From Enterobacterales bacterium (GTDB lineage: Bacteria; Pseudomonadota; Gammaproteobacteria; Enterobacterales; Enterobacteriaceae), in the NCBI GenBank assembly GCA_003864575.1, contig BHES01000004.1, positions 1-64,000 of the forward strand: a DNA stretch of 64,000 bases, read 5' to 3'. This document shows, piece by piece, positions 1-64,000 of this stretch. The first letter of the stretch is position 1. Every line of letters begins with the position of its first letter. The notes under the pieces were generated by a model. That model saw only the letters and a list, made by a program, of their open reading frames with translations. It did not search any database and was not told where the DNA came from. A program made the position numbers and the translations under genes.

Positions 1-72
1 GCTATGGCGATGATCCGGGCTTTAAATAAAATGACGCTTGCAGGAATGCCGAAGAGTGTAAGAGTTGCCTGA
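1..72 (+). CDS. IS903-like transposase, C-terminal end only (cut by window edge)
   Basis: Frame 1 is open from the window start to TGA at 70-72. It encodes about 23 residues, ending MTLAGMPKSVRVA, which closely resembles the MAMVKALNRITLLGMPNSVRI end of IS903 transposase (recalled). It is the DDE transposase of the element whose terminal repeat ends at 126. Only the tail is visible, so whether the full gene is intact cannot be judged. Confidence 0.85.
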   Translation, partial: AMAMIRALNKMTLAGMPKSVRVA

Positions 73-126
73 GAAAATGAGCAATGAGGAGCACCTTTAT
101 CAAAATCTGATTTATTCAACAAAGCC
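1..126 (+). mobile_element. Right end of an IS903-type insertion sequence (IS5 family)
   Basis: The last 18 bases (109-126, GATTTATTCAACAAAGCC) are exactly the reverse complement of the IS903 terminal inverted repeat GGCTTTGTTGAATAAATC as I remember it. The frame ending at 72 reads as the C-terminus of an IS903-like transposase (AMAMIRALNKMTLAGMPKSV...). The rest of the element lies left of the window. IS903 duplicates 9 bp of target, so 127-135 (CCTTTGCTG) should be one copy, with its partner outside the window. The element inserted into the 5' part of the following GH130 gene. Confidence 0.9.
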
Positions 127-1020
127 CCTTTGCTGTTGCCGGTTAACGGCGTTTGGGAGGCTGGTACGCGGCGCTTTTCGCGCGACGACCCCGCTTATGA
201 TTTCAGCGATCCGAGAATGATCACTCTGAAAGCCGACCCTTCGGTGGTGTTTCTGACATCCATGTCGCATCTGCGTCTGGCGCGCAGCCACACTGGGGAG
301 GATTTCACCGTCGATACGTATCCTTTCATCATCGCAGATACCCAGTACGAGCAGTTTGGCTGTGAAGACCCGCGTATTACGTGCATTGATGGCCTGTTTT
401 ACATCAACTACTCGGCCATTTCACCTTACGGAATTTCCACTGCACTGGCGACGACCCGCGACTTTATCTCCGTCACTAAAAAAGGCGTGATTTTTTGCCC
501 GGATAACCGCGACGTCTGCTTCTTCCCGCAGAAAATTAACGGACGCTATCTGGCCCTGACCCGCCCATCGCCTAAGCATTTTGGCAAGCCAGAAATCTGG
601 ATTTGTGAATCACCAGACATGCTGCACTGGGGGAATCACCAGCATCTGCTGGGCAGCCAGTCCAGCGAATGGGACGCACTGAAACTCGGTGGCGGTGCGC
701 CGTTGCTCAAAACCTCCCGTGGATGGTTGCAGATTTATCACGGTGTGGATAAAGACCAGCGTTATTGCCTCGGGGCGCTGTTACTCAACATCAATGATCC
801 GCTGCATATCCTGGCAAAATCCGACACGCCGTTGTTACAACCCGAAGCGCCCTATGAAAGAGAAGGATTCTTCGGCAACGTGGTCTTTACCTGTGGCGCG
901 CTGATCGAGCAGGATGTGCTGAAGATTTATTACGGCGCAGCCGACGAATGTATCGCGCTGGCCAGCCTGCCGCTTGAGGCGCTGTGGGAGCATCTCGGGA
1001 TCGGAAACCAGCATCAATGA
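127..1020 (+). pseudogene. GH130 family mannoside phosphorylase/hydrolase, 5' end removed by IS insertion
   Basis: This is a five-bladed beta-propeller enzyme of glycoside hydrolase family 130, whose members phosphorolyse or hydrolyse beta-mannosides. Visible hallmarks are the FGCEDPRIT motif, whose Asp is the likely general acid; ALATTRDF; LALTRPSP; WDALKLGGGAPLL; IYHGV; YEREGFFGNVVF; and IYYGAADECIALA near the C-terminus. The YDFSDPRM segment suggests the branch that includes 1,2-beta-oligomannan phosphorylases (inference). The only start in the remaining frame is a TTG at 130, four bases past the IS terminal repeat. The frame runs open back into the repeat. I estimate 40-60 N-terminal residues (the first propeller blade) are missing, so the product is probably inactive. 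The stop overlaps the start of the next gene (ATGA). Confidence 0.8.
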
Positions 1021-1928
1021 GCACAGTTAAATCGCTGCACCAACAGTTTCGCTCGCAGGCTACCCCGGTCACCGGCCAGGCGAAAATTCATTTTCACGGC
1101 GTTGACGGCGAAGATGTGTATAACCTCACCGCGCCGTTTCGCGCGGGCCGGATATCGGTCATTGCGGCGCGCGTTGAGCCGAGAGACTCCGAGTGTTCAC
1201 GGGTCATGTTTTTTGATTTTGACAGTCATCAGCGCTGCGACCTGTTACCCGATGCGCCCGTTCTGGCATTGCAGGATCCTTTTTTCACCCACATTGGCGA
1301 ACAATTAATTTTCGGCGGCGTCGCTGTCACTCCCGACCCTAAAAATCCTGCGGTGCTTCGCTGGAAGACGGTGCTGTATCGAGGGGCCGATATTCATTCG
1401 CTAAGCCCCTTTTTCACCGGGCCGGAAGGCATGAAAGATATCCGCCTGGTTGAGTTACAGGAAGGTCGCGTACTGGTTTTCACACGGCCTCAGGGCGCGG
1501 TCGGCGGGCGAGGCACCATCGGTTACGTCGTGCTGAACACACTCGACGAGTTGACCTCTGACGCGTTAGAGCAGGCAACGTTGTTGTACGGACAGGTTTC
1601 AGCCGACGAATGGTGTGGCGTGAATGCAGCTTATCGGCTGGATGCCCATGACATCGGGGTTCTGAGCCATATTGCCCGTTTCGACGCGCAGGGTCATCGC
1701 CACTATTACGCCTGCACCTTTGTCTTTAATAGCCAAACGCACCACTGTTCTCCAATGAAAATGATTGCCGAACGCCAGCAGTTCGAACTTGGCCCCGCAA
1801 AACGCGCTGATCTTAATGACGTGATATTTCCTGGCGGACTTACTTTTGTCGATAAATCATCGGCCCGTTTATATTGCGGCACCAGCGATTGTGAAGCGCA
1901 ATGGATTGATATTAATTACCCTTTCTAA
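1017..1928 (+). CDS. DUF1861-type protein, probable glycan-active beta-propeller
   Basis: This 303-residue cytoplasmic protein has no signal peptide. The conserved string DVYNLTAPF, RVEPRDSE, LQDPFFTHIGEQLIFGGV, FFTGPEGMKDIRLVE, FTRPQG, IARFDAQGHRHYY, GPAKRADLNDVIFPGG matches the DUF1861 family as I remember it. The repeated beta-rich blocks suggest a propeller like that of its GH130 neighbour. Function is not established; adjacency to GH130 suggests a role in the same oligosaccharide pathway. I chose ATG 1017, which overlaps the upstream stop, over an in-frame GTG at 984 inside the GH130 gene. The coupling shows the two genes once formed one operon; transcription must now come from the IS end or a local promoter. 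Confidence 0.75.
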   Translation: MSTVKSLHQQFRSQATPVTGQAKIHFHGVDGEDVYNLTAPFRAGRISVIAARVEPRDSECSRVMFFDFDSHQRCDLLPDAPVLALQDPFFTHIGEQLIFGGVAVTPDPKNPAVLRWKTVLYRGADIHSLSPFFTGPEGMKDIRLVELQEGRVLVFTRPQGAVGGRGTIGYVVLNTLDELTSDALEQATLLYGQVSADEWCGVNAAYRLDAHDIGVLSHIARFDAQGHRHYYACTFVFNSQTHHCSPMKMIAERQQFELGPAKRADLNDVIFPGGLTFVDKSSARLYCGTSDCEAQWIDINYPF

Positions 1929-1945
1929 TAATAGGAAAATTATAA

Positions 1946-3037
1946 ATGAAGATAAATTTTATTTTATCCTGCCTGTGTGTATTAGGCGTAGCCCCTATTG
2001 GTGCGCTGGCAGCTGAATCAGAAAGTGTTAATACCGCGATTTACCCTGGCGATAAAATAAAGATGAAACACCCAAGCGGAAAGGTTGTCGATGCAGTAAT
2101 AAGCGTAGACGATGACAATATCGCTATCATCGAAGTCAATGAAGTCGACACGGGATATAACCTTCATGGTAACTGGTTGACGGAGTATAAAATAGAGCAT
2201 TTCCGTAATGAAGGTTCATCGCATAACTCCCGACCGGTTCATGAATGGGTTATCGGTGATGGTCGGGTGAACCTTGGAGATACCGGATTAAACCTTGGTT
2301 TCCTGCTGAAGAAGGTTTCCTTCAAAAACGAAACGCACGACAGCGCCGATAACCATAATGATTTTCGTATGACCGAAATGGAATTACGCCCGGCCTATTC
2401 GTATGAAACCGGCAAGCACTGGATGATGATTGAAGCCATCTATCTGGGTAAAACCGGCTATGAAAAACCCACGGTAGCTGAGAGCAATGCCTATCTGATT
2501 GGCGGTGACGGCTACGGCTTCCGGCCTTACTACCGCTATCAGGTCAGCGATAAGTTTGCATTCAACACCGATCTTAAGTGGCTGACGGAAGACAAGGGAG
2601 CAAATGGCGCGGACTCCGGTAAGTTCGTATTCTATGAAGCGCTGTTCAACGTCAATTACCGCCTCACCGATGATTTCACTGTGGGCTTGGAATTCTTCCG
2701 CAAAGAGGGAGACGAATATGACAAGAACGGCAACCGCGGGTCTAATGTCGTCGAAAAGGAGATCCGCCCCTGGGCAACCTACCATCTCGACAAACATAAT
2801 TTTTTATTAAAAATGGAGCCTCAACATAAGCGGATTAAAGACCGCCAGGGCACTGAAACCTACAGTTCAAAAGCCTGGAAATATATTCTTAACTACAGTT
2901 ATGCTATTACGCCAAAAATCTATTTTGTCTCAGAGATTTTTTATCGTACTGAAGGAGATAAAGAGATTGACGGCCAAAGCGGTTTTGACGATCAGACCAC
3001 TAATTTTGGTAAGCTGGGTTTTAATTTTATCTTCTGA
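1946..3037 (+). CDS. OmpG-like outer membrane porin with N-terminal extension
   Basis: The protein has 363 residues with a signal peptide (residues 1-23, ending GALAAES). After it comes a block of roughly 70 residues rich in beta-strands and acidic residues (IYPGDKIKMKHPSGKVVDAVIS...). The remainder shows alternating aromatic strands typical of a monomeric beta-barrel and ends in the outer-membrane signature GFNFIF (terminal Phe). Strand spacing and C-terminus resemble the OmpG porin family, which passes oligosaccharides. The gene follows the DUF1861 gene by 17 bp with AGGA upstream of the ATG. It probably imports the glycan handled by the neighbouring enzymes (inference). The family call is moderately secure; the substrate is unknown. 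Confidence 0.65.
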   Translation: MKINFILSCLCVLGVAPIGALAAESESVNTAIYPGDKIKMKHPSGKVVDAVISVDDDNIAIIEVNEVDTGYNLHGNWLTEYKIEHFRNEGSSHNSRPVHEWVIGDGRVNLGDTGLNLGFLLKKVSFKNETHDSADNHNDFRMTEMELRPAYSYETGKHWMMIEAIYLGKTGYEKPTVAESNAYLIGGDGYGFRPYYRYQVSDKFAFNTDLKWLTEDKGANGADSGKFVFYEALFNVNYRLTDDFTVGLEFFRKEGDEYDKNGNRGSNVVEKEIRPWATYHLDKHNFLLKMEPQHKRIKDRQGTETYSSKAWKYILNYSYAITPKIYFVSEIFYRTEGDKEIDGQSGFDDQTTNFGKLGFNFIF

Positions 3038-3102
3038 GTAAAACTAATAATAACAGATAACAACAACACTTAACTCATATCGATTATTAACAGGACGTTA
3101 AT

Positions 3103-4374
3103 ATGAATATCTTTGCAAAACTAATCTGGGCACTCTGTCTTTTTATACCTTCTATTGTCATTGCTGAACCCGTTAATACGAAACACCTTGATTCCCTTTA
3201 TGAACAAAGAAAAATAAATGATGGGGACGAAATAGGCATCATCCATATTTACAGCGAGTTCCCAAAATATGGCTGGGTCAAAGATCCTATCGAAGGGGTC
3301 AGCGCCATTGATGATATTTCCCGCGCACTGGTGTTTTACAGCGGGCTGTATTCGCATCAGCCAGATCCTAAAGTCATGGATAAAATGATCCATCTGACGC
3401 GCAGCATTCTGCTAATGCAGGCAGAAAATGGTTATTTCTATAATTTTATTTACCCGGATAACAGCATCAATAAAAGCTATAAAACCAGCGTTGCCGAACC
3501 CAACTGGTGGACATGGCGGGCGCTATGGGCACTGGCCACGGCTTATCCTTCCATCAACACGCAAGATACTAAGCTAGCCGCTCAGATGCATAACGTTCTG
3601 TTTACCAGTCTTTCAACCTTGCCGGGCTACGTGAAAGAAACGCAAACGCTGACCACGCTGCACGGTATCACCCTGCCAGCCTGGATGCCCAATGGCGGTG
3701 CCGATCAGGCCGCTATCATGTTACTGGCACAGACCCGGGCTCAGCAAATTTCACCGCAGCCGAATATTGCCAGCATGATGAAAACTCTGGCAAATGGAAT
3801 GATGACGATGCAAATTCGCGACCCGGCATCGCCGATCAATGGTGTGTTCTTGAGTTGGAAAAATACCTGGCACGGTTACGGCAATAATCAGGCTTACGCC
3901 CTGCTCGAGGCTGGAGCATTGCTGGAAGACCGTGACATGATCAAAGCCGCGTTTGTTGAGTTGGACAACTTCCACCCGTATTTGATTGAGCAGGGTTATC
4001 TGACCAGCTTTACCGTCAGTCAGCAGGATCATCGCATCCAGATGAGCGATAAACAGCAGTTTTCACAAATTGCCTATATTTTCCGGCCTATGATTTTTGC
4101 CAATCTGCCGGCTTATGAGATTTCACGGGATACACGCTACATTGATCAGGCCGTCACGCTGGCAATGTGGTTTTATGGTAGCAACGTCGCGAAAGCGCAG
4201 ATGTATTTTCCGCACACCGGACTGGCCTTCGATGGCCTGGACTCAAAAGAGGCGGTGAATCGCAATTCTGGCGCGGAATCTACCGTGGAAGCCTTGCTGG
4301 CGCTCGATGCTATCGAGCGTTCACCACTGGCTAAAAAACGGCTGGAAGAACGGCTGAAACACGTGAAGCCATAA
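3103..4374 (+). CDS. Secreted protein, probable (alpha/alpha)-barrel glycan-active enzyme, family unassigned
   Basis: The 423-residue product has a signal peptide (residues 1-21, cleavage after IVIA) and is otherwise helical. Paired helices carry aromatic-rich motifs: GVSAIDDISRALVFYSG, LLMQAENGYFYNFI, NWWTWRALWALA, LPAWMPNGGADQAAIMLL, WKNTWHGYGNNQAYALLEAG. This pattern is that of six-hairpin glycosidases, polysaccharide lyases and epimerases acting in the periplasm. I do not recognise a specific family and name no reaction. It is last in the accessory operon, 65 bp after the porin, and followed by a strong terminator. It would fit as the periplasmic depolymerase feeding the cytoplasmic GH130 step (inference). 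Confidence 0.6.
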   Translation: MNIFAKLIWALCLFIPSIVIAEPVNTKHLDSLYEQRKINDGDEIGIIHIYSEFPKYGWVKDPIEGVSAIDDISRALVFYSGLYSHQPDPKVMDKMIHLTRSILLMQAENGYFYNFIYPDNSINKSYKTSVAEPNWWTWRALWALATAYPSINTQDTKLAAQMHNVLFTSLSTLPGYVKETQTLTTLHGITLPAWMPNGGADQAAIMLLAQTRAQQISPQPNIASMMKTLANGMMTMQIRDPASPINGVFLSWKNTWHGYGNNQAYALLEAGALLEDRDMIKAAFVELDNFHPYLIEQGYLTSFTVSQQDHRIQMSDKQQFSQIAYIFRPMIFANLPAYEISRDTRYIDQAVTLAMWFYGSNVAKAQMYFPHTGLAFDGLDSKEAVNRNSGAESTVEALLALDAIERSPLAKKRLEERLKHVKP

Positions 4375-4389
4375 GCGAAGAATACAAAA

Positions 4390-4420
4390 GGGTCTGGTTT
4401 TGAGCCAGACCCTTTTTTTA
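4390..4420. terminator. Intrinsic terminator between the accessory operon and rhtC
   Basis: An 8-bp perfect stem GGGTCTGG/CCAGACCC with a 7-nt loop is followed by seven T residues on the plus strand. AAAA upstream gives a weaker T-run on the minus strand, so it may serve both converging units. Confidence 0.85.
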
Positions 4421-4437
4421 TGCACGGAACGTTGCGA

Positions 4438-5067
4438 TCAGCGATTCACAATTAACGCGATACCAAAACCGGCAAACATCACACCCGCGACGCCGTCAAT
4501 CCATTTCGCTAAACGCTGGTAGCCACGACGCATGGTGGGCAATGCAAAAACCATCGCCACAACCGAGAACCAGACGAACGTTTCCGCTACGATCATAATG
4601 AATAACCCGCCGCGCTCTCCACCACTGACGTTGTCACCCACAAACAATGAGAACACGCTGCCGAAGTAAATCACCGCTTTCGGGTTGGAGAGATTAGTCA
4701 GCAGACCGCGCATAAAAGTGCGGCCACGGGCAGGCAGATCGACCGTCGTTTCCACTTCTGCGCTATCACCGGCCCGTTTTTTGGCCCGCGCTGATTTCAG
4801 CAATTGCCAACCCATCCAGCACAAATACAGGCCGCCGCCGACGGTAATAATCTGGTGCAGCCAGGCCATTTTTTGCAGAATCAGATGCAGTCCCATCAGC
4901 GCCACTGCCGCCCAAACCGCCACGCCCAGCGTGATCCCCACCACTCCCATCATGGCGTCTTTACGCGAGCGGCTGGCCGCCGTTTGCGACACAAAGAAGA
5001 AATCAGGCCCTGGGGTGACCAGCGCAATAATATGCATCAGGGCAACGGTCAGAAAGAGAATTAACAT
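4438..5067 (-). CDS. rhtC: Threonine efflux protein RhtC (LysE/RhtB family)
   Basis: This 209-residue inner membrane protein has about six membrane segments. The family signature HIIALVTPGPDFFFVSQTA lies at residues 12-30 and NLSNPKAVIYFGSVFS in the middle. The family exports amino acids by proton antiport; RhtC exports threonine. The recQ-rhtC order is the E. coli order, with 43 bp between recQ stop and rhtC start. The next E. coli genes (rhtB, pldB) are absent and replaced by the accessory carbohydrate locus. Confidence 0.9.
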   Translation of the reverse strand: MLILFLTVALMHIIALVTPGPDFFFVSQTAASRSRKDAMMGVVGITLGVAVWAAVALMGLHLILQKMAWLHQIITVGGGLYLCWMGWQLLKSARAKKRAGDSAEVETTVDLPARGRTFMRGLLTNLSNPKAVIYFGSVFSLFVGDNVSGGERGGLFIMIVAETFVWFSVVAMVFALPTMRRGYQRLAKWIDGVAGVMFAGFGIALIVNR

Positions 5068-5110
5068 GGGATCACACTCTGCTGTATTGGTTGTTAGTGA
5101 TAACGGGTAT

Positions 5111-6943
5111 CTACTCGTCGCCGTTATCGATATGGTCTCGGATCATCGCCATAAACGGACGGCCAAATTTTTCGAGTTTACGCTGGCCAACACCGGTGAT
5201 GTCCAGTAAATCACTTGGGCTTATCGGCAGATGTTCGGCCATTTCGAGCAGCGTAGTATCGTTAAAGACCACGTATGGCGGCACGTTGTTGTCATCGGCC
5301 AGGGTTTTACGCAGCTTGCGCAGCTTGGCAAACAACTTACGATCATAGTTGCCACCATAGCTTTTCTGGCTGGCACTGCTTTTAATCTTCAGCGTCTGAA
5401 TTCGCGGCACCGCCAGTTGCAAGGGAATTTCACCCCGCAGCACCGGGCGCGCCGCTTCGGTCAGTTGCAGCGCCGAGTGCATGGCAATATTTTGCATGAC
5501 CATGCCGAGGTGGATCAGCTGGCGTACCACGCTGGTCCAGTGTTCGTTACTCTGATCTTTGCCGATGCCGTAGACCGACAGCTTGTCGTGGCCGTATTCA
5601 CGGATACGCTGGTTATTCGATCCGCGCAGCACTTCCACCACATAACCCAGACCAAATCGCTGGCCTACACGAGCCACGACCGACAGCGCTTTTTGTGCGT
5701 CGAGCAGGCCGTCATAACGTTTTGGCGGATCCAGGCAGACATCGCAGTTACCGCAGGCGTTCTGTTTACCTTCGCCAAAATAGTTGAGCAGCACCAGACG
5801 GCGACAGGTCTGCGCTTCGGCGAAGGCGTTCATCGCATTCAGCTTGTGACGTTCGACATCCTGCTGTGCGCCCGGCGGTTTTTCTTCCAGACAACGGCGT
5901 AGCCAAGCCATGTCGGCGGGATCATAGAGCAATACGGCTTCGGCTGGCAGGCCATCTCGCCCGGCTCGGCCAGTTTCCTGATAGTAGGACTCGATGGTGC
6001 GCGGAATATCAAAGTGCACGACGAAACGCACGTTAGGCTTGTTGATCCCCATACCGAAGGCCACGGTGGCGACGACAATTTGTAAGTCGTCACGCTGGAA
6101 GCCTTCCTGCACGCGGGCACGGGTGTCGTTATCCAGACCGGCGTGATAGGCGCCTACGCTCATTCCACGGCTTTGCAAACGGGCGGCGGTATCTTCGACT
6201 TTGGCGCGGCTGTTACAGTAAATGATGCCGCTTTTTCCGCGCTGGTCCTGCACGAAGCGAATCAACTGGTCGAGGGGTTTAAACTTTTCCACCAGCGTGT
6301 AACGGATGTTCGGGCGGTCAAAGCTGCTGACCTGAATCAGCGGATCATTAAGCTCCAGCAGACGGACAATATCGTTGCGGGTGGCTTCATCGGCGGTGGC
6401 CGTCAGCGCAATGACCGGCAATTGTGGATAGCGCAGTTTTAACTGGCCGAGCGCACGGTATTCCGGACGGAAATCGTGGCCCCATTGGGAGATACAGTGG
6501 GCTTCATCAACGGCCAGCATGGCCGGATTCCACTGTTGCAGTTGTTCGAGGAAGTCGCCCATCATCAGGCGTTCTGGCGCGATATACAGCATTTTGATGC
6601 GGCCCGTGCGGCAACCCGCCATCACGTCCTGCTGCTGTTCGCGGGTTTGCGTCGAATTCAGGCAACCGGCTTCAACGCCCGCCGCCATCAACTGATCAAC
6701 CTGGTCTTTCATCAGGGAGATCAATGGTGAAACGACCAACGTCAGGCCATCCATCACCAGAGCGGGGATTTGATAGCACAGCGATTTACCACCACCGGTC
6801 GGCATCACCACCAGACAATCTCGCCCTGAAATGGCGGTATTGATGATCGTTTGCTGACCCGGTCGGAATTGCTGATAGCCGAAGGTATCGCGTAATACCT
6901 GATGAGCCAGCTCTTCTTTATTTAATACTGCCGCCGTAGACAC
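5111..6943 (-). CDS. recQ: ATP-dependent DNA helicase RecQ
   Basis: The 610-residue protein is a full-length 3'-5' superfamily 2 helicase of the RecF recombination and fork-repair pathway. Walker A MPTGGGKS is at residues 47-54 and the DEAH box at 146-149. [17 protein letters not shown] and the [10 protein letters not shown] motif VI follow. The RQC zinc site uses the cysteines of CRRL...CGNCDVC (about 380-403). The HRDC domain occupies about the last 80 residues ([23 protein letters not shown]). It is transcribed with rhtC, downstream of pldA on the same strand. Confidence 0.98.
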
Positions 6944-7035
6944 TCAATTCCCCAACTGTTCAAACCACCCGGCTAAGCCCTAAAGCCGCCGGGGCTGCCG
7001 GTCATAATATACGAGTTGCGGAGAGCCGGGTATAT

Positions 7036-7917
7036 TTACATCAAGTCGTTGAGCATAACCCCAACACCGATGCGGGTTTGCTTGTGATTGTAGTCAATCA
7101 ATGACTCGCCGTAACCGCTAAAGACCTGCGCGTAAAAGCGGGCATGTTTTGAAATTGGGTAGCTCCAGCCTGTCGTCGCGCCACCGTAACCGGTATTCCA
7201 GTTATAACGGCTTTCCACGCTGAACACGCTGTCACCCCAGGCATAGCCCATTTTCAGACGGTAGTAACCCATGTACTTGGTGATATCCGGGTTATCGTTA
7301 TCTTCGTCATTTTCAGGAAGGCGATACCAGGGCTTGAGATCAACTTGCCAGTTGCCATGTTGAGCCATGAAACGGGCATAAACGCGGTTCCAGCTGCGGG
7401 AGGTCGGGTCCGAACTGCCGTTAGATTGGTGATTCACACCATATTCTGCTTCGCGAAGCGTCCAGCCGAGAAAACTGTAATCGGTGGCCCATGCCAGGAA
7501 CAGTTGCGGTTCATAGTTGGTTTCACGAAATGGTGAAGACTCTGCACGGTTAGATAGCTGCCAGAATGATTTTTGCGTATAGGAAGCACCGAGCACGGAG
7601 TTATCACCGGCAATACCACGCCATATCGGGAACGCCAGGCTGAGTTGAAATTCAACTTCATCGTGCTTGGCATTTTTTGCCCAACTATCAGATTTAATCG
7701 AATTTTTATTAATATTACTGGTGTCGGTATAGAGCAGATAGTTGGATTCGTAAGGATAAAGCGTTAAAGGGTTATCATGTATCTCCAGCATGTTCGCCAC
7801 GATACTACCGCGTACGGATGGCTTATCATGTACTGCGACTATGGTCGCTTCATCCGCGTGCCCCATTAACGGCAGCACCAGCAAGGCGGCGCCAGCAAGG
7901 CGGCGCCAGCAGTCCAC
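7036..7917 (-). CDS. pldA: Outer membrane phospholipase A, signal-peptide region frameshifted by a tandem duplication
   Basis: PldA is a dimeric 12-stranded outer-membrane barrel that hydrolyses surface-exposed phospholipids. The body is intact: NHQSNG carries the catalytic His163 and Ser165, Asn177 (SWNRVY) completes the triad, and it ends GVGVMLNDLM. The 5' end is odd. The natural ATG is at 7928, nine bases after an AAGGA ribosome site, but that frame stops at 7868-7866. A 14-bp direct duplication (7880-7907) shifts the reading. Removing one copy restores MDKKWTAGAALLVLPLMGHADEA in frame with the mature protein. The listed frame instead uses a GTG at 7917 with only a weak ribosome site; it still gives a plausible signal peptide (VDCWRRLAGAALLVLPLMGHA). 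Expression may be reduced, phase-variable, or an assembly artefact. Confidence 0.85.
   Translation of the reverse strand: MDCWRRLAGAALLVLPLMGHADEATIVAVHDKPSVRGSIVANMLEIHDNPLTLYPYESNYLLYTDTSNINKNSIKSDSWAKNAKHDEVEFQLSLAFPIWRGIAGDNSVLGASYTQKSFWQLSNRAESSPFRETNYEPQLFLAWATDYSFLGWTLREAEYGVNHQSNGSSDPTSRSWNRVYARFMAQHGNWQVDLKPWYRLPENDEDNDNPDITKYMGYYRLKMGYAWGDSVFSVESRYNWNTGYGGATTGWSYPISKHARFYAQVFSGYGESLIDYNHKQTRIGVGVMLNDLM
7880..7907. repeat. 14-bp perfect tandem duplication inside the pldA signal-peptide coding region
   Basis: Two adjacent identical copies of AGCAAGGCGGCGCC (7880-7893 and 7894-7907), followed by a 4-base partial match (AGCA). Fourteen is not a multiple of three, so copy number sets the reading frame of pldA from its natural ATG. 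Confidence 0.97.
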
Positions 7918-8005
7918 TTCTTATCCATTTTATTTTATCCTTATGAATTAATTTATCTTAAATGAGCCAAACACTCGGCTGAAACACAGAGAAAAGAAAA
8001 AATAT

Positions 8006-8037
8006 TTTACACATAAATACATTTACACATAAGTATC
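8006..8037. repeat. Imperfect 16-bp tandem repeat in the pldA-yigI intergenic region
   Basis: TTTACACATAAATACA is followed directly by TTTACACATAAGTATC. It is AT-rich and lies upstream of both divergent genes. It may be an operator or a chance duplication; no regulator can be assigned. Confidence 0.4.
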
Positions 8038-8150
8038 ATCGCTGATTATGGTTCATAGATGGAAAAACTTCTGCTTTTGCACCTAGAATCAACATTCCAT
8101 CCACTTTTCGGCAAATACAGTCCGTCATTATTTTCGTCAGGAATTCATTC

Positions 8151-8633
8151 ATGCCAGCCACACCCATGAGCCACGATGCCGCCCTCCAGTTGATCGGCGA
8201 TATTTTCGTTTACGATATGCCGTTTAACCGCGAGCTGGGGCTTGAGTTAAAACGCCTTGATACTGACCATGCAGAGCTGACCTTTGCCCACCAGACTCGT
8301 CTGGTCGGTAATGCGGCGCAAAAAATCCTGCACGGTGGTGTGATCGCCGCCGTGTTGGATGTCGCTGCCGGTCTGGTCTGCGTCACCAGTTCGTTAATCC
8401 GCCGCGATAAGCCCGATCACCCATTGCTGGAAGCCGAAATGCGCCAGCGTCTGGCAAAAATGGGGACTATCGATTTACGGGTTGATTACCTGCGCCCGGG
8501 ACGCGGCGAGGTTTTTACGGCAGATGCCCGCCTGATACGAGCAGGCAATAAAGTGTCGGTGGCCCGGGTTGATTTGCACAACGACAGCGGCGTGCATATT
8601 GCGACGGCCAACGCTACTTATCTGGTCGGATAG
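8151..8633 (+). CDS. yigI: Hotdog-fold acyl-CoA thioesterase YigI
   Basis: The 160-residue single-domain protein has the hotdog signature [19 protein letters not shown] in the centre and the conserved [20 protein letters not shown] strand region. YigI of E. coli hydrolyses medium/long-chain acyl-CoA. An AGGAA ribosome site lies 8 bases before the ATG. It stands between pldA and rarD as in E. coli. An in-frame ATG five codons in is an alternative start. Confidence 0.88.
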
Positions 8634-8714
8634 CCTGGTTTAGTAAACTGATCACAAAGCAAAACACCGCTGGAAAGTATCAGGTAAACTCGCCCTCTTC
8701 TTCTGATATCAGGC

Positions 8715-9611
8715 ATGAACATGGACGCACAACGTACCCGGCAGGGCATTATTTTTGCCTTCGTCGCCTACCTAATCTGGGGCATCGCTCCGGTTTATTT
8801 TAAGTTGATTAAGCAGGTTCCAGCGGAGGAAATCCTCACGCATCGGGTGATCTGGTCGTTCTTCTTTATGTTGCTTTTACTGTCGGTCAGTCGCAGTTGG
8901 GGGAACGTGCGTCTGGTGTTGAAAGTGCCGAAGAAAGTGGCGCTGCTGCTGTTGACGGCCGTGATCATCGGCGGAAACTGGCTGCTGTATATCTGGGCCA
9001 TCAATAACAATCACCTATTGGAAGCCAGTCTGGGTTATTTCATTAACCCGCTGGTTAACGTGCTATTAGGCATGATGTTTTTAGGTGAACGTTTTCGCCG
9101 GATGCAGTGGGTCGCCGTGGTGTTGGCGTTTATCGGTGTCAGCTATCAGGTCTGGGTGTACGGTTCAGTGCCGATGATTGCTCTGGGGCTGTCGCTTAGC
9201 TTTGCGCTGTATGGGTTATTGCGTAAACGCATTGGTGTCGAGGCCCAAACCGGCATGCTGATTGAAACGCTGTGGCTGTTACCGGTTGCGGCAATCTATC
9301 TGTTTCTCATCGCTGATACCGCCACCAGTCATCTGCCTGCAAATCCGTGGTCGCTGAACATGATGCTGATGTCAGCGGGGATTATCACCACCATTCCGCT
9401 GCTGTTCTTCACCGCTGCCGCCACGCGCCTGAAGCTGTCGACGCTGGGCTTCTTTCAGTATCTGGGACCGACACTGATGTTTATTCTGGCCGTCGCGGTT
9501 TACGGCGAGTCCGTTACGACATCCCAACTGGTGACTTTCGGCTTTATCTGGGCCGGTTTACTGTGCTTTGTCGCCGACGCACTTTACACCCAGCGCCGCC
9601 TACGACGTTGA
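8715..9611 (+). CDS. rarD: EamA-family permease RarD (chloramphenicol-sensitivity protein)
   Basis: This 298-residue inner membrane protein has ten predicted membrane helices formed by two EamA repeats. The N-terminus IIFAFVAYLIWGIAPVYFKLI and NWLLYIWAINNNHLLEASLGYFINPL are characteristic of RarD. The transported substrate is unknown. It starts at ATG 8715, with a second ATG two codons later. The last 12 bases overlap the 3' end of the convergent abrB gene. Confidence 0.92.
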   Translation: MNMDAQRTRQGIIFAFVAYLIWGIAPVYFKLIKQVPAEEILTHRVIWSFFFMLLLLSVSRSWGNVRLVLKVPKKVALLLLTAVIIGGNWLLYIWAINNNHLLEASLGYFINPLVNVLLGMMFLGERFRRMQWVAVVLAFIGVSYQVWVYGSVPMIALGLSLSFALYGLLRKRIGVEAQTGMLIETLWLLPVAAIYLFLIADTATSHLPANPWSLNMMLMSAGIITTIPLLFFTAAATRLKLSTLGFFQYLGPTLMFILAVAVYGESVTTSQLVTFGFIWAGLLCFVADALYTQRRLRR

Positions 9612-10667
9612 GGATGAAGGTCTGGCCCTGCGCGAAATAAATCTCGCCATGGCCGGACCGGTCACAATGATGGTCAGCAGACGCAGCGTCTGCATCGCCA
9701 TCACAAACCCCAGATTCACATCACTGCCTGCCGCGATGATCGCCACCGTATCCAGCCCGCCGGGGCTGGTGGCCAGGTAAGCCGTCAGCATGTCCACATG
9801 CAGCACTTTCATCAACACCCACGCCATTCCTGCGCAAACCAGCATCAGCCCAATAATGGAGGCCACCATCTGCGGCAGGGTTCTGAGCGCGAGTTTAAAA
9901 ATAGGCCGGGTGAATCGCAGCCCAACGCTCCAGCCGATTAATGTATAGGCCATCGCCAACAACCACTCCGGTACCTGCAACGTCATGGTGACGGTCGAAT
10001 GCAGCGCCGCCCCCACGACTGCAGGCAATAACAGCGCGCCGGAGGGAATACGTAACAGCGGCCCAAGCCAGACGCCAGCCAGCGCCAGCAGCAGCGTACC
10101 GGCGAAACGCCAGTCGAGCGGTGGGAACCAAGTCACAGCCGCTGCCGCCTGGGCGCTGTCGCCAAGGCTGATACGCGCGACAAACGCCGCTGCCGTTGCC
10201 ACGAACAGCACCCGCAAATACTGCATAAAGGCGACCAGACGCACGTCAGCCCCAAAATCACCAGCCATTGCCACCATGGCACTCGCCCCACCAGGAGAAG
10301 AACCCCATGCGCCCGTCGGCCCCGGCAAACTGCTAAATTTCACCAGCAACCAGCCCGACAAACCGCTCGCCAGCAGTGTGGCGATCAGGACCAGCAGCAC
10401 CATCGGCCAATCATTGAGCAGGGGCGGTAATATCGACGGCGAGAGGCTTTGGGCAATCATGCAACCCAAAATACCTTGGGATATTTTGAAGAAAACTGGC
10501 GGGATACGTACCGTAGCTCCGAGTAATCCCATCGCAACGCCGACAATCATCGGCCCCAGCAGCAGGGCAGCGGGTACGTGAAAAACCTGAAAAAGAAAAC
10601 CAAGGATAAGCGAGGCGATGACCAGCAATGACCACTGGCTCCAGGGAGCAATCCTTTCCATCAACAT
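9600..10667 (-). CDS. abrB: AbrB/YbgN family membrane protein (putative regulator/transporter)
   Basis: The 355-residue protein has about ten hydrophobic segments forming two repeats. Each repeat carries the family signature: GAWGSSPGGASAMVAMA in the first half and YLATSPGGLDTVAIIAA in the second. GPMIVGVAMG and LRVLFVATAAAF also match E. coli AbrB (YbgN). E. coli AbrB was described as a regulator of aidB, but the architecture is that of a membrane transporter; the biochemical role is unproven. In E. coli the gene is near 16 min, so its place between rarD and corA is different here. It converges on rarD with a 12-bp overlap. Confidence 0.85.
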   Translation of the reverse strand: MLMERIAPWSQWSLLVIASLILGFLFQVFHVPAALLLGPMIVGVAMGLLGATVRIPPVFFKISQGILGCMIAQSLSPSILPPLLNDWPMVLLVLIATLLASGLSGWLLVKFSSLPGPTGAWGSSPGGASAMVAMAGDFGADVRLVAFMQYLRVLFVATAAAFVARISLGDSAQAAAAVTWFPPLDWRFAGTLLLALAGVWLGPLLRIPSGALLLPAVVGAALHSTVTMTLQVPEWLLAMAYTLIGWSVGLRFTRPIFKLALRTLPQMVASIIGLMLVCAGMAWVLMKVLHVDMLTAYLATSPGGLDTVAIIAAGSDVNLGFVMAMQTLRLLTIIVTGPAMARFISRRARPSSSTS

Positions 10668-10789
10668 GATTTAATTCTGCATTGGCATAAGCGGAAGTAC
10701 ATTTCTAACACAGTTCGGACAGGGGAGGAATCTGGCAAGGGAAACAGAAGGGGAGAAACCTGCCAGCAGCGGGGCTGACAGGTGAAAGC

Positions 10790-11746
10790 TTAAAGCCAGT
10801 TCTTACGCTTGAAGTACAGGTAAGGCGCCAGACCGGCCAGGATCATCAGGCCAATCGCCGCCGGATAACCAAAAGTCAGCTCCAGTTCGGGCATAAACTT
10901 GAAGTTCATGCCGTAGCTTGATGCCACCAGCGTTGGCGGCAGGAACACCACGGAAACCACCGAGAAGATCTTGATGATACGGTTCTGCTCGATGTTGATG
11001 AAACCCATCGCCGCCTGCATCAGGAAGTTCACCTTTTGGAACAGCGACTCGTTATGCGGCAACAACGATTCGATATCGCGCAAAACTTCACGAGCCTGTT
11101 CAAGCTGGCTGCCCGGCAAACGGGCTTTACGTACCAGGAAGTTCAGCGCGCGTTGGGTATCCATCAGACACAAACGAACTTTCCAGCCCACATCTTCCAG
11201 CTCCGCCAGCGTGGACAACGCCGCATCATATTCATCACCCTGCTGACCTTCCATGATCACGCGGCTGAGTTTTTCCAGATCGCTGTAGATGTTTTCAATT
11301 TCGTCTGCCAGCTGTTCGATTTTGGTTTCAAACAAATCCAGCAGCAATTCATAGGCGTTACCGTCCACCAGCGTCTGGTTTCTGGCCCGCATACGATAGA
11401 GTCGAAATGCCGGTAATTCGCGCTCACGCAGCGTATACAGGCGACCTTCACGGATAGTAAATGCCACGGTGCTGTTGCCCGCGTGGTCTTCCGCATCTTC
11501 GTAATAGAAAAAGGAGTGAATGTGCAGGCCGTCTTCGTCTTCGAAGAAACGGGCCGACGCTTCGATATCATCCAGTTCCGGGCGGGTTGCCAGGCTCTGG
11601 CCTAACTCACATTGAACGCGCTCGCGTTCCTGTTCATCTGGCTCAATCAGATCGACCCACAACGACGTTTTCAGGTCGTCACAATCGGCCTCGTCCAGTT
11701 CCAAACGGGATAAGCGGCTGTTATCTAACTTAAAAGCACTCAGCAT
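10790..11746 (-). CDS. corA: Magnesium/cobalt channel CorA
   Basis: This 318-residue pentameric inner-membrane channel takes up Mg2+ and also passes Co2+ and Ni2+. The first 250 residues form the cytoplasmic funnel with long helices. Two C-terminal membrane helices follow, with the selectivity motif [11 protein letters not shown] at the end of the first and the basic tail YFKRKNWL. I chose ATG 11746 (MLSAFKLDN, matching E. coli) after GGGAGAA; the frame extends 16 codons upstream without family support. A leader of about 250 nt with hairpins and a candidate leader peptide precedes it. Confidence 0.96.
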
Positions 11747-11857
11747 GTGCCCGTTCTCCCTAAGGTGACAGGTATGAACAACGCGTTGAAGCACAGGAAA
11801 ACACAGGGTGAGAAAGGCGTCACCAGCGTGTTTCAGACCAAATTCAGATCCGACTCA

Positions 11858-11880
11858 CAGCGACAGAACGGGGGTCGCTG
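11858..11880 (-). promoter_or_regulatory. Second hairpin in the corA leader
   Basis: CAGCGAC and GTCGCTG form a 7-bp perfect stem around a 9-nt loop, directly downstream of the larger leader hairpin on the minus strand. No U-run follows, so it is not a plain intrinsic terminator. It may take part in alternative folding of the leader. Confidence 0.5.
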
Positions 11881-11884
11881 ACAA

Positions 11885-11924
11885 CCACTAAGGCTATCAG
11901 CAAAGAGGATAGCCTTAGAAGTGG
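11885..11924 (-). promoter_or_regulatory. Main hairpin of the corA leader overlapping a candidate leader-peptide stop
   Basis: A 9-bp perfect stem (AAGGCTATC/GATAGCCTT) is extended by CCACT/AGTGG across a 3-nt bulge. The TAA of the candidate leader ORF begins in the bulge and ends in the stem, so a ribosome finishing that ORF would open the hairpin. The arrangement resembles translation-coupled control as described for Salmonella corA/CorL. Confidence 0.55.
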
Positions 11925-11971
11925 TGCCTGAAGAACAGGTTATCGAGCCAGTATCTACTGGGTGTGTCCAA
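11915..11971 (-). CDS. Candidate corA leader peptide (CorL-like), 18 residues
   Basis: A short frame begins TTG (11971), reads DTPSRYWLDNLFFRHHF and stops TAA at 11917-11915. A GAGG sequence lies about nine bases before the TTG. It sits in the untranslated leader between a good promoter and corA, with its stop inside the main leader hairpin. Salmonella corA is known to be controlled by translation of a leader peptide, CorL, through Rho. Homology to CorL is not established here and the TTG start is a guess. Confidence 0.4.
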   Translation of the reverse strand: MDTPSRYWLDNLFFRHHF

Positions 11972-12002
11972 GGCGAAGGTCCTCAAAAATATTAGTGCGC
12001 GC

Positions 12003-12032
12003 ATGTTACGCTGAGAAGAAAAACAGTGTCAA
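12003..12032 (-). promoter_or_regulatory. Probable sigma-70 promoter of corA
   Basis: TTGACA (12032-12027) and TAACAT (12008-12003) are separated by 18 bp on the minus strand. Transcription would start near 11996, leaving a leader of about 250 nt before corA. Confidence 0.65.
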
Positions 12033-12179
12033 CCTCGAACAAAAGTAATCCCGCAACATTTATGCATAATATTCAGGCTATCGCGATAACCTGCGCGGAC
12101 TTATATGCCGCAGGTTTTTTGGCTACACTCGACGACCATAATTTTGCTCTTTTCCGGCGCGTGCCGCACAGGAATTCCG

Positions 12180-12653
12180 ATGATTAAACAGATTAACCAA
12201 GACATGATGTGCGAACTGATCACCAAGGCGTCCAACTCACCCCGCCTGCGTCAGAACCTGAATATTCACCCCGCACCGGAAGATGACGTTCAGCGCCTGG
12301 CGATTGCCATGGAACCCGGTACTTACGTGCGTGTTCATCGCCATCCGCACACTTGGGAGATGCTCACCGCGCTGCGCGGCCGTTTTCTGGTGTTGATTTA
12401 TGACGCCGAAGGTAAAGTCACAGACCGCCTGTGGCTGGGCGCAGAAACGCGCCTGCTGGAAATTCCGGCCAACACCTGGCACAGCGTGCTGTCGCTGGAC
12501 GAAGGCGGCGTGATATTTGAAGTGAAACGCGGTGCCTATCAGCCAGTTCCCGAAGAGGATTACTTGCCGGGTTCAGCACCTGAAGGTGACGAGCGTGTCA
12601 AAGCCACGCTGGAGTGGTATGCGAAAGCGGATGTTGGGGATATTTTCCAGTAA
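12180..12653 (+). CDS. WbuC-family cupin-fold metalloprotein
   Basis: This 157-residue single cupin domain has the metal-binding motif VHRHPHTWEMLTALRGRFLVL in the centre and NTWHSVLSLDEGGVIFEVKRGAY as the second cupin motif. WbuC-type proteins occur in O-antigen clusters and as stand-alone genes; their reaction is not known. I chose ATG 12180 with AGGAA seven bases upstream over an upstream in-frame start at 12105. It lies alone on the plus strand between corA and uvrD and is not part of a polysaccharide cluster. Confidence 0.75.
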   Translation: MIKQINQDMMCELITKASNSPRLRQNLNIHPAPEDDVQRLAIAMEPGTYVRVHRHPHTWEMLTALRGRFLVLIYDAEGKVTDRLWLGAETRLLEIPANTWHSVLSLDEGGVIFEVKRGAYQPVPEEDYLPGSAPEGDERVKATLEWYAKADVGDIFQ

Positions 12654-12676
12654 AAAATAAAAAGGTTGAGCAGCGC

Positions 12677-12714
12677 TTTAACTCCTTCCCCTCGTAAGAG
12701 GGGAAGGAGTTAAA
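12677..12714. terminator. Long perfect hairpin between the cupin gene and uvrD
   Basis: A 17-bp perfect inverted repeat (TTTAACTCCTTCCCCTC with its complement) around a GTAA loop lies between two converging 3' ends. The stem ends in A/T pairs but has little T-run beyond. It is a likely bidirectional terminator or 3'-protecting structure. Confidence 0.7.
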
Positions 12715-12715
12715 A

Positions 12716-14878
12716 TCAAACGGCTTCTAATCTTGCATATGCCGCAACCAGCCATTTTATGCCTTCACCGGGGAACGCCACTTGCAGGCGGCTATGTTCG
12801 CCGCTGCCTTCCATGTTCACGATGGTGCCTTCGCCAAATTTCGGATGCACTACGCGCTGGCCGAGGGTGAAGCCGGTGTCGCTGGTATTCACCGGCGTGC
12901 CTATGCGTTTATGGCTGGCCGGTCGGGAAACGCTGGCGCGCAGGCGAACTTCCTCAACGCAGTTTTCCGGCAACTCACCGATAAAGCGTGAAGGCTTGTG
13001 GTAAACCTCTTTGCCATACAGACGGCGGGTTTCGGCGTAGGTCAGCGTCAACTTTTGCATCGCACGTGTCACACCCACGTAGGCCAGACGGCGTTCTTCT
13101 TCCAAACGCCCACCTTCATCCAGCGACATTTGGCTCGGGAACATGCCCTCCTCCACACCCACGATAAACACCTGCGGGAATTCCAGCCCTTTGGCCGAGT
13201 GGAGCGTCATCAGCTGGGTGGCATCCTGATTGGCATCCGCCTGCCCTTCACCCGCTTCCAGCGCGGCATGGGACAAGAAAGCCTGTAAAGGCATCAGATC
13301 CTGATCTTCATCCTGATAGCTGAACTGGCGCGTTGCCGTCACCAGTTCCTCAAGGTTTTCAATACGTGCCTGGCCTTTCTCGCCTTTTTCCTGCTCGTAC
13401 ATGATGAACAGCCCAGAGTCTTTGATCACCCGGTCAGTCTGCACGTGCAGCGGCATATCGGCGGTTTCATGCGCCAGAGCATCCACCAGTTCGCAAAAAC
13501 GTTGCAACGAGGCGGCTGCGCGCCCCGCCAGTACTTTATCCTGCAACAGCGCACGCGTGGCCTGCCACATGGTCATCTGCCGGTCACGGGCGGTCTGGCG
13601 CACTACGTCAAGGGTGCGATCGCCAATACCGCGCACCGGGGTGTTCACCACGCGCTCAAAAGCGGCATCGTCATTGCGGTTCGCCATCAGGCGCAGATAC
13701 GCCAGGGCATCTTTGATTTCCTGACGTTCGAAGAAGCGCTGGCCGCCGTAAATGCGGTACGGCATCGCCATCTGTAAGAGTGCCTCTTCCAGCACGCGTG
13801 ACTGGGCGTTGCTGCGGTACAAAATCGCGCAGTCTTTCAGCGCACCGCCGTTGTCCTGCCAGGCTTTGATCCGGTTGACCACAAAGCGCGATTCGTCGAG
13901 CTCATTGAACGCGCAATAGAGCGAAATTGGCTCGCCTTCCACGCCTTCGGTCCACAGGTTTTTCCCCATTCGGCCGCTGTTATTGGCGATCAGCGCATTG
14001 GCGGCGGTCAAAATGGTGCTGGTGGAGCGGTAGTTCTGCTCCAGACGGATAGTTTCTGCGTTCGGGAAATCTTTCAGGAAGCGCTGGATGTTTTCGACCT
14101 GCGCACCGCGCCAGCCATAAATTGACTGGTCATCATCGCCGACAATCATCACGTTGTTATTGTTACCCGCCAGCAGACGGATCCACGCGTACTGAATGCT
14201 GTTGGTATCCTGGAACTCGTCCACCATCAGGTTGGTAAAGCGTTCGCGGTAATGCTGCAAAATATGCGGCTTGTTCAGCCACAGTTCATGGGCGCGCAGC
14301 AGCAGCTCGGCGAAATCCACCAGCCCGGCGCGGTCGCAGGCTTCCTGATAGGCCTGATAGATGCGCAGCCAGGTGGCTTCCACCGGGTTGTTATAAGTTT
14401 CAACGTGCTGCGGACGTAAACCTTCATCTTTTTTGCCGTTGATGTACCACATCGCCTGACGCGGTGGCCACTGTTTGTCGTCGATATTCAGCGCTTTAAC
14501 AATACGTTTGAGCAGCCGCAGTTGGTCGTCGCTGTCGAGGATTTGAAAGTCTTGCGGCAAGTTGGCGTCAAGGTGATGGGCGCGCAGCAAGCGGTGGGCC
14601 AGACCGTGGAAAGTTCCGATCCACATGCCCCCCTGACTGGTGCCAATCAGTTGATCAATACGGTGGCGCATTTCCGCTGCCGCTTTGTTGGTAAACGTCA
14701 CGGCCATGATGGAGTACGGCGAGCAATTTTCTACCGACAAAAGCCAGGCGATACGGTGAACCAGGACGCGGGTTTTGCCACTGCCTGCTCCCGCCAACAC
14801 CAACAGATTGCTGCGCGGCGCGGCCACGGCTTCACGTTGTTTTTCATTCAGGCTGTCGAGCAGGTCAGAAACGTCCAT
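12716..14878 (-). CDS. uvrD: DNA helicase II UvrD
   Basis: The 720-residue protein is the same length as E. coli UvrD, a 3'-5' superfamily 1 helicase for nucleotide-excision and mismatch repair. GAGSGKT (Walker A) is at residues 30-36, FTNKAAAEM follows, then VDEFQDTN (Walker B), [19 protein letters not shown] and LMTLHSAKGLEF, ending in the Tudor-like C-terminal domain (GQRVVHPKFGEGTIVNMEG). I chose the start MDVSDLL at 14878; an ATG two codons earlier is possible. A LexA box and a leader terminator precede it, as expected for an SOS gene. Confidence 0.98.
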   Translation of the reverse strand: MDVSDLLDSLNEKQREAVAAPRSNLLVLAGAGSGKTRVLVHRIAWLLSVENCSPYSIMAVTFTNKAAAEMRHRIDQLIGTSQGGMWIGTFHGLAHRLLRAHHLDANLPQDFQILDSDDQLRLLKRIVKALNIDDKQWPPRQAMWYINGKKDEGLRPQHVETYNNPVEATWLRIYQAYQEACDRAGLVDFAELLLRAHELWLNKPHILQHYRERFTNLMVDEFQDTNSIQYAWIRLLAGNNNNVMIVGDDDQSIYGWRGAQVENIQRFLKDFPNAETIRLEQNYRSTSTILTAANALIANNSGRMGKNLWTEGVEGEPISLYCAFNELDESRFVVNRIKAWQDNGGALKDCAILYRSNAQSRVLEEALLQMAMPYRIYGGQRFFERQEIKDALAYLRLMANRNDDAAFERVVNTPVRGIGDRTLDVVRQTARDRQMTMWQATRALLQDKVLAGRAAASLQRFCELVDALAHETADMPLHVQTDRVIKDSGLFIMYEQEKGEKGQARIENLEELVTATRQFSYQDEDQDLMPLQAFLSHAALEAGEGQADANQDATQLMTLHSAKGLEFPQVFIVGVEEGMFPSQMSLDEGGRLEEERRLAYVGVTRAMQKLTLTYAETRRLYGKEVYHKPSRFIGELPENCVEEVRLRASVSRPASHKRIGTPVNTSDTGFTLGQRVVHPKFGEGTIVNMEGSGEHSRLQVAFPGEGIKWLVAAYARLEAV

Positions 14879-14895
14879 AGGCACCGTTGGTCAGG

Positions 14896-14926
14896 AAGAG
14901 AAAAGCCTCCTGGAGGACGCTTTTCT
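14896..14926 (-). terminator. Attenuator-like terminator in the uvrD leader
   Basis: On the minus strand AAAAGC and GCTTTT flank an inner TCC/GGA stem, followed by TTTTCTCTT. It lies between the LexA box and the uvrD start. E. coli uvrD is also reported to carry a terminator between promoter and gene. Confidence 0.6.
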
Positions 14927-14927
14927 A

Positions 14928-14943
14928 CTGTGAATTTATACAG
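14928..14943. promoter_or_regulatory. LexA (SOS) box of uvrD
   Basis: CTGTGAATTTATACAG has the invariant CTG-N10-CAG core, the fuller CTGT-N8-ACAG form and an AT-rich centre. It lies 50 bp upstream of the uvrD start and 12 bp past the right edge of yigB's neighbouring leader, between uvrD and yigB. uvrD is a known LexA-regulated gene. Confidence 0.9.
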
Positions 14944-14955
14944 AGAATACGGGGA

Positions 14956-15672
14956 TTATAGCAATGCTGTCAGCGATGCCAACTGCGAAATCTCAACGTG
15001 GGGTAACAGGCGGGTATCTTTGATGTGCATCAGATTGCCTTCACGCAGGTTTATCCAGCATGACTGTATGCCACACGCCACTGAACCGGCCACGTCGGTG
15101 GTAAGGTCATCGCCCACGTGCAGGATCTGCTCCAGCGGTAAATCCAGTTTCAGCGCCGCCTTTTTATACATATCGGCATAAGGCTTCGCCCGGCCATGAT
15201 CGCCTGCGCGTAAGGTGAACTGGAAATATTGGGCCAGTCCACAGGCATGGGGATCCGCATTGCCGTTGGTGATCGCCACCAGAGGCCAGCGTTCAGCCAG
15301 TGCGGCCAGCGCCTCGTGGTTCTCCTCAGGAACATAAATTTTGCTGCGCCAGTAGGCAAAGGTTTCCATCGCGGCTTTCGTGCCCTGCTTTGCATCGCCA
15401 TCGCTCAAACCCGCACGGGTCATTGCCAGTGATACGGCCTGTCGACGCCATTCCGTCACGTCGTGGTAAATCTCAGCATCCTGCGCCAGTAATTCTGCAC
15501 GCATAAGACGGATAGTCTCCGCTGCCATGTCCGCCAGAGCCGGATGAAATCCCTGAATAAACTTCAGCGTCTCGGCATCGGTACGGCGGATCACGTCATG
15601 ATTGTCATACAGCGTATCGTCTAAATCGAAGGTGATCGCTTCAATGCGTTTCAGCGGTCGATAGAACTTCAT
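14956..15672 (-). CDS. yigB: HAD-family phosphatase YigB (riboflavin pathway)
   Basis: The 238-residue haloacid dehalogenase-type phosphatase has the nucleophile motif FDLDDTLYD at about residues 14-22, ITNGN as motif II, and HVGDDLTTDVAGS as motif IV. E. coli YigB dephosphorylates 5-amino-6-(5-phospho-D-ribitylamino)uracil, a step of riboflavin synthesis, and also FMN. Its ATG shares one base with the xerC stop (TGATG), so it is translationally coupled in the dapF-xerC operon. Confidence 0.93.
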   Translation of the reverse strand: MKFYRPLKRIEAITFDLDDTLYDNHDVIRRTDAETLKFIQGFHPALADMAAETIRLMRAELLAQDAEIYHDVTEWRRQAVSLAMTRAGLSDGDAKQGTKAAMETFAYWRSKIYVPEENHEALAALAERWPLVAITNGNADPHACGLAQYFQFTLRAGDHGRAKPYADMYKKAALKLDLPLEQILHVGDDLTTDVAGSVACGIQSCWINLREGNLMHIKDTRLLPHVEISQLASLTALL

Positions 15673-16583
15673 CAGGATTTCCCTCGTTTGGCCCGTGGAT
15701 GCGCGGCATCGTACACCGACGCCAAATGTTGAAAGTCTAAGCTGGTGTAGATTTGCGTGGTAGAAAGGCTCGAGTGGCCTAACAGTTCCTGCACACCGCG
15801 AAGATCTCCGCTTGATTCAAGTACGTGGGTAGCGAAAGAGTGGCGCAGTTTATGCGGGTGAATATGGCTGTTCACGCCCTGCTTCACGCCCCATTCAGCA
15901 AAGCGCTTTTGTACGTTGCGGGCAGAAATACGCTTACCTTGGTTGGATAAAAACATGGCGTCATCTTCCGGGGAGTAATCCTGCCGGCGCTCCAGCCACT
16001 TTTCCAGCCAGACAACGGCGGTGCGTCCCAGCGGCAGCCTTCGCTCCTTGCTGCCTTTCCCCACCACCCACACTTCGCCAGAAAGCATATCCACGTGTTT
16101 GGTATCGATACCCACCAGTTCCGACAAACGCAAACCTGCACCGTACATCACTTCCAGCATGGCGCGATCACGCACGGCGAGTGGGTCGCTGGCATCGATA
16201 CTCAGGAGTTTATCGACTTCATCAACATCAAGATTTTTTGGGAGATGTTTTTTCATGCGCGGCGTGGCGATGCCTTTTGCCGGGTTCACGCTGAGCATCC
16301 CCTGACTCACCTGCCAGTCAAGGAAACTGCGCAAAGCGGACATCCGCAAAGCAAGACTGGTTTCGCCCTGCCCGGCGCGTTTACTTTTTGACAGTAACAT
16401 TCGCACTTTGGGGGCATCGAGCTGCTCCCAATGGGTAATACCGATGTCACCGGCCATGCCGATAATGACGTCGAGCTGGCGTTCGTAGCTGCCGGACGTC
16501 AGCGGGCTGAGCTGGCGCTCAACGCGCAGATAACGTAAAAATGCCTCGACCGCGGGATTCAGTGGCGAGTCAGTGTGGCTCAT
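15672..16583 (-). CDS. xerC: Site-specific tyrosine recombinase XerC
   Basis: The 303-residue protein has an N-terminal SAM-like core-binding domain (residues 5-90) and a C-terminal catalytic domain. Active-site residues are visible: Arg152 (GAGLRLSE), Lys176 (GKGSKERR), His244/Arg247 ([10 protein letters not shown]), His270 (LLGHSS) and nucleophile Tyr279 (QIYT). With XerD it resolves chromosome dimers at dif. The gene overlaps both neighbours by a few bases in the dapF-DUF484-xerC-yigB operon, as in E. coli. Confidence 0.97.
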
Positions 16584-17290
16584 GCCCGTTCAATCCAACG
16601 TTCCAGTAAACCAGGCAGCATTTTCGCCAGTTGGTTGAGCATCACGGTGCCCATCCCCGGCAAATAATGTTGTGCATCGCGGCTGCTGAAAATCAGCATG
16701 CCCAGCTCGCCGTTTTCGCCCATCAAAGAGAGCGCGACGGAACCCACGGCCTTTGCCTGCGGCAATACCAGCAACAGCTCAGGGCCATTAAGGCTACCGA
16801 GGAAGTGGTGGGTGTCGCCAAGTCGTTGAATGCGCAGCGACTCAAACGCGCTGCGGCTCAACCCCAGATGGGTGAAGTCCGACGGTGCGCCAATACGCCA
16901 GCTTTCGCTGAACAGGCGGACGTTTGCACCGGCCAGCCCAAGACCGCGCGCCCAGCGTTGCAGGCGGTTAAGCATATCCTGCAGGCTGCTGGCGGCGGCC
17001 AGCGTGGCTTGTAATTCAATTAAGCGTCCGAACAGAGCTTCGTTAACGGAAGCCTGCTCCATCAGCAGAGTGATCTCTTCTTCCAGTTGAGCAATCTGGT
17101 GACGCTGGCGGCCTAACTGCCACTCCACCAACGAAATGCTGCCTTTCACCGGATGCGGCACATGCATTTGTTCAACGCTACGCGCATTGCGAATAAAGAA
17201 ATCCGGGTTTTGCAGCAGATATTGCATCACGCTGTCATCGTCAAGCGCGATAGCAACGGCGGCGTCTAACTGGTCGTCAAGATTGTTCAT
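16580..17290 (-). CDS. yigA: DUF484 (GAF-like) protein YigA
   Basis: This 236-residue cytoplasmic protein begins with a short helical N-terminus ([15 protein letters not shown]) and a coiled-coil region ([27 protein letters not shown]). A GAF-like beta/alpha domain follows, containing [23 protein letters not shown]. The family has no proven function. It overlaps dapF and xerC by ATGA junctions, which implies coupled translation. Confidence 0.9.
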
Positions 17291-18111
17291 AGATGAATAA
17301 ATCCGTCATATACGTGGGTGGCAGGGCCGGTCATATAAAGCGAATGACCCGGTCCTTTCCAGCTAATCTCGAGGTTGCCTCCCGGCAGCTCCACCAGGAC
17401 GTCTTCGGCAAGTAAACCTTGTAAGATCCCGACCGCAACGGCCGCACAGGCACCGCTTCCGCAAGCCTGAGTTTCACCCGCGCCGCGCTCAAAGACGCGA
17501 AGTTTCACCGTTTCGCGGTCAACCACCTGCATGAAGCCCACATTCACGCGCTCAGGGAAACGCTCATGGCTTTCAAGCATCGGGCCGAGTACTTCGACAT
17601 TGGCGGTGAGTACATCTTCCACCTGCAACACACAGTGCGGATTACCCATCGAGACAACGCCGCAAAATACCGTGTGCTCTTCGGCGCGCAGGATGTAGGT
17701 TTTTTCCTGCTTAGGCGCACGAAAAGGAACTTGCTGCGGTTCGAAAATAGGCTCGCCCATATTGACCTGCACCAGTTCGTCCTCAGTCACGGTTAATACC
17801 ATGCGACCGGTTTGGGTGCTGACACGAATGTCACGTTTATTGGTCAAACCTTTAATTCGAACAAAACGGGCAAAACAGCGGGCACCGTTGCCACACTGCG
17901 CCACTTCACTGCCGTCAGCATTGAAAATACGGTAGTGAAAATCGAGTTCAGGATCGTAAGGGGGTTCAACAACCAGCAACTGGTCAAAGCCGACACCACG
18001 GTTACGGTCAGACAAACGGCGGATCAATTCGGGAGAGAAATAAACATTTTGAGTGACGGCATCGACGACCATAAAGTCGTTGCCTAGGCCGTGCATTTTG
18101 GAGAACTGCAT
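17287..18111 (-). CDS. dapF: Diaminopimelate epimerase DapF
   Basis: The 274-residue enzyme interconverts LL- and meso-diaminopimelate for lysine and peptidoglycan synthesis without a cofactor. The two catalytic cysteines are Cys73 ([10 protein letters not shown]) and Cys217 ([11 protein letters not shown]), in the two mirror-image halves. It begins [13 protein letters not shown], the family start. First of the coupled dapF-yigA-xerC-yigB genes, with about 100 bp to upstream lptM. Confidence 0.98.
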
Positions 18112-18213
18112 ATTTTGCTCCGCTTACCGCTGGTCAGATCCAGTCGCGATGATCCTGTAAACTAGGGTCTTTTCCCGAACCATTGATGCGGGAAGGACAA
18201 TCTGGTGACTCAG

Positions 18214-18417
18214 TTAATCTCTGGAATTGGTGCCCAGTTTCTCTGGCGATACGCCATTTTGCTGAGATGAACCATCACCTGGGACGCCTGGCGTCTGGCT
18301 AGTTTTTTGTTTCGACGATTGATCAGCCGGTGGGAAATAAAGTGGGCCTTTCAGTCCACAACCCGAAAGAGTAAAGAGCACCGATGCGGCCAAAGACCAG
18401 AGTAAAACCTTTTTCAT
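18214..18417 (-). CDS. lptM: Small lipoprotein LptM (YifL)
   Basis: The 67-residue protein has a lipoprotein signal peptide ending in the lipobox LSGC (Cys20). The conserved GLKGPLYFPP follows, then a disordered Gln/Ser-rich tail. E. coli LptM binds the LptD/LptE translocon and promotes its disulfide maturation in the outer membrane. It is located between cyaA and dapF as in E. coli. The frataxin gene cyaY, normally divergent here, is not present. Confidence 0.9.
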   Translation of the reverse strand: MKKVLLWSLAASVLFTLSGCGLKGPLYFPPADQSSKQKTSQTPGVPGDGSSQQNGVSPEKLGTNSRD

Positions 18418-18530
18418 TTTATGAATGCCTGTAATTCATGCCACCAAGCCCTCTATCATCGCAGGTGGATCATGAAAAGCAATAGGAATCGACAATCTCA
18501 GACGGCGCAGTTTAGGGGCTCAGGGCCGGA

Positions 18531-18552
18531 AAAAACCCGCCAGAGTGGGTTT
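18531..18552 (-). terminator. Terminator at the end of cyaA
   Basis: On the minus strand AAACCC pairs with GGGTTT around an 8-nt loop, followed by a T-run. The stem begins at the cyaA stop codon. Confidence 0.6.
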
Positions 18553-21109
18553 AATGTATCTGGAAACGCTGAGGTACCTTCGCCGTTTCTGCTGCATTAT
18601 CGGCCACCGTGGCACACAGTTGTGCGAGCGGATTATTGCGGAAAGGAATCACCTGGGTACGGCCATCGAGCGACACAATCTGATAGAACTGCGGCAGGTT
18701 GAAATTGATAAAGCTGGAGCCGTAGGTAAAGCGATCATGTGAAGAAGAATAAAAGCGGCTGACGTCGCGAACCAGATCTTCTTTACTGCCTTCGCAGTGG
18801 TGGTAAACCTCAACGCGGTTGGCTTCATCAAGGATATAGATGTTGAAACCGACATCATCGCTGCTGTCTTCGAAGAAGAACTGAATGATCCCTTCACTGG
18901 CGTACCCGTCAATCACTGCGGGCAAATGTGCCTGGTCGGTTTGTACTTTGACCGACAAACCGTGCAACTTGTTGTTGGAGATCGCGCCATAGAACTCAAT
19001 CGCGTTTTCAAGTTTCTGCACCGACACGCTCAGGCGTTCGAAGAATAATCCCCAAGTCTGTCCGGCAACGCGCACCGCTTTAAAACGGCCCGGCTCAAGA
19101 CGTTTGCTCGACAGGCGCAGCTCGATGCACTCAGAGACCAATTGCTGAATACGGGTACGGATCAGGCCACGCAGGTGCTGGCTGTAGCAGAATACTTCGA
19201 CCGACTCCGGCGGGGCAGCATCCTGATGCATTTTGCCCAGAATGGTTTTCAGCGCTTCCAGCACCGCTTGCTCGCCGCTGAAATGCAGGGTTCGCACTTC
19301 ATTCCACGAGTTGCGATAGAGCAGGTCAATACTGCCCACCAGACATTGCTGCTGCTGCCCGAAGCTGAACACATCCAGTTTACGGAAGTCGAAATGCACA
19401 ACCTGATTACGAAAAGCGGCAGTCGGATCGTGTTCAAGGTTCACGATAATAGCCAGATGGCGAATCTCACACGGGCTGTACAAGGCTTTTGGCGTTGGTG
19501 CCGCCAGACGCAGCGGGAAGTGATGAGAAACGTCCGCCACCAGTTCGCGTAGTTTGGCGATATCACACAAGTTGCTGCTTTTAATATGCAGGCGGGTGGT
19601 GGACGTCAACAGTCCGTTGAAATACGCCCAAGCCACCAGCTTATTCAGGTAGCGGTTATATTCCAGCGGCTGATGGCTGACTATCGACTCCATCGATGGC
19701 GACCGGTTATACAGATACCAGCCAGTGCGGTTAGCGCGGCCAATAGGTACGTGAATAAAGGTTAAGTCGCTCTCTGACAAATCAGGCGAAATCTGCGGGT
19801 TGATCAGCGTCACTTTACCTGGCAGCGCTTCAAAGGCGGCGTACAATTTACGGGTCAGCACGCCGATATCCTGCGGGCTGGCGCTGACGCTTAAATTGTT
19901 GCGACGGGCGAAACGGATCAGATTACGGTAACTCTGCATCATCGCATCAAGCAGTTCGTTATGCGCTTCACGCACCCGTTCGATTTTCCAGTTGGCGCGG
20001 TTATCAAGGATCGCCAGTCGCTCTTCACTCCAGCCCCATTCACTGACCAGTTGGCTGAGAATTTCGCGACGCCAGCCCACCGAAGCACGGGCGCGGGAGA
20101 GCTTTTCACACACTTTTAGATAGAAGCAGCGGCGGACCAGGTCAAGACGCGTGGTGTCTTCAATTTGGGTCAGGTAGCGGGTCACGCGGTCGAGCATCAT
20201 GCAATAGGAGTCGAGACCAAAGCAGACAATTTCGCCCTGATGCAGACGCTTTTTGATGTCCATTGCCAGCAGCGATGTATTCGGGTATTCCCACGAATAC
20301 GCTTCGAGCAGCAAGGTTTTGAGTACGGCTTTATAAGGCGAATCGATACTTTTGTACAACTGCCACAGGCTGGCCCCGAAATACTCTTCGGCCGACAGCG
20401 TGCTGAGACCACCGAGATCCAGCCACTCATTCGGCGTCAGTGCTCCCTGAGCGTAGAGCGACAGCACGTATTCGTCGTAATGCCCTTCTTCTTCACCCGG
20501 CACCATATTCCACAGAATACGTTTTCCGGCCAGGCGCACGGCAGTACGGTAAAATTCGTCGAGTAAAAGAATGTGCTGCGTCGAACCGCAGTCTTCACCG
20601 CCCAGGCTGCCACTTTCATTGTGGCGGAAGCGGTTTTCGTCGATCAGGAAGAAGCTGACTTCCACGCCAAGCGAGGCGGCCCATTTTTCCAACAGGCTGC
20701 ATTTTTGCTGTAAGCGGTTGCGTTCTTCGTTGTCGAGCCAGGACTGATGACAGACCCAAATATCAAGATCCGACGTATGGCTCTGGCCAATTGAGGAGGT
20801 GCTGCCCATGGAGTAAACGCCGGTGATCGGCAGTTCGCCTGTCTCCATGGTTTCGAGCGCGCTGCCCCATTTATCTTCGAGGTCAGCAAGGTAGGTCGTT
20901 TGGGTATCATCAGGCGTGAAGATGCAGACGCCGTGCGGAACCTTACCGTCAAGGTAACCTGGCATCAGAGGGTGATGGTGATGTAGTAAAACTGGCAGAA
21001 GACTGTAGACCTGTTGGAAAGCCGGTCCCATGGCCGCTAAAGCGCGATCCACGCGTAACTGGTTAATTGCATCCAATCTCTGCTTCAGTGTCTCGATATA
21101 GAGGTACAA
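18551..21109 (-). CDS. cyaA: Adenylate cyclase class I CyaA
   Basis: The 852-residue protein makes cAMP from ATP. The N-terminal catalytic domain holds GSTSSIGQS (residues 102-110) and DLDIW (114-118), the nucleotidyltransferase-type metal site. The C-terminal half is the glucose/PTS-responsive regulatory domain. It starts [18 protein letters not shown] exactly as in E. coli, on a TTG codon at 21109. The inefficient UUG start is a known limiter of CyaA synthesis. A CRP site lies about 100 bp upstream. Confidence 0.98.
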
Positions 21110-21204
21110 GACTGTTCGCCTGATTTTCCAGTGTCTAGAAAGAACCCCGTTCCAAAAACCGTCATTTATGGTAAAGAAGAAATTAGTTGACGGTTAAATG
21201 CTGG

Positions 21205-21226
21205 AAACGTGATCAATTTAACACCT
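21205..21226. promoter_or_regulatory. CRP-binding site upstream of cyaA
   Basis: On the plus strand the site reads AAACGTGATCAATTTAACAC followed by CT. It has a good TGA half (CGTGATC) and a weaker second half (TTAACACC). The same sequence, on the cyaA strand, is the CRP site I recall for the E. coli cyaA P2 promoter, where cAMP-CRP represses. The 306-bp cyaA-hemC interval also contains the divergent hemC promoter region, not resolved further. Confidence 0.8.
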
Positions 21227-21415
21227 TGCTGATTGACCGTAAAGGAAGTAACGCACCACAATTATTCTTCCACTACTCTGCATTTTACTTCCAGCTCACG
21301 GATGTAACAATTTCCTTTTGTGTCCGTTCCCCTGCTTTGACAATGGCTTCTTACGCTGACAGCTTTCCTATGTCGGTGGTAGGATGGTCAGTGAATCAGT
21401 AAAACGGTAACAAAC

Positions 21416-22357
21416 ATGTTAGACAAAATCATTCGAATTGCTACCCGACAGAGCCCCCTGGCTTTGTGGCAAGCACAATATGTTCAAACCCAATTAATGG
21501 CGTTTCATCCCGGTTTGCAGGTTGAACTGGTGCCAATGGTGACGCGTGGCGACATCATTCTGGATACACCGCTGGCAAAAGTCGGCGGCAAAGGCCTGTT
21601 CGTGAAAGAACTCGAACTGGCGATACAGGACGGCCGAGCAGATATCGCCGTGCACTCGATGAAAGATGTCCCGGTTGAATTCCCTAAAGGATTGGGTCTG
21701 GTGACGATTTGCGAGCGCGATGATCCGCGTGACGCCTTCGTCTCCAACTATTTTGCCAATCTCGCCGCTCTGCCTGCTGGCAGCATTGTGGGGACATCCA
21801 GTCTGCGCCGACAGTGCCAGTTGCGCGAACAGCGCCCTGATCTGGTGATCCGCGATTTGCGCGGCAACGTCGGTACCCGCCTGGGTAAACTCGATAAAGG
21901 TGATTATGACGCCATCATTCTGGCCGTTGCCGGTTTGAAACGTCTGAACCTCGAAGATCGCATCCGCGTCGCGCTGTCGCCGGAAGAGTGTCTTCCTGCT
22001 GTTGGACAGGGCGCCGTCGGTATCGAATGCCGTCTTGATGATCAGTACACACGCGAATTGCTGGCGCCTCTGGCCCACCGTGAAACTACGCTGCGCGTGC
22101 TGGCCGAAAGAGCCATGAACATGCGTCTCGAAGGCGGTTGTCAGGTTCCCATTGGCAGCTACGCTGAAGTGAATGGTGATCAAATCTGGTTACGCGCGTT
22201 GGTTGGCGCACCGGATGGCAGCCAGATGGTGCGCGGCGAACGTCGCGGCAATACCGCGGATGCAGAACAACTGGGTGTAGATTTAGCCGAGGAGTTACTG
22301 GCCAACGGCGCCCGTGAAATCCTGCAGGATGTTTATCAGGGAAATCCACCACGATGA
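21416..22357 (+). CDS. hemC: Porphobilinogen deaminase (hydroxymethylbilane synthase) HemC
   Basis: The 313-residue enzyme polymerises four porphobilinogens to hydroxymethylbilane in heme synthesis. Cys242 (EGGCQVPIG) carries the dipyrromethane cofactor, and catalytic Asp84 lies in [16 protein letters not shown] and [11 protein letters not shown] contribute cofactor-binding arginines. It is first of hemCDXY, divergent from cyaA. The stop overlaps the hemD start (ATGA). Confidence 0.98.
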
Positions 22358-23094
22358 CGATATTGGTAACCCGCCCTTCTCCTTTCGGTGAGCAGTTGGT
22401 CAGCCGGCTGCGAACGCTTGGCCGGGTTGCCTATCATTCCCCGTTGATTGATTTTGCGCCAGGCAACGGGCTCGCAACCCTGCCGAACCTGCTATCCTCA
22501 TTAAATCAGCAAGATCTGGTGTTCATTCTTTCTCAGCATGCGGTGAAATATGCCGATCGGGCGTTACAGCAATCGCAGCAGAAGTGGCCTGAAAATGTCC
22601 ATTACTATGCGATTGGCCGCACGACGGGTTTGCTTTTCCATCGCATGAGCCACCTTCCTGTGGTCTATCCTCATGATGGTGAAACCAGCGAAACCTTGTT
22701 ACAGCTGCCGGATTTACAAAATCTGGCAGGCAAAAAAGCCCTGATCCTGCGCGGCAATGGCGGCCGGGAACTGCTGGCCGAAACGCTTCGCCAACGTGGC
22801 GTTGAGGTCATTTATTGCGAATGCTACCAGCGCAGCCCGATTTTTTATGACGGCAGTGAGCAAAGCTCAAGCTGGCAGCGCGCAGGCATTACGACACTGG
22901 TGGTCACCAGCGGCGAAATGCTACAACTGCTTCATACGTTAGTTCCTGAATACTACCGTGACACCTGGTTACTGCGCTGTAGCCTGGTAGTCGTCAGCGA
23001 ACGTTTAGCGACCCTCGCCCGCCAATTGGGCTGGAACGACATCCGGGTCGCTGAAAACGCAGATAATGATGCGCTAATCCGCGCATTAAAATAA
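22354..23094 (+). CDS. hemD: Uroporphyrinogen-III synthase HemD
   Basis: The 246-residue bilobed enzyme closes hydroxymethylbilane to uroporphyrinogen III with inversion of ring D. Recognisable parts are the start [48 protein letters not shown] in the second lobe and VVTSGEMLQ. The family is poorly conserved; operon position supports the call. It overlaps hemC by four bases. Confidence 0.94.
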
Positions 23095-23116
23095 CCTGAC
23101 TAAGGGATGTGCCAAG

Positions 23117-24277
23117 ATGACGGAACAAAAAAATCCTTCCGCACAGGATGATGTGATCACCCCAACGGTTGAGAGCCCCCAACAGCCAGATGTTGATTCA
23201 CGTGACAAACAGCAAGACGACCCGCTTAACGCGTTGCGTAAAAAACAGCGCACTGCTCCGGTTCTCGGTGCGATTGCGATCGTGCTGGTCATTGCACTGG
23301 GCGCGGGCCTCTATTATCACGGACACCAGCAGACGCTTAGACAAACGGCAGCCGTCGATGAGTTGCAGGACCAATTGATTGCCTTACAAAAAAGCCAGCA
23401 GCAGGACAAACAGCAAATTACCGCTCTGCTCGGCGAGCAGGATAAATCGCAGCAGGCTGGTGAACGTCAGCAAGCATCGTTTAGCCGCCAGCTCAACGAA
23501 TTACAGGATAAAGTCGCCAGTATCTCCGGCAGCGATGCCAAAACCTGGATGCTGGCTCAAGCCGATTTTCTGGTGAAACTGGCCGGGCGCAAACTCTGGA
23601 GCGATCAGGATGTCACCACCGCCGCCGCACTGCTGAAAAGCGCCGATGCGAGCCTGGCCGACATGAATGATCCGAGCCTGATTGATGTACGCCGCGCGCT
23701 TAATGAAGATGTCTCCAGCCTCTCCGCCGTCTCCCAGGTCGATTTCGATGGTATTATCCTGAAAGTGAATCAACTATCTAATCAGGTCGATAACCTGCGC
23801 CTGGCCGATAATGACAGCGATGAAGCGCCAATGGACGACGACGGCACTAGCCTGTCTGGTTCACTCGCCGAATGGCGTCAGAACCTGACTAAAAGCTGGC
23901 ACACCTTTATGTCAGACTTCATTACCGTTCGTCGCCGTGACAGCAGCGCAGAGCCTTTACTTGCACCGAACCAAGATGTCTATCTGCGTGAGAATATTCG
24001 TTCACGCCTGCTGATTGCCGCTCAGGCAGTACCGCGTCATCAGGACGAAATTTACAAACAATCTCTCGAGTCAGTATCGACCTGGGTTCGCGCCTATTTC
24101 GATACCAGCGATCCGACGACCAAAGCATTCCTTGAAGAGGTCGATAATCTCAGTCAGCAATCTATTTCGATGGACGTTCCTGACCAGCTCAAGAGCCAAC
24201 CAATGCTGGAAAAACTGATGCAAAGCCGGGTGCGTAATCTGTTGCAACAGCCCGCAGCCTCTGCAAAGGGGGAATAA
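23117..24277 (+). CDS. hemX: HemX, membrane-anchored protein of the hemCDXY operon
   Basis: The 386-residue protein has a charged, disordered cytoplasmic N-terminus, one membrane helix (about residues 47-67), a Gln-rich coiled coil (75-125) and a helical periplasmic domain. Long called a uroporphyrinogen-III methyltransferase, it has no SAM-methyltransferase motifs; its true function is unclear. It lies 22 bp after hemD and 3 bp before hemY. Confidence 0.92.
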
Positions 24278-24280
24278 CGC

Positions 24281-25474
24281 ATGTTAAAGATTTTTGTGTT
24301 ATTCATTCTGGTCATTGCCGGCATCATCGCCGGTCCGATGCTCGCCGGACATCAGGGATATGTGCTGATCCAGACGGACAATTACAACGTCGAAACCAGC
24401 GTTACCGGTCTGACCATCATGTTTGTGGTACTGATGTTAGTACTGTTTTTCATCGAATGGTTTTTGCGCCGTGTATTCCGCACTGGTGCACGCACCCGCG
24501 GTTGGTTTGCCGGACGCAAAAGTTCCAAAGCGCGTAAACAGACTCAGGCAGCCATGCTAAAACTGGCCGAAGGCGATCACCGCCAGATGGAAAAACTGCT
24601 GGCGCGCAATGCCGACCATGCCGAACAACCGGTAGTGAATTATCTGCTGGCGGCCGAAGCAGCTCAGCAACGCGGTGATGATATTCGCACCAATCAGTAT
24701 CTGGAACGCGCGGCCGAAATCGCCGACATCGACCAGATGCCGGTGGATATCACCCGAGTGCGCATTCAACTGGCGCAGGGAGAAATTCACGCCGCACGCC
24801 ACGGCGTTGACCGTCTGATTGGTCAGTCGCCGCGTCATCCGGAGATTCTGCGTCTGGCAGAACAAGCCTATTTGCGTACTGGTGCTTACGGCTCATTGCT
24901 GGAGATCCTGCCCTCTATGTCCAAAGCGGGGATCCACGACGATGAAGAGCTTCGTGTCCTGCAGGAACAGGCATACATCGGCATGATGAATCAGATGATG
25001 GCCGAGGAAGGTAGCGAAGGTCTGAAACGTTGGTGGAAAGATCAGAACCGTAAGACCCGCCATGAAGTGGCCCTGCAAGTCGCGATGGCTGCACATCTGA
25101 TTGAATGCAACGATCAGGATCTGGCGCAGGAAGTGATCCTCGACGGACTGAAGCGCCAGTATGATGAGCGCCTGATCGCAATGATGCCAAAACTGCGTTC
25201 GGGAAATCCGGAACAGCTGGAGAAGACATTACGTCAGGTCATCAAGCAGAATGGCGCCACACCGCTGCTTAACAGCACGCTGGGACAGTTGCTGATGAAG
25301 CATGGTGAGTGGCTGCAGGCCTCTGAAGCTTTCCGTGAGGCGTTGAAACAACGTCCTGATGCCTATGATTATGCGTGGCTGGCTGATGCCCTTGATAAAT
25401 TGCACAAGCCCGCAGAAGCCGCAGAGATGCGCCATAAGGGATTAATGCTGACCCTGAATAATTCGCAAGGGTAG
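24281..25474 (+). CDS. hemY: HemY, TPR-containing inner membrane protein
   Basis: The 397-residue protein has two N-terminal membrane helices (residues 1-22 and 43-65), a basic stretch and then tetratricopeptide-like helical repeats, the last ending DAYDYAWLADALDKLHKPAEAAEMRHKGL. It is not related to the protoporphyrinogen oxidase also called HemY in Gram-positives; its role in heme synthesis is unproven. Last gene of the operon, followed by an intrinsic terminator. Confidence 0.93.
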   Translation: MLKIFVLFILVIAGIIAGPMLAGHQGYVLIQTDNYNVETSVTGLTIMFVVLMLVLFFIEWFLRRVFRTGARTRGWFAGRKSSKARKQTQAAMLKLAEGDHRQMEKLLARNADHAEQPVVNYLLAAEAAQQRGDDIRTNQYLERAAEIADIDQMPVDITRVRIQLAQGEIHAARHGVDRLIGQSPRHPEILRLAEQAYLRTGAYGSLLEILPSMSKAGIHDDEELRVLQEQAYIGMMNQMMAEEGSEGLKRWWKDQNRKTRHEVALQVAMAAHLIECNDQDLAQEVILDGLKRQYDERLIAMMPKLRSGNPEQLEKTLRQVIKQNGATPLLNSTLGQLLMKHGEWLQASEAFREALKQRPDAYDYAWLADALDKLHKPAEAAEMRHKGLMLTLNNSQG

Positions 25475-25503
25475 TCACGATAGAGTGATCGGCGATAAAC
25501 ATC

Positions 25504-25528
25504 AAAAGCTCCTTCGGGAGCTTTTTTT
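25504..25528 (+). terminator. Terminator of the hemCDXY operon
   Basis: AAAAGCTCC-TTCG-GGAGCTTTT is a perfect 9-bp stem with a stable TTCG tetraloop, followed by a T-run. Confidence 0.92.
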
Positions 25529-25532
25529 ATGC

Positions 25533-25746
25533 AAAAAAAACACTTGCCGGTAGGCAAGTGTCGAAAACAATCAGGTCATGAACAACAGGGGGAGTGCCTC
25601 ACTCAACGTTTTGCCTGCTGGTTGATAAATACCTGATGAAAGGTGTTTATCGGGCAGATAGACAATAGGCACTATAAATTGGCTCTGCATCATTCCCAGG
25701 TTTATGAAGCCAGAAAGCAAACATAAGAGGTGGAATGAGCATCTAC
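25533..25746 (-). ncRNA. glmZ: Small RNA GlmZ
   Basis: The minus strand from 25746 begins GTAGATGCTCATTCCACCTC, continues CTTATGTTTGC, and contains GGGAATGATGCAGAGCC and the glmS-pairing region AACGTTGAGTGAGGCAC. These match E. coli GlmZ nearly base for base at its ends and seed. The RNA ends in the hairpin CACTTGCC/GGCAAGTG (25541-25560) plus eight U. Length is about 214 nt. GlmZ pairs with the glmS leader with Hfq to activate glucosamine-6-phosphate synthase, and is cleaved by RNase E with RapZ unless GlmY titrates RapZ. It lies next to hemY, as in E. coli. A 67-codon frame inside is not a gene. Confidence 0.93.
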
Positions 25747-25757
25747 ATATCAAATAG

Positions 25758-25773
25758 TGCAGGACGCGTGCCA
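25758..25773 (-). promoter_or_regulatory. Sigma-54 (-24/-12) promoter of glmZ
   Basis: TGGCACGCGTCCTGCA matches the RpoN consensus TGGCAC-N5-TTGCW with one mismatch. The GC of the -12 element is 13 bases before the expected first base of GlmZ at 25746. Sigma-54 control of glmY/glmZ is known in some Enterobacterales. Confidence 0.85.
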
Positions 25774-25912
25774 CATTGAGGCCACTTCTGCTGCCAACAA
25801 ATAAAAATCACGTATCCTACTGATTTACATTGATTAATGGCTTTATCTATTCATAGAAAATGTTTGCGCGCACCCCGTAGTACATGGCAAAACATAACTT
25901 AACGCCAATTAG

Positions 25913-25930
25913 TGTTGCCAGTCAGAGACA
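25913..25930 (-). promoter_or_regulatory. Probable GlrR-binding site 2 upstream of glmZ
   Basis: TGTC-N10-AACA, one mismatch from the GlrR consensus TGTC-N10-GACA, lies about 170 bp upstream of the GlmZ start, a usual enhancer distance. Confidence 0.6.
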
Positions 25931-25975
25931 GCCTGGCTATCTCGGTAATAATACGTTTATTTTCAGTCTGTTGAA

Positions 25976-25993
25976 TGTCACCTGACAACGACA
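25976..25993 (-). promoter_or_regulatory. Probable GlrR-binding site 1 upstream of glmZ
   Basis: TGTC-GTTGTCAGGT-GACA is a perfect match to TGTC-N10-GACA, about 235 bp upstream of the GlmZ start. Together with site 2 it indicates activation by the GlrK/GlrR two-component system with sigma-54. Confidence 0.75.
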
Positions 25994-26071
25994 ACCGGCA
26001 GCGAGTATGTCTCTTCTGAGCAACAGCAGGGGGAAGAAGAAGGAGTCGATGTGGTGTGCGAACTACAGACG

Positions 26072-26099
26072 AAAAAAAACCTGCTTTAAAAAGCAAGTT
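26072..26099 (-). terminator. Terminator of the argX-hisR-leuT-proM operon
   Basis: On the minus strand AACTTGCTT pairs with AAGCAGGTT (one U-G pair) and is followed by a run of T, 11 bases past the proM 3' end. Confidence 0.85.
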
Positions 26100-26109
26100 T
26101 TCTTCGAAT

Positions 26110-26186
26110 TGGTCGGCGAGAGAGGATTCGAACCTCCGACCCACTGGTCCCAAACCAGTTGCGCTACCAAGCTGCGCTACTCGCCG
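26110..26186 (-). tRNA. proM: tRNA-Pro (anticodon UGG)
   Basis: 77-nt cloverleaf on the minus strand beginning CGGCGAGTAGCGCAGC, anticodon loop TTTGGGA, TTCGAAT arm and encoded CCA end. Last of the four-tRNA cluster. Confidence 0.97.
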
Positions 26187-26245
26187 ATGTCGTGCATCTT
26201 ACTACTTTTTGACGCTAACTGCATCATTTAAATGCATTTTGTGTG

Positions 26246-26331
26246 TGGTGCGAAGGGAGGGACTCGAACCCTCACATCCAAAGGACACTAACACCTGAAG
26301 CTAGCGCGTCTACCAATTCCGCCACCATCGC
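26246..26331 (-). tRNA. leuT: tRNA-Leu (anticodon CAG)
   Basis: 86-nt class II tRNA with a long variable arm, beginning GCGATGGTGGCGGAATTGG, anticodon loop TTCAGGT, TTCGAGT arm and CCA end. The acceptor stem has a T-T mismatch at the fifth pair, a position that is also unpaired in E. coli leuT. Confidence 0.96.
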
Positions 26332-26362
26332 ATGTCACATTCACAAAATCATTTAAAAAATT

Positions 26363-26439
26363 TGGGGTGGCTAATGGGGCTCGAACCCACGACAACTGGA
26401 ATCACAATCCAGGGCTCTACCAACTGAGCTATAGCCACC
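26363..26439 (-). tRNA. hisR: tRNA-His (anticodon GUG)
   Basis: 77-nt tRNA beginning GGTGGCTATAGCTCAG, anticodon in GGATTGTGATTCC, TTCGAGC arm and encoded CCA. Confidence 0.97.
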
Positions 26440-26509
26440 ATTTCAAACTTTTCTACATCGTGGACTGCTTAACTTCAAACATGACCACCGCAACTCTAGC
26501 GCAAACTAA

Positions 26510-26586
<77 letters not shown>

Positions 26587-26607
26587 TTAGCGCCGTTGCG
26601 GGAGGGG

Positions 26608-26636
26608 ATACTACGGTTTTCATGCCACCCTGTCTA
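26608..26636 (-). promoter_or_regulatory. Promoter of the tRNA operon
   Basis: TAGACA (26636-26631) and TAGTAT (26613-26608) are spaced 17 bp. The following CCCCTCCCGC is a GC-rich discriminator typical of stringently controlled stable-RNA promoters. The predicted start is near 26601. Confidence 0.75.
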
Positions 26637-26730
26637 GTGCTTTTTATTGGAAAAGTTTCGCTTGGCTGCTCTTTGTCCAATACGCGCTAAAAATAGGCAT
26701 CTGACACTCCCCTCCCTATGACTTGTGACG

Positions 26731-28125
26731 TTATTTTGTCTTTTCAGCCGTCAGGGAAGTATGTCTGTTCATCCCGAGGCCGAAGTATATCAGGCTGATC
26801 GCTGCGATAAAAATCCCGCCTACTAGCAAAGAAATCCGCGTATCCGGGTTAATTGCCATACCGACCAGCACGCCAGCGAGGAAAATCAGCGTCAAATAAT
26901 TGGTGTAGGGGAACAGGATCGACTTGAACGGATGCGTTTTCAGCTTCTCTGCGTGGGCTTCGCGAAACCGTAACTGGCTGATGAGCACGACAAACCACGG
27001 CACCATACCCGGCAGCACAGAGGCACTGTAGACATAAACAAATACCTGCTCCGGGTTCGGAATGAGGTAATTCAGGCACGAGCCAATCAGCAGCACCGCG
27101 ATAGTGACGGCAATCCCGTACACCGGCACGCCGCTTTTCGTCACTTTGCCAAGAAACGCCGGTACCTGACGGTTCTTCGCCAGGGCGTAGAGCATACGCC
27201 CGCAGCTGTACATCCCGCTGTTACAGCCGGACAGCGCGGCCGTCAGCACCACGAAGTTAATGATGCCTGCCGCAGAAGCGATACCAATCTTCGCGAACGT
27301 CAGTACGAACGGACTGCCGTGCGTCCCCATTTCGTTCCACGGGAAGATAGTGATGATGACGAAAATCGCGCCAACGTAGAAAATCAGGATGCGCCAGAGG
27401 ATGTTATTGATCGCGCGCTTGAGAGTGACCTGCGGATTTTTCGCTTCACCGGCGGTGATCCCAACCAGTTCGACCCCCTGATAGGACGCCACGACAATAC
27501 AGAGCGCAAACAGGAAACCTTTCCAGCCTCCGGCAAAGAAGCCGCCGTGCGCCGTCAGGTTGGCAAAGCCAACCGGTTGGCCATGGTTGCCAAAACCGAA
27601 GAAGATAACCGCCAGCCCAACGACAATCATCACAATAATGGTGGTGATTTTGATCAGCGCAAACCAGAACTCCATTTCACCATAAAGCTTTACCGCAGCC
27701 AGATTAGCCGCTGCCACAATGGCGACGGCAGCCAGCGCTGGTATCCACTGGGGTAAATCAGGGAACCAGTACTGGGCATAGACGCCAATGGCGGTGATTT
27801 CGGAAATACCCACCGCTATCCACATGAACCAGTAGCTCCATGCCGTCAGATAACCATAGTAAGGGCCGAGATATTTGTGTGCATAGACAGCAAACGAGCC
27901 GGCCACAGGCTCAAGATGTAACATTTCGCCCATCGCGCGCATGAAGAAGAAGACGAAGACACCCGCCAGAATATACGCGAGTAACACGGAGGGCCCGGCC
28001 CATTTCAGCGTACTGGCTGCGCCCATGAACAGGCCAACCCCAATCGTACCGCCTAACGCGATCAGTTCTATATGTCGGGCTTCCAGCCCACGGTGTAGTC
28101 CACTCTTTTCCTCTTCACTTGCCAT
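26731..28125 (-). CDS. yifK: Threonine/serine-proton symporter YifK (ThrP)
   Basis: The 464-residue amino acid permease of the APC superfamily has 12 membrane helices. The start [30 protein letters not shown] carries the unwound TM1 binding motif, and [18 protein letters not shown] follows TM6. Near-identity to E. coli YifK throughout supports threonine/serine uptake. It lies between wecG and the tRNA operon as in E. coli. The 243-bp upstream region holds its own promoter region; I did not resolve sites. Confidence 0.95.
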
Positions 28126-28368
28126 AGATCCTCAATATTTTCGTCGTTGTGTTTGCCTTCCGGAGCGACCGGAATATTATTTTTATAGTCTGCTTCCCCG
28201 TGTGGGGCGCTAAAACGGGCAGTATGGTTTCGTATTTTGTGATCAGTTGCAAACCACAAATCAGAAAGCAGTAGTTTGGCGGGCAACGCTCATTGAAAAT
28301 GCCAGCAAGCGGGGATCGAAAACGAGAAGTGGCGCGCCAAAGGCGGAAAACCTTCGGCGCAGAGGAAA

Positions 28369-29109
28369 TCAGAGGCGGTTGGTGTAGTGGTAACGCAGAT
28401 ACTTAAGCAGTTTGAGCTGGCGGCCCAAACGGCTGGGTTGGCAGATCAGCCGATAGAGCCACTCCAGCCCCAGCTTTTGCCAGATTTTTGGCGCACGTTT
28501 AACCCGGCCGGTAAACACGTCGTAGGTACCACCAATGCCCATATATAAAGCATTCGGATGTACTTCCCGACAGTCACGCATCAGGATCTCCTGCTTCGGC
28601 GACCCCATTGCCACGGTAACAATCGCAGCCTGGCTGGCTTTTACACGCTCAAACAGCGCAGCGCGCTGTTCCGGGGTGAAGAAGCCGTTCTGACTGCCGA
28701 CGATATTGACGTTCCACTGTGCGCGCAATTTAGCTTCGGTTTGCTCCAGCACATCAGGTTTCCCGCCAATCAGAAATACCGGCGTGCCTTCCTGCCCTGC
28801 CCTCTGCATCAGCCCTTCCCATAAATCAGCACCGGCAATGCGGGACACTTTCGCTTGCGGATATTTGCGGCGAATCGACCGAACAATGCTGATGCCATCG
28901 GCATATTTATACTCAGCACGCCCAATGAGTTCGGCAATGTCCGGCTGACTTTCCATCGTCAGCACTTTTTCCGCATTCATTGCCACCAGCGCACCGTGCT
29001 TTACCCGGCGACCGGCAAAAAGGTAGTCGAGGAACTGGCCCATATCGCGAAAACCCCACAGGGCAATACCGCGGATAGTGTAAATTGGGATGTTATTATC
29101 TGAATTCAT
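28369..29109 (-). CDS. wecG: UDP-ManNAcA transferase WecG
   Basis: The 246-residue WecG/TagA/CpsF family glycosyltransferase adds N-acetyl-mannosaminuronic acid to lipid I (GlcNAc-PP-undecaprenol) of ECA. Family motifs are [63 protein letters not shown] and [31 protein letters not shown]. It is last gene of the ECA operon, overlapping wzyE by four bases. Confidence 0.95.
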
Positions 29110-30494
29110 GAGTGTTCCTGCGACGACATAGGCGTCGTGGGGATCCCTTTGGTATTGATAGTGTTAACGATACGGGACGGATGCGGACGAATCAGCCCGA
29201 CGGCGTCAAAAAGCCAGTACAACAGCTTTGCCATGACCAGGCAGGCGCCGAAGATCAGACAGAAAAAGACCACGCGCGAAAAGAAAGAGTCCACCCCTTC
29301 GCGGGCCAGCACGATCATATTAAATACGGCACCAAAACAGAAGCTCTGCAAAATCGCCGCTTTGTAGCGGTTCTTCTCCGCTTTGCCTAGTTCATATAAC
29401 CAGTCGAACCATTTGATGATCTGGCCTACGGCCACGGCTCCCAGCGGAATAAACCACACGCCGCCCATAACGACCAGCGAACCGATGAGGGTCGGAGAGA
29501 TCGCCAGACCGGAATGGTTATTGAGCACTTCCCAGGTGAAATAGTTGGCCGAGTTGAGCACCACGCTGGGCCTGCCCGGCCATAGCCAGCTTGGAATAAA
29601 CACGTAGAAATCGCGAATAATCGGTGCGAGCCCCTGGAAGCTGATTTTGTCGTAGTTTTGTAACAACAGGCCGAGGTTTTCCCAGGGTGAGAACGTATCG
29701 CGAGTCAGATAGAGGAAGGTATAAAACGCCTCTGGTCCGTTAACGTTCATGCCATAGCGCTTCAGCGCCAGCCAGAACATCCCTACGATGGCCATAACAC
29801 CGGCCACGGCCAGCATCCACAACGAGATCCAGCCCCGCACAATACCGATGAACAGAAACAGGGCGAAGGCGATAATGATGTTGGCCCGCGTGCCGCCGAC
29901 AATCACGTAGGTCAGCAAACCGAAGGCCACGGTGCTCACCAGGAAAAACAACCAGCTGCGGCTATTTTGGCGCAAGAAATAAACCACCAGCATGGCGGGT
30001 ATAAAGAAGTAGAAGAAACGTTTGAGCGCCACACCGGAGACTTCACTGGAGAAAATCTGGCTGTAGGACTTCAGTTTGAACAGCAGAAAACCGTTATGCA
30101 GAAAGAAAATCGAGACGGTCACGATAGCGACCAGCGCCAGCAGGATCCACGTCAGATGAGTTTCCACTCGATTCATCGTAAACACCGCCGCTCTGGGTGT
30201 CGCAGAGGGCTTTTTCAGCCGGGTTTTATAGCTCACATAGTAAATACCGTAGAAACAAGTCGCGGCCAGCATCGCCTGCAGCAGATATTCCACCGGCACC
30301 ACCTGTACGTCAAAGCGGAACACCAACAGGCAAGTCAGGGGAAAGCCGAAATAAAACGTCAGCAGATACAGCATCGAAAAGAATACGTTGAAATTAAAAC
30401 GGACGCGGCGAAACTCTTTGTACGTCAGCGTCAGAATGAAAATCAGCGAAAAAGCATAAACCACGCAAAGACCGCCAAACTGGAGCAGCGTCAT
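29106..30494 (-). CDS. wzyE: ECA polymerase WzyE
   Basis: The 462-residue integral membrane protein has 11-12 helices and the periplasmic loop [47 protein letters not shown], highly conserved in WzyE. It polymerises the trisaccharide repeats on undecaprenyl pyrophosphate. I chose ATG 30494 (MTLLQFGG), which overlaps the wecF stop; the frame extends 13 codons further without support. Confidence 0.94.
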
Positions 30495-31576
30495 GATGAT
30501 GTTCCTGCGGCCAAATTCAGCGCCTGTTGCCATCCGGCAACGTAGTTGGGATTAAAGAAGGTAATATTCTCGCGGTCAGTACTCAGTAACTGACGGCGCG
30601 CTTCGGCGACGGTGGCCGTATCCAGCGCATCGCCATAAAACAGCACCGGCAGATGCTGCTCGGCCAAATCCTGCCAGAAGGGATTCTTACGGCTGACGAC
30701 AAAAGGCACGCCAAACTGAATCAGCAGACACAGCGTCCCGATCCCCTGCTGGCGGTCAAAAATGAAATACCCCAGCGAGCAGCGGCGCAGCATATTCAGA
30801 TAGTCATCGAAAGCCATGGCCTCTGTCAGTAATTCCACATGTTCAGCCGGAAAAAGCTTCAGCGCTTCAGCCCGAACGTGTTCGACATAGGGCTGATTGT
30901 TCGCCGGATACCCCATCGGAATGATCACCCGAATATCGGCACCGAACTGCTGATGCAGCGAGTTCAGGGCTTCAATATGCCGGTTGCTGGTATCGCCAGA
31001 ATTGCCAACTAAAATGGTCATCGGCCCGCTATTCTCAGGCTGGCTGGCGGGTTGAGTCAGAGCCGGGTCCATGCGCGTCGGGAAATAGAGCAACGATGAC
31101 GCCACCCGAGGATGCCGCTGATGATAATGAATAAGATCGCCGCGCGTACCGAAAACGTGGCCAACGCGGCCCTGAGCAATGCGCCGCAGCAGGTAGAACA
31201 GTCGAAACTTCAGGCTACCCGACGCTTCATACAGATCCGCGCCCCATATATGCCAGCACACCTGCCGCGCTTTAATTTTTCCGTTCAGCAAGGCCAGCCA
31301 CAGAGTCGGGTTAAATTGCCCGTGCAGGAAAAAACGCTGGCCGCGATTTTGCTGTGCTTTGGCGACCACCGCCTGCGCCAAACTTTTTTTATCCGGATAG
31401 ACGTCGATTTGTAGCCGGGTAAAGGGCGCAAACACCGCGCTGTCTGCGGCAGCTACCATAAAATGTCGAGTTTGATTCTGCGGGGCGCACTCAGCCAGCA
31501 CGTCATTGAAGAAGCGCAGCACGGTGAGATTATGGTGCGGGATATCAGATCCCAATACGTGAATCAGCGTTGTCAT
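30491..31576 (-). CDS. wecF: Fuc4NAc transferase WecF
   Basis: The 361-residue GT56 family enzyme transfers 4-acetamido-4,6-dideoxygalactose from dTDP to ECA lipid II, giving lipid III. It begins [28 protein letters not shown] and contains [39 protein letters not shown] and [21 protein letters not shown]. It overlaps wzxE and wzyE by ATGA junctions. Confidence 0.95.
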
Positions 31577-32823
31577 GCTCGTCTACGATAGATAACAAAA
31601 ACGATGCTGCACAGGGTGAAATAGACGATGTAAGTCGCCATGTAGGCCTGTGCGGCACCTAAAGAACCGTGTAACGGGATCAGCCAGTGCGAGAAACCCG
31701 TCAGCAGTAAAAACTGGCTAATTTCAGTCAGCACATAAAAGCGCAGCGACGCTTTGGCAATCACCAGATACCCAAATACATAGGATCCGACTTTGAGCAC
31801 ATCCCCCACCAGCTGCCAGGCAAAGAGGTCACGCATGGCAATAAACTGATGGGAAAAAAGCAGCCAGATGGCGAAGTCACGCAGCAACCACACCATAAAG
31901 CTGGCGCAGGCCACCGCCGGGATCACAAATTTAAGCGACTTAATAATTTCGCGTGAAATCGCCTGTTTGTCCGTCAGGCGCGACAACGTCGGCAGCAGAT
32001 AGACGCTGAAAGAGGCGGTGATAAATTGCAGGTAAGCATCCGAAATGCTGCTGACGCCCTGCCAGATCCCCACGTCGTCCCAGCTATAATATTTAGCCAG
32101 CAGATTTCGCATCATCACATAGGCAACCGGCAGCGTCACCGAAGTGATCAACGCCATCAGGGTGAATTTGCCCAGATGGCTGGCGATGGCGCGGTCCCAG
32201 CCCAGCCGCAGAAAATGCAGCGGGAAAGGCTGGCGACGCCATAACATCGCGCCTGCCGGCAGTACCACCAACGCAGGCACCAGCGCCAGGCCAGCCAGCG
32301 CGCCCTCATAACCGCCCAGTTTGAAACAGAGTAAATAGGCCAGCAAGCCAATCAGGCTGCCGCCAATCACCGCCAGCGCATTGCCTCTGGCATCACGGTA
32401 ACCCTTGAGGATGGCCTGAAAATAGTTGGCATAGGCAATGCCCATTTGAATCAAGGCGACAGCGCGGATCACCGGCTGATAGTCATCATGGCCAAATAGC
32501 CCGATGCTTATCGGCTCCGCCGCCAGCAGGAAAATCACCGCCAGCAGCGTGGAGAAGCCTAAGATCAGGCTTGAAGCCGTTCCCAGCACCGCTTTGAGCC
32601 GCGCAGGATCCTGATGATGTTCGGCGACGTATTTGGTCACGCCGTTAAATATGCCGGCACCCGACAATACGCCAAGCACGGTGACCATCTGGCGGAAGTT
32701 ACCCGCCTGACCGACACCGCTCGGGCCGAAGGCCACTGCCAGTAATTTCACCACCAGTAAGCCAGCGGCGATTTTTATCAGCGTAGAGCCTGCCGTCCAG
32801 ACCGAAGCCTTTGCCAGAGACAT
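31573..32823 (-). CDS. wzxE: ECA lipid III flippase WzxE
   Basis: The 416-residue MOP-superfamily flippase has 12 membrane helices and begins [66 protein letters not shown] is typical of WzxE. It moves undecaprenyl-PP-trisaccharide to the periplasmic face for WzyE. Only one base separates its start from the wecE stop. Confidence 0.95.
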
Positions 32824-32824
32824 A

Positions 32825-33955
32825 TCAGGCGAAGTATTTCAGCATGGCACTGATGACGGTCTGCTGGGTCTCATCCGTCATGTTGTAAAACAGCGGCAGA
32901 CGCACCAGCCGTTCGCTCTCTTGGGTCGTAAAGCGGTCTTCACCACTGAAACGGCCAAAACTCTCGCCCGCCGGGCTGAGGTGCAGAGGAATATAGTGGA
33001 AGACCGTCAGAATGTCGGCGGCTTTCATGTGCGCAATAAAAGCACTCCGATCTTCGATATCGTTCAGGCGGATGTAGTACATATGCGCATTCTGCACGCA
33101 ATCCTGCGGGACCGACGGCAACGTGATACGCCCCGCCTGCGCCAGTGTTTGCAGTGTCTCATTGTAGTTGTGCCACAACGCCAGACGCCGCTGATTGATT
33201 TGCTCCGCAGCGTCAAGCTGGCCCCACAGATAGGCGGCCTGCAAATCTGACATCAGATAGCTCGAACCAATGTCGCGCCAGGTGTATTTGTCCACCTGAC
33301 CGCGGAAGAACTGGGTGCGGTTAGTGCCTTTTTCCCGAATGACTTCGGCGCGATCGACCAATTTTTCATCATTGATCAGTGTTGCACCGCCTTCGCCACC
33401 CGAGGTGTAATTTTTGGTTTCATGGAAGCTAAAACAGCCAATGTGGCCGATGGTGCCCAGCGCTTTGCCTTTATAGGTCGACATCACGCCCTGCGCCGCG
33501 TCTTCTACCACGAACAATTTGTACTGCCGGGCAAGCTGCATGATGTGGTCCATCTCGCAGGCAACGCCTGCGTAGTGCACCGGTACAATAACGAGGGTTT
33601 TATCCGTGATTGCCGCTTCAATCAGCGTCTCATCGATGTTCATGGTATCCGGACGGATATCCACAAACACGATTTTTGCGCCACGTAGCACAAAGGCGTT
33701 GGCCGTCGAGACGAAAGTGAAACTTGGCATGATCACTTCATCGCCCTCCTTGATGTCGAGCAACAGCGCGGCCATCTCCAGAGATGCGGTACAGGAAGGG
33801 GTTAATAACACTTTGGCGCTGCCGAAACGCTGTTCGAACCACTGCTGACAACGCAGCCCAAAGCCGCCGTCGCCACACATTTTTCCGCTGCTCATCGCTG
33901 AACGCATGTGGTCAATTTCAGTGCCGACGACCGGCGGTGCGTTAAAAGGGATCAT
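32825..33955 (-). CDS. wecE: dTDP-4-amino-4,6-dideoxygalactose transaminase WecE
   Basis: The 376-residue PLP-dependent sugar aminotransferase makes dTDP-Fuc4N from dTDP-4-keto-6-deoxyglucose. The PLP lysine lies in FSFHETKNYTSGGEGG; TPSCTASLEMAALL and PVHYAGVACEMD are also conserved. I chose ATG 33955 (MIPFNAPPVVG, the E. coli start); an 86-codon upstream extension overlaps wecD and lacks support. Its substrate requires RffH and RffG (or RmlA and RmlB), which are not encoded in this operon. Confidence 0.96.
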   Translation of the reverse strand: MIPFNAPPVVGTEIDHMRSAMSSGKMCGDGGFGLRCQQWFEQRFGSAKVLLTPSCTASLEMAALLLDIKEGDEVIMPSFTFVSTANAFVLRGAKIVFVDIRPDTMNIDETLIEAAITDKTLVIVPVHYAGVACEMDHIMQLARQYKLFVVEDAAQGVMSTYKGKALGTIGHIGCFSFHETKNYTSGGEGGATLINDEKLVDRAEVIREKGTNRTQFFRGQVDKYTWRDIGSSYLMSDLQAAYLWGQLDAAEQINQRRLALWHNYNETLQTLAQAGRITLPSVPQDCVQNAHMYYIRLNDIEDRSAFIAHMKAADILTVFHYIPLHLSPAGESFGRFSGEDRFTTQESERLVRLPLFYNMTDETQQTVISAMLKYFA

Positions 33956-33959
33956 TTTT

Positions 33960-34658
33960 TCACCTGTACAGCCAATATGCCGAGTGAGAAATTTTTCCCC
34001 CACTGGCGAGATAAAGATTGAGGGCAGCGAGATTGCCGGTTTGCGTCGCAACATATAACCGTGAGACAGCGTTTGCCGTGCACCACTGTTTTGCCGCCGC
34101 CATAAGTTGTTTGCCAATGCCATGCCCCTGCCAAGCGGGCAAGGTCGCCAACAAGCCGATGCGGGCCTCGCTGGACGCAGTTTTACGCAGGGTGACAAAG
34201 CCCTGCACTTCACCAGAGGTATCTTTTACCCATAAAGCGAGGTGATCAAAAGTGCCCAACACGGCCTTTTCTGCCCACAGCGCATAAAAACGTTCACTGT
34301 CCTGGGGTTTGTACCACGGCACGCGAAAGCGGCTAAGCCGGAAAGCCTCACCCGCCGCCGCGCGGATCAACGCGATATCCTCTCCGGTGGCTATCTGCCC
34401 ACTGCCGGACGCCTCAGATGCCCTCTCAATGGGAATACACAGATCGATTTCACCTTCGACCAGCCGAAAACCCTGGTTCTGTAAGGTATCGAGCAGTTGG
34501 GTGTTATCAGCGTTCACTTTCGCCTGCACCCGCGCATACGCGGAAAATGCGCGTTCGGTCAGGACTTTCGCAGCAGGATCGACGTGCAGCTTTGCCGTGC
34601 TCAGACCGAAAAATTCACTTTCCCATTCGAGGGGTTCGAGCCTGCCGCAGAGTCGCAT
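33960..34658 (-). CDS. wecD: dTDP-fucosamine N-acetyltransferase WecD (RffC)
   Basis: The 232-residue GNAT-fold acetyltransferase makes dTDP-Fuc4NAc from the WecE product and acetyl-CoA. The C-terminal GNAT core shows ARIGLLATLPAWQGHGIGKQLMAAA, the acetyl-CoA loop, and ends SAYWLYR as in E. coli RffC. I chose ATG 34658 after CGGAGA; an upstream 46-codon extension runs into wecC. Only 19 bp separate it from wecC, where rffG and rffH stand in E. coli. Confidence 0.93.
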   Translation of the reverse strand: MRLCGRLEPLEWESEFFGLSTAKLHVDPAAKVLTERAFSAYARVQAKVNADNTQLLDTLQNQGFRLVEGEIDLCIPIERASEASGSGQIATGEDIALIRAAAGEAFRLSRFRVPWYKPQDSERFYALWAEKAVLGTFDHLALWVKDTSGEVQGFVTLRKTASSEARIGLLATLPAWQGHGIGKQLMAAAKQWCTANAVSRLYVATQTGNLAALNLYLASGGKISHSAYWLYR

Positions 34659-34677
34659 ATCTGTCTCCGATCGGTGA

Positions 34678-35940
34678 TTAACGCCAGACACCTTTGGTAT
34701 CAACAATCCATAACTGATGAATCTGATCCGCAGGGATCGCTTTGAAAAGCTGATGATCGACGAGCATGACCAGCAGATCGGCATTTTGCAATGCATCCTC
34801 TACCGTATGCAGGCTCGCTTTACCGTCCAGTAACGCGGGCAGATGGTTGACATGGGGTTCTACCGCCCAGGTTTCACCGGCGTGCCAGTCAGCAATTAAC
34901 CGAGTCACTTCAACCGCTGGGCTTTCACGCAGGTCATCAATGTTGGGTTTGAATGCCAGCCCAAAGCAGGCGATTTTCGCCTCTGACGCACGTTTACCGG
35001 TGGCCGTCAGGCAATCTGCCAGCGCCGATTTCACGCGGTCCACCACCCAATGGGGTTTGCTGTCATTCACTTCACGCGCGGTTTTTATCAACCGTGCCAG
35101 ATCAGGATTCTGCGCGACGATAAACCACGGGTCGACCGCGATACAGTGCCCGCCCACGCCGGGGCCTGGCTGGAGAATATTGACCCGCGGATGGCGATTA
35201 GCCAGAGCGATAAGTTCCCACACGTTAATACCCTGCGCATCACAAATCAGCGACAGTTCGTTAGCAAAAGCGATGTTCACGTCGCGGAAGCTGTTTTCGG
35301 TCAGCTTGCACATCTCTGCCGTGCGGGAGTTTGTCACCACACATTCGCCCTGCAGGAAGATATTGTATAAATCGCAGGCTCGCTGCGAGCAGAGTGCCGT
35401 CATACCGCCGATAACCCGATCGTTTTTAATCAGTTCGACCATCACCTGTCCCGGCAATACACGCTCTGGACAGTAGGCAATATTCACATCGGCACGGTCA
35501 CTCTCTTGCTGGGGAAAGCGCAGATCCGGGCGACATTCCGCCAGCCATTCGGCCATCAGTTCGGTCGTACCGACTGGCGATGTGGATTCGAGGATCACCA
35601 GATCGCCTTTTTTCAGCACCGGTGCAATGGAGCGTGCAGCCGACTCAACGTATTTTAAATCTGGCTGGTGATCGCCCATAAACGGCGTCGGGACCGCAAT
35701 CAGAAAAGCATCTGCGGGTTGTGGATGGGTGAATGCCTGCAGGAAACCGCCATCGACGGCGGTTTTCACCAGCGCATCAAGATCCGGTTCAACAATGTGT
35801 ATGGCTCCGCCATTAATGGTATCGACGGCGTGTTGATTGATGTCCACGCCAACGACTTTTTTCTGCCGTGAAGCAAAGGCCGCCGCAGTCGGCAGACCGA
35901 TGTAACCTAGTCCAATGACAGAGATAGTTTGGAAACTCAT
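34678..35940 (-). CDS. wecC: UDP-ManNAc dehydrogenase WecC
   Basis: The 420-residue NAD-dependent nucleotide-sugar dehydrogenase oxidises UDP-ManNAc twice to UDP-ManNAcA. The Rossmann motif GLGYIG is at residues 10-15 and the catalytic Cys266 lies in [15 protein letters not shown]. The C-terminal domain has [16 protein letters not shown]. It overlaps wecB by four bases. Confidence 0.97.
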
Positions 35941-37067
35941 GGTGATACCTGATGATTCTTTAATGCGTCAAGAATACGACGGCAGGCTTCTCCGTCGCCA
36001 TAAGGATTATGCGCCCGGCTCATATTGTGATATTCGTTTTCGTCCTTCAGCAGCCGGGTCACTTCTTTTACTATTTTGGCCGTATCTGTGCCCACCAACC
36101 TGACGGTGCCAGCGCTTACCGCTTCCGGCCGTTCGGTGGCTTCGCGCATCACCAGCACAGGCTTACCCAAGGACGGTGCCTCTTCCTGAATGCCGCCAGA
36201 ATCTGTGAGGATCAGGTAGGCTTTATCCATCAGATAAACAAACGGCAAATAGTCCTGCGGATCGATCAGCTTAATGTTGTCGATATCACGCAGAATGCGC
36301 TTTACCGGTTCGCTGACATTCGGATTGAGGTGTACGGGATAAACAATTTGCACGTGCGGATGTTGCAGGGCGATTTCAGCCAGCGCACTGCAAATGCGGT
36401 CGAATCCGCCACCAAAGCTTTCGCGACGGTGGCCCGTGACCAGAATAATTTTCTTGCTGGCATCGATGAAAGGATAATGAGCCGCCAGTTGTTCCGCCAG
36501 ACCTGCATCCCTTTTCACCCTGTCGCGAACCCACAGCAAGGCATCGATAACGGTGTTACCGGTGACAAAAATATCCGCAGCCGGAATGGCTTCACGCAGC
36601 AAATTGGCACGCGACGTATCGGTCGGCGCAAAATGCCATTTCGCCAGATGCGTGGTCAGTCGCCGGTTTCCCTCTTCCGGCCATGGGGAAGAGAGATCGC
36701 CAGTACGCAAACCCGCCTCGACATGGCCGACGGGGATCTGTTGATAGAAGGCGGCCAAACTGGCCGACAAGGTGGTGGTCGTATCGCCATGAACCAGTAC
36801 AACGTCCGGCTGGAACTCCTGCAAGACAGGTTTTAAGCCTTGCAGAATGCGGCTGGTTATCTCCGTCAGGTCCTGGCCCGGCTGCATGATATTGAGGTCA
36901 TACTCCGGCTGGATACCAAACAGATGCAATACTTGATCTAACATTTCACGATGCTGTGCCGTGACGCAGACTTTTGACTCAAAGGCGTCATCCTGAGCCA
37001 AAGCGTGCACCAGCGGCGCCATTTTGATGGCTTCCGGGCGGGTGCCGAATATCGTCAACACTTTCAC
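35937..37067 (-). CDS. wecB: UDP-GlcNAc 2-epimerase WecB
   Basis: The 376-residue non-hydrolysing epimerase supplies UDP-ManNAc. It begins [23 protein letters not shown] and holds [53 protein letters not shown] and [30 protein letters not shown]. These cover substrate and allosteric UDP-GlcNAc sites. Confidence 0.98.
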
Positions 37068-37142
37068 AGTGAGTCTCTCTTGTTCAGTTAGGCGCAGACA
37101 CGTCCTACTGGCCAGGCGAAATCTTCGCCTCTCTCGATTCGT

Positions 37143-38207
37143 TTATTGGATTTTCGCACTTCGGCGACGGGTTAGCGCAACACCGGCACCGATCAGACCG
37201 CCAACGACGCCCCACATAATCATCAGGAAAGCCCGGCGTGGGCTATCGCGCTTCACTGGCTCTTCAGGCGTGCGCAGATAGCGGTAAGTCTGGAAATGCG
37301 CGGTCAGTGTTGGCCCAACGTTCAACGTCGCCAGCATGGCGCGGTTTTGATCGTAATCCAGTTCATAGTTCGGGCCAGAAGCTTGTAATAACTCCAGACG
37401 GGCCTGTAGCATCGGCACACCAAGCAGGAACATATCCGAAGAAGGCAGTTGTTCAGCCGGGGTATCCGTCTGACTTTTATTAATTTTCTGCTGCTGAGCA
37501 ATTTTCAGCGCCTGCTGAGTATTATTCACTTCACGCTGGAAGATTGACTGGGCAACGGCTTCCTGGCGTTTAACCTGCGCTTTCATCGACTGTGTACGCG
37601 CCGCCCAGGCACCCTGCAATTCATCGTATAAATGCTGCGCCGCACGCTTGCTGGCAAAATTGACGTATTCCCGCATCAGCTTATTGGCATCCGCCGCGCT
37701 CTCGGCCGTCAGTTTCGCGCTGTCGTTGGGGACTTTGAGTCCGTCACGCGCAGTCAACTGGATATTGTTTATCAGGTCATCGAGCAAGACGGCATCGCTG
37801 CGGGCATCACCCTCTTTACGTTGCTGATAATAAGGGCTGTTTAACCAGAAATCACGACGGGTGTCATAGGCGCCCAGTTGCATAATAAATTCGTTGTAGG
37901 CATCCTCGGAAATCGACGGCTGATCGCCCAGGGGCGCCTGCGTATTTCGAACATCGAGGTTGCGTAAAAACTGCGCCTGAGAGAAATAGGACGCTAAATT
38001 GTTCACCGTAGGACGGTCAGTAATTGCTGTGGAGCTCCACTCTTGTTTCATCAAATATGAAGAGCCCAGCGCAATCACAGCAAACAGCAGCCCAATACCG
38101 ACAATCCAAAGTTTCCCTTTCCACAACGTGCAGCACAAACCACGGATATCCAGTTCGTTATCGATACTGGTCTCGACTTTTTGGGCGTTTGTCTCTGATG
38201 TCATCAC
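37143..38207 (-). CDS. wzzE: ECA chain-length regulator WzzE
   Basis: The 354-residue polysaccharide co-polymerase has two membrane helices (about residues 34-52 and 326-346) flanking a long periplasmic helical domain. RDSPRRAFLMIMWGVVGGLIGAGVAL is the Pro-rich second TM region typical of Wzz proteins. It sets the modal length of ECA chains with WzyE. The start may be the first or second ATG. Confidence 0.95.
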   Translation of the reverse strand: MMTSETNAQKVETSIDNELDIRGLCCTLWKGKLWIVGIGLLFAVIALGSSYLMKQEWSSTAITDRPTVNNLASYFSQAQFLRNLDVRNTQAPLGDQPSISEDAYNEFIMQLGAYDTRRDFWLNSPYYQQRKEGDARSDAVLLDDLINNIQLTARDGLKVPNDSAKLTAESAADANKLMREYVNFASKRAAQHLYDELQGAWAARTQSMKAQVKRQEAVAQSIFQREVNNTQQALKIAQQQKINKSQTDTPAEQLPSSDMFLLGVPMLQARLELLQASGPNYELDYDQNRAMLATLNVGPTLTAHFQTYRYLRTPEEPVKRDSPRRAFLMIMWGVVGGLIGAGVALTRRRSAKIQ

Positions 38208-38244
38208 AACCAGTAAACCTCTAAATAATGAATAATTGATGGGG

Positions 38245-39330
38245 TTATCGAGCGCGACGCAGACGTCGTTTAAAACGTTTCATCAGACGCGCTACACGCC
38301 AGGCGTGTTTGATGCAGTAGCCGTAGAACAAAAAAGCCAGCAGGAACAGTAACAACATCAACCACTCAGGGACGAATCCGAGATGCTCGCCAATCACGCC
38401 AATAGCGGCCAGCAGTGTTGCGGCCAGTGTGATTAAAACAAAGGCCTGACGCGAGCTAAATCCGGCTCGCATAATCAGGTGGTGAATATGCTGGCGATCG
38501 GGTGAGAAAGGACTCATACCTTTGCGCAGACGGCGATACATGATAGCAATCATGTCCATCAGGGGAATAGCGATCAGCCACAGCGCGGTGACGGGCGTCA
38601 TAGGATGCGTTACGCCCTGGGTACTCTGCAACAGGATCCAGATAATGGTAAAACCAATCAGCGTACTGCCTGCGTCACCCATAAAGACTTTATAGCGCGG
38701 ACCAAAAACGCCGAGGTTTAGCAAAATATAGGGAAGGGTAGCGGCAATCATGGCAAAGCACCAGAGTGCCAGATCCAGATGGCCACTCATGTACATCACG
38801 ATCCCCATCGCGCCAAAAGTGACGCTGGATAGCCCCCCCAGCAGCCCATCGATCCCATCCACCATATTAAAGGCGTTGATCGCAGCCCAAACGGCAAACA
38901 GCGTAACTGGATAGCCAAAGGGACCCAGGATCATCTCCCATGGCCCGATAAGATGTCCCAGATTGCTCAGGACCAGGCCGGCATAAACCATCATAGCAAT
39001 GGCCACCACCGCTTGAACAAACGCACGGATTTTAACGCTGATGTCAAAGCGATCGTCCAGAGCGCCGACCAGAACCAGTAACCCCGCGCAGCCCAGATAA
39101 AGCTTGCTGTGAGCTATCTGATAGTCAGTAATGAGGAAGGTAAAACAAATGCCTGCGAAAATTGAAATCCCCCCCACCAAAGGAATCAACCCCTGGTGAC
39201 GTTTACGATCATTGGGTTTATCAACTAATCCAACTTTAGGGGCAAGTTTTCGAGCCAAAAATAAGAAGACAAAAGAAAACAAGAAAATAACAAGGAGTTC
39301 AGAACTCATATTGAGCATGTTCACAGTCAA
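38245..39330 (-). CDS. wecA: Undecaprenyl-phosphate GlcNAc-1-phosphate transferase WecA
   Basis: The 361-residue polytopic enzyme of the MraY/WecA family has about 11 helices and transfers GlcNAc-1-P to undecaprenyl phosphate, starting ECA and many O-antigens. GALDDRFD is the DD motif, NAFNMVDGIDGL carries catalytic residues, and HHLIMRAGF is the HIHH-type loop. A start at the fifth codon (MLNMSSELL) is equally possible. First gene of the ECA operon, separated from rho by a terminator and about 230 bp that must hold its promoter. Confidence 0.96.
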   Translation of the reverse strand: MTVNMLNMSSELLVIFLFSFVFLFLARKLAPKVGLVDKPNDRKRHQGLIPLVGGISIFAGICFTFLITDYQIAHSKLYLGCAGLLVLVGALDDRFDISVKIRAFVQAVVAIAMMVYAGLVLSNLGHLIGPWEMILGPFGYPVTLFAVWAAINAFNMVDGIDGLLGGLSSVTFGAMGIVMYMSGHLDLALWCFAMIAATLPYILLNLGVFGPRYKVFMGDAGSTLIGFTIIWILLQSTQGVTHPMTPVTALWLIAIPLMDMIAIMYRRLRKGMSPFSPDRQHIHHLIMRAGFSSRQAFVLITLAATLLAAIGVIGEHLGFVPEWLMLLLFLLAFLFYGYCIKHAWRVARLMKRFKRRLRRAR

Positions 39331-39561
39331 CAGATCTCTGCAAAAAGAGAAGGCAGCTTAGCCTGGCCAACGTCATAAAACCTCACGGCCTTACGGTCAT
39401 TTCCTATGGGGGACAGTTGTGGTTTTGTCTAAAGCAATACCTTTACTGATTCATCATCCCTGTAGCTCGGACAAGGTAGAGAAAATGTCACTGAAAAACT
39501 ATCAGCGCTTATCTTAATTCCAGCTATTTGAGCAAACTGCCTTATCCTAGCCGCCAAAAGC

Positions 39562-39590
39562 AAAAAACGCCACGACTCAGCGTGGCGTTA
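39562..39590 (-). terminator. Terminator of rho
   Basis: On the minus strand AACGCCACG pairs with CGTGGCGTT around a 6-nt loop and is followed by TTTT. It lies 18 bp past the rho stop and upstream of the ECA operon. Confidence 0.88.
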
Positions 39591-39607
39591 GGTCACTTTT
39601 GCACCAA

Positions 39608-40867
39608 TTACGAACGTTTCATCATGTCGAAGAAATCATCGTTGGTTTTGGTCATCGCAAGCTTGTTAATGAGGAATTCCATCGCGTCGATCTCGCCCAT
39701 TGGATGGATGATTTTACGCAGGATCCACATTTTTTGCAGTTCTTCTGACGTCGTAAGCAACTCTTCTTTACGCGTACCGGAACGGTTGTAATCGATAGCA
39801 GGGAATACACGTTTCTCAGCGATTTTACGCGCGAGATGCAATTCCATGTTGCCGGTACCTTTAAATTCTTCATAGATAACTTCATCCATTTTAGAACCGG
39901 TATCAACCAACGCTGTCGCGATAATCGTCAGGCTTCCGCCCTCTTCCACGTTACGTGCTGCACCAAAGAAACGCTTTGGACGATGCAGGGCGTTGGCATC
40001 CACACCACCGGTCAGTACCTTGCCTGAGGCAGGAACAACGGTGTTATAGGCGCGCGCCAAACGGGTGATGGAATCGAGAAGAATGATAACGTCTTTTTTG
40101 TGCTCAACCAGACGTTTGGCTTTTTCGATAACCATTTCGGCTACCTGCACGTGACGGGATGCTGGCTCATCAAAGGTAGAAGCAATAACTTCGCCTTTAA
40201 CCAGACGTTGCATCTCGGTCACTTCTTCCGGACGCTCGTCAATCAGCAACACCATCAATACGCAATCCGGGTGGTTATACGCAATGCTGGTCGCGATGTT
40301 CTGCAACAGCATGGTTTTACCGGCCTTCGGTGGTGCCACGATTAAACCACGCTGACCGCGGCCAATCGGTGAAGCCAAATCAAGTACGCGAGCGGTTAAA
40401 TCTTCGGTAGAACCGTTACCACGTTCCATACGTAAACGTGAGTTTGCATGTAACGGGGTTAAGTTTTCGAACAAGATTTTGTTGCGGGCGTTTTCTGGTT
40501 TGTCGTAGTTAACTTCGTTAACTTTCAACAGGGCAAAATAACGTTCACCTTCTTTTGGTGGGCGGATTTTACCGGAAATGGTGTCGCCAGTGCGAAGGTT
40601 GAAGCGGCGAATTTGGCTTGGAGAAACGTAGATGTCGTCGGGACCGGCGAGGTAGGAACTGTCTCCAGAGCGGAGGAAACCAAATCCATCCTGCAATATT
40701 TCCAGTACGCCATCACCGAAGATGTCTTCTCCGCTTTTCGCATGTTGCTTCAGGATTGAAAATATAATGTCTTGCTTGCGCATACGGGCTTGGTTTTCCA
40801 GCCCCATATTTTCGCCGAGTGCAATCAGGTCAGAGACCGGCGTATTCTTTAATTCGGTAAGATTCAT
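39608..40867 (-). CDS. rho: Transcription termination factor Rho
   Basis: The 419-residue hexameric RNA helicase begins [36 protein letters not shown]. The N-terminal RNA-binding domain follows with FGFLRS and [16 protein letters not shown]. Walker A is in [12 protein letters not shown], Walker B in [16 protein letters not shown], and the Q-loop and R-loop regions are intact. The length equals E. coli Rho. Confidence 0.99.
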
Positions 40868-41282
40868 AATGGTGGGTTCTTAAACTCGGGGTATGTCTCG
40901 AACATCTGTCGTGAATGGGTATGGCAGGGTCATCCATGCCTGTTTGTGTAGGACACTCAATTAGCAGTTTCTGAATATAGGCCACAGGCAGTCGCATGAG
41001 GCTATTCTTGATGGGCAGACTGATATTGAAGGTGTCTTAATGCCGATTTTGTCAAAACCGTTAGATTGTCAAAGCACAGTGCCAGTTCAACTTATTTTTA
41101 TCAAAGTCACTTTATAGGTCTAGGCAGATGTTTTTGACACAGAATAAAACGTAAGAATCAAACTACAGGTAAGCTCTATTTGCAGTAAGCGTAAACTTAG
41201 CACGCTTCTTGACAGGCGTCTAGCGGACAATATGAAAAACACGTCTGCCCGCTAAACACCTGGGTTTGGTCATCCCGACCGA
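40868..41282 (-). other. Long rho leader region between trxA and rho
   Basis: These 415 bp contain no supported gene. On the minus strand, just after trxA, TAGCGGGCA can pair with TGTCCGCTA (one G-U pair, 16-nt loop). TTGACA occurs twice (starting near 41072 and 41055), and either could serve a rho promoter. E. coli has a rho leader with autoregulation and a short rhoL frame. The only leader ATG frame I saw (start 41007) does not look like RhoL and runs into rho out of frame. Confidence 0.45.
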
Positions 41283-41609
41283 TTACAGATTAGCCGTCAG
41301 GAACTCTTTCAACTGACCTTTTGACAGTGCGCCAACTTTCGTTGCTGCGACTTCACCACCTTTAAATAACAGCAGGGTAGGAATACCACGGATGCCGTAT
41401 TTAGGTGCAGTACCTGGGTTTTCATCGATATTCAGCTTAGCGATGGTCAGCTTGCCTTCGAACTCAGTGGCAATTTCATCGAGAATCGGAGCAATCATCT
41501 TGCACGGACCACACCATTCAGCCCAGAAGTCGACCAGAACCAGCCCATCGGCTTTCAGTACGTCTTTGTCGAAACTGTCATCGGTCAGGTGAATAATTTT
41601 ATCGCTCAT
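41283..41609 (-). CDS. trxA: Thioredoxin 1
   Basis: The 108-residue cytoplasmic disulfide reductase has the redox motif WCGPCK with Cys33 and Cys36, the buried Asp in VLVDFWAEW, and the cis-Pro in [11 protein letters not shown]. It is close to identical with E. coli TrxA. It is divergent from rhlB, with 118 bp between the starts. Confidence 0.99.
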
Positions 41610-41727
41610 GTTCTACTCCAAAGGATTATCTTTACCTTGTTGATGTAGCATTAACCAACATTAGGTTGACTTTATTTCACCGGATACGCTTTCGTAAAGC
41701 AATAGTTAGCTGATATTCTACCACACT

Positions 41728-43026
41728 ATGAGCAAAACACACTTGACCGAACAGAAGTTTTCCGACTTCGCCCTGCACCCGCTTGCAGTTGAAGCCCTTG
41801 AAAAGAAAGGCTTTCATTACTGCACCCCTATTCAGGCATTGGCATTGCCAATCACGCTCGCTGGGCGTGATGTTGCAGGTCAGGCGCAAACCGGTACCGG
41901 CAAGACGCTGGCTTTTCTAGCGTCTACTTTCCATTATCTGCTTTCTAACCCTGCCGCTGAGGGTCGTCAGATCAATCAACCGCGTGCTTTAATCATGGCA
42001 CCAACGCGCGAACTCGCCGTGCAAATTCACTCGGATGCTGAGGCATTGTCTGAATCCACCGGGCTGAAACTGGGCCTGGCTTACGGCGGCGACGGCTACG
42101 ACAAACAGCTAAAAGTGCTGGAAAGTGGCGTTGATATTCTCATCGGTACCGCGGGTCGTTTGATCGACTACGCCAAACAAAATTATATCGATCTCGGTGC
42201 AATTCAGGTTGTCGTCCTCGACGAAGCCGACCGCATGTTTGATCTCGGTTTTATTAAAGATATCCGCTGGTTGTTCCGCCGTATGCCACCCGCGACTCAG
42301 CGCCTTAACATGCTGTTCTCTGCGACCCTCTCTTACCGTGTAAAAGAGCTGGCGTTCGAAAACATGAACAACGCCGAGTCGATTGAAATCGAACCGGAAC
42401 AAAAAACTGGTCACCGAATTCAGGAAGAGCTGTTCTACCCTTCAAACGAAGAAAAAATGCGCCTGCTACAGACGCTGATTGAAGAAGAATGGCCAGATCG
42501 CTGCATCATTTTCGCTAACACCAAACACCGCTGTGAAGACGTCTGGGGCCATCTGGCTGCCGATGGTCACCGTGTCGGTTTGCTGACCGGCGATGTACCG
42601 CAGAAAAAACGTCTGCGTGTGCTGGAAGACTTTACTAAAGGTGCGCTGGATATTTTGGTGGCGACGGATGTAGCGGCACGCGGATTACACATCCCTGCGG
42701 TTACGCATGTCTTCAACTATGACTTGCCTGACGACTGTGAAGATTACGTTCACCGTATTGGCCGTACCGGCCGTGCTGGCTTAAGCGGTCACTCCATCAG
42801 CCTGGCCTGCGAAGAGTACGCGCTGAATTTAACTGCGATCGAAACCTACACCGGTCACAATATTCCAGTTAGCCGTTACAACAGCGATGCCCTGCTCGAT
42901 GGATTACCTGCGCCAAAACGTCTTGCACGTACGCGCAGCGGTAACGGCCCACGTCGTAACGGTAATAATTCATCGTCACGCCGCAGCAGCAGTGCACCTC
43001 GTAGCAACCGTAAGCGTACGGGCTGA
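41728..43026 (+). CDS. rhlB: DEAD-box RNA helicase RhlB
   Basis: The 432-residue degradosome helicase begins [24 protein letters not shown]. It has AQTGTGKT (residues 53-60), [36 protein letters not shown] and [10 protein letters not shown]. The C-terminal tail is basic and Ser/Arg/Asn-rich ([20 protein letters not shown]). It unwinds RNA with RNase E and PNPase. gppA starts 4 bp later, so the two are co-transcribed. Confidence 0.98.
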
Positions 43027-43030
43027 TACT

Positions 43031-44527
43031 ATGCTGAGCTCCACCTCACTCTACGCAGCGATCGATCTGGGCTCGAACAGCTTTCATATGCTGGTTGTTC
43101 GTGAGGTGGCTGGCAGTATTCAGACGCTGGCAAAAATCAAACGCAAAGTGCGCCTGGCGGCAGGTCTGGATCAACAGAACCTGCTTTCTCAGGAAGCAAT
43201 GCAACGCGGCTGGCAGTGCCTGAGGTTATTCTCGGAACGGCTACAGGATATTCCACGTGAACAAATCCGGGTGGTGGCAACTGCGACATTGCGTCTGGCC
43301 AGCAATGCCGATGAGTTCCTGCAAAAAGCGCAAGAAATTCTCGGATGTCCGGTGCAGGTGATTGCCGGTGAAGAAGAAGCCCGCCTGATTTATCACGGCG
43401 TAGCCCACACCACGGGTGGCCCGGATAAACGTTTGGTGGTCGATATTGGTGGCGGCAGCACGGAATTAGTCACCGGTATTGGCGCACAGGCCACCACGCT
43501 CATCAGCCTGTCAATGGGTTGTGTGACCTGGCTGGAACGCTATTTTGGCGACCGCAATTTGGGTAAAGAGAATTTCGAACAGGCCGAACAAGCCGCCCTC
43601 GAAATGATTACACCGGTTGCGCCCGAGTTGCTGGCGAACGGCTGGCAAATTTGTGTAGGCGCTTCTGGCACCGTGCAGGCATTGCAGGAGATCATGGTCG
43701 CGCAGGGTATGGATGAGCGGATCACGCTCCCCAAACTGCAACAGCTCAAACAACGCGCTATTCAGTGCGGAAAACTGGAAGAGCTTGAGATCGAAGGACT
43801 GACGCTCGAACGTGCACTGGTTTTCCCCAGCGGTCTTTCCATCCTGATCGCTATCTTCAAAGCCCTGAATATCGAAACCATGACCCTTGCCGGCGGTGCG
43901 CTGCGTGAAGGTCTGGTGTACGGCATGCTGCATTTACCCATAGAACAAGATATACGCCAACGCACGCTGCGAAATTTACAGCGCCGTTACCTGCTCGACA
44001 GCGAACAGGCTTCCCGCGTGGCGCAGTTGGCTGAGAATTTCTCACAGCAAGTCTCGGGCGTCTGGCAGCTGGATGCACGCGCCCGCGAATTGCTGAACAG
44101 CGCCTGCCTAATCCATGAAATTGGTCTGAGCGTAGATTTTAGGCAGGCTTCTCATCACGCGGCCTACCTTATCCGCCATCTGGATTTACCCGGTTTCACC
44201 CCGGCACAAAAAAAACTACTGGCTACCCTTTTACAGAATCAGAGCAGTGCGCTCGATTTGCCCTTGCTCAGTCAGCAAAATGCCGTCCCGCCGCGTCAGG
44301 CACAACGTTTATGTCGCATTCTGCGACTGGCGATTATTTTTGCCAGCCGTCGTCGGGATGACACGCTGCCTGCGGTTCGCTTGCGTGCCAATGAAGATGA
44401 CCTGAACGTGATAGTGCCGTACGGTTGGCTGGAACAGCATCCGCTACGTGCCGAAGAGTTGGAACAGGAGAGCCACTGGCAGAGTTATGCCCATTGGCCG
44501 CTATACATTGAAGAGAGCGGTAAATAG
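43031..44527 (+). CDS. gppA: Guanosine-5'-triphosphate,3'-diphosphate pyrophosphatase GppA
   Basis: The 498-residue Ppx/GppA phosphatase removes a phosphate from pppGpp to give ppGpp in the stringent response. The actin-like ATPase-type N-domain shows [17 protein letters not shown] and [14 protein letters not shown]; the C-terminal HD-like helical domain follows ([24 protein letters not shown]). I chose ATG 43031, 4 bp after the rhlB stop; the frame continues into rhlB without family support. Confidence 0.96.
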
Positions 44528-44558
44528 CACATCGGCTTTTCACAATAAACGCAGTATC

Positions 44559-44586
44559 AGGGCGACCTCATAGTCGCCCTTTTTTA
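44559..44586. terminator. Terminator between gppA and rep
   Basis: AGGGCGAC/GTCGCCCT forms an 8-bp perfect stem with a 6-nt loop followed by TTTTT on the plus strand. It lies between converging gppA and rep. Confidence 0.88.
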
Positions 44587-44599
44587 TGACACGGTCTCG

Positions 44600-46618
44600 C
44601 TACTTTTTGGCGTTCGCCAGCTGTTCACGAATCTTCTCCAGATGACTCTGTCCTTTGACCATTCGCTCCTGAGGGCTGACCACTTTGCGCTCGGACTCCC
44701 ATTCCAGATCATCTTGAGGTAGCTCCAGCAGGAAGCGGCTTGGTTCCGGGCGGAGCATTTCGCCGTACTGCCGCCTTTCACGGCAGAGCGTAAAGAACAG
44801 CTCTTTTTGCGCACGGGTGATACCCACATAAGCCAGACGGCGCTCTTCATCGACGTTGTCTTCATCAATACTACTTTGGTGCGGCAACAACCCTTCTTCC
44901 ATCCCGACTAAAAATACGTACGGGAACTCCAGTCCCTTGGAGGCATGCAGCGTCATCAACTGGACCTGATCCAGCTCTTCGTCACTCTCGCCACGTTCCA
45001 TCATGTCGCGCAGAGTAAAACGCGTAACCACCTGAGTCAGGGTCATCGGCTCATCGAGATCGGTCCCTTCGAGCATTTCAGTCATCCAGCTAAACAGCTG
45101 GTTGACGTTTTTCATGCGCATTTCGGCAGCTTTCGGGCTTGGAGAGGTTTCAAACAGCCAGCTTTCGTAATCCACACCGTGGATCAGGTCACGTACCGCA
45201 GCAACAGGTTCCCTTTCGACGCGGTCAGCAATCGCGCCCATCCAGTGCGTAAAACGCTGCAATGACTCCAGACCGCGCCCGGTCAAATACTGGCCCAGGC
45301 CAAAATCAGAGCTGGCTTTGAACAGACCCTTATTGCGTTGATTCGCCCACTCACCCAGCTTTTGTAACGTGGCCGCGCCTATCTCACGGCGTGGTGTATT
45401 GACGATACGCAGGAAAGCGCTGTCATCATCGGGGTTAGTCAGTACACGCAGGTATGCCAGCAAATCTTTGATCTCTGGCCGGGAGAAAAACGACGTTCCG
45501 CCGGAGATACGATACGGAATACGGTTTTGCATCAGCATCTTTTCAAACAAACGCGATTGATGGTTACCACGATATAAAATCGCATAGTCGCCGTAGTCGG
45601 TTTTGTTCATAAAGTGATGCGCGATAAGTTCACCGACCACCCGTTCAGCTTCATGGTCTTCATTATTGGCGGTGATCACTTTGAGTGCTTCACCATAGCC
45701 CAGATCCGAAAACAGACGCTTTTCGAAGACGTGAGGGTTATTAGCAATCAGAATATTGGCGGCTTTCAGGATCCGCTGCGAAGATCGGTAGTTCTGTTCG
45801 AGCTTAATAACCTGCAAGGCGGGAAAATCTTCTTTCAGTAACACCAGATTCTGTGGACGGGCGCCACGCCAGGAGTAGATCGACTGATCATCGTCGCCGA
45901 CCACGGTGAAACGTGCGCGGCTGCCTACCAGCAATTTCACCATCATGTACTGACTGGTATTGGTGTCCTGATATTCATCCACCAGCAGATAACGTAGTTT
46001 GTTCTGCCAGCGTTCGCGCACCTCTTCATTGCGCTGCAACAACAGCGTTGGCAGCAGAATCAAATCATCGAAATCGAGAATATTACAGGCGCGCATATGG
46101 TCGTGGTACAAGCCATAACAGTGCGCAAAGATCTTATCGCGTTCGGATCGTGCAATGTTTGCCGCCGCAGCGGGATCGATCAGATCATTCTTCCAGTTGG
46201 AGATCGTCGAGATCAGCTGCTGCAAGAGTGTCTTGTCCTGCTCAAGCCAGGTTTCACTGAGTTCTTTTAACAGCGCCAATTGGTCTTGATCATCAAACAG
46301 CGAGAAGTTCGACTTCATGCCAAGCGCCGCGAACTCTTTTTTAATGATCTCCAGACCCAGCGTATGGAAGGTTGAAATCAGTAATCCACGCGCCTCTTTG
46401 CGCCCGAGAGTCTGCGCCACACGCTCTTTCATTTCACGTGCGGCTTTGTTGGTAAAGGTCACGGCGGCGATGTGGCGCGCCTGATAACCACATTGGCGGA
46501 TCAAGTGCGCGATTTTATTGGTGATAACCCGGGTCTTACCGGATCCGGCACCGGCCAGAACCAGACAGGGTCCGGTAACGAATTCGACGGCGTGTTGTTG
46601 ACTGGGGTTTAATCGCAT
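44600..46618 (-). CDS. rep: ATP-dependent DNA helicase Rep
   Basis: The 672-residue superfamily 1 helicase clears proteins ahead of replication forks. GAGSGKT is at residues 23-29 and [43 protein letters not shown] and [23 protein letters not shown] follow. I chose ATG 46618 ([14 protein letters not shown], the E. coli start); the frame extends 43 codons upstream. Rep differs from UvrD in this window by lacking the Tudor-like tail. Confidence 0.98.
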
Positions 46619-46794
46619 GGCGTAATTTTGCTCACTTGATGGACAAGGACGGCGATTGTAGCAGAAAGGACTGGTGAAATTGACAGGCTTTACGGCGCAT
46701 TTTGTTATGTCTGGAACGCAGGTCGGAGTCCACATGCTGGGTTGCAAATGTTACATTACATCTCTGGAACACATCTCGATAAAAGGTCTCAACC

Positions 46795-47076
46795 ATGGCA
46801 AAAACCGCAGCAGCAATGCATATCCTTGTAAAAGAAGAAGCTCAGGCTCAAGAAATTCTGACGCAATTACAAAACGGCGGCGATTTCGAAAAGCTGGCGA
46901 AGAAACACTCAACCTGCCCGTCAGGTAAGAAAGGCGGCCATTTAGGCGAATTCAAGCAGGGCGCAATGGTTCCTGCTTTCGATAAAGTGGTGTTTTCCGC
47001 TCCGCTGATCGAGCCACAGGGCCCGCTGCACACCCAGTTTGGTTACCACATTATTAAGATCCTGTACCGCAACTGA
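46795..47076 (+). CDS. ppiC: Peptidyl-prolyl cis-trans isomerase C (parvulin)
   Basis: The 93-residue single-domain cytoplasmic parvulin begins [21 protein letters not shown] and carries [32 protein letters not shown] and the C-terminal FGYHIIKIL. It is divergent from rep and convergent with ilvC. Confidence 0.97.
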
Positions 47077-47100
47077 GTTTCCGTTTCGGCACAGTAAAAA

Positions 47101-47136
47101 GAAAGGGCACCGCATTTTCATGCAGTGCCCTTTTTC
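47101..47136. terminator. Terminator between ppiC and ilvC
   Basis: AAAGGGCAC pairs with GTGCCCTTT around an inner GCAT/ATGC stem, followed by TTTTT. A-rich sequence upstream makes it likely to work in both directions. Confidence 0.88.
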
Positions 47137-47168
47137 ATTCTATTTCTTTATGCCATCAGCATAGGCTA

Positions 47169-48644
47169 TCAGCTGGCAACCGCGATACGTTTCATATCAG
47201 TCATATAACCGCGCAGCTTGTGGCCTACCGCTTCGATCGGGTGGTTACGGATAGCTTCGTTAACGTCACGCAGTTGCGCGTTATCAACGTGGGTACCCGC
47301 CACAGATTTACCCAGATCGCCTGCCTGCAGCGTGGTCATGAACTCTTTCAGCAATGGCACTGCTGCGTTGGCAAACAGGTAGTTACCGTATTCAGCCGTG
47401 TCAGAGATAACCACGTTCATTTCATACAGACGCTTACGTGCAACAGTGTTCGCGATCAGCGGCAGCTCGTGCAGTGATTCGTAGTAAGCAGATTCTTCGA
47501 TGATGCCGGCATCCACCATAGTTTCGAATGCCAGTTCAACGCCCGCTTTCACCATCGCAATCATCAGAACGCCATGATCGAAGTATTCCTGCTCTGCAAT
47601 TTTGCCTTCGAACTGTGGTGCGTTCTCGAACGCGGATGCGCCGGTCTCTTCACGCCAGGTCAGCAGGTTTTTATCATCGTTCGCCCAGTCAGCCATCATA
47701 CCGCTGGAGAATTCACCCGAGATGATGTCATCCATGTGTTTTTGGAACAGCGGCGCCATGATGCCTTTCAATTGCTCGGACAGGGCATAAGCACGCAGTT
47801 TCGCCGGGTTGGACAAGCGGTCCATCATCAGTGTGATACCGCCTTGCTTCAGCGCTTCAGTGATGGTTTCCCAGCCGAATTGCAGCAGCTTTTCTGCATA
47901 AGCTTCGTCAACGCCTTCAGCAACCAGTTTGTCGAAGCACAGCAGCGAACCGGCCTGCAGCATGCCACACAGAATAGTTTGCTCGCCCATCAGGTCAGAT
48001 TTTACTTCTGCAACGAAAGAAGATTGCAGAACGCCGGCACGGTGGCCGCCAGTTGCCGCAGCCCAGGCTTTAGCAATCGCCATGCCTTCGCCTTTCGGAT
48101 CATTTTCCGGGTGAACGGCGATCAGCGTCGGAACACCGAAACCACGTTTGTACTCTTCACGCACTTCGGTACCCGGACATTTTGGTGCCACCATCACCAC
48201 GGTGATGTCTTTACGGATTTTCTCGCCCACTTCAACGATGTTGAAGCCGTGGGAGTAACCCAGGGTCGCGCCGTCTTTCATCAGGGGCTGAACCGCTTTA
48301 ACCACGGCGCTGTGCTGTTTGTCCGGCGTCAGGTTAACCACCAGGTCTGCCTGTGGGATCAGTTCTTCGTAGGTGCCGACTTTGAAGCCGTTCTCGGTCG
48401 CTTTACGCCATGAAGCACGCTTCTCAGCAATCGCTTCTGCACGCAGGGTGTAGGAAACGTCCAGACCAGAGTCACGCATGTTCAGACCCTGGTTCAGGCC
48501 CTGCGCGCCACAGCCGACAATCACCACTTTTTTACCTTTGAGATAGCTGGCTTCATCGGCGAATTCGTCACGCCCCATAAAGCGGCATTTGCCCAATTGT
48601 GCCAACTGCTGGCGCAGGTTTAAGGTGTTGAAATAGTTAGCCAT
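47169..48644 (-). CDS. ilvC: Ketol-acid reductoisomerase IlvC (class II)
   Basis: The 491-residue long-form enzyme uses NADPH to rearrange and reduce acetolactate and acetohydroxybutyrate in valine, leucine and isoleucine synthesis. The Rossmann motif [21 protein letters not shown] is near the N-terminus; [20 protein letters not shown] and the duplicated knotted helical domains follow. I chose ATG 48644 ([15 protein letters not shown], the family start) over an extension of 36 codons. Divergent from its activator ilvY. Confidence 0.98.
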
Positions 48645-48790
48645 GGTAATACTCCGTTGTTCGAGGTGAGGATGCTGTGTAACTCTAAATAAATAATTTG
48701 TTTCACCGGTCTGTCGTCTGCCGGTGAACGCCGTGAAATCACTATATGTCATGTACTGCGTTGCTTAAATTGATATATTGAGAAGATGAC

Positions 48791-48807
48791 GTTGCAAATT
48801 ATGCAAC
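48791..48807. promoter_or_regulatory. IlvY operator in the ilvY-ilvC interval
   Basis: GTTGCAAATTATGCAAC is a 17-bp palindrome with a LysR-type T-N11-A core, 34 bp upstream of ilvY. A degenerate half-site (GTTGCTTAAATTGATAT) lies 31 bp to the left, toward ilvC. E. coli has two tandem IlvY operators in this interval, where IlvY represses itself and activates ilvC with acetolactate. Confidence 0.75.
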
Positions 48808-48841
48808 ATACTTCTTTCTCTTAAATCTGGGTAACCCGCTC

Positions 48842-49723
48842 ATGGATCTGCGCGATTTAAAGCTCTTTCTGCATCTGGCTGAAAGCCGCCATTTTGGGCG
48901 CTCATCCAAAGCTATGCATGTCAGTCCGTCAACCCTTTCACGCCAGATCCAACGGCTGGAAGAGGAACTCGGGCAACCGCTGTTTCAGCGAGATAACCGC
49001 ACCGTGCAGCTGACTGGCGCGGGTGAACATCTTAAAACGTTTGCCCAGCAGACATTGTTACAGTACCAACAACTTCGCCATTCGCTCGGCCAGCATGGAC
49101 CAACACTTAGCGGTGAACTGCGGTTGTTCTGCTCGGTGACTGCCGCTTATAGCCATCTCCCGCCGATCCTTGACCGTTTCCGGGCACAGCATCCGCTGGT
49201 TGAAATCAAACTAACCACCGGTGATGCCGCCGACGCGGTCGAAAAAGTGCAGTCAACCGAAGCGGATTTGGGTATTGCCGGACACCCTGAAACGCTGCCA
49301 TCCAGCGTGGATTTCACTAAGATCGGTGAAATCCCGATGATCCTGATAGCCCCTTCACTGCCCTGTGCCGTACGCATACAAACCAGTGAAGCCAGTCCCG
49401 ACTGGTCGCAAATTCCGTTTATCCTGCCGGAACATGGCCCGGCGCGAAAACGCATCGACATCTGGTTTAAACGCAACCGTCTTTCGAACCCGCTGATTTA
49501 CGCCACGGTGTCCGGCCACGAGGCCATTGTCTCAATGGTGGCGCTGGGCTGTGGTATTGCACTACTGCCCGACGTCGTGCTGGAGAACAGCCCTGAGCCG
49601 GTACGTAACCGCATTACCGTACTCGACAACGTGACGCTCGGCGCACCGCTAGAGCTCGGCGTTTGCGTACAAAAAAAACGCCTTAACGAGCCTCTGATCG
49701 ACGCCTTCTGGCAGTTGCTCTGA
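48842..49723 (+). CDS. ilvY: LysR-type regulator IlvY
   Basis: The 293-residue regulator has an N-terminal winged HTH (MDLRDLKLFLHLAESRHFGRSSKAMHVSPSTLSRQIQRLEEELG) and a periplasmic-binding-protein-like effector domain. It activates ilvC when acetolactate or acetohydroxybutyrate is bound. Divergent from ilvC over a 197-bp regulatory interval. Confidence 0.96.
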   Translation: MDLRDLKLFLHLAESRHFGRSSKAMHVSPSTLSRQIQRLEEELGQPLFQRDNRTVQLTGAGEHLKTFAQQTLLQYQQLRHSLGQHGPTLSGELRLFCSVTAAYSHLPPILDRFRAQHPLVEIKLTTGDAADAVEKVQSTEADLGIAGHPETLPSSVDFTKIGEIPMILIAPSLPCAVRIQTSEASPDWSQIPFILPEHGPARKRIDIWFKRNRLSNPLIYATVSGHEAIVSMVALGCGIALLPDVVLENSPEPVRNRITVLDNVTLGAPLELGVCVQKKRLNEPLIDAFWQLL

Positions 49724-49740
49724 GCATTTCAGACAATAAA

Positions 49741-49769
49741 AAACGGGACCGTTTCAGGGTCCCGTTTTA
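49741..49769. terminator. Bidirectional terminator between ilvY and ilvA
   Basis: AAAACGGGACC pairs with GGTCCCGTTTT (11 bp, 7-nt loop). The stem's own A/T ends give T-runs on both strands. Confidence 0.9.
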
Positions 49770-49773
49770 TTTA

Positions 49774-51318
49774 TCAACCCGCCAGGAAGAAGCGGAACGC
49801 CGGATTATCACTTTCGTTGTGGCAATCGAAGCCCAACGCTGAAAGGTTTTTCTCAAACTCCGGTTCCTGATCGGTCAGTTCGAAAGCGGCCAGAACGCGG
49901 CCGAAATCGGTGCCGTGACTGCGGTAATGGAACAGTGAAATGTTCCAGTGCGTACCCAACGTATGCAGGAATTTCAGCAGCGCACCCGGTGATTCAGGGA
50001 ACTCAAAGCTGTAAAGCCTTTCACGTAGCGGCTTGCTCGGACGTCCGCCAACCATGTAACGCACATGCAGCTTGGCCATTTCATCGTCGGACAAATCCAC
50101 CACCTGATAACCGCCGTTGTGCAGTTCGTCGATGATCTCTTTACGTTCAGCGTGGCCACGCGTCAGACGGACACCCACAAAAATGCAGGCACTTTTGTCA
50201 TCGGCATAACGGTAGTTGAACTCCGTCACTGACCGTCCGCCCAGCAACTGGCAAAACTTCAGGAAGCTGCCTTTTTCTTCAGGAATCGTCACTGCCAGCA
50301 GCGCTTCACGCTGCTCACCCAGTTCACAACGCTCTGAAACGTAACGTAAACCGTGGAAGTTCACGTTGGCTCCCGAGAGGACATGCGCCAGACGTTCCCC
50401 CTGAATATTGTGCTGCTGAACATATTTTTTCAGCCCGGCCAGCGCCAGCGCGCCGGAAGGCTCGGCAATAGCACGCACGTCTTCAAACAAGTCTTTCACC
50501 GCAGCGCAGATAGCATCGCTGTCGACGGTGATCACATCGTCAAGATATTCGCGGCACAGACGGAAGGTTTCGTTACCGATACGCTTAACCGCCACGCCTT
50601 CGGCAAACAAACCGACACGAGCCAGATCGACGGGTTCTCCGGCGTCCAGCGCCGCACGCAGGCAGGCTGAATCTTCGGCCTCAACGCCAATCACCTGAAT
50701 CTGTGGCATCAGTTGTTTAATCAACACCGCCACGCCCGCCGCCAGACCACCACCGCCGACCGGCACAAATACCCGGTCGAGATGTGCGTCCTGTTGCAGC
50801 AGCTCCATGGCCAGCGTGCCCTGCCCGGCAATCACCGCCGGGTGGTCAAATGGGGGCACAAAGGTCATGCCCTGCTGCACGGAAAGCTCGATGGCCTTGC
50901 CTTTGGCTTCATCAAAGTTAGCGCCATAAAGCATCACTTCGCCGCCAAAATTACGCACGGCATCGACTTTGATATCCGCCGTGGCAACCGGCATAACGAT
51001 CAGCGATTTTATGCCTTTTTTGGTGGCTGACAACGCCACGCCCTGCGCATGGTTACCCGCCGACGCGGTGATCACGCCACGTGCGGCCTGCTCTTCGGTC
51101 AGGCTGGCAATCATCGAGTAAGCGCCGCGCAGTTTAAAGCTATGCACTGCCTGGCGGTCTTCCCTCTTCACCAGAATGGTGTTGCCCAACCGGGTAGAGA
51201 TCTTTTCCATGACCTGCAAAGGCGTGACCTGAGCCACTTCGTAAACCGGTGCCCGCAGTACAGCGCGGAGATACTCTGCGCCACACGGCTGGTCGGGTAG
51301 AGGTTGTGATACCGCCAT
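49774..51318 (-). CDS. ilvA: Threonine ammonia-lyase (biosynthetic) IlvA
   Basis: The 514-residue PLP enzyme converts threonine to 2-oxobutanoate, the first step to isoleucine. The PLP lysine is Lys62 in SFKLRGAYSM; SAGNHAQGVA and the glycine loop VGGGGLAAGVA follow. Two C-terminal ACT-like regulatory domains (from about residue 330) bind isoleucine and valine. It is last gene of ilvLGMEDA, 5 bp after ilvD. Confidence 0.98.
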   Translation of the reverse strand: MAVSQPLPDQPCGAEYLRAVLRAPVYEVAQVTPLQVMEKISTRLGNTILVKREDRQAVHSFKLRGAYSMIASLTEEQAARGVITASAGNHAQGVALSATKKGIKSLIVMPVATADIKVDAVRNFGGEVMLYGANFDEAKGKAIELSVQQGMTFVPPFDHPAVIAGQGTLAMELLQQDAHLDRVFVPVGGGGLAAGVAVLIKQLMPQIQVIGVEAEDSACLRAALDAGEPVDLARVGLFAEGVAVKRIGNETFRLCREYLDDVITVDSDAICAAVKDLFEDVRAIAEPSGALALAGLKKYVQQHNIQGERLAHVLSGANVNFHGLRYVSERCELGEQREALLAVTIPEEKGSFLKFCQLLGGRSVTEFNYRYADDKSACIFVGVRLTRGHAERKEIIDELHNGGYQVVDLSDDEMAKLHVRYMVGGRPSKPLRERLYSFEFPESPGALLKFLHTLGTHWNISLFHYRSHGTDFGRVLAAFELTDQEPEFEKNLSALGFDCHNESDNPAFRFFLAG

Positions 51319-51323
51319 GGCTA

Positions 51324-53174
51324 CTAGCCTCCCAGCTTAGACTTGTCGCGAACGGCGCCTTTATCGGCACTGGTCGCCAGCATGGCGTAAGCACGCAGCG
51401 CATAAGAGACTTCACGTACACGGTTTTTCGGCGTCCAGGCTTTGTCGCCACGAGCCAGTTCTGCTTCGTGACGCGCCGCCAACTCTGCGGCAGGAACGTC
51501 GAGCACCATGCTGCGGTTAGGAATGTCGATGTCGATGAAGTCACCATCTTCAACCAGCGCAATCATGCCGCCGCTGCCCGCTTCAGGAGAAACGTGGCCG
51601 ATAGACAGTCCAGAAGTACCGCCGGAGAAACGACCGTCGGTGATCAGCGCACACTCTTTACCAAGACCCATGGATTTCAAATAAGTGGTCGGGTAGAGCA
51701 TTTCCTGCATGCCCGGACCGCCTTTTGGCCCTTCGTAGCGGATAACCACAACGTCGCCGGAAACCACTTTACCACCGAGGATTGCGCTCACGGCGTCATC
51801 CTGGCTTTCGTACACTTTGGCCGGGCCACGGAAGATCAGGTTGTCTTTATCCACGCCTGCGGTTTTAACGATACTGCCCGCTTCTGCGATGTTGCCGTAC
51901 AGCACGGCCAGGCCGCCTTCCAGACTGAACGCGTTTTCCAGCGAACGGATACAGCCTTCAGCACGGTCGTCATCCAGCGTGTCCCAGCGGCAATCCTGTG
52001 AGAATGCCTGCGTGGTACGGATACCGGCCGGACCAGCGCGGAACATTTTTTTCACGGCTTCATCTTTGGTCAGCATGATGTCGTACTGATTCAATGTTTC
52101 CGTCAGGTTCAGCCCAAGGATATTTTTGACGTCGCGGTTCAGCAGGTTCGCACGGTCCAGTTCGCCCAGAATTGCCAGTACACCACCGGCGCGGTGAACG
52201 TCTTCCATATGATATTTCGGGGTGCTTGGTGCCACTTTGCAAAGATGCGGGACGACGCGTGACAGACGGTCGATGTCGATCATATCGAACTCGATCCCGC
52301 CTTCCTGCGCAGCCGCCAGCAGGTGAAGAACGGTATTGGTCGAGCCGCCCATCGCGATATCCAGCGTCATGGCATTTTCGAATGCGGCTTTGCTGGCAAT
52401 GTTGCGTGGCAACGCGGTTTCGTCGTCTTGTTCGTAATAGCGCTTGGTCAGGGCAACGATGCGGCGGCCGGCGTTCAGGAACAACTCTCTGCGATCGGCG
52501 TGGGTCGCCAGCAGTGAACCGTTACCTGGCTGAGACAGACCCAGCGCTTCGGTTAGGCAGTTCATCGAGTTGGCGGTGAACATGCCGGAACATGAACCGC
52601 AGGTCGGACAGGCAGAACGTTCGATCTGTTCGCTGTCGGCGTCGCTGACGTTCGGATTTGCGCCCTGGATCATGGCATCGACCAGATCGAGCTTGATGAT
52701 TTTGTCAGACAGCTTGGTTTTACCGGCTTCCATTGGACCGCCGGAAACGAAGATCACCGGAATGTTCAGGCGCAGTGACGCCATCAGCATTCCCGGGGTG
52801 ATTTTGTCGCAGTTGGATATACAGACCATGGCGTCGGCGCAGTGGGCGTTCACCATGTACTCCACTGAGTCGGCGATCAGTTCGCGCGAAGGCAATGAAT
52901 ACAGCATGCCACCGTGGCCCATAGCAATACCGTCGTCCACAGCAATGGTGTTGAATTCTTTCGCTACACCGCCGGAGGCTTCGATCTGTTCGGCAACCAG
53001 TTTACCCAGATCGCGCAAGTGCACGTGGCCCGGCACGAACTGGGTAAAGGAGTTAACGACAGCAATAATGGGTTTACCGAAATCATCATCGGTCATCCCG
53101 GTAGCACGCCATAAAGCGCGGGCGCCAGCCATGTTGCGGCCATGAGTCGTGGTATGGGAACGATACTTAGGCAT
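51324..53174 (-). CDS. ilvD: Dihydroxy-acid dehydratase IlvD
   Basis: The 616-residue Fe-S dehydratase acts in valine and isoleucine synthesis. Cluster cysteines are Cys122 ([11 protein letters not shown]), and CPTCGSC at 189-195. [20 protein letters not shown] is the C-terminal signature. It follows ilvE after an unusually long 192-bp interval largely filled by a palindromic repeat. Confidence 0.98.
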
Positions 53175-53238
53175 GCTCTATTCACTCCAAATCATTTCTG
53201 TTTGGCAGGCAGCAATGTGCTGCCTGCTTAATTTTGTA

Positions 53239-53365
53239 TTTATCCTAAATCATTCGGGTTGCATAAAGGCGGCAACTGAATGAATCCCCAGGAGCTTACT
53301 CAGGTAAGTGACCGGGGTGAATGAAGGCAGCCAACGCAGAGGCAGCCCGAAGGATGACGGATAAA
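53239..53365. repeat. Dispersed palindromic repeat between ilvE and ilvD
   Basis: About 127 bp with imperfect terminal inverted repeats: TTTATCC...TCATTCGGGTTGC on the left pairs with GCAGCCCGAAGGATGACGG and ATAAA on the right. A central hairpin lies at CTTAC-TCAG-GTAAG flanked by CCCC/GGGG. I recall closely similar sequences scattered in intergenic regions of Serratia, Yersinia and Pectobacterium genomes (memory, not a search). It begins one base after the ilvE stop codon and is transcribed within the operon. Confidence 0.7.
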
Positions 53366-53366
53366 A

Positions 53367-54296
53367 TTATTGGGGGTTGATTGGATCCAACCAACCCCAT
53401 TTGTCTTCGGTTTTGCCGGTAAACAACCCGAAGAAGGCATCCTGAATTTGTTTAGTGATCGGGCCGCGTTTGCCGATACCGACCTGAATGCCGTCAACGC
53501 TGCGCACCGGCGTAATTTCTGCCGCAGTACCGGACATAAACACTTCGTCAGCCAGATACAGGGATTCGCGTGACAATACTTGCTCGCGAACTTCAAGGCC
53601 CATGTCTTTCGCCAGCTTGATAATGGCATCACGGGTGATACCCGGCAGTGCAGAAGAGGTAAACGGAGGCGTGAACAGAATGCCCTCTTTCACTTCGAAC
53701 AGGTTCTCGCCAGCACCTTCGGAAACATAACCGTGGATGTCGAGTGCGATACCTTCCTGATAACCATGGCGGCGTGCTTCGCTGCCCACCAGCAATGAGG
53801 AGAGGTAGTTACCACCGGCTTTTGCGGCGGTCGGAATGGTGTTAGCGGCAACGCGGTTCCAGGAAGACACCATCGCGTCGATGCCCTGCTCCAGCGCTTC
53901 TTCGCCCAGATATGCACCCCACGGGAAGGCGGCGATGATCACATCAGTTTTATAGCCATCCGGCGGGTTTACGCCCATACCCACATCGCCAACAAACACC
54001 AGCGGGCGGATATACGCGCTGACCAGATTGTTTTTACGCAGGGTTTCGCGGCAGGCTTCCATCAGCTCGTCAACGCTCTGAGTCACCGGCATGCGGTAGA
54101 TTTTTGCTGAGTCACGCAGACGCTGCATGTGTTCACGGTGGCGGAATACCACTGGGCCTTTGTGGGAGTCGTAGCAACGGACGCCTTCAAAGACTGAGGT
54201 GCCGTAATGCAGTGCGTGTGACATTACGTGAACTTTGGCTTCCGCCCAGGGAACCATCTCGCCGTTGAACCAAATGAAATCAGCTTTCTTCGTCAT
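53367..54296 (-). CDS. ilvE: Branched-chain amino acid aminotransferase IlvE
   Basis: The 309-residue fold-type IV PLP enzyme does the last step to valine, leucine and isoleucine. The PLP lysine is about Lys159 in TAAKAGGNYLSSLLV; LHYGTSVFEGVRCY and EVFMSGTAAEITPV are conserved. It lies 16 bp after ilvM and just before the palindromic repeat. Confidence 0.98.
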   Translation of the reverse strand: MTKKADFIWFNGEMVPWAEAKVHVMSHALHYGTSVFEGVRCYDSHKGPVVFRHREHMQRLRDSAKIYRMPVTQSVDELMEACRETLRKNNLVSAYIRPLVFVGDVGMGVNPPDGYKTDVIIAAFPWGAYLGEEALEQGIDAMVSSWNRVAANTIPTAAKAGGNYLSSLLVGSEARRHGYQEGIALDIHGYVSEGAGENLFEVKEGILFTPPFTSSALPGITRDAIIKLAKDMGLEVREQVLSRESLYLADEVFMSGTAAEITPVRSVDGIQVGIGKRGPITKQIQDAFFGLFTGKTEDKWGWLDPINPQ

Positions 54297-54312
54297 TCTC
54301 TCTTTCCCTTAC

Positions 54313-54576
54313 TCACGCATTCGCGCGTATTTGTTGTGATGTGTGTTGTTGGATCTCGACGCAGGCGACATCCATCAGTTTGCTTAACTGTGAAGACAGT
54401 AAATCTACAGACCGCTGGCTGGCAACGGTCAATTCAATATTTATGTTTTCCGCATTGACCATCGGACTCATATTCATCGCGCACACCTGGAAACCACGGT
54501 GGCGCACTACGCGCAATACGCGCTCTAACATTTCAGGGCGAAAACGCGCCTGGATTGAGACGTTATGCTGCATCAT
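54313..54576 (-). CDS. ilvM: Acetolactate synthase II small subunit IlvM
   Basis: The 87-residue single ACT domain begins [36 protein letters not shown]. It activates the IlvG catalytic subunit; the AHAS II isozyme is valine-resistant. Overlaps ilvG by four bases. Confidence 0.96.
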
Positions 54577-56222
54577 GACATTTTCTCCAACATGGTTTCG
54601 TTACCAGCACCCGGTGGAACCAGGGGCCAGACGTTCTGGCTTTCATCGATGGAAACCTGAAGCAAATAGGGACCTTCGCTATTGAAGAAAGCATCCAGGG
54701 CGGCGTCGACTTGATCTTTACGGCTGATACGTTGGCCGGGAATATCGAATGCGCTGGCCAGCGTGACAAAATCGGGGTTATCGGAGAGGTTGGTTTCACT
54801 GTAGCGGCCATCAAAAAACAGCTCCTGCCACTGTCGAACCATCCCTAACCGCTGGTTATCCAGTAACAGGATTTTTACCGGTAATTTTTTTCGTTTTATG
54901 GTGCCCAATTCCTGAACGTTCATCATGAAAGAGCCATCGCCCGACACGCAGATCACCATGTCATCCGGACGAGCAACCTGCGCCCCCACGGCGGCAGGAA
55001 TACCAAAGCCCATGGTACCCAGGCCGCTGGAGGTGATGAAGTTTTCAGGGCGGGTGAATTGCATGTGTTGGGCAGTCCACATCTGATGCTGGCCCACGTC
55101 GGTGGTCACCACGGTGTCGGCCGCTTTACGGTCAGAAACCTGCTTCAACAGCAACGGGGCGAAAATCGCGTCCCCCGGATGGTCATATCGCCATTCGCCC
55201 TGCGCTTTCAGTGTCATTACGTGGTCACGCCATGCTGCGATCGACAGCGGTTGTTTGAGCGCCGGTAATAACGTTTTCAGATCACCCTGCAATGCTACAT
55301 GCGCCTGACGCAGCTTGTTCAGTTCGGCCGGGTCGATATCCATATGAATCACGGCGGCGTGTGGGGCAAAAGTGTTTAATTTTCCCGTCACGCGGTCATC
55401 AAAACGTGCACCCACCGCGATCAGCAAATCACAGCTTTGCACCGCCAGATTGGCGGCTTTGGTGCCGTGCATACCAAGCATGCCTAGGTAGCAGGCATCG
55501 CTGGCATCCGGCGCGCCCAGCCCTTTCAGCGTCGCGACGGCAGGCATGCCCGTGGCGCGGATAAATTCCCGCAGTGCAGGAACAGCCTGAGCGATACCTA
55601 CGCCGCCGCCGACATACAGCATCGGTTTCTGCGCCGCAGCGATCATCTCATACGCCTGTTGCAATTCAGCGGCCGGATGTGGGAACTGCTCTTCGACCGC
55701 CAGCAAGTGCGGTGGCAGTTCGCCGGTGGCCAGTTGGATATCTTTCGGAATGTCGATCAGAACCGGACCAGGACGCCCGCTGCTGGCGATGGCAAAGGCC
55801 TCGGCCATGATCTCCGGCAGTGCCTCCAGCGACTCGACCAGAAAGCTGTGTTTGGTGCAGGCCAGCGATAACCCCAACACGTCAATCTCCTGAAAGGCGT
55901 CGGTACCAATGAGCGCCGAGCCTACCTGACCGGTGATAGCCACCAGCGGCACGGAGTCCATTAAGGCGTCGGCCAAACCGGTTATCAAATTCGTCGCACC
56001 GGGACCTGAAGTGGCGATGCAGACGCCAACTTTTCCGGTTGAACGGGCATAACCAATGGCTGCCATCGCAGCGCCTTGCTCATGGCGGCACAACAGGTGT
56101 TCCACGCCGCCGTCATACAATGCATCGTATACCGGCATTATTGCACCGCCCGGGTAGCCGAAAACCATATCGACACCCTGTGCGCGCAACGCTTGTACTA
56201 CCCACTGTGCTCCGTTCATCAT
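54573..56222 (-). CDS. ilvG: Acetolactate synthase II large subunit IlvG (intact)
   Basis: The 549-residue ThDP/FAD enzyme forms acetolactate and acetohydroxybutyrate. The catalytic Glu lies in [13 protein letters not shown], and the ThDP motif is [29 protein letters not shown]. The frame is uninterrupted, unlike the frameshifted ilvG of E. coli K-12, so AHAS II should be active. The start is the first or second of two adjacent ATGs. Confidence 0.98.
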
Positions 56223-56304
56223 TATTCCCCTGCCTTTTCCGGTTCTTTACAGAACATTATGCTGTTGCTCATTTTCTGTTCTCGCTTCAAATTATGCTGA
56301 CAAT

Positions 56305-56336
56305 AAAAAACCCCCGGACCTTTCGGTGCGGGGGTT
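56305..56336 (-). terminator. ilvL attenuator terminator
   Basis: On the minus strand AACCCCCG...CGGGGGTT with inner ACC/GGT around GAAA, then TTTTTT. It lies 21 bp past the leader peptide stop and is the attenuator of the ilvGMEDA operon. Confidence 0.92.
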
Positions 56337-56356
56337 CTTTTCAGGTTCAGGCTTGT

Positions 56357-56458
56357 TTAATAAGCCTTTCTTCGTCCAAGTGCAGCCCCGCACGGTGGGA
56401 TAATAATCACCACCACGCTAATCACGACTAGGCTAACTACGAGGAGAAGGGCTTTCAT
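56357..56458 (-). CDS. ilvL: ilvGMEDA operon leader peptide IlvL
   Basis: A 33-residue leader reads MKALLLVVSLVVISVVVIII and then PPCGAALGRRKAY. It is rich in Leu, Val and Ile codons, as needed to sense charged branched-chain tRNAs, and very close to E. coli IlvL. Ribosome stalling here would prevent formation of the attenuator hairpin. Confidence 0.95.
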   Translation of the reverse strand: MKALLLVVSLVVISVVVIIIPPCGAALGRRKAY

Positions 56459-56500
56459 TTTGGTTTCTTCAATTCTTCATTACGAACGATTACCTACAGA

Positions 56501-56528
56501 GTTATCACAGTTAGATATTTAATGACAA
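56501..56528 (-). promoter_or_regulatory. Probable ilvLGMEDA promoter
   Basis: TTGTCA (56528-56523) and GATAAC (56506-56501) are spaced 16 bp, with a TGT extended -10 on the minus strand, 42 bp upstream of the ilvL start. Confidence 0.5.
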
Positions 56529-56589
56529 CACTTTTCTTACGTTATGATCTGTAGCCTGCTCATCATTAATGTGAAAATAATGAATAAAA

Positions 56590-57828
56590 TCAGGTACTGG
56601 AACGTATTTCGTCGCCTGATGATTTTGTTGCCCCATTGATCACTTTTCCGCGCGTATCCCGGCCAAATGACACCAGTACAGCAATCACGATAGCCACGGT
56701 ACCTGCCACCATTGCCATCGCTAACCCGTAGTTATGTCCATGGCTTTCGGCAATGTAAGCCTGCAGGGTAGCATTCACCGAGGCCAGCAGATTCCCTAAC
56801 TGATAAACGAACCCCGGTAGCACGGCGCGGGTATTTGCAGGCACCAGTTCGGTAAGGTAGGAAGGCACCACACCCCATGCGCCCTGAACCATAAATTGCA
56901 TCAAAAATGCCCCCAAACCGATCGTCCATGTCCCGCTGGAGAATGCCCAGAGAGGGATCACTGGCAATGAGAGTAAGGCCGCGATAATAATCGCTTTTTT
57001 GCGTCCAATACGCTCTGACAGTGTGCCGAAGAAGATGCCACCAATGATCGAGGCGATGGTGTAGCCAATGGCGATCAGGCTGACGGTATGCGCGTCAAAA
57101 CCATGCTGAATTTTCAGGAAGGAAGGATAAAGATCCTGCGTCCCGTGACTAAAGAAGTTGAAGGCCGCCATCAGAATCACCAGGTAGAGGCAAAGCTTCC
57201 ATTGCGATTTCAGTACCGGCAACAGCGCAGTGCTCTCTTTGCGTTCGCGGGCTGCCAGCCAGACCGGGGATTCCTGCACTTTGAACCAGATAAACGGTAA
57301 CAGGAAAATCGGTACGGCACCGATAACAAACATGCCGCGCCAACCAACCATGTTGGAGAATAACCCGTAAACCACCGCCGCCAGCAGGTAACCGAACGGG
57401 TAACCCGCCTGGAAAACTCCGGACATAAATCCGCGAGAACGGTCCGGAATCGTCTCCATCGCCAGCGAGGAAGCAACACCCCACACACCGCCCATGGCTA
57501 CGCCGTAAATCACGCGCAGGATAAGGAAAACCGTCAGTGAAGGTGCCGCCGCGGTGCAAAGCTCAAACACAGAGAAGAAGGCAATATTGACCATCAAAAT
57601 CGGCTTGCGCCCGTATTTCTCCGCCGCGCGACCAAACAACAGCGCACCGATAGGCCGTACCGCAAGAGTCAGAAGAATTGCCAACGTGACTTCTTTGATA
57701 TCGACATGAAAAGCACTGGCAATATCGCTCAGAAGGAAAACAAGAATAAAGAAATCAAAGGCATCGAGTGTCCAGCTGAGAAAGCTGGCAATAGCGACAT
57801 TGCGCTGTCTGGAGGTCCAACCGAACAT
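56590..57828 (-). CDS. MFS transporter, SHS/carboxylate symporter type
   Basis: The 412-residue protein has 12 membrane helices. It begins TSRQRNVAIASFLSWTLDAFDFFILVFLLSDIA and carries the MFS loop 2-3 motif GRAAEKYGRKPILM and the repeat GTLSERIGRKKAII. The D-A-F-D-F start and ESPVWLAARERKES loop are typical of the sialate:H+/lactate symporter family (SHS, including NanT-like and lactate permeases). The substrate is not determinable from sequence; a monocarboxylate is likely. It is not part of the ilv operon but lies next to its promoter, on the same strand. Confidence 0.75.
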   Translation of the reverse strand: MFGWTSRQRNVAIASFLSWTLDAFDFFILVFLLSDIASAFHVDIKEVTLAILLTLAVRPIGALLFGRAAEKYGRKPILMVNIAFFSVFELCTAAAPSLTVFLILRVIYGVAMGGVWGVASSLAMETIPDRSRGFMSGVFQAGYPFGYLLAAVVYGLFSNMVGWRGMFVIGAVPIFLLPFIWFKVQESPVWLAARERKESTALLPVLKSQWKLCLYLVILMAAFNFFSHGTQDLYPSFLKIQHGFDAHTVSLIAIGYTIASIIGGIFFGTLSERIGRKKAIIIAALLSLPVIPLWAFSSGTWTIGLGAFLMQFMVQGAWGVVPSYLTELVPANTRAVLPGFVYQLGNLLASVNATLQAYIAESHGHNYGLAMAMVAGTVAIVIAVLVSFGRDTRGKVINGATKSSGDEIRSST

Positions 57829-58191
57829 GATGTATTTCCTATCCCGGAAAAGTGTAGGGTGCGCTCCCTGAAGTTTCCGGCGTGGACCAGAGAGGCTGAG
57901 GTGATGTTAAGCAACAACCGCAAATGTTTAATTATTGTTAAGATACAAATGAATTAAACACCCTCAATGAGTAGCCATCAACATGATTAGGCGGCTAATT
58001 TGTTTCCGGATCGCGCAAAGTGTTAACGGGTGTTGCCCACGGTGCGATCAGCCTCGCAATACCCTGCTGAAGTTTCACGACCAACAAATATGATTGCGAG
58101 GATTCCTGGAGTGCGCGCCTTATGCCAAAGCGCTCTCGCCGTTATTAAGCCATGCTGCGGTCTGAGGTTCGCTTATCGCAAGGAAAAGCCC
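57829..58191. other. Intergenic region between the MFS gene and comM, with one inverted repeat
   Basis: No gene is supported in these 363 bp. The only clear structure is CCTCGCAAT (58052-58060) and its complement ATTGCGAGG (58093-58101), separated by 32 nt. It could be a leader hairpin of comM or an operator. The comM ribosome site AAGGAAAAG lies just before 58192. Confidence 0.4.
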
Positions 58192-59733
58192 ATGGCATTA
58201 GCGGTGGTTTATACCCGCGCTTCACTCGGTGTTCAGGCGCCGGGCGTATCTGTGGAAGTGCATATCAGCAACGGTTTACCGGCCCTGACTCTGGTTGGCC
58301 TGCCGGAAACCACGGTGAAAGAGGCGCGGGACAGAGTTCGCAGCGCTATTATCAATGGCGGATTTACCTTCCCCGCCAAGCGAATCACCGTCAATCTCGC
58401 GCCAGCAGACCTGCCTAAAGAAGGAGGCCGCTACGATCTGTCAATCGCCCTGGCCATTCTGGTGGCTTCTGAGCAGCTTTCGGGAGATAAGCTGGGTGAA
58501 TATGAGTTCCTGGGGGAATTAGGCCTGTCAGGGGCTTTACGCGGCGTAAATGGCGCTATTCCGGCAGCACTTGAAGCGCAGAAGGCAGGCCGGGTGTTGA
58601 TTCTGCCCAAAGATAACCAGCAGGAGATGGCATTACTTGAAAGCGGCGTGGCAAAAGTCGCGGATCATCTTTTGCAGGTCTGCGCCTTCCTGCAAGGTGA
58701 GGAGAGTTTATCTGACGTTGAACGGGGTGAAAAACCTGATATTTCGGCCGACCAGCCTGATATAGGTGACATTATTGGTCAGGAACAGTCGAAGCGTGCG
58801 TTGGAAATCGCCGCGGCGGGTGGTCACAACTTGCTGCTGATTGGCCCTCCCGGCACAGGAAAAACTATGCTTGCGAGCCGCTTGCCAGGGCTACTACCAC
58901 CGCTGACCAACCAGGAAACGCTGGAAACAGCGGCGATTGCCAGTCTGGTCTACAACCCCGAAGAAGACGGGAATTTCTCCCGCAAACGACCTTTTCGCTC
59001 GCCTCATCACAGCACATCAATGAGTGCCCTGGTCGGCGGTGGCTCATTACCACGTCCCGGCGAGATTTCGTTAGCGCATAACGGCGTCCTGTTTCTTGAC
59101 GAATTGCCGGAGTTTGAACGTAAAGTGCTGGATGCCCTGCGCCAGCCAATGGAGTCGGGCGAGATCACGATTTCACGAGCACGCGCCAAAGTACGCTATC
59201 CTGCCAGAGCACAACTGATTGCGGCTATGAATCCCAGCCCGACGGGGCATTATCAGGGTGTGCATAATCGAACGCCTCCCCAGCAGATTTTACGCTATCT
59301 CAGCCGCCTTTCCGGGCCTTTTCTCGATCGTTTTGATTTGTCCATTGAGGTACCGTTGCTGCCGCCCGGCGTACTCAGCCAGCAAAGCCAACGTCAGGCA
59401 TCGCGCATCAGGGAGAGCAGCGCAGTAATACGGGAGCGGGTCATTGCGGCAAGAAAAATTCAGCTGGGGAGAGCGGGTAAAATTAACGCGCACCTGAGTA
59501 GCAGCGAAGTGGAGAAATATTGTGAGCTCAGGAAAGAGGATGCGGAGTTTTTGGAAAGCGTGCTGCACAAGCTCGGATTATCCGTCAGGGCATGGCATCG
59601 GATACTGAAAGTGGCGAGAACATTAGCCGATCTGAATAATCAGTCTATGATTGAGAAAGCCCATATTTCTGAAGCATTAAGCTACAGATGCATGGATCGG
59701 CTATTGTTAAAATTACATAAAAGCTTGGCATAA
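58192..59733 (+). CDS. comM: Mg-chelatase-like AAA+ helicase ComM (YifB)
   Basis: The 513-residue protein has an N-terminal Lon-protease-like domain (LAVVYTRASLGVQAPGVSVEVHISNGLPALTLVGLPE) and a central AAA+ module with Walker A GPPGTGKT, Walker B GVLFLDELPEF and the C-terminal magnesium-chelatase domain. In Vibrio and Acinetobacter ComM is a hexameric helicase that promotes branch migration during natural transformation; in enterobacteria the role is unclear. I chose ATG 58192 after AAGGAAAAG. Confidence 0.95.
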   Translation: MALAVVYTRASLGVQAPGVSVEVHISNGLPALTLVGLPETTVKEARDRVRSAIINGGFTFPAKRITVNLAPADLPKEGGRYDLSIALAILVASEQLSGDKLGEYEFLGELGLSGALRGVNGAIPAALEAQKAGRVLILPKDNQQEMALLESGVAKVADHLLQVCAFLQGEESLSDVERGEKPDISADQPDIGDIIGQEQSKRALEIAAAGGHNLLLIGPPGTGKTMLASRLPGLLPPLTNQETLETAAIASLVYNPEEDGNFSRKRPFRSPHHSTSMSALVGGGSLPRPGEISLAHNGVLFLDELPEFERKVLDALRQPMESGEITISRARAKVRYPARAQLIAAMNPSPTGHYQGVHNRTPPQQILRYLSRLSGPFLDRFDLSIEVPLLPPGVLSQQSQRQASRIRESSAVIRERVIAARKIQLGRAGKINAHLSSSEVEKYCELRKEDAEFLESVLHKLGLSVRAWHRILKVARTLADLNNQSMIEKAHISEALSYRCMDRLLLKLHKSLA

Positions 59734-59756
59734 AAAAACGGGGCAATGCCCCGTTT
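59732..59756. terminator. Terminator between comM and maoP
   Basis: AAACGGGGC-AAT-GCCCCGTTT is a 9-bp perfect stem. Minus-strand transcripts of maoP read into seven T; the plus-strand tail (GTTTGTTA) is weaker. Confidence 0.85.
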
Positions 59757-59757
59757 G

Positions 59758-60096
59758 TTAATCGTCGCTTTCCGTGTAGTCTTCCACCGCGTCAGCCTGC
59801 GGTTTACCGCCTGACAACGTATGGAATTTTTTCGGACGACGCGTGCGGATAATGTATTTACTCCATACTTTTTCCGCTTCAGTCGCTGGTTCGCGGGTAC
59901 CGCGGCAAACCTCAAGGAAGAGTTTTTCTTCGTCGGTTGCAGGCTCGCGTTTCCCTAAGTCCAGCTCATTGAATGCAAAGCCGTAACGTTCTAGCATTTG
60001 CGCTTCTTTAATGGTGAAATCGCCATGCCGGGAGAACCCGCGAGGGTAATGTTTATTGTCAAAAAAACGATTTGTCGTGGTGAAGCTTTCCGCCAT
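59758..60096 (-). CDS. maoP: Macrodomain Ori protein MaoP (YifE)
   Basis: The 112-residue cytoplasmic protein begins [33 protein letters not shown] and ends [22 protein letters not shown], nearly identical to E. coli MaoP. MaoP acts with the maoS DNA site to organise the Ori macrodomain. In E. coli maoS lies near this gene; I cannot identify it by sequence here. I chose ATG 60096; the frame extends 26 codons upstream. Confidence 0.95.
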
Positions 60097-60214
60097 CTGA
60101 CACGCTCCTAATTTACTCATGGTCGTGCTGTTATGGCGCGGAGTATTAGATAGGCTTGATAATGTGTAAAACAAAACATTTAAATCTTAACGACAAAAAA
60201 TATTGGAGATAGTT

Positions 60215-61042
60215 TTGGATACGGAATTACTGAAAACCTTTTTGGAGGTCAGTAGAACGCGCCACTTTGGCAGAGCAGCTGAATCTCTCTATTTGACGCA
60301 ATCGGCAGTCAGTTTTCGCATCCGCCAATTGGAGACCCAACTCGGGGCAAATCTGTTCACCCGACATCGCAATAATATTCGTTTAACGCCCGCTGGTGAG
60401 CGCCTGCTGCCTTACGCAGAAAACCTGATGTCAACCTGGCAAATGGCTAAGAAAGAGGTTGTGCGCTCTTTGCAGCACACAGAGCTATCAATTGGGGCGA
60501 CGGCATCGCTGTGGGAGGCCTACCTGACACCATGGTTGCAGGCGCTTTATAGTCAGCGGGAGGCATTACGCCTGGAAGCACGTGTGGCATTGCGCCATTC
60601 GCTGGTCAAACAGCTGCATGAAAGACAGTTGGATCTTTTGATCACCACCGAACCGCCGAAGATGGATGAACTCTCCAGCCAGCTGTTAGGTAATTTCTCG
60701 TTACGTCTTTTCGCATCTGATAAACAAGATAAAACTGAACACGCACCTTATGTGCGTTTGGAATGGGGTGCAGATTTCACTCAGCAGGAAAGTCGCGCAC
60801 AGACCAATGATCAGGAACCGGTCCTGACTACGACGTCGGCCCACCTTACGCGCCAGTTACTGGAAACGACAGGGGGTTGCGCCTATTTGCCGACACATTG
60901 GGAAAAAGAGTTTCCACAACTGTCGGCCTATCACGATATTCCACCGGTGATCAGGCCGCTTTACGCCGTTTGGCTGCAAAACAGTGACCAGCAGGTATTG
61001 ATCCGACAGTTATTAAAAACGCCGCTTCATACCTACTTGTAA
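60215..61042 (+). CDS. hdfR: LysR-type regulator HdfR
   Basis: The 275-residue regulator has an N-terminal HTH reading [44 protein letters not shown] and a substrate-binding-like domain. E. coli HdfR represses flhDC and affects gltBD. I chose TTG 60215, which gives the E. coli N-terminus and has GGAG six bases upstream; a TTG at 60203 is less likely. Divergent from maoP and convergent with yjfF. Confidence 0.93.
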
Positions 61043-61061
61043 CCAAAAGATCTCCTGCTCA

Positions 61062-62048
61062 TCATCCCGGCTCAGGTCGCGGATGGCGGGCGCGACGCGC
61101 GACCCAAAATGAACCCATGCCTTTTTGCAGCGCAATAAAGATAAACAGCAAAATACCCATCACTATTTTGGTCCACCAGGAGCTGAGTGTTCCATCAAAG
61201 GTGATATAAGTCTGAATCAATCCCTGAATCAAGACCCCAAATAAGCTACCGAGAACGGTACCAACCCCTCCGCTAAGCAGCGTACCGCCAATGACAACAG
61301 CAGCAATCGCATCAAGCTCTACACCGCTGGCAGCGAGTGCATAACCTGCTGATGTATAAAGTGAAAAGATAATACCCGATAACGCGGCGAGCGTACTCGA
61401 CAGCATATAAATATAAATCGTCGTGCGCCTGACTGGCACCCCCATCAGCGCGGCAGACACACTATTCCCGCCTACCGCGTAGACGTTATTCCCAAAGCGT
61501 GTGCGATGCGCAAGAATGATACCGAACACCACAACCAGCAGCATGATCATGGCCAGTAAAGTGAAGCGACCTCCACCCGGCATTTTCCATGCATAATTGG
61601 CTAGCGTTGCGTAGAGCGGATGATCAATGGGCAGCGACTCTTCAGAAACAATAAAACTCATTCCTCGAACAAAGAACATACCCGCAAGAGTAATGATAAA
61701 CGCAGGAAGCTTGAGCGTGTCGATGATCCACCCCATTAGCCCGCCAAAAATTGCACCGGCAAAGAGTACAATCACAAAAGCATAACCCGGAGCAATACCA
61801 TACAGACCAATCAGCTTAGCCAGAGCCAGACCAGTGAAGGCAATGACCGAACCGACTGACAGGTCAATACCACCCGAGAGGATGACGAACGTCATTCCCA
61901 CCGCTACGATGCCCAGGAAAGCGTTGTCCGTCAGCAGGTCAAAAAATACCCGTGTCGAGGCAAAACCAGGGAACTGAGTAAAGCAATAGCCGTAACCAGC
62001 AATGAATACCAAAATGGTGATCAACAGTGGCAGGTTTCTTTTCAGCAT
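61062..62048 (-). CDS. yjfF: Galactofuranose-type ABC transporter permease YjfF
   Basis: This 328-residue permease has about ten membrane helices and begins MLKRNLPLLITILVFIAGYGYCFTQFPGF. The EAA-like loop GVELDAIAAVVIGGTLLSGGVGTVLGSLFG and GMTFVILSGGIDLSVGSVIAFTGL are typical of ribose/galactofuranose importers. I chose ATG 62048, which shares one base with the ytfT stop (TAATG). It forms the membrane pore with YtfT. Confidence 0.93.
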   Translation of the reverse strand: MLKRNLPLLITILVFIAGYGYCFTQFPGFASTRVFFDLLTDNAFLGIVAVGMTFVILSGGIDLSVGSVIAFTGLALAKLIGLYGIAPGYAFVIVLFAGAIFGGLMGWIIDTLKLPAFIITLAGMFFVRGMSFIVSEESLPIDHPLYATLANYAWKMPGGGRFTLLAMIMLLVVVFGIILAHRTRFGNNVYAVGGNSVSAALMGVPVRRTTIYIYMLSSTLAALSGIIFSLYTSAGYALAASGVELDAIAAVVIGGTLLSGGVGTVLGSLFGVLIQGLIQTYITFDGTLSSWWTKIVMGILLFIFIALQKGMGSFWVARRARHPRPEPG

Positions 62049-63067
62049 TATTCTTTCCTCCGCCATAAGGCACTTAACGACACCCGCGGCGACTGCACCA
62101 CCAGAACGGCCAAAACAACCAGTGCCTTTAGCACCAGATTAAATTCCGGTTTGAAACCGGACAGCAAGATGCCGGTATTCATACCCTGAATAATTAACGC
62201 GCCGATGACAGAAAGCAGCAGGTTAAATCGCCCGCCCATCAATGATGCACCCCCAATCACAACCGCAAGAATGGCATCCAGCTCCAGCCACAACCCGGCA
62301 TTATTCGCATCGGCACCGCGAATATCAGCAGTGACAATCACCCCCGCTACCGCCGCGCAGACGCCGCAAATGACGTACACGGATATCAGCACCAGTTTGG
62401 CATTTACCCCCGCGTAAAAAGATGAACGGATGTTGATCCCTACTGACTCAATGAACAGCCCGAGCGCGGTTTTACGGGTGAGCACCCAGACCAGCACCAG
62501 CATCGCAGCGGCAATGATCACTGGCATCGGCAGATAAAAGAACGAGCCACTGCCAAATTGCGATAATCCGTTATGTTCAAAAGTCACAATTTGGCCTTCT
62601 GTAATCAGTTGAGCGATTCCCCGCCCTGCCACCATTAACATCAGAGTGGCAACAATGGGCTGAATTTGCAGTACGGCGACCAGAAAACCATTCCATAATC
62701 CACAGGCGGCCCCTACAGCCACAGCCGCCAGAATTACGCCAGGAAGTGGATACCCTTGCACGGTCATGGTTGCTGCCGTCGCACCCGCAATGGCCATTAC
62801 CGCCCCGACGGAAAGATCGATACCGCCGGTCGCAATCACCAGCGTCATACCGATCGCCAACAATGCAACCGGCGCACCACGGTTAAAAATATCCACAAGG
62901 CTGCCAAATAAACGACCATCCTGAATATGGATTGAGAAGAAACCTGGTGCCACCAGACTGTCAATCAGCAGTATCGCCAGTAAGGCACCGAACTGTGTGG
63001 CACCTTTAGGAAATACCCATCTGACTTTGCGCGGTTTTCCTGTCATTGGCAGGCTCCTGTTATTCAT
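62048..63067 (-). CDS. ytfT: Galactofuranose-type ABC transporter permease YtfT
   Basis: The 339-residue permease shows GRLFGSLVDIFNRGAPVALLAIGMTLVIATGGIDLSVGAVMAIAGA and the coupling loop ADANNAGLWLELDAILAVVIGGASLMGGRFNLLLSVIGALIIQGMNTGILLSGF, as in E. coli YtfT. I chose ATG 63067 with GAGGGGAAGG before it; a start eight codons upstream overlaps ytfR. Confidence 0.93.
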   Translation of the reverse strand: MNNRSLPMTGKPRKVRWVFPKGATQFGALLAILLIDSLVAPGFFSIHIQDGRLFGSLVDIFNRGAPVALLAIGMTLVIATGGIDLSVGAVMAIAGATAATMTVQGYPLPGVILAAVAVGAACGLWNGFLVAVLQIQPIVATLMLMVAGRGIAQLITEGQIVTFEHNGLSQFGSGSFFYLPMPVIIAAAMLVLVWVLTRKTALGLFIESVGINIRSSFYAGVNAKLVLISVYVICGVCAAVAGVIVTADIRGADANNAGLWLELDAILAVVIGGASLMGGRFNLLLSVIGALIIQGMNTGILLSGFKPEFNLVLKALVVLAVLVVQSPRVSLSALWRRKE

Positions 63068-63077
63068 CGCCTTCCCC

Positions 63078-64000
63078 TCATTGAACCGCAATGGCTTTCA
63101 TAATGGCCGGAACGGAAATTTGGTCTTGGGTAATTTCAGTTATATGACGACGATCGCGCAGGACAACGATACGGTCTGCATAACCGGCCAGCTCCTCCAG
63201 TTCAGAGGAAATGACCAGCAGCGCCAACCCTTCATCACACAGTTTTTCAATCAGGCGGATAATTTCAGCATGGGCGCCGACATCAATACCGCGCGTTGGC
63301 TCATCAAGGATTAAAAAGCGTGGATTGGTCGCCAGCCAGCGGGACAGCAGAACCTTTTGCTGATTCCCTCCCGACAGATACTGAATCTCCTGCTCTGCGC
63401 TGGGGGTACGTATACCGAGGAGTTTGATGAATTTCTCCGCGATCTGGTTCTGCTCTTTCATCGAGAGGGGGCGTAACCAGCCTCGCTGAGCCTGCAACGC
63501 CAGAATAATGTTTTCCCTGACCGTCGCCGCCCCGATGATGCCCTCAGTTTTACGATCTTCCGGGCAATAGCCAAATCCAAGCTTAGCGGCTTTGCGTGGT
63601 GTATCGATTTGACAGGCTTTACCCTCAACGTGCGCCTTGCCGGTATCGTGGCTTTTGATACCAAAAATCAGCTGTGCCGTTTCGGTGCGTCCCGAGCCGA
63701 GCAGCCCGGCAAGGCCCACTATTTCGCCACGTCGGACATTGAGATCAAAATTCTCCACCATGCCCCGCCGTCCATACTCTTTAAATTCCACCAATGGATC
63801 ACCGGTGATGGCGCGATGCTCACCACGTTTGAGCAGACTTTCGTCGAAACTGTGGCCTAACATCATCGGTACCAGATCCATGCGAGGAAGGTCACGGGTC
63901 AGTTCACTGCAGACCAATTTTCCATTACGTAAAACAGTGATGCGATCACTGATGCGGTAAACCTGGTCAAGAAAGTGAGTAACGAAAATCATACCGACAC
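63078..64000 (-). CDS. ytfR: Galactofuranose-type ABC transporter ATPase YtfR, C-terminal part (cut by window edge)
   Basis: About 307 codons of the second half of a duplicated sugar-import ATPase. The visible start VGMIFVTHFLDQVYRISDRITVLRNGKLV is the end of the first ATPase domain. The second contains a degenerate Walker A region (GLAGLLGSGRTETAQLIFG), the signature YLSGGNQQKVLLSRWL, Walker B FLILDEPTRGIDVGA and the H-loop replaced by VISSELEEL, as usual for this class. The frame stays open to base 64000, so the true start is outside. It energises YtfT/YjfF; the binding protein YtfQ would lie further right. Confidence 0.95.
   Translation of the reverse strand, partial: VGMIFVTHFLDQVYRISDRITVLRNGKLVCSELTRDLPRMDLVPMMLGHSFDESLLKRGEHRAITGDPLVEFKEYGRRGMVENFDLNVRRGEIVGLAGLLGSGRTETAQLIFGIKSHDTGKAHVEGKACQIDTPRKAAKLGFGYCPEDRKTEGIIGAATVRENIILALQAQRGWLRPLSMKEQNQIAEKFIKLLGIRTPSAEQEIQYLSGGNQQKVLLSRWLATNPRFLILDEPTRGIDVGAHAEIIRLIEKLCDEGLALLVISSELEELAGYADRIVVLRDRRHITEITQDQISVPAIMKAIAVQ

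Follow-up and report, generated by a model that had tools for sequence, protein, structure and literature searches.

Does the pldA gene of this enterobacterial genome carry an on/off switch for its phospholipase, or has it been hit by an ordinary mutation? The window analyzed here, a single stretch of 64,000 nucleotides, contains in the pldA leader two tandem copies of AGCAAGGCGGCGCC (7880-7907). The original prediction held that this doubling breaks the frame opened by ATG 7928, and the sequence, the open reading frames and TRF all bear this out (Table 1). The period-14 tract shows 20 consecutive matches at offset 14, and the doubled 14-bp unit occurs only once in the whole genome.

An intact pldA frame separated from its normal start

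The affected gene is a member of the OMPLA/PldA family. Its PLA1 domain was recognized by Pfam (PF02253, E = 1.4e-93) and the frame matches the NCBIfam model of phospholipase A (PRK10763, 519 bits). The alignment with E. coli OMPLA (1fw2, E = 8e-135) runs from end to end, covers the barrel and keeps the catalytic His/Ser/Asn positions in NHQSNGSSDPTSRSWN. A search of the genome for a further intact copy returned none, pldA being single-copy.

Three starts have to be considered. ATG 7928, the start of the relatives, has the best ribosome site of the three, with AAGGA upstream and a Shine-Dalgarno-like pairing of -6.0 kcal/mol, and it is out of frame with the PldA body. GTG 7917, located 11 nt downstream of this ATG, joins a plausible signal peptide to PldA in frame; it is preceded, two codons upstream and in the PldA frame, by a TAA, and its anti-Shine-Dalgarno pairing is weak (-3.1 kcal/mol). 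The third start, ATG 7866, gives a product (MGHADEAT...) devoid of hydrophobic core; reinitiation at the TAATG overlap could produce a leaderless PldA, which would probably not leave the cytoplasm.

Table 1. Coordinates of the pldA frames, starts and repeats in the window.
Feature	Position	Strand	Description
pldA (outer membrane phospholipase A1, OMPLA), frame from GTG	7036..7917	-	293 aa, mature part complete
Short frame from ancestral ATG	7866..7928	-	20 codons (MDKKWTAGAALLAPPCWCCR), TAA stop at 7868-7866
Alternative GTG start, PldA frame	7915..7917	-	Gives MDCWRRLAGAALLVLPLMGHA-DEAT, a plausible signal peptide
ATG in PldA frame	7864..7866	-	Overlaps the TAA of the short frame as TAATG (7868-7864); downstream of the signal peptide core
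Perfect tandem tract, 14-bp unit	7878-7911	.	34 bp, 2.4 copies, 100% matches, TRF score 68 (script)
CCAGCA direct repeat bounding the 14-bp unit	7878-7883; also 7892-7897 and 7906-7911	+	Copies 14 bp apart

Comparison with relatives and origin of the duplication

The pldA start was aligned with those of the 21 nearest relatives retrieved by a scan of genome contigs (ten Rahnella, Ewingella americana, Hafnia psychrotolerans, Rouxiella and allies, Chimaeribacter and one more distant relative). Exactly these 14 bases are missing in all 21, leaving a clean gap, and the equivalent of ATG 7928 is in each of them a start that leads straight into PldA. Therefore, this lineage alone gained a second copy by insertion and the one-unit state is ancestral, in agreement with the proposal that removal of one 14-bp copy joins the ATG start to an intact PldA. 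A set of relatives that all carry two copies and a conserved GTG start, the outcome opposed to the original prediction, was not what the comparison of 5′ ends revealed. The search was widened to 69 pldA 5′ regions from members of the family and of the order, including that of the window itself and with some genomes counted twice. The other 68 regions contain no comparable repeat and no exact tandem unit larger than 11 bp, the largest one (11 bp) being an intragenic repeat of a distant member.

The additional unit has the features of a slippage-generated duplication, since it is an exact copy, has a pre-existing short direct repeat at its bounds and is missing in the relatives. The pldA leader would already have contained a CCAGCA direct repeat with copies 14 bp apart; slippage of replication between two of these copies would have duplicated the 14-bp unit, and the resulting +14 shift would have put the normal ATG out of frame. 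The view that gain or loss of one unit by slipped-strand replication is the natural mutational route can be retained; a short repeat at the bounds of the unit is what slippage would lead one to expect, and a further change in unit number by slippage could reverse the duplication. On the coding strand, the leader carries three copies of TGCTGG in the window and zero to two in the relatives. One of the latter (L022) has two copies located 14 bp apart, yet without any duplication, which indicates that this arrangement permits the event and does not force it. On balance, the duplication is probably a recent, lineage-specific and in principle reversible slippage mutation by which PldA was reduced or lost, and not an evolved switch.

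Consequences for PldA synthesis

With the normal ATG out of frame, PldA would be lost or weakly made from GTG 7917. It is also conceivable, although rather unlikely, that translation from this GTG yields a functional secreted PldA, whose n-region MDCWRR would replace MDKKWT, and that the duplication is nearly neutral. The GTG-started leader indeed has an n-region charge of +1, a core hydrophobicity of 2.29 (1.64-2.55 in the relatives) and the original cleavage region, and the rest of PldA is strongly constrained. However, ribosome pairing at the GTG is weaker than at ATG 7928 and than at the start of pldA in five relatives (-6.4 to -9.3 kcal/mol), no relative uses this start, and the stronger ATG located just upstream likely captures the ribosomes. 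The GTG start of the shifted frame, which had been considered remarkable, proved not to be so: the T in front of the conserved Trp codon TGG creates a TTG at the equivalent place and in the same frame in 19 of the 21 relatives, and the GTG of the window owes its existence to the same codon.

Under the favored explanation, slippage with a loss of output, a plausible signal peptide placed behind a weak ribosome site makes a reduced synthesis of PldA possible. Judging from the sequence, reduced or no secreted PldA is the likely outcome; partial PldA function through the GTG is nevertheless a real possibility, and with two copies the gene may still not be switched off completely.

The coding part of pldA contains no additional stop or frameshift. 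Pairwise dN/dS ratios between pldA of the window and those of the relatives range from 0.04 to 0.09, compared to 0.02-0.08 among the relatives, these ratios being rough because synonymous sites are near saturation. The window values lie in the upper part of the range of the relatives, yet they indicate strong constraint. The intact coding part and the low dN/dS imply that the duplication is recent, or else that it is tolerated or the gene still used. It should also be emphasized that the search for pldA was negative in 106 of the 246 genomes of the family, many of them strongly reduced to symbiont size, and its loss is therefore tolerated in some lineages.

Genome background

The genome amounts to 3.6 Mb (95.6% complete), compared to 4.7-5.4 Mb in its genus (sample of six members, including the genome of the window). 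Genes of three relatives from the genus were screened for breaks against sampled stretches of the genome, partial matches near the edges of the stretches being discounted, and 131 genes were comparable. Clear breaks affect three of these 131 genes, versus 2/347 in three relatives under the identical screen. As this screen leaves the first 35 residues out of consideration, pldA is not among the three. The two breaks of the relatives are in-frame stops, without a single frameshift in the 347 genes. In the genome of the window, degQ (L110:16764-18129) has gained one base compared with Ewingella; this +1 frameshift splits the gene into two frames and may reflect either true decay or an error in sequencing. 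In ilvI (acetolactate synthase 3 large subunit; L100:3244-4946), about 13 bp are deleted near codon 246, which shifts the frame. The third gene, which encodes a C-terminal ferredoxin domain (L098:671-1489) and which is probably YcbX-like, is interrupted by an in-frame TAG at roughly one third of the length of the frame in the relative. The contrast is statistically weak: without pldA, frameshifting indels amount to 2/131 versus 0/347 (p about 0.07, calculated by hand); adding pldA gives p = 0.02, a biased value because this gene had been chosen beforehand.

Two observations speak against gene decay: the sampled stretches have a normal coding density, and no break was seen in the remaining 40-odd genes of the window that could be compared. 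Stops near the start of a helicase-like gene (12716-14884) and of an aminotransferase-like gene (53367-54296) are not breaks, the frame start of the relative being over-extended in both cases. Another flagged gene (10667-9525) is not broken either, as the signal comes from a C-terminal extension found in one relative only and was also raised in G002. Overall, the breaks and the small genome size suggest, without proving it, that the genome is at an early stage of gene decay, and the pldA duplication would be one of several gene-breaking changes in it.

The fragmentation of the assembly (215 contigs) and the possible error in degQ could raise the suspicion that the true sequence has one unit and that the second one arose during sequencing or assembly. 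This is most improbable, since reads exceed the 34-bp tract in length, and a perfect 14-bp duplication with a natural direct repeat at its bounds is the expected product of a biological event. Moreover, assemblers tend to collapse repeats rather than to expand them.

Is the tract a phase-variation switch?

According to the original prediction, gain or loss of the 14-bp unit would turn PldA on and off in a selected phase variation, as does a homopolymer in pldA of Helicobacter pylori. Several features could fit this view: the repeat is perfect over its 34 bp, its unit changes the frame, the gene encodes a surface enzyme and the downstream frame is intact. However, the tract comprises two copies only (2.4 counting the partial one), and not the several units of a hypermutable tract. 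It is also not conserved across related species, being missing in the 21 aligned relatives and in the other 5′ regions scanned. Furthermore, the data consist of one static sequence and a single allele, from one genome of the species, and other genes of this genome are broken by different indels. A dedicated switch is thus possible but unsupported, and we consider selected phase variation improbable here. Equally improbable is a young contingency locus, in which the gain or loss of one 14-bp unit, within a slippage repeat specific to this lineage, would set the outer-membrane phospholipase of an enterobacterium at a normal level or at a low to absent one. The slippage mutation favored above involves no selected switching.

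Precedents for switching by such changes exist in other bacteria. In H. pylori, pldA is phase-variable through a homopolymeric tract (Tannaes et al., cited in PMC3490997), located around codons 226-228 and present in all clinical isolates sequenced in that study (PMC3490997). As in that gene, a slippage-prone repeat in the pldA reading frame sets here a full-length versus a truncated product. Unlike that homopolymer, the present tract is a two-copy 14-bp unit situated in the signal peptide and missing in all the relatives examined. Pneumococcal capsule genes undergo spontaneous duplications within their reading frames that are reversible and cause phase variation (Waite et al. 2001, 2003, cited in PMC4243769). 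The likeness lies in a duplication within a reading frame, which inactivates the gene there and is reversible, by a mutational mechanism that the two cases share. Nevertheless, reversion was observed in pneumococci, whereas the window offers a single static sequence, and both the gene and the phylum are different.

In mutL, three 6-bp copies form the conserved functional state, and a change in their number stays in frame. By contrast, the conserved state of pldA is one 14-bp unit and the change shifts the frame. What the two cases share is an enterobacterial gene whose function changes with how many copies of a short tandem repeat it contains; switches of this type in mutL are the subject of PMC2955026. 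Our search of the literature on short tandem duplications found little that was directly pertinent.

These readings differ in what they would mean. If the duplication belongs to ordinary decay, it is another case of envelope gene loss, in which a clean slippage duplication has been caught before erosion. If two states coexist, it would illustrate how a contingency locus can begin from a chance direct repeat. In addition, gene calling will place the start of pldA at the GTG and present the gene as full-length, which hides the change.

A genome-wide set of comparable repeats, as contingency loci might form, was not found in the 464 kb sampled from the genome: the pldA tract is the only exact tandem repeat there with a unit of at least 11 bp, a 6-bp VNTR in L111 excepted. 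A handful of exact tandem tracts was detected in 1.2 Mb of a relative from the genus, showing that tracts of this kind exist but are rare. Other arrays were observed during this survey. The VNTR of the genome of the window (L111:2543-2572) consists of five copies of TTCAAC, and a similar AAATTC tract is present in a relative from the genus (L207:772-809). An array of 30-bp repeats, also in a relative from the genus (L211:11051-11352), possibly encodes a repetitive protein.
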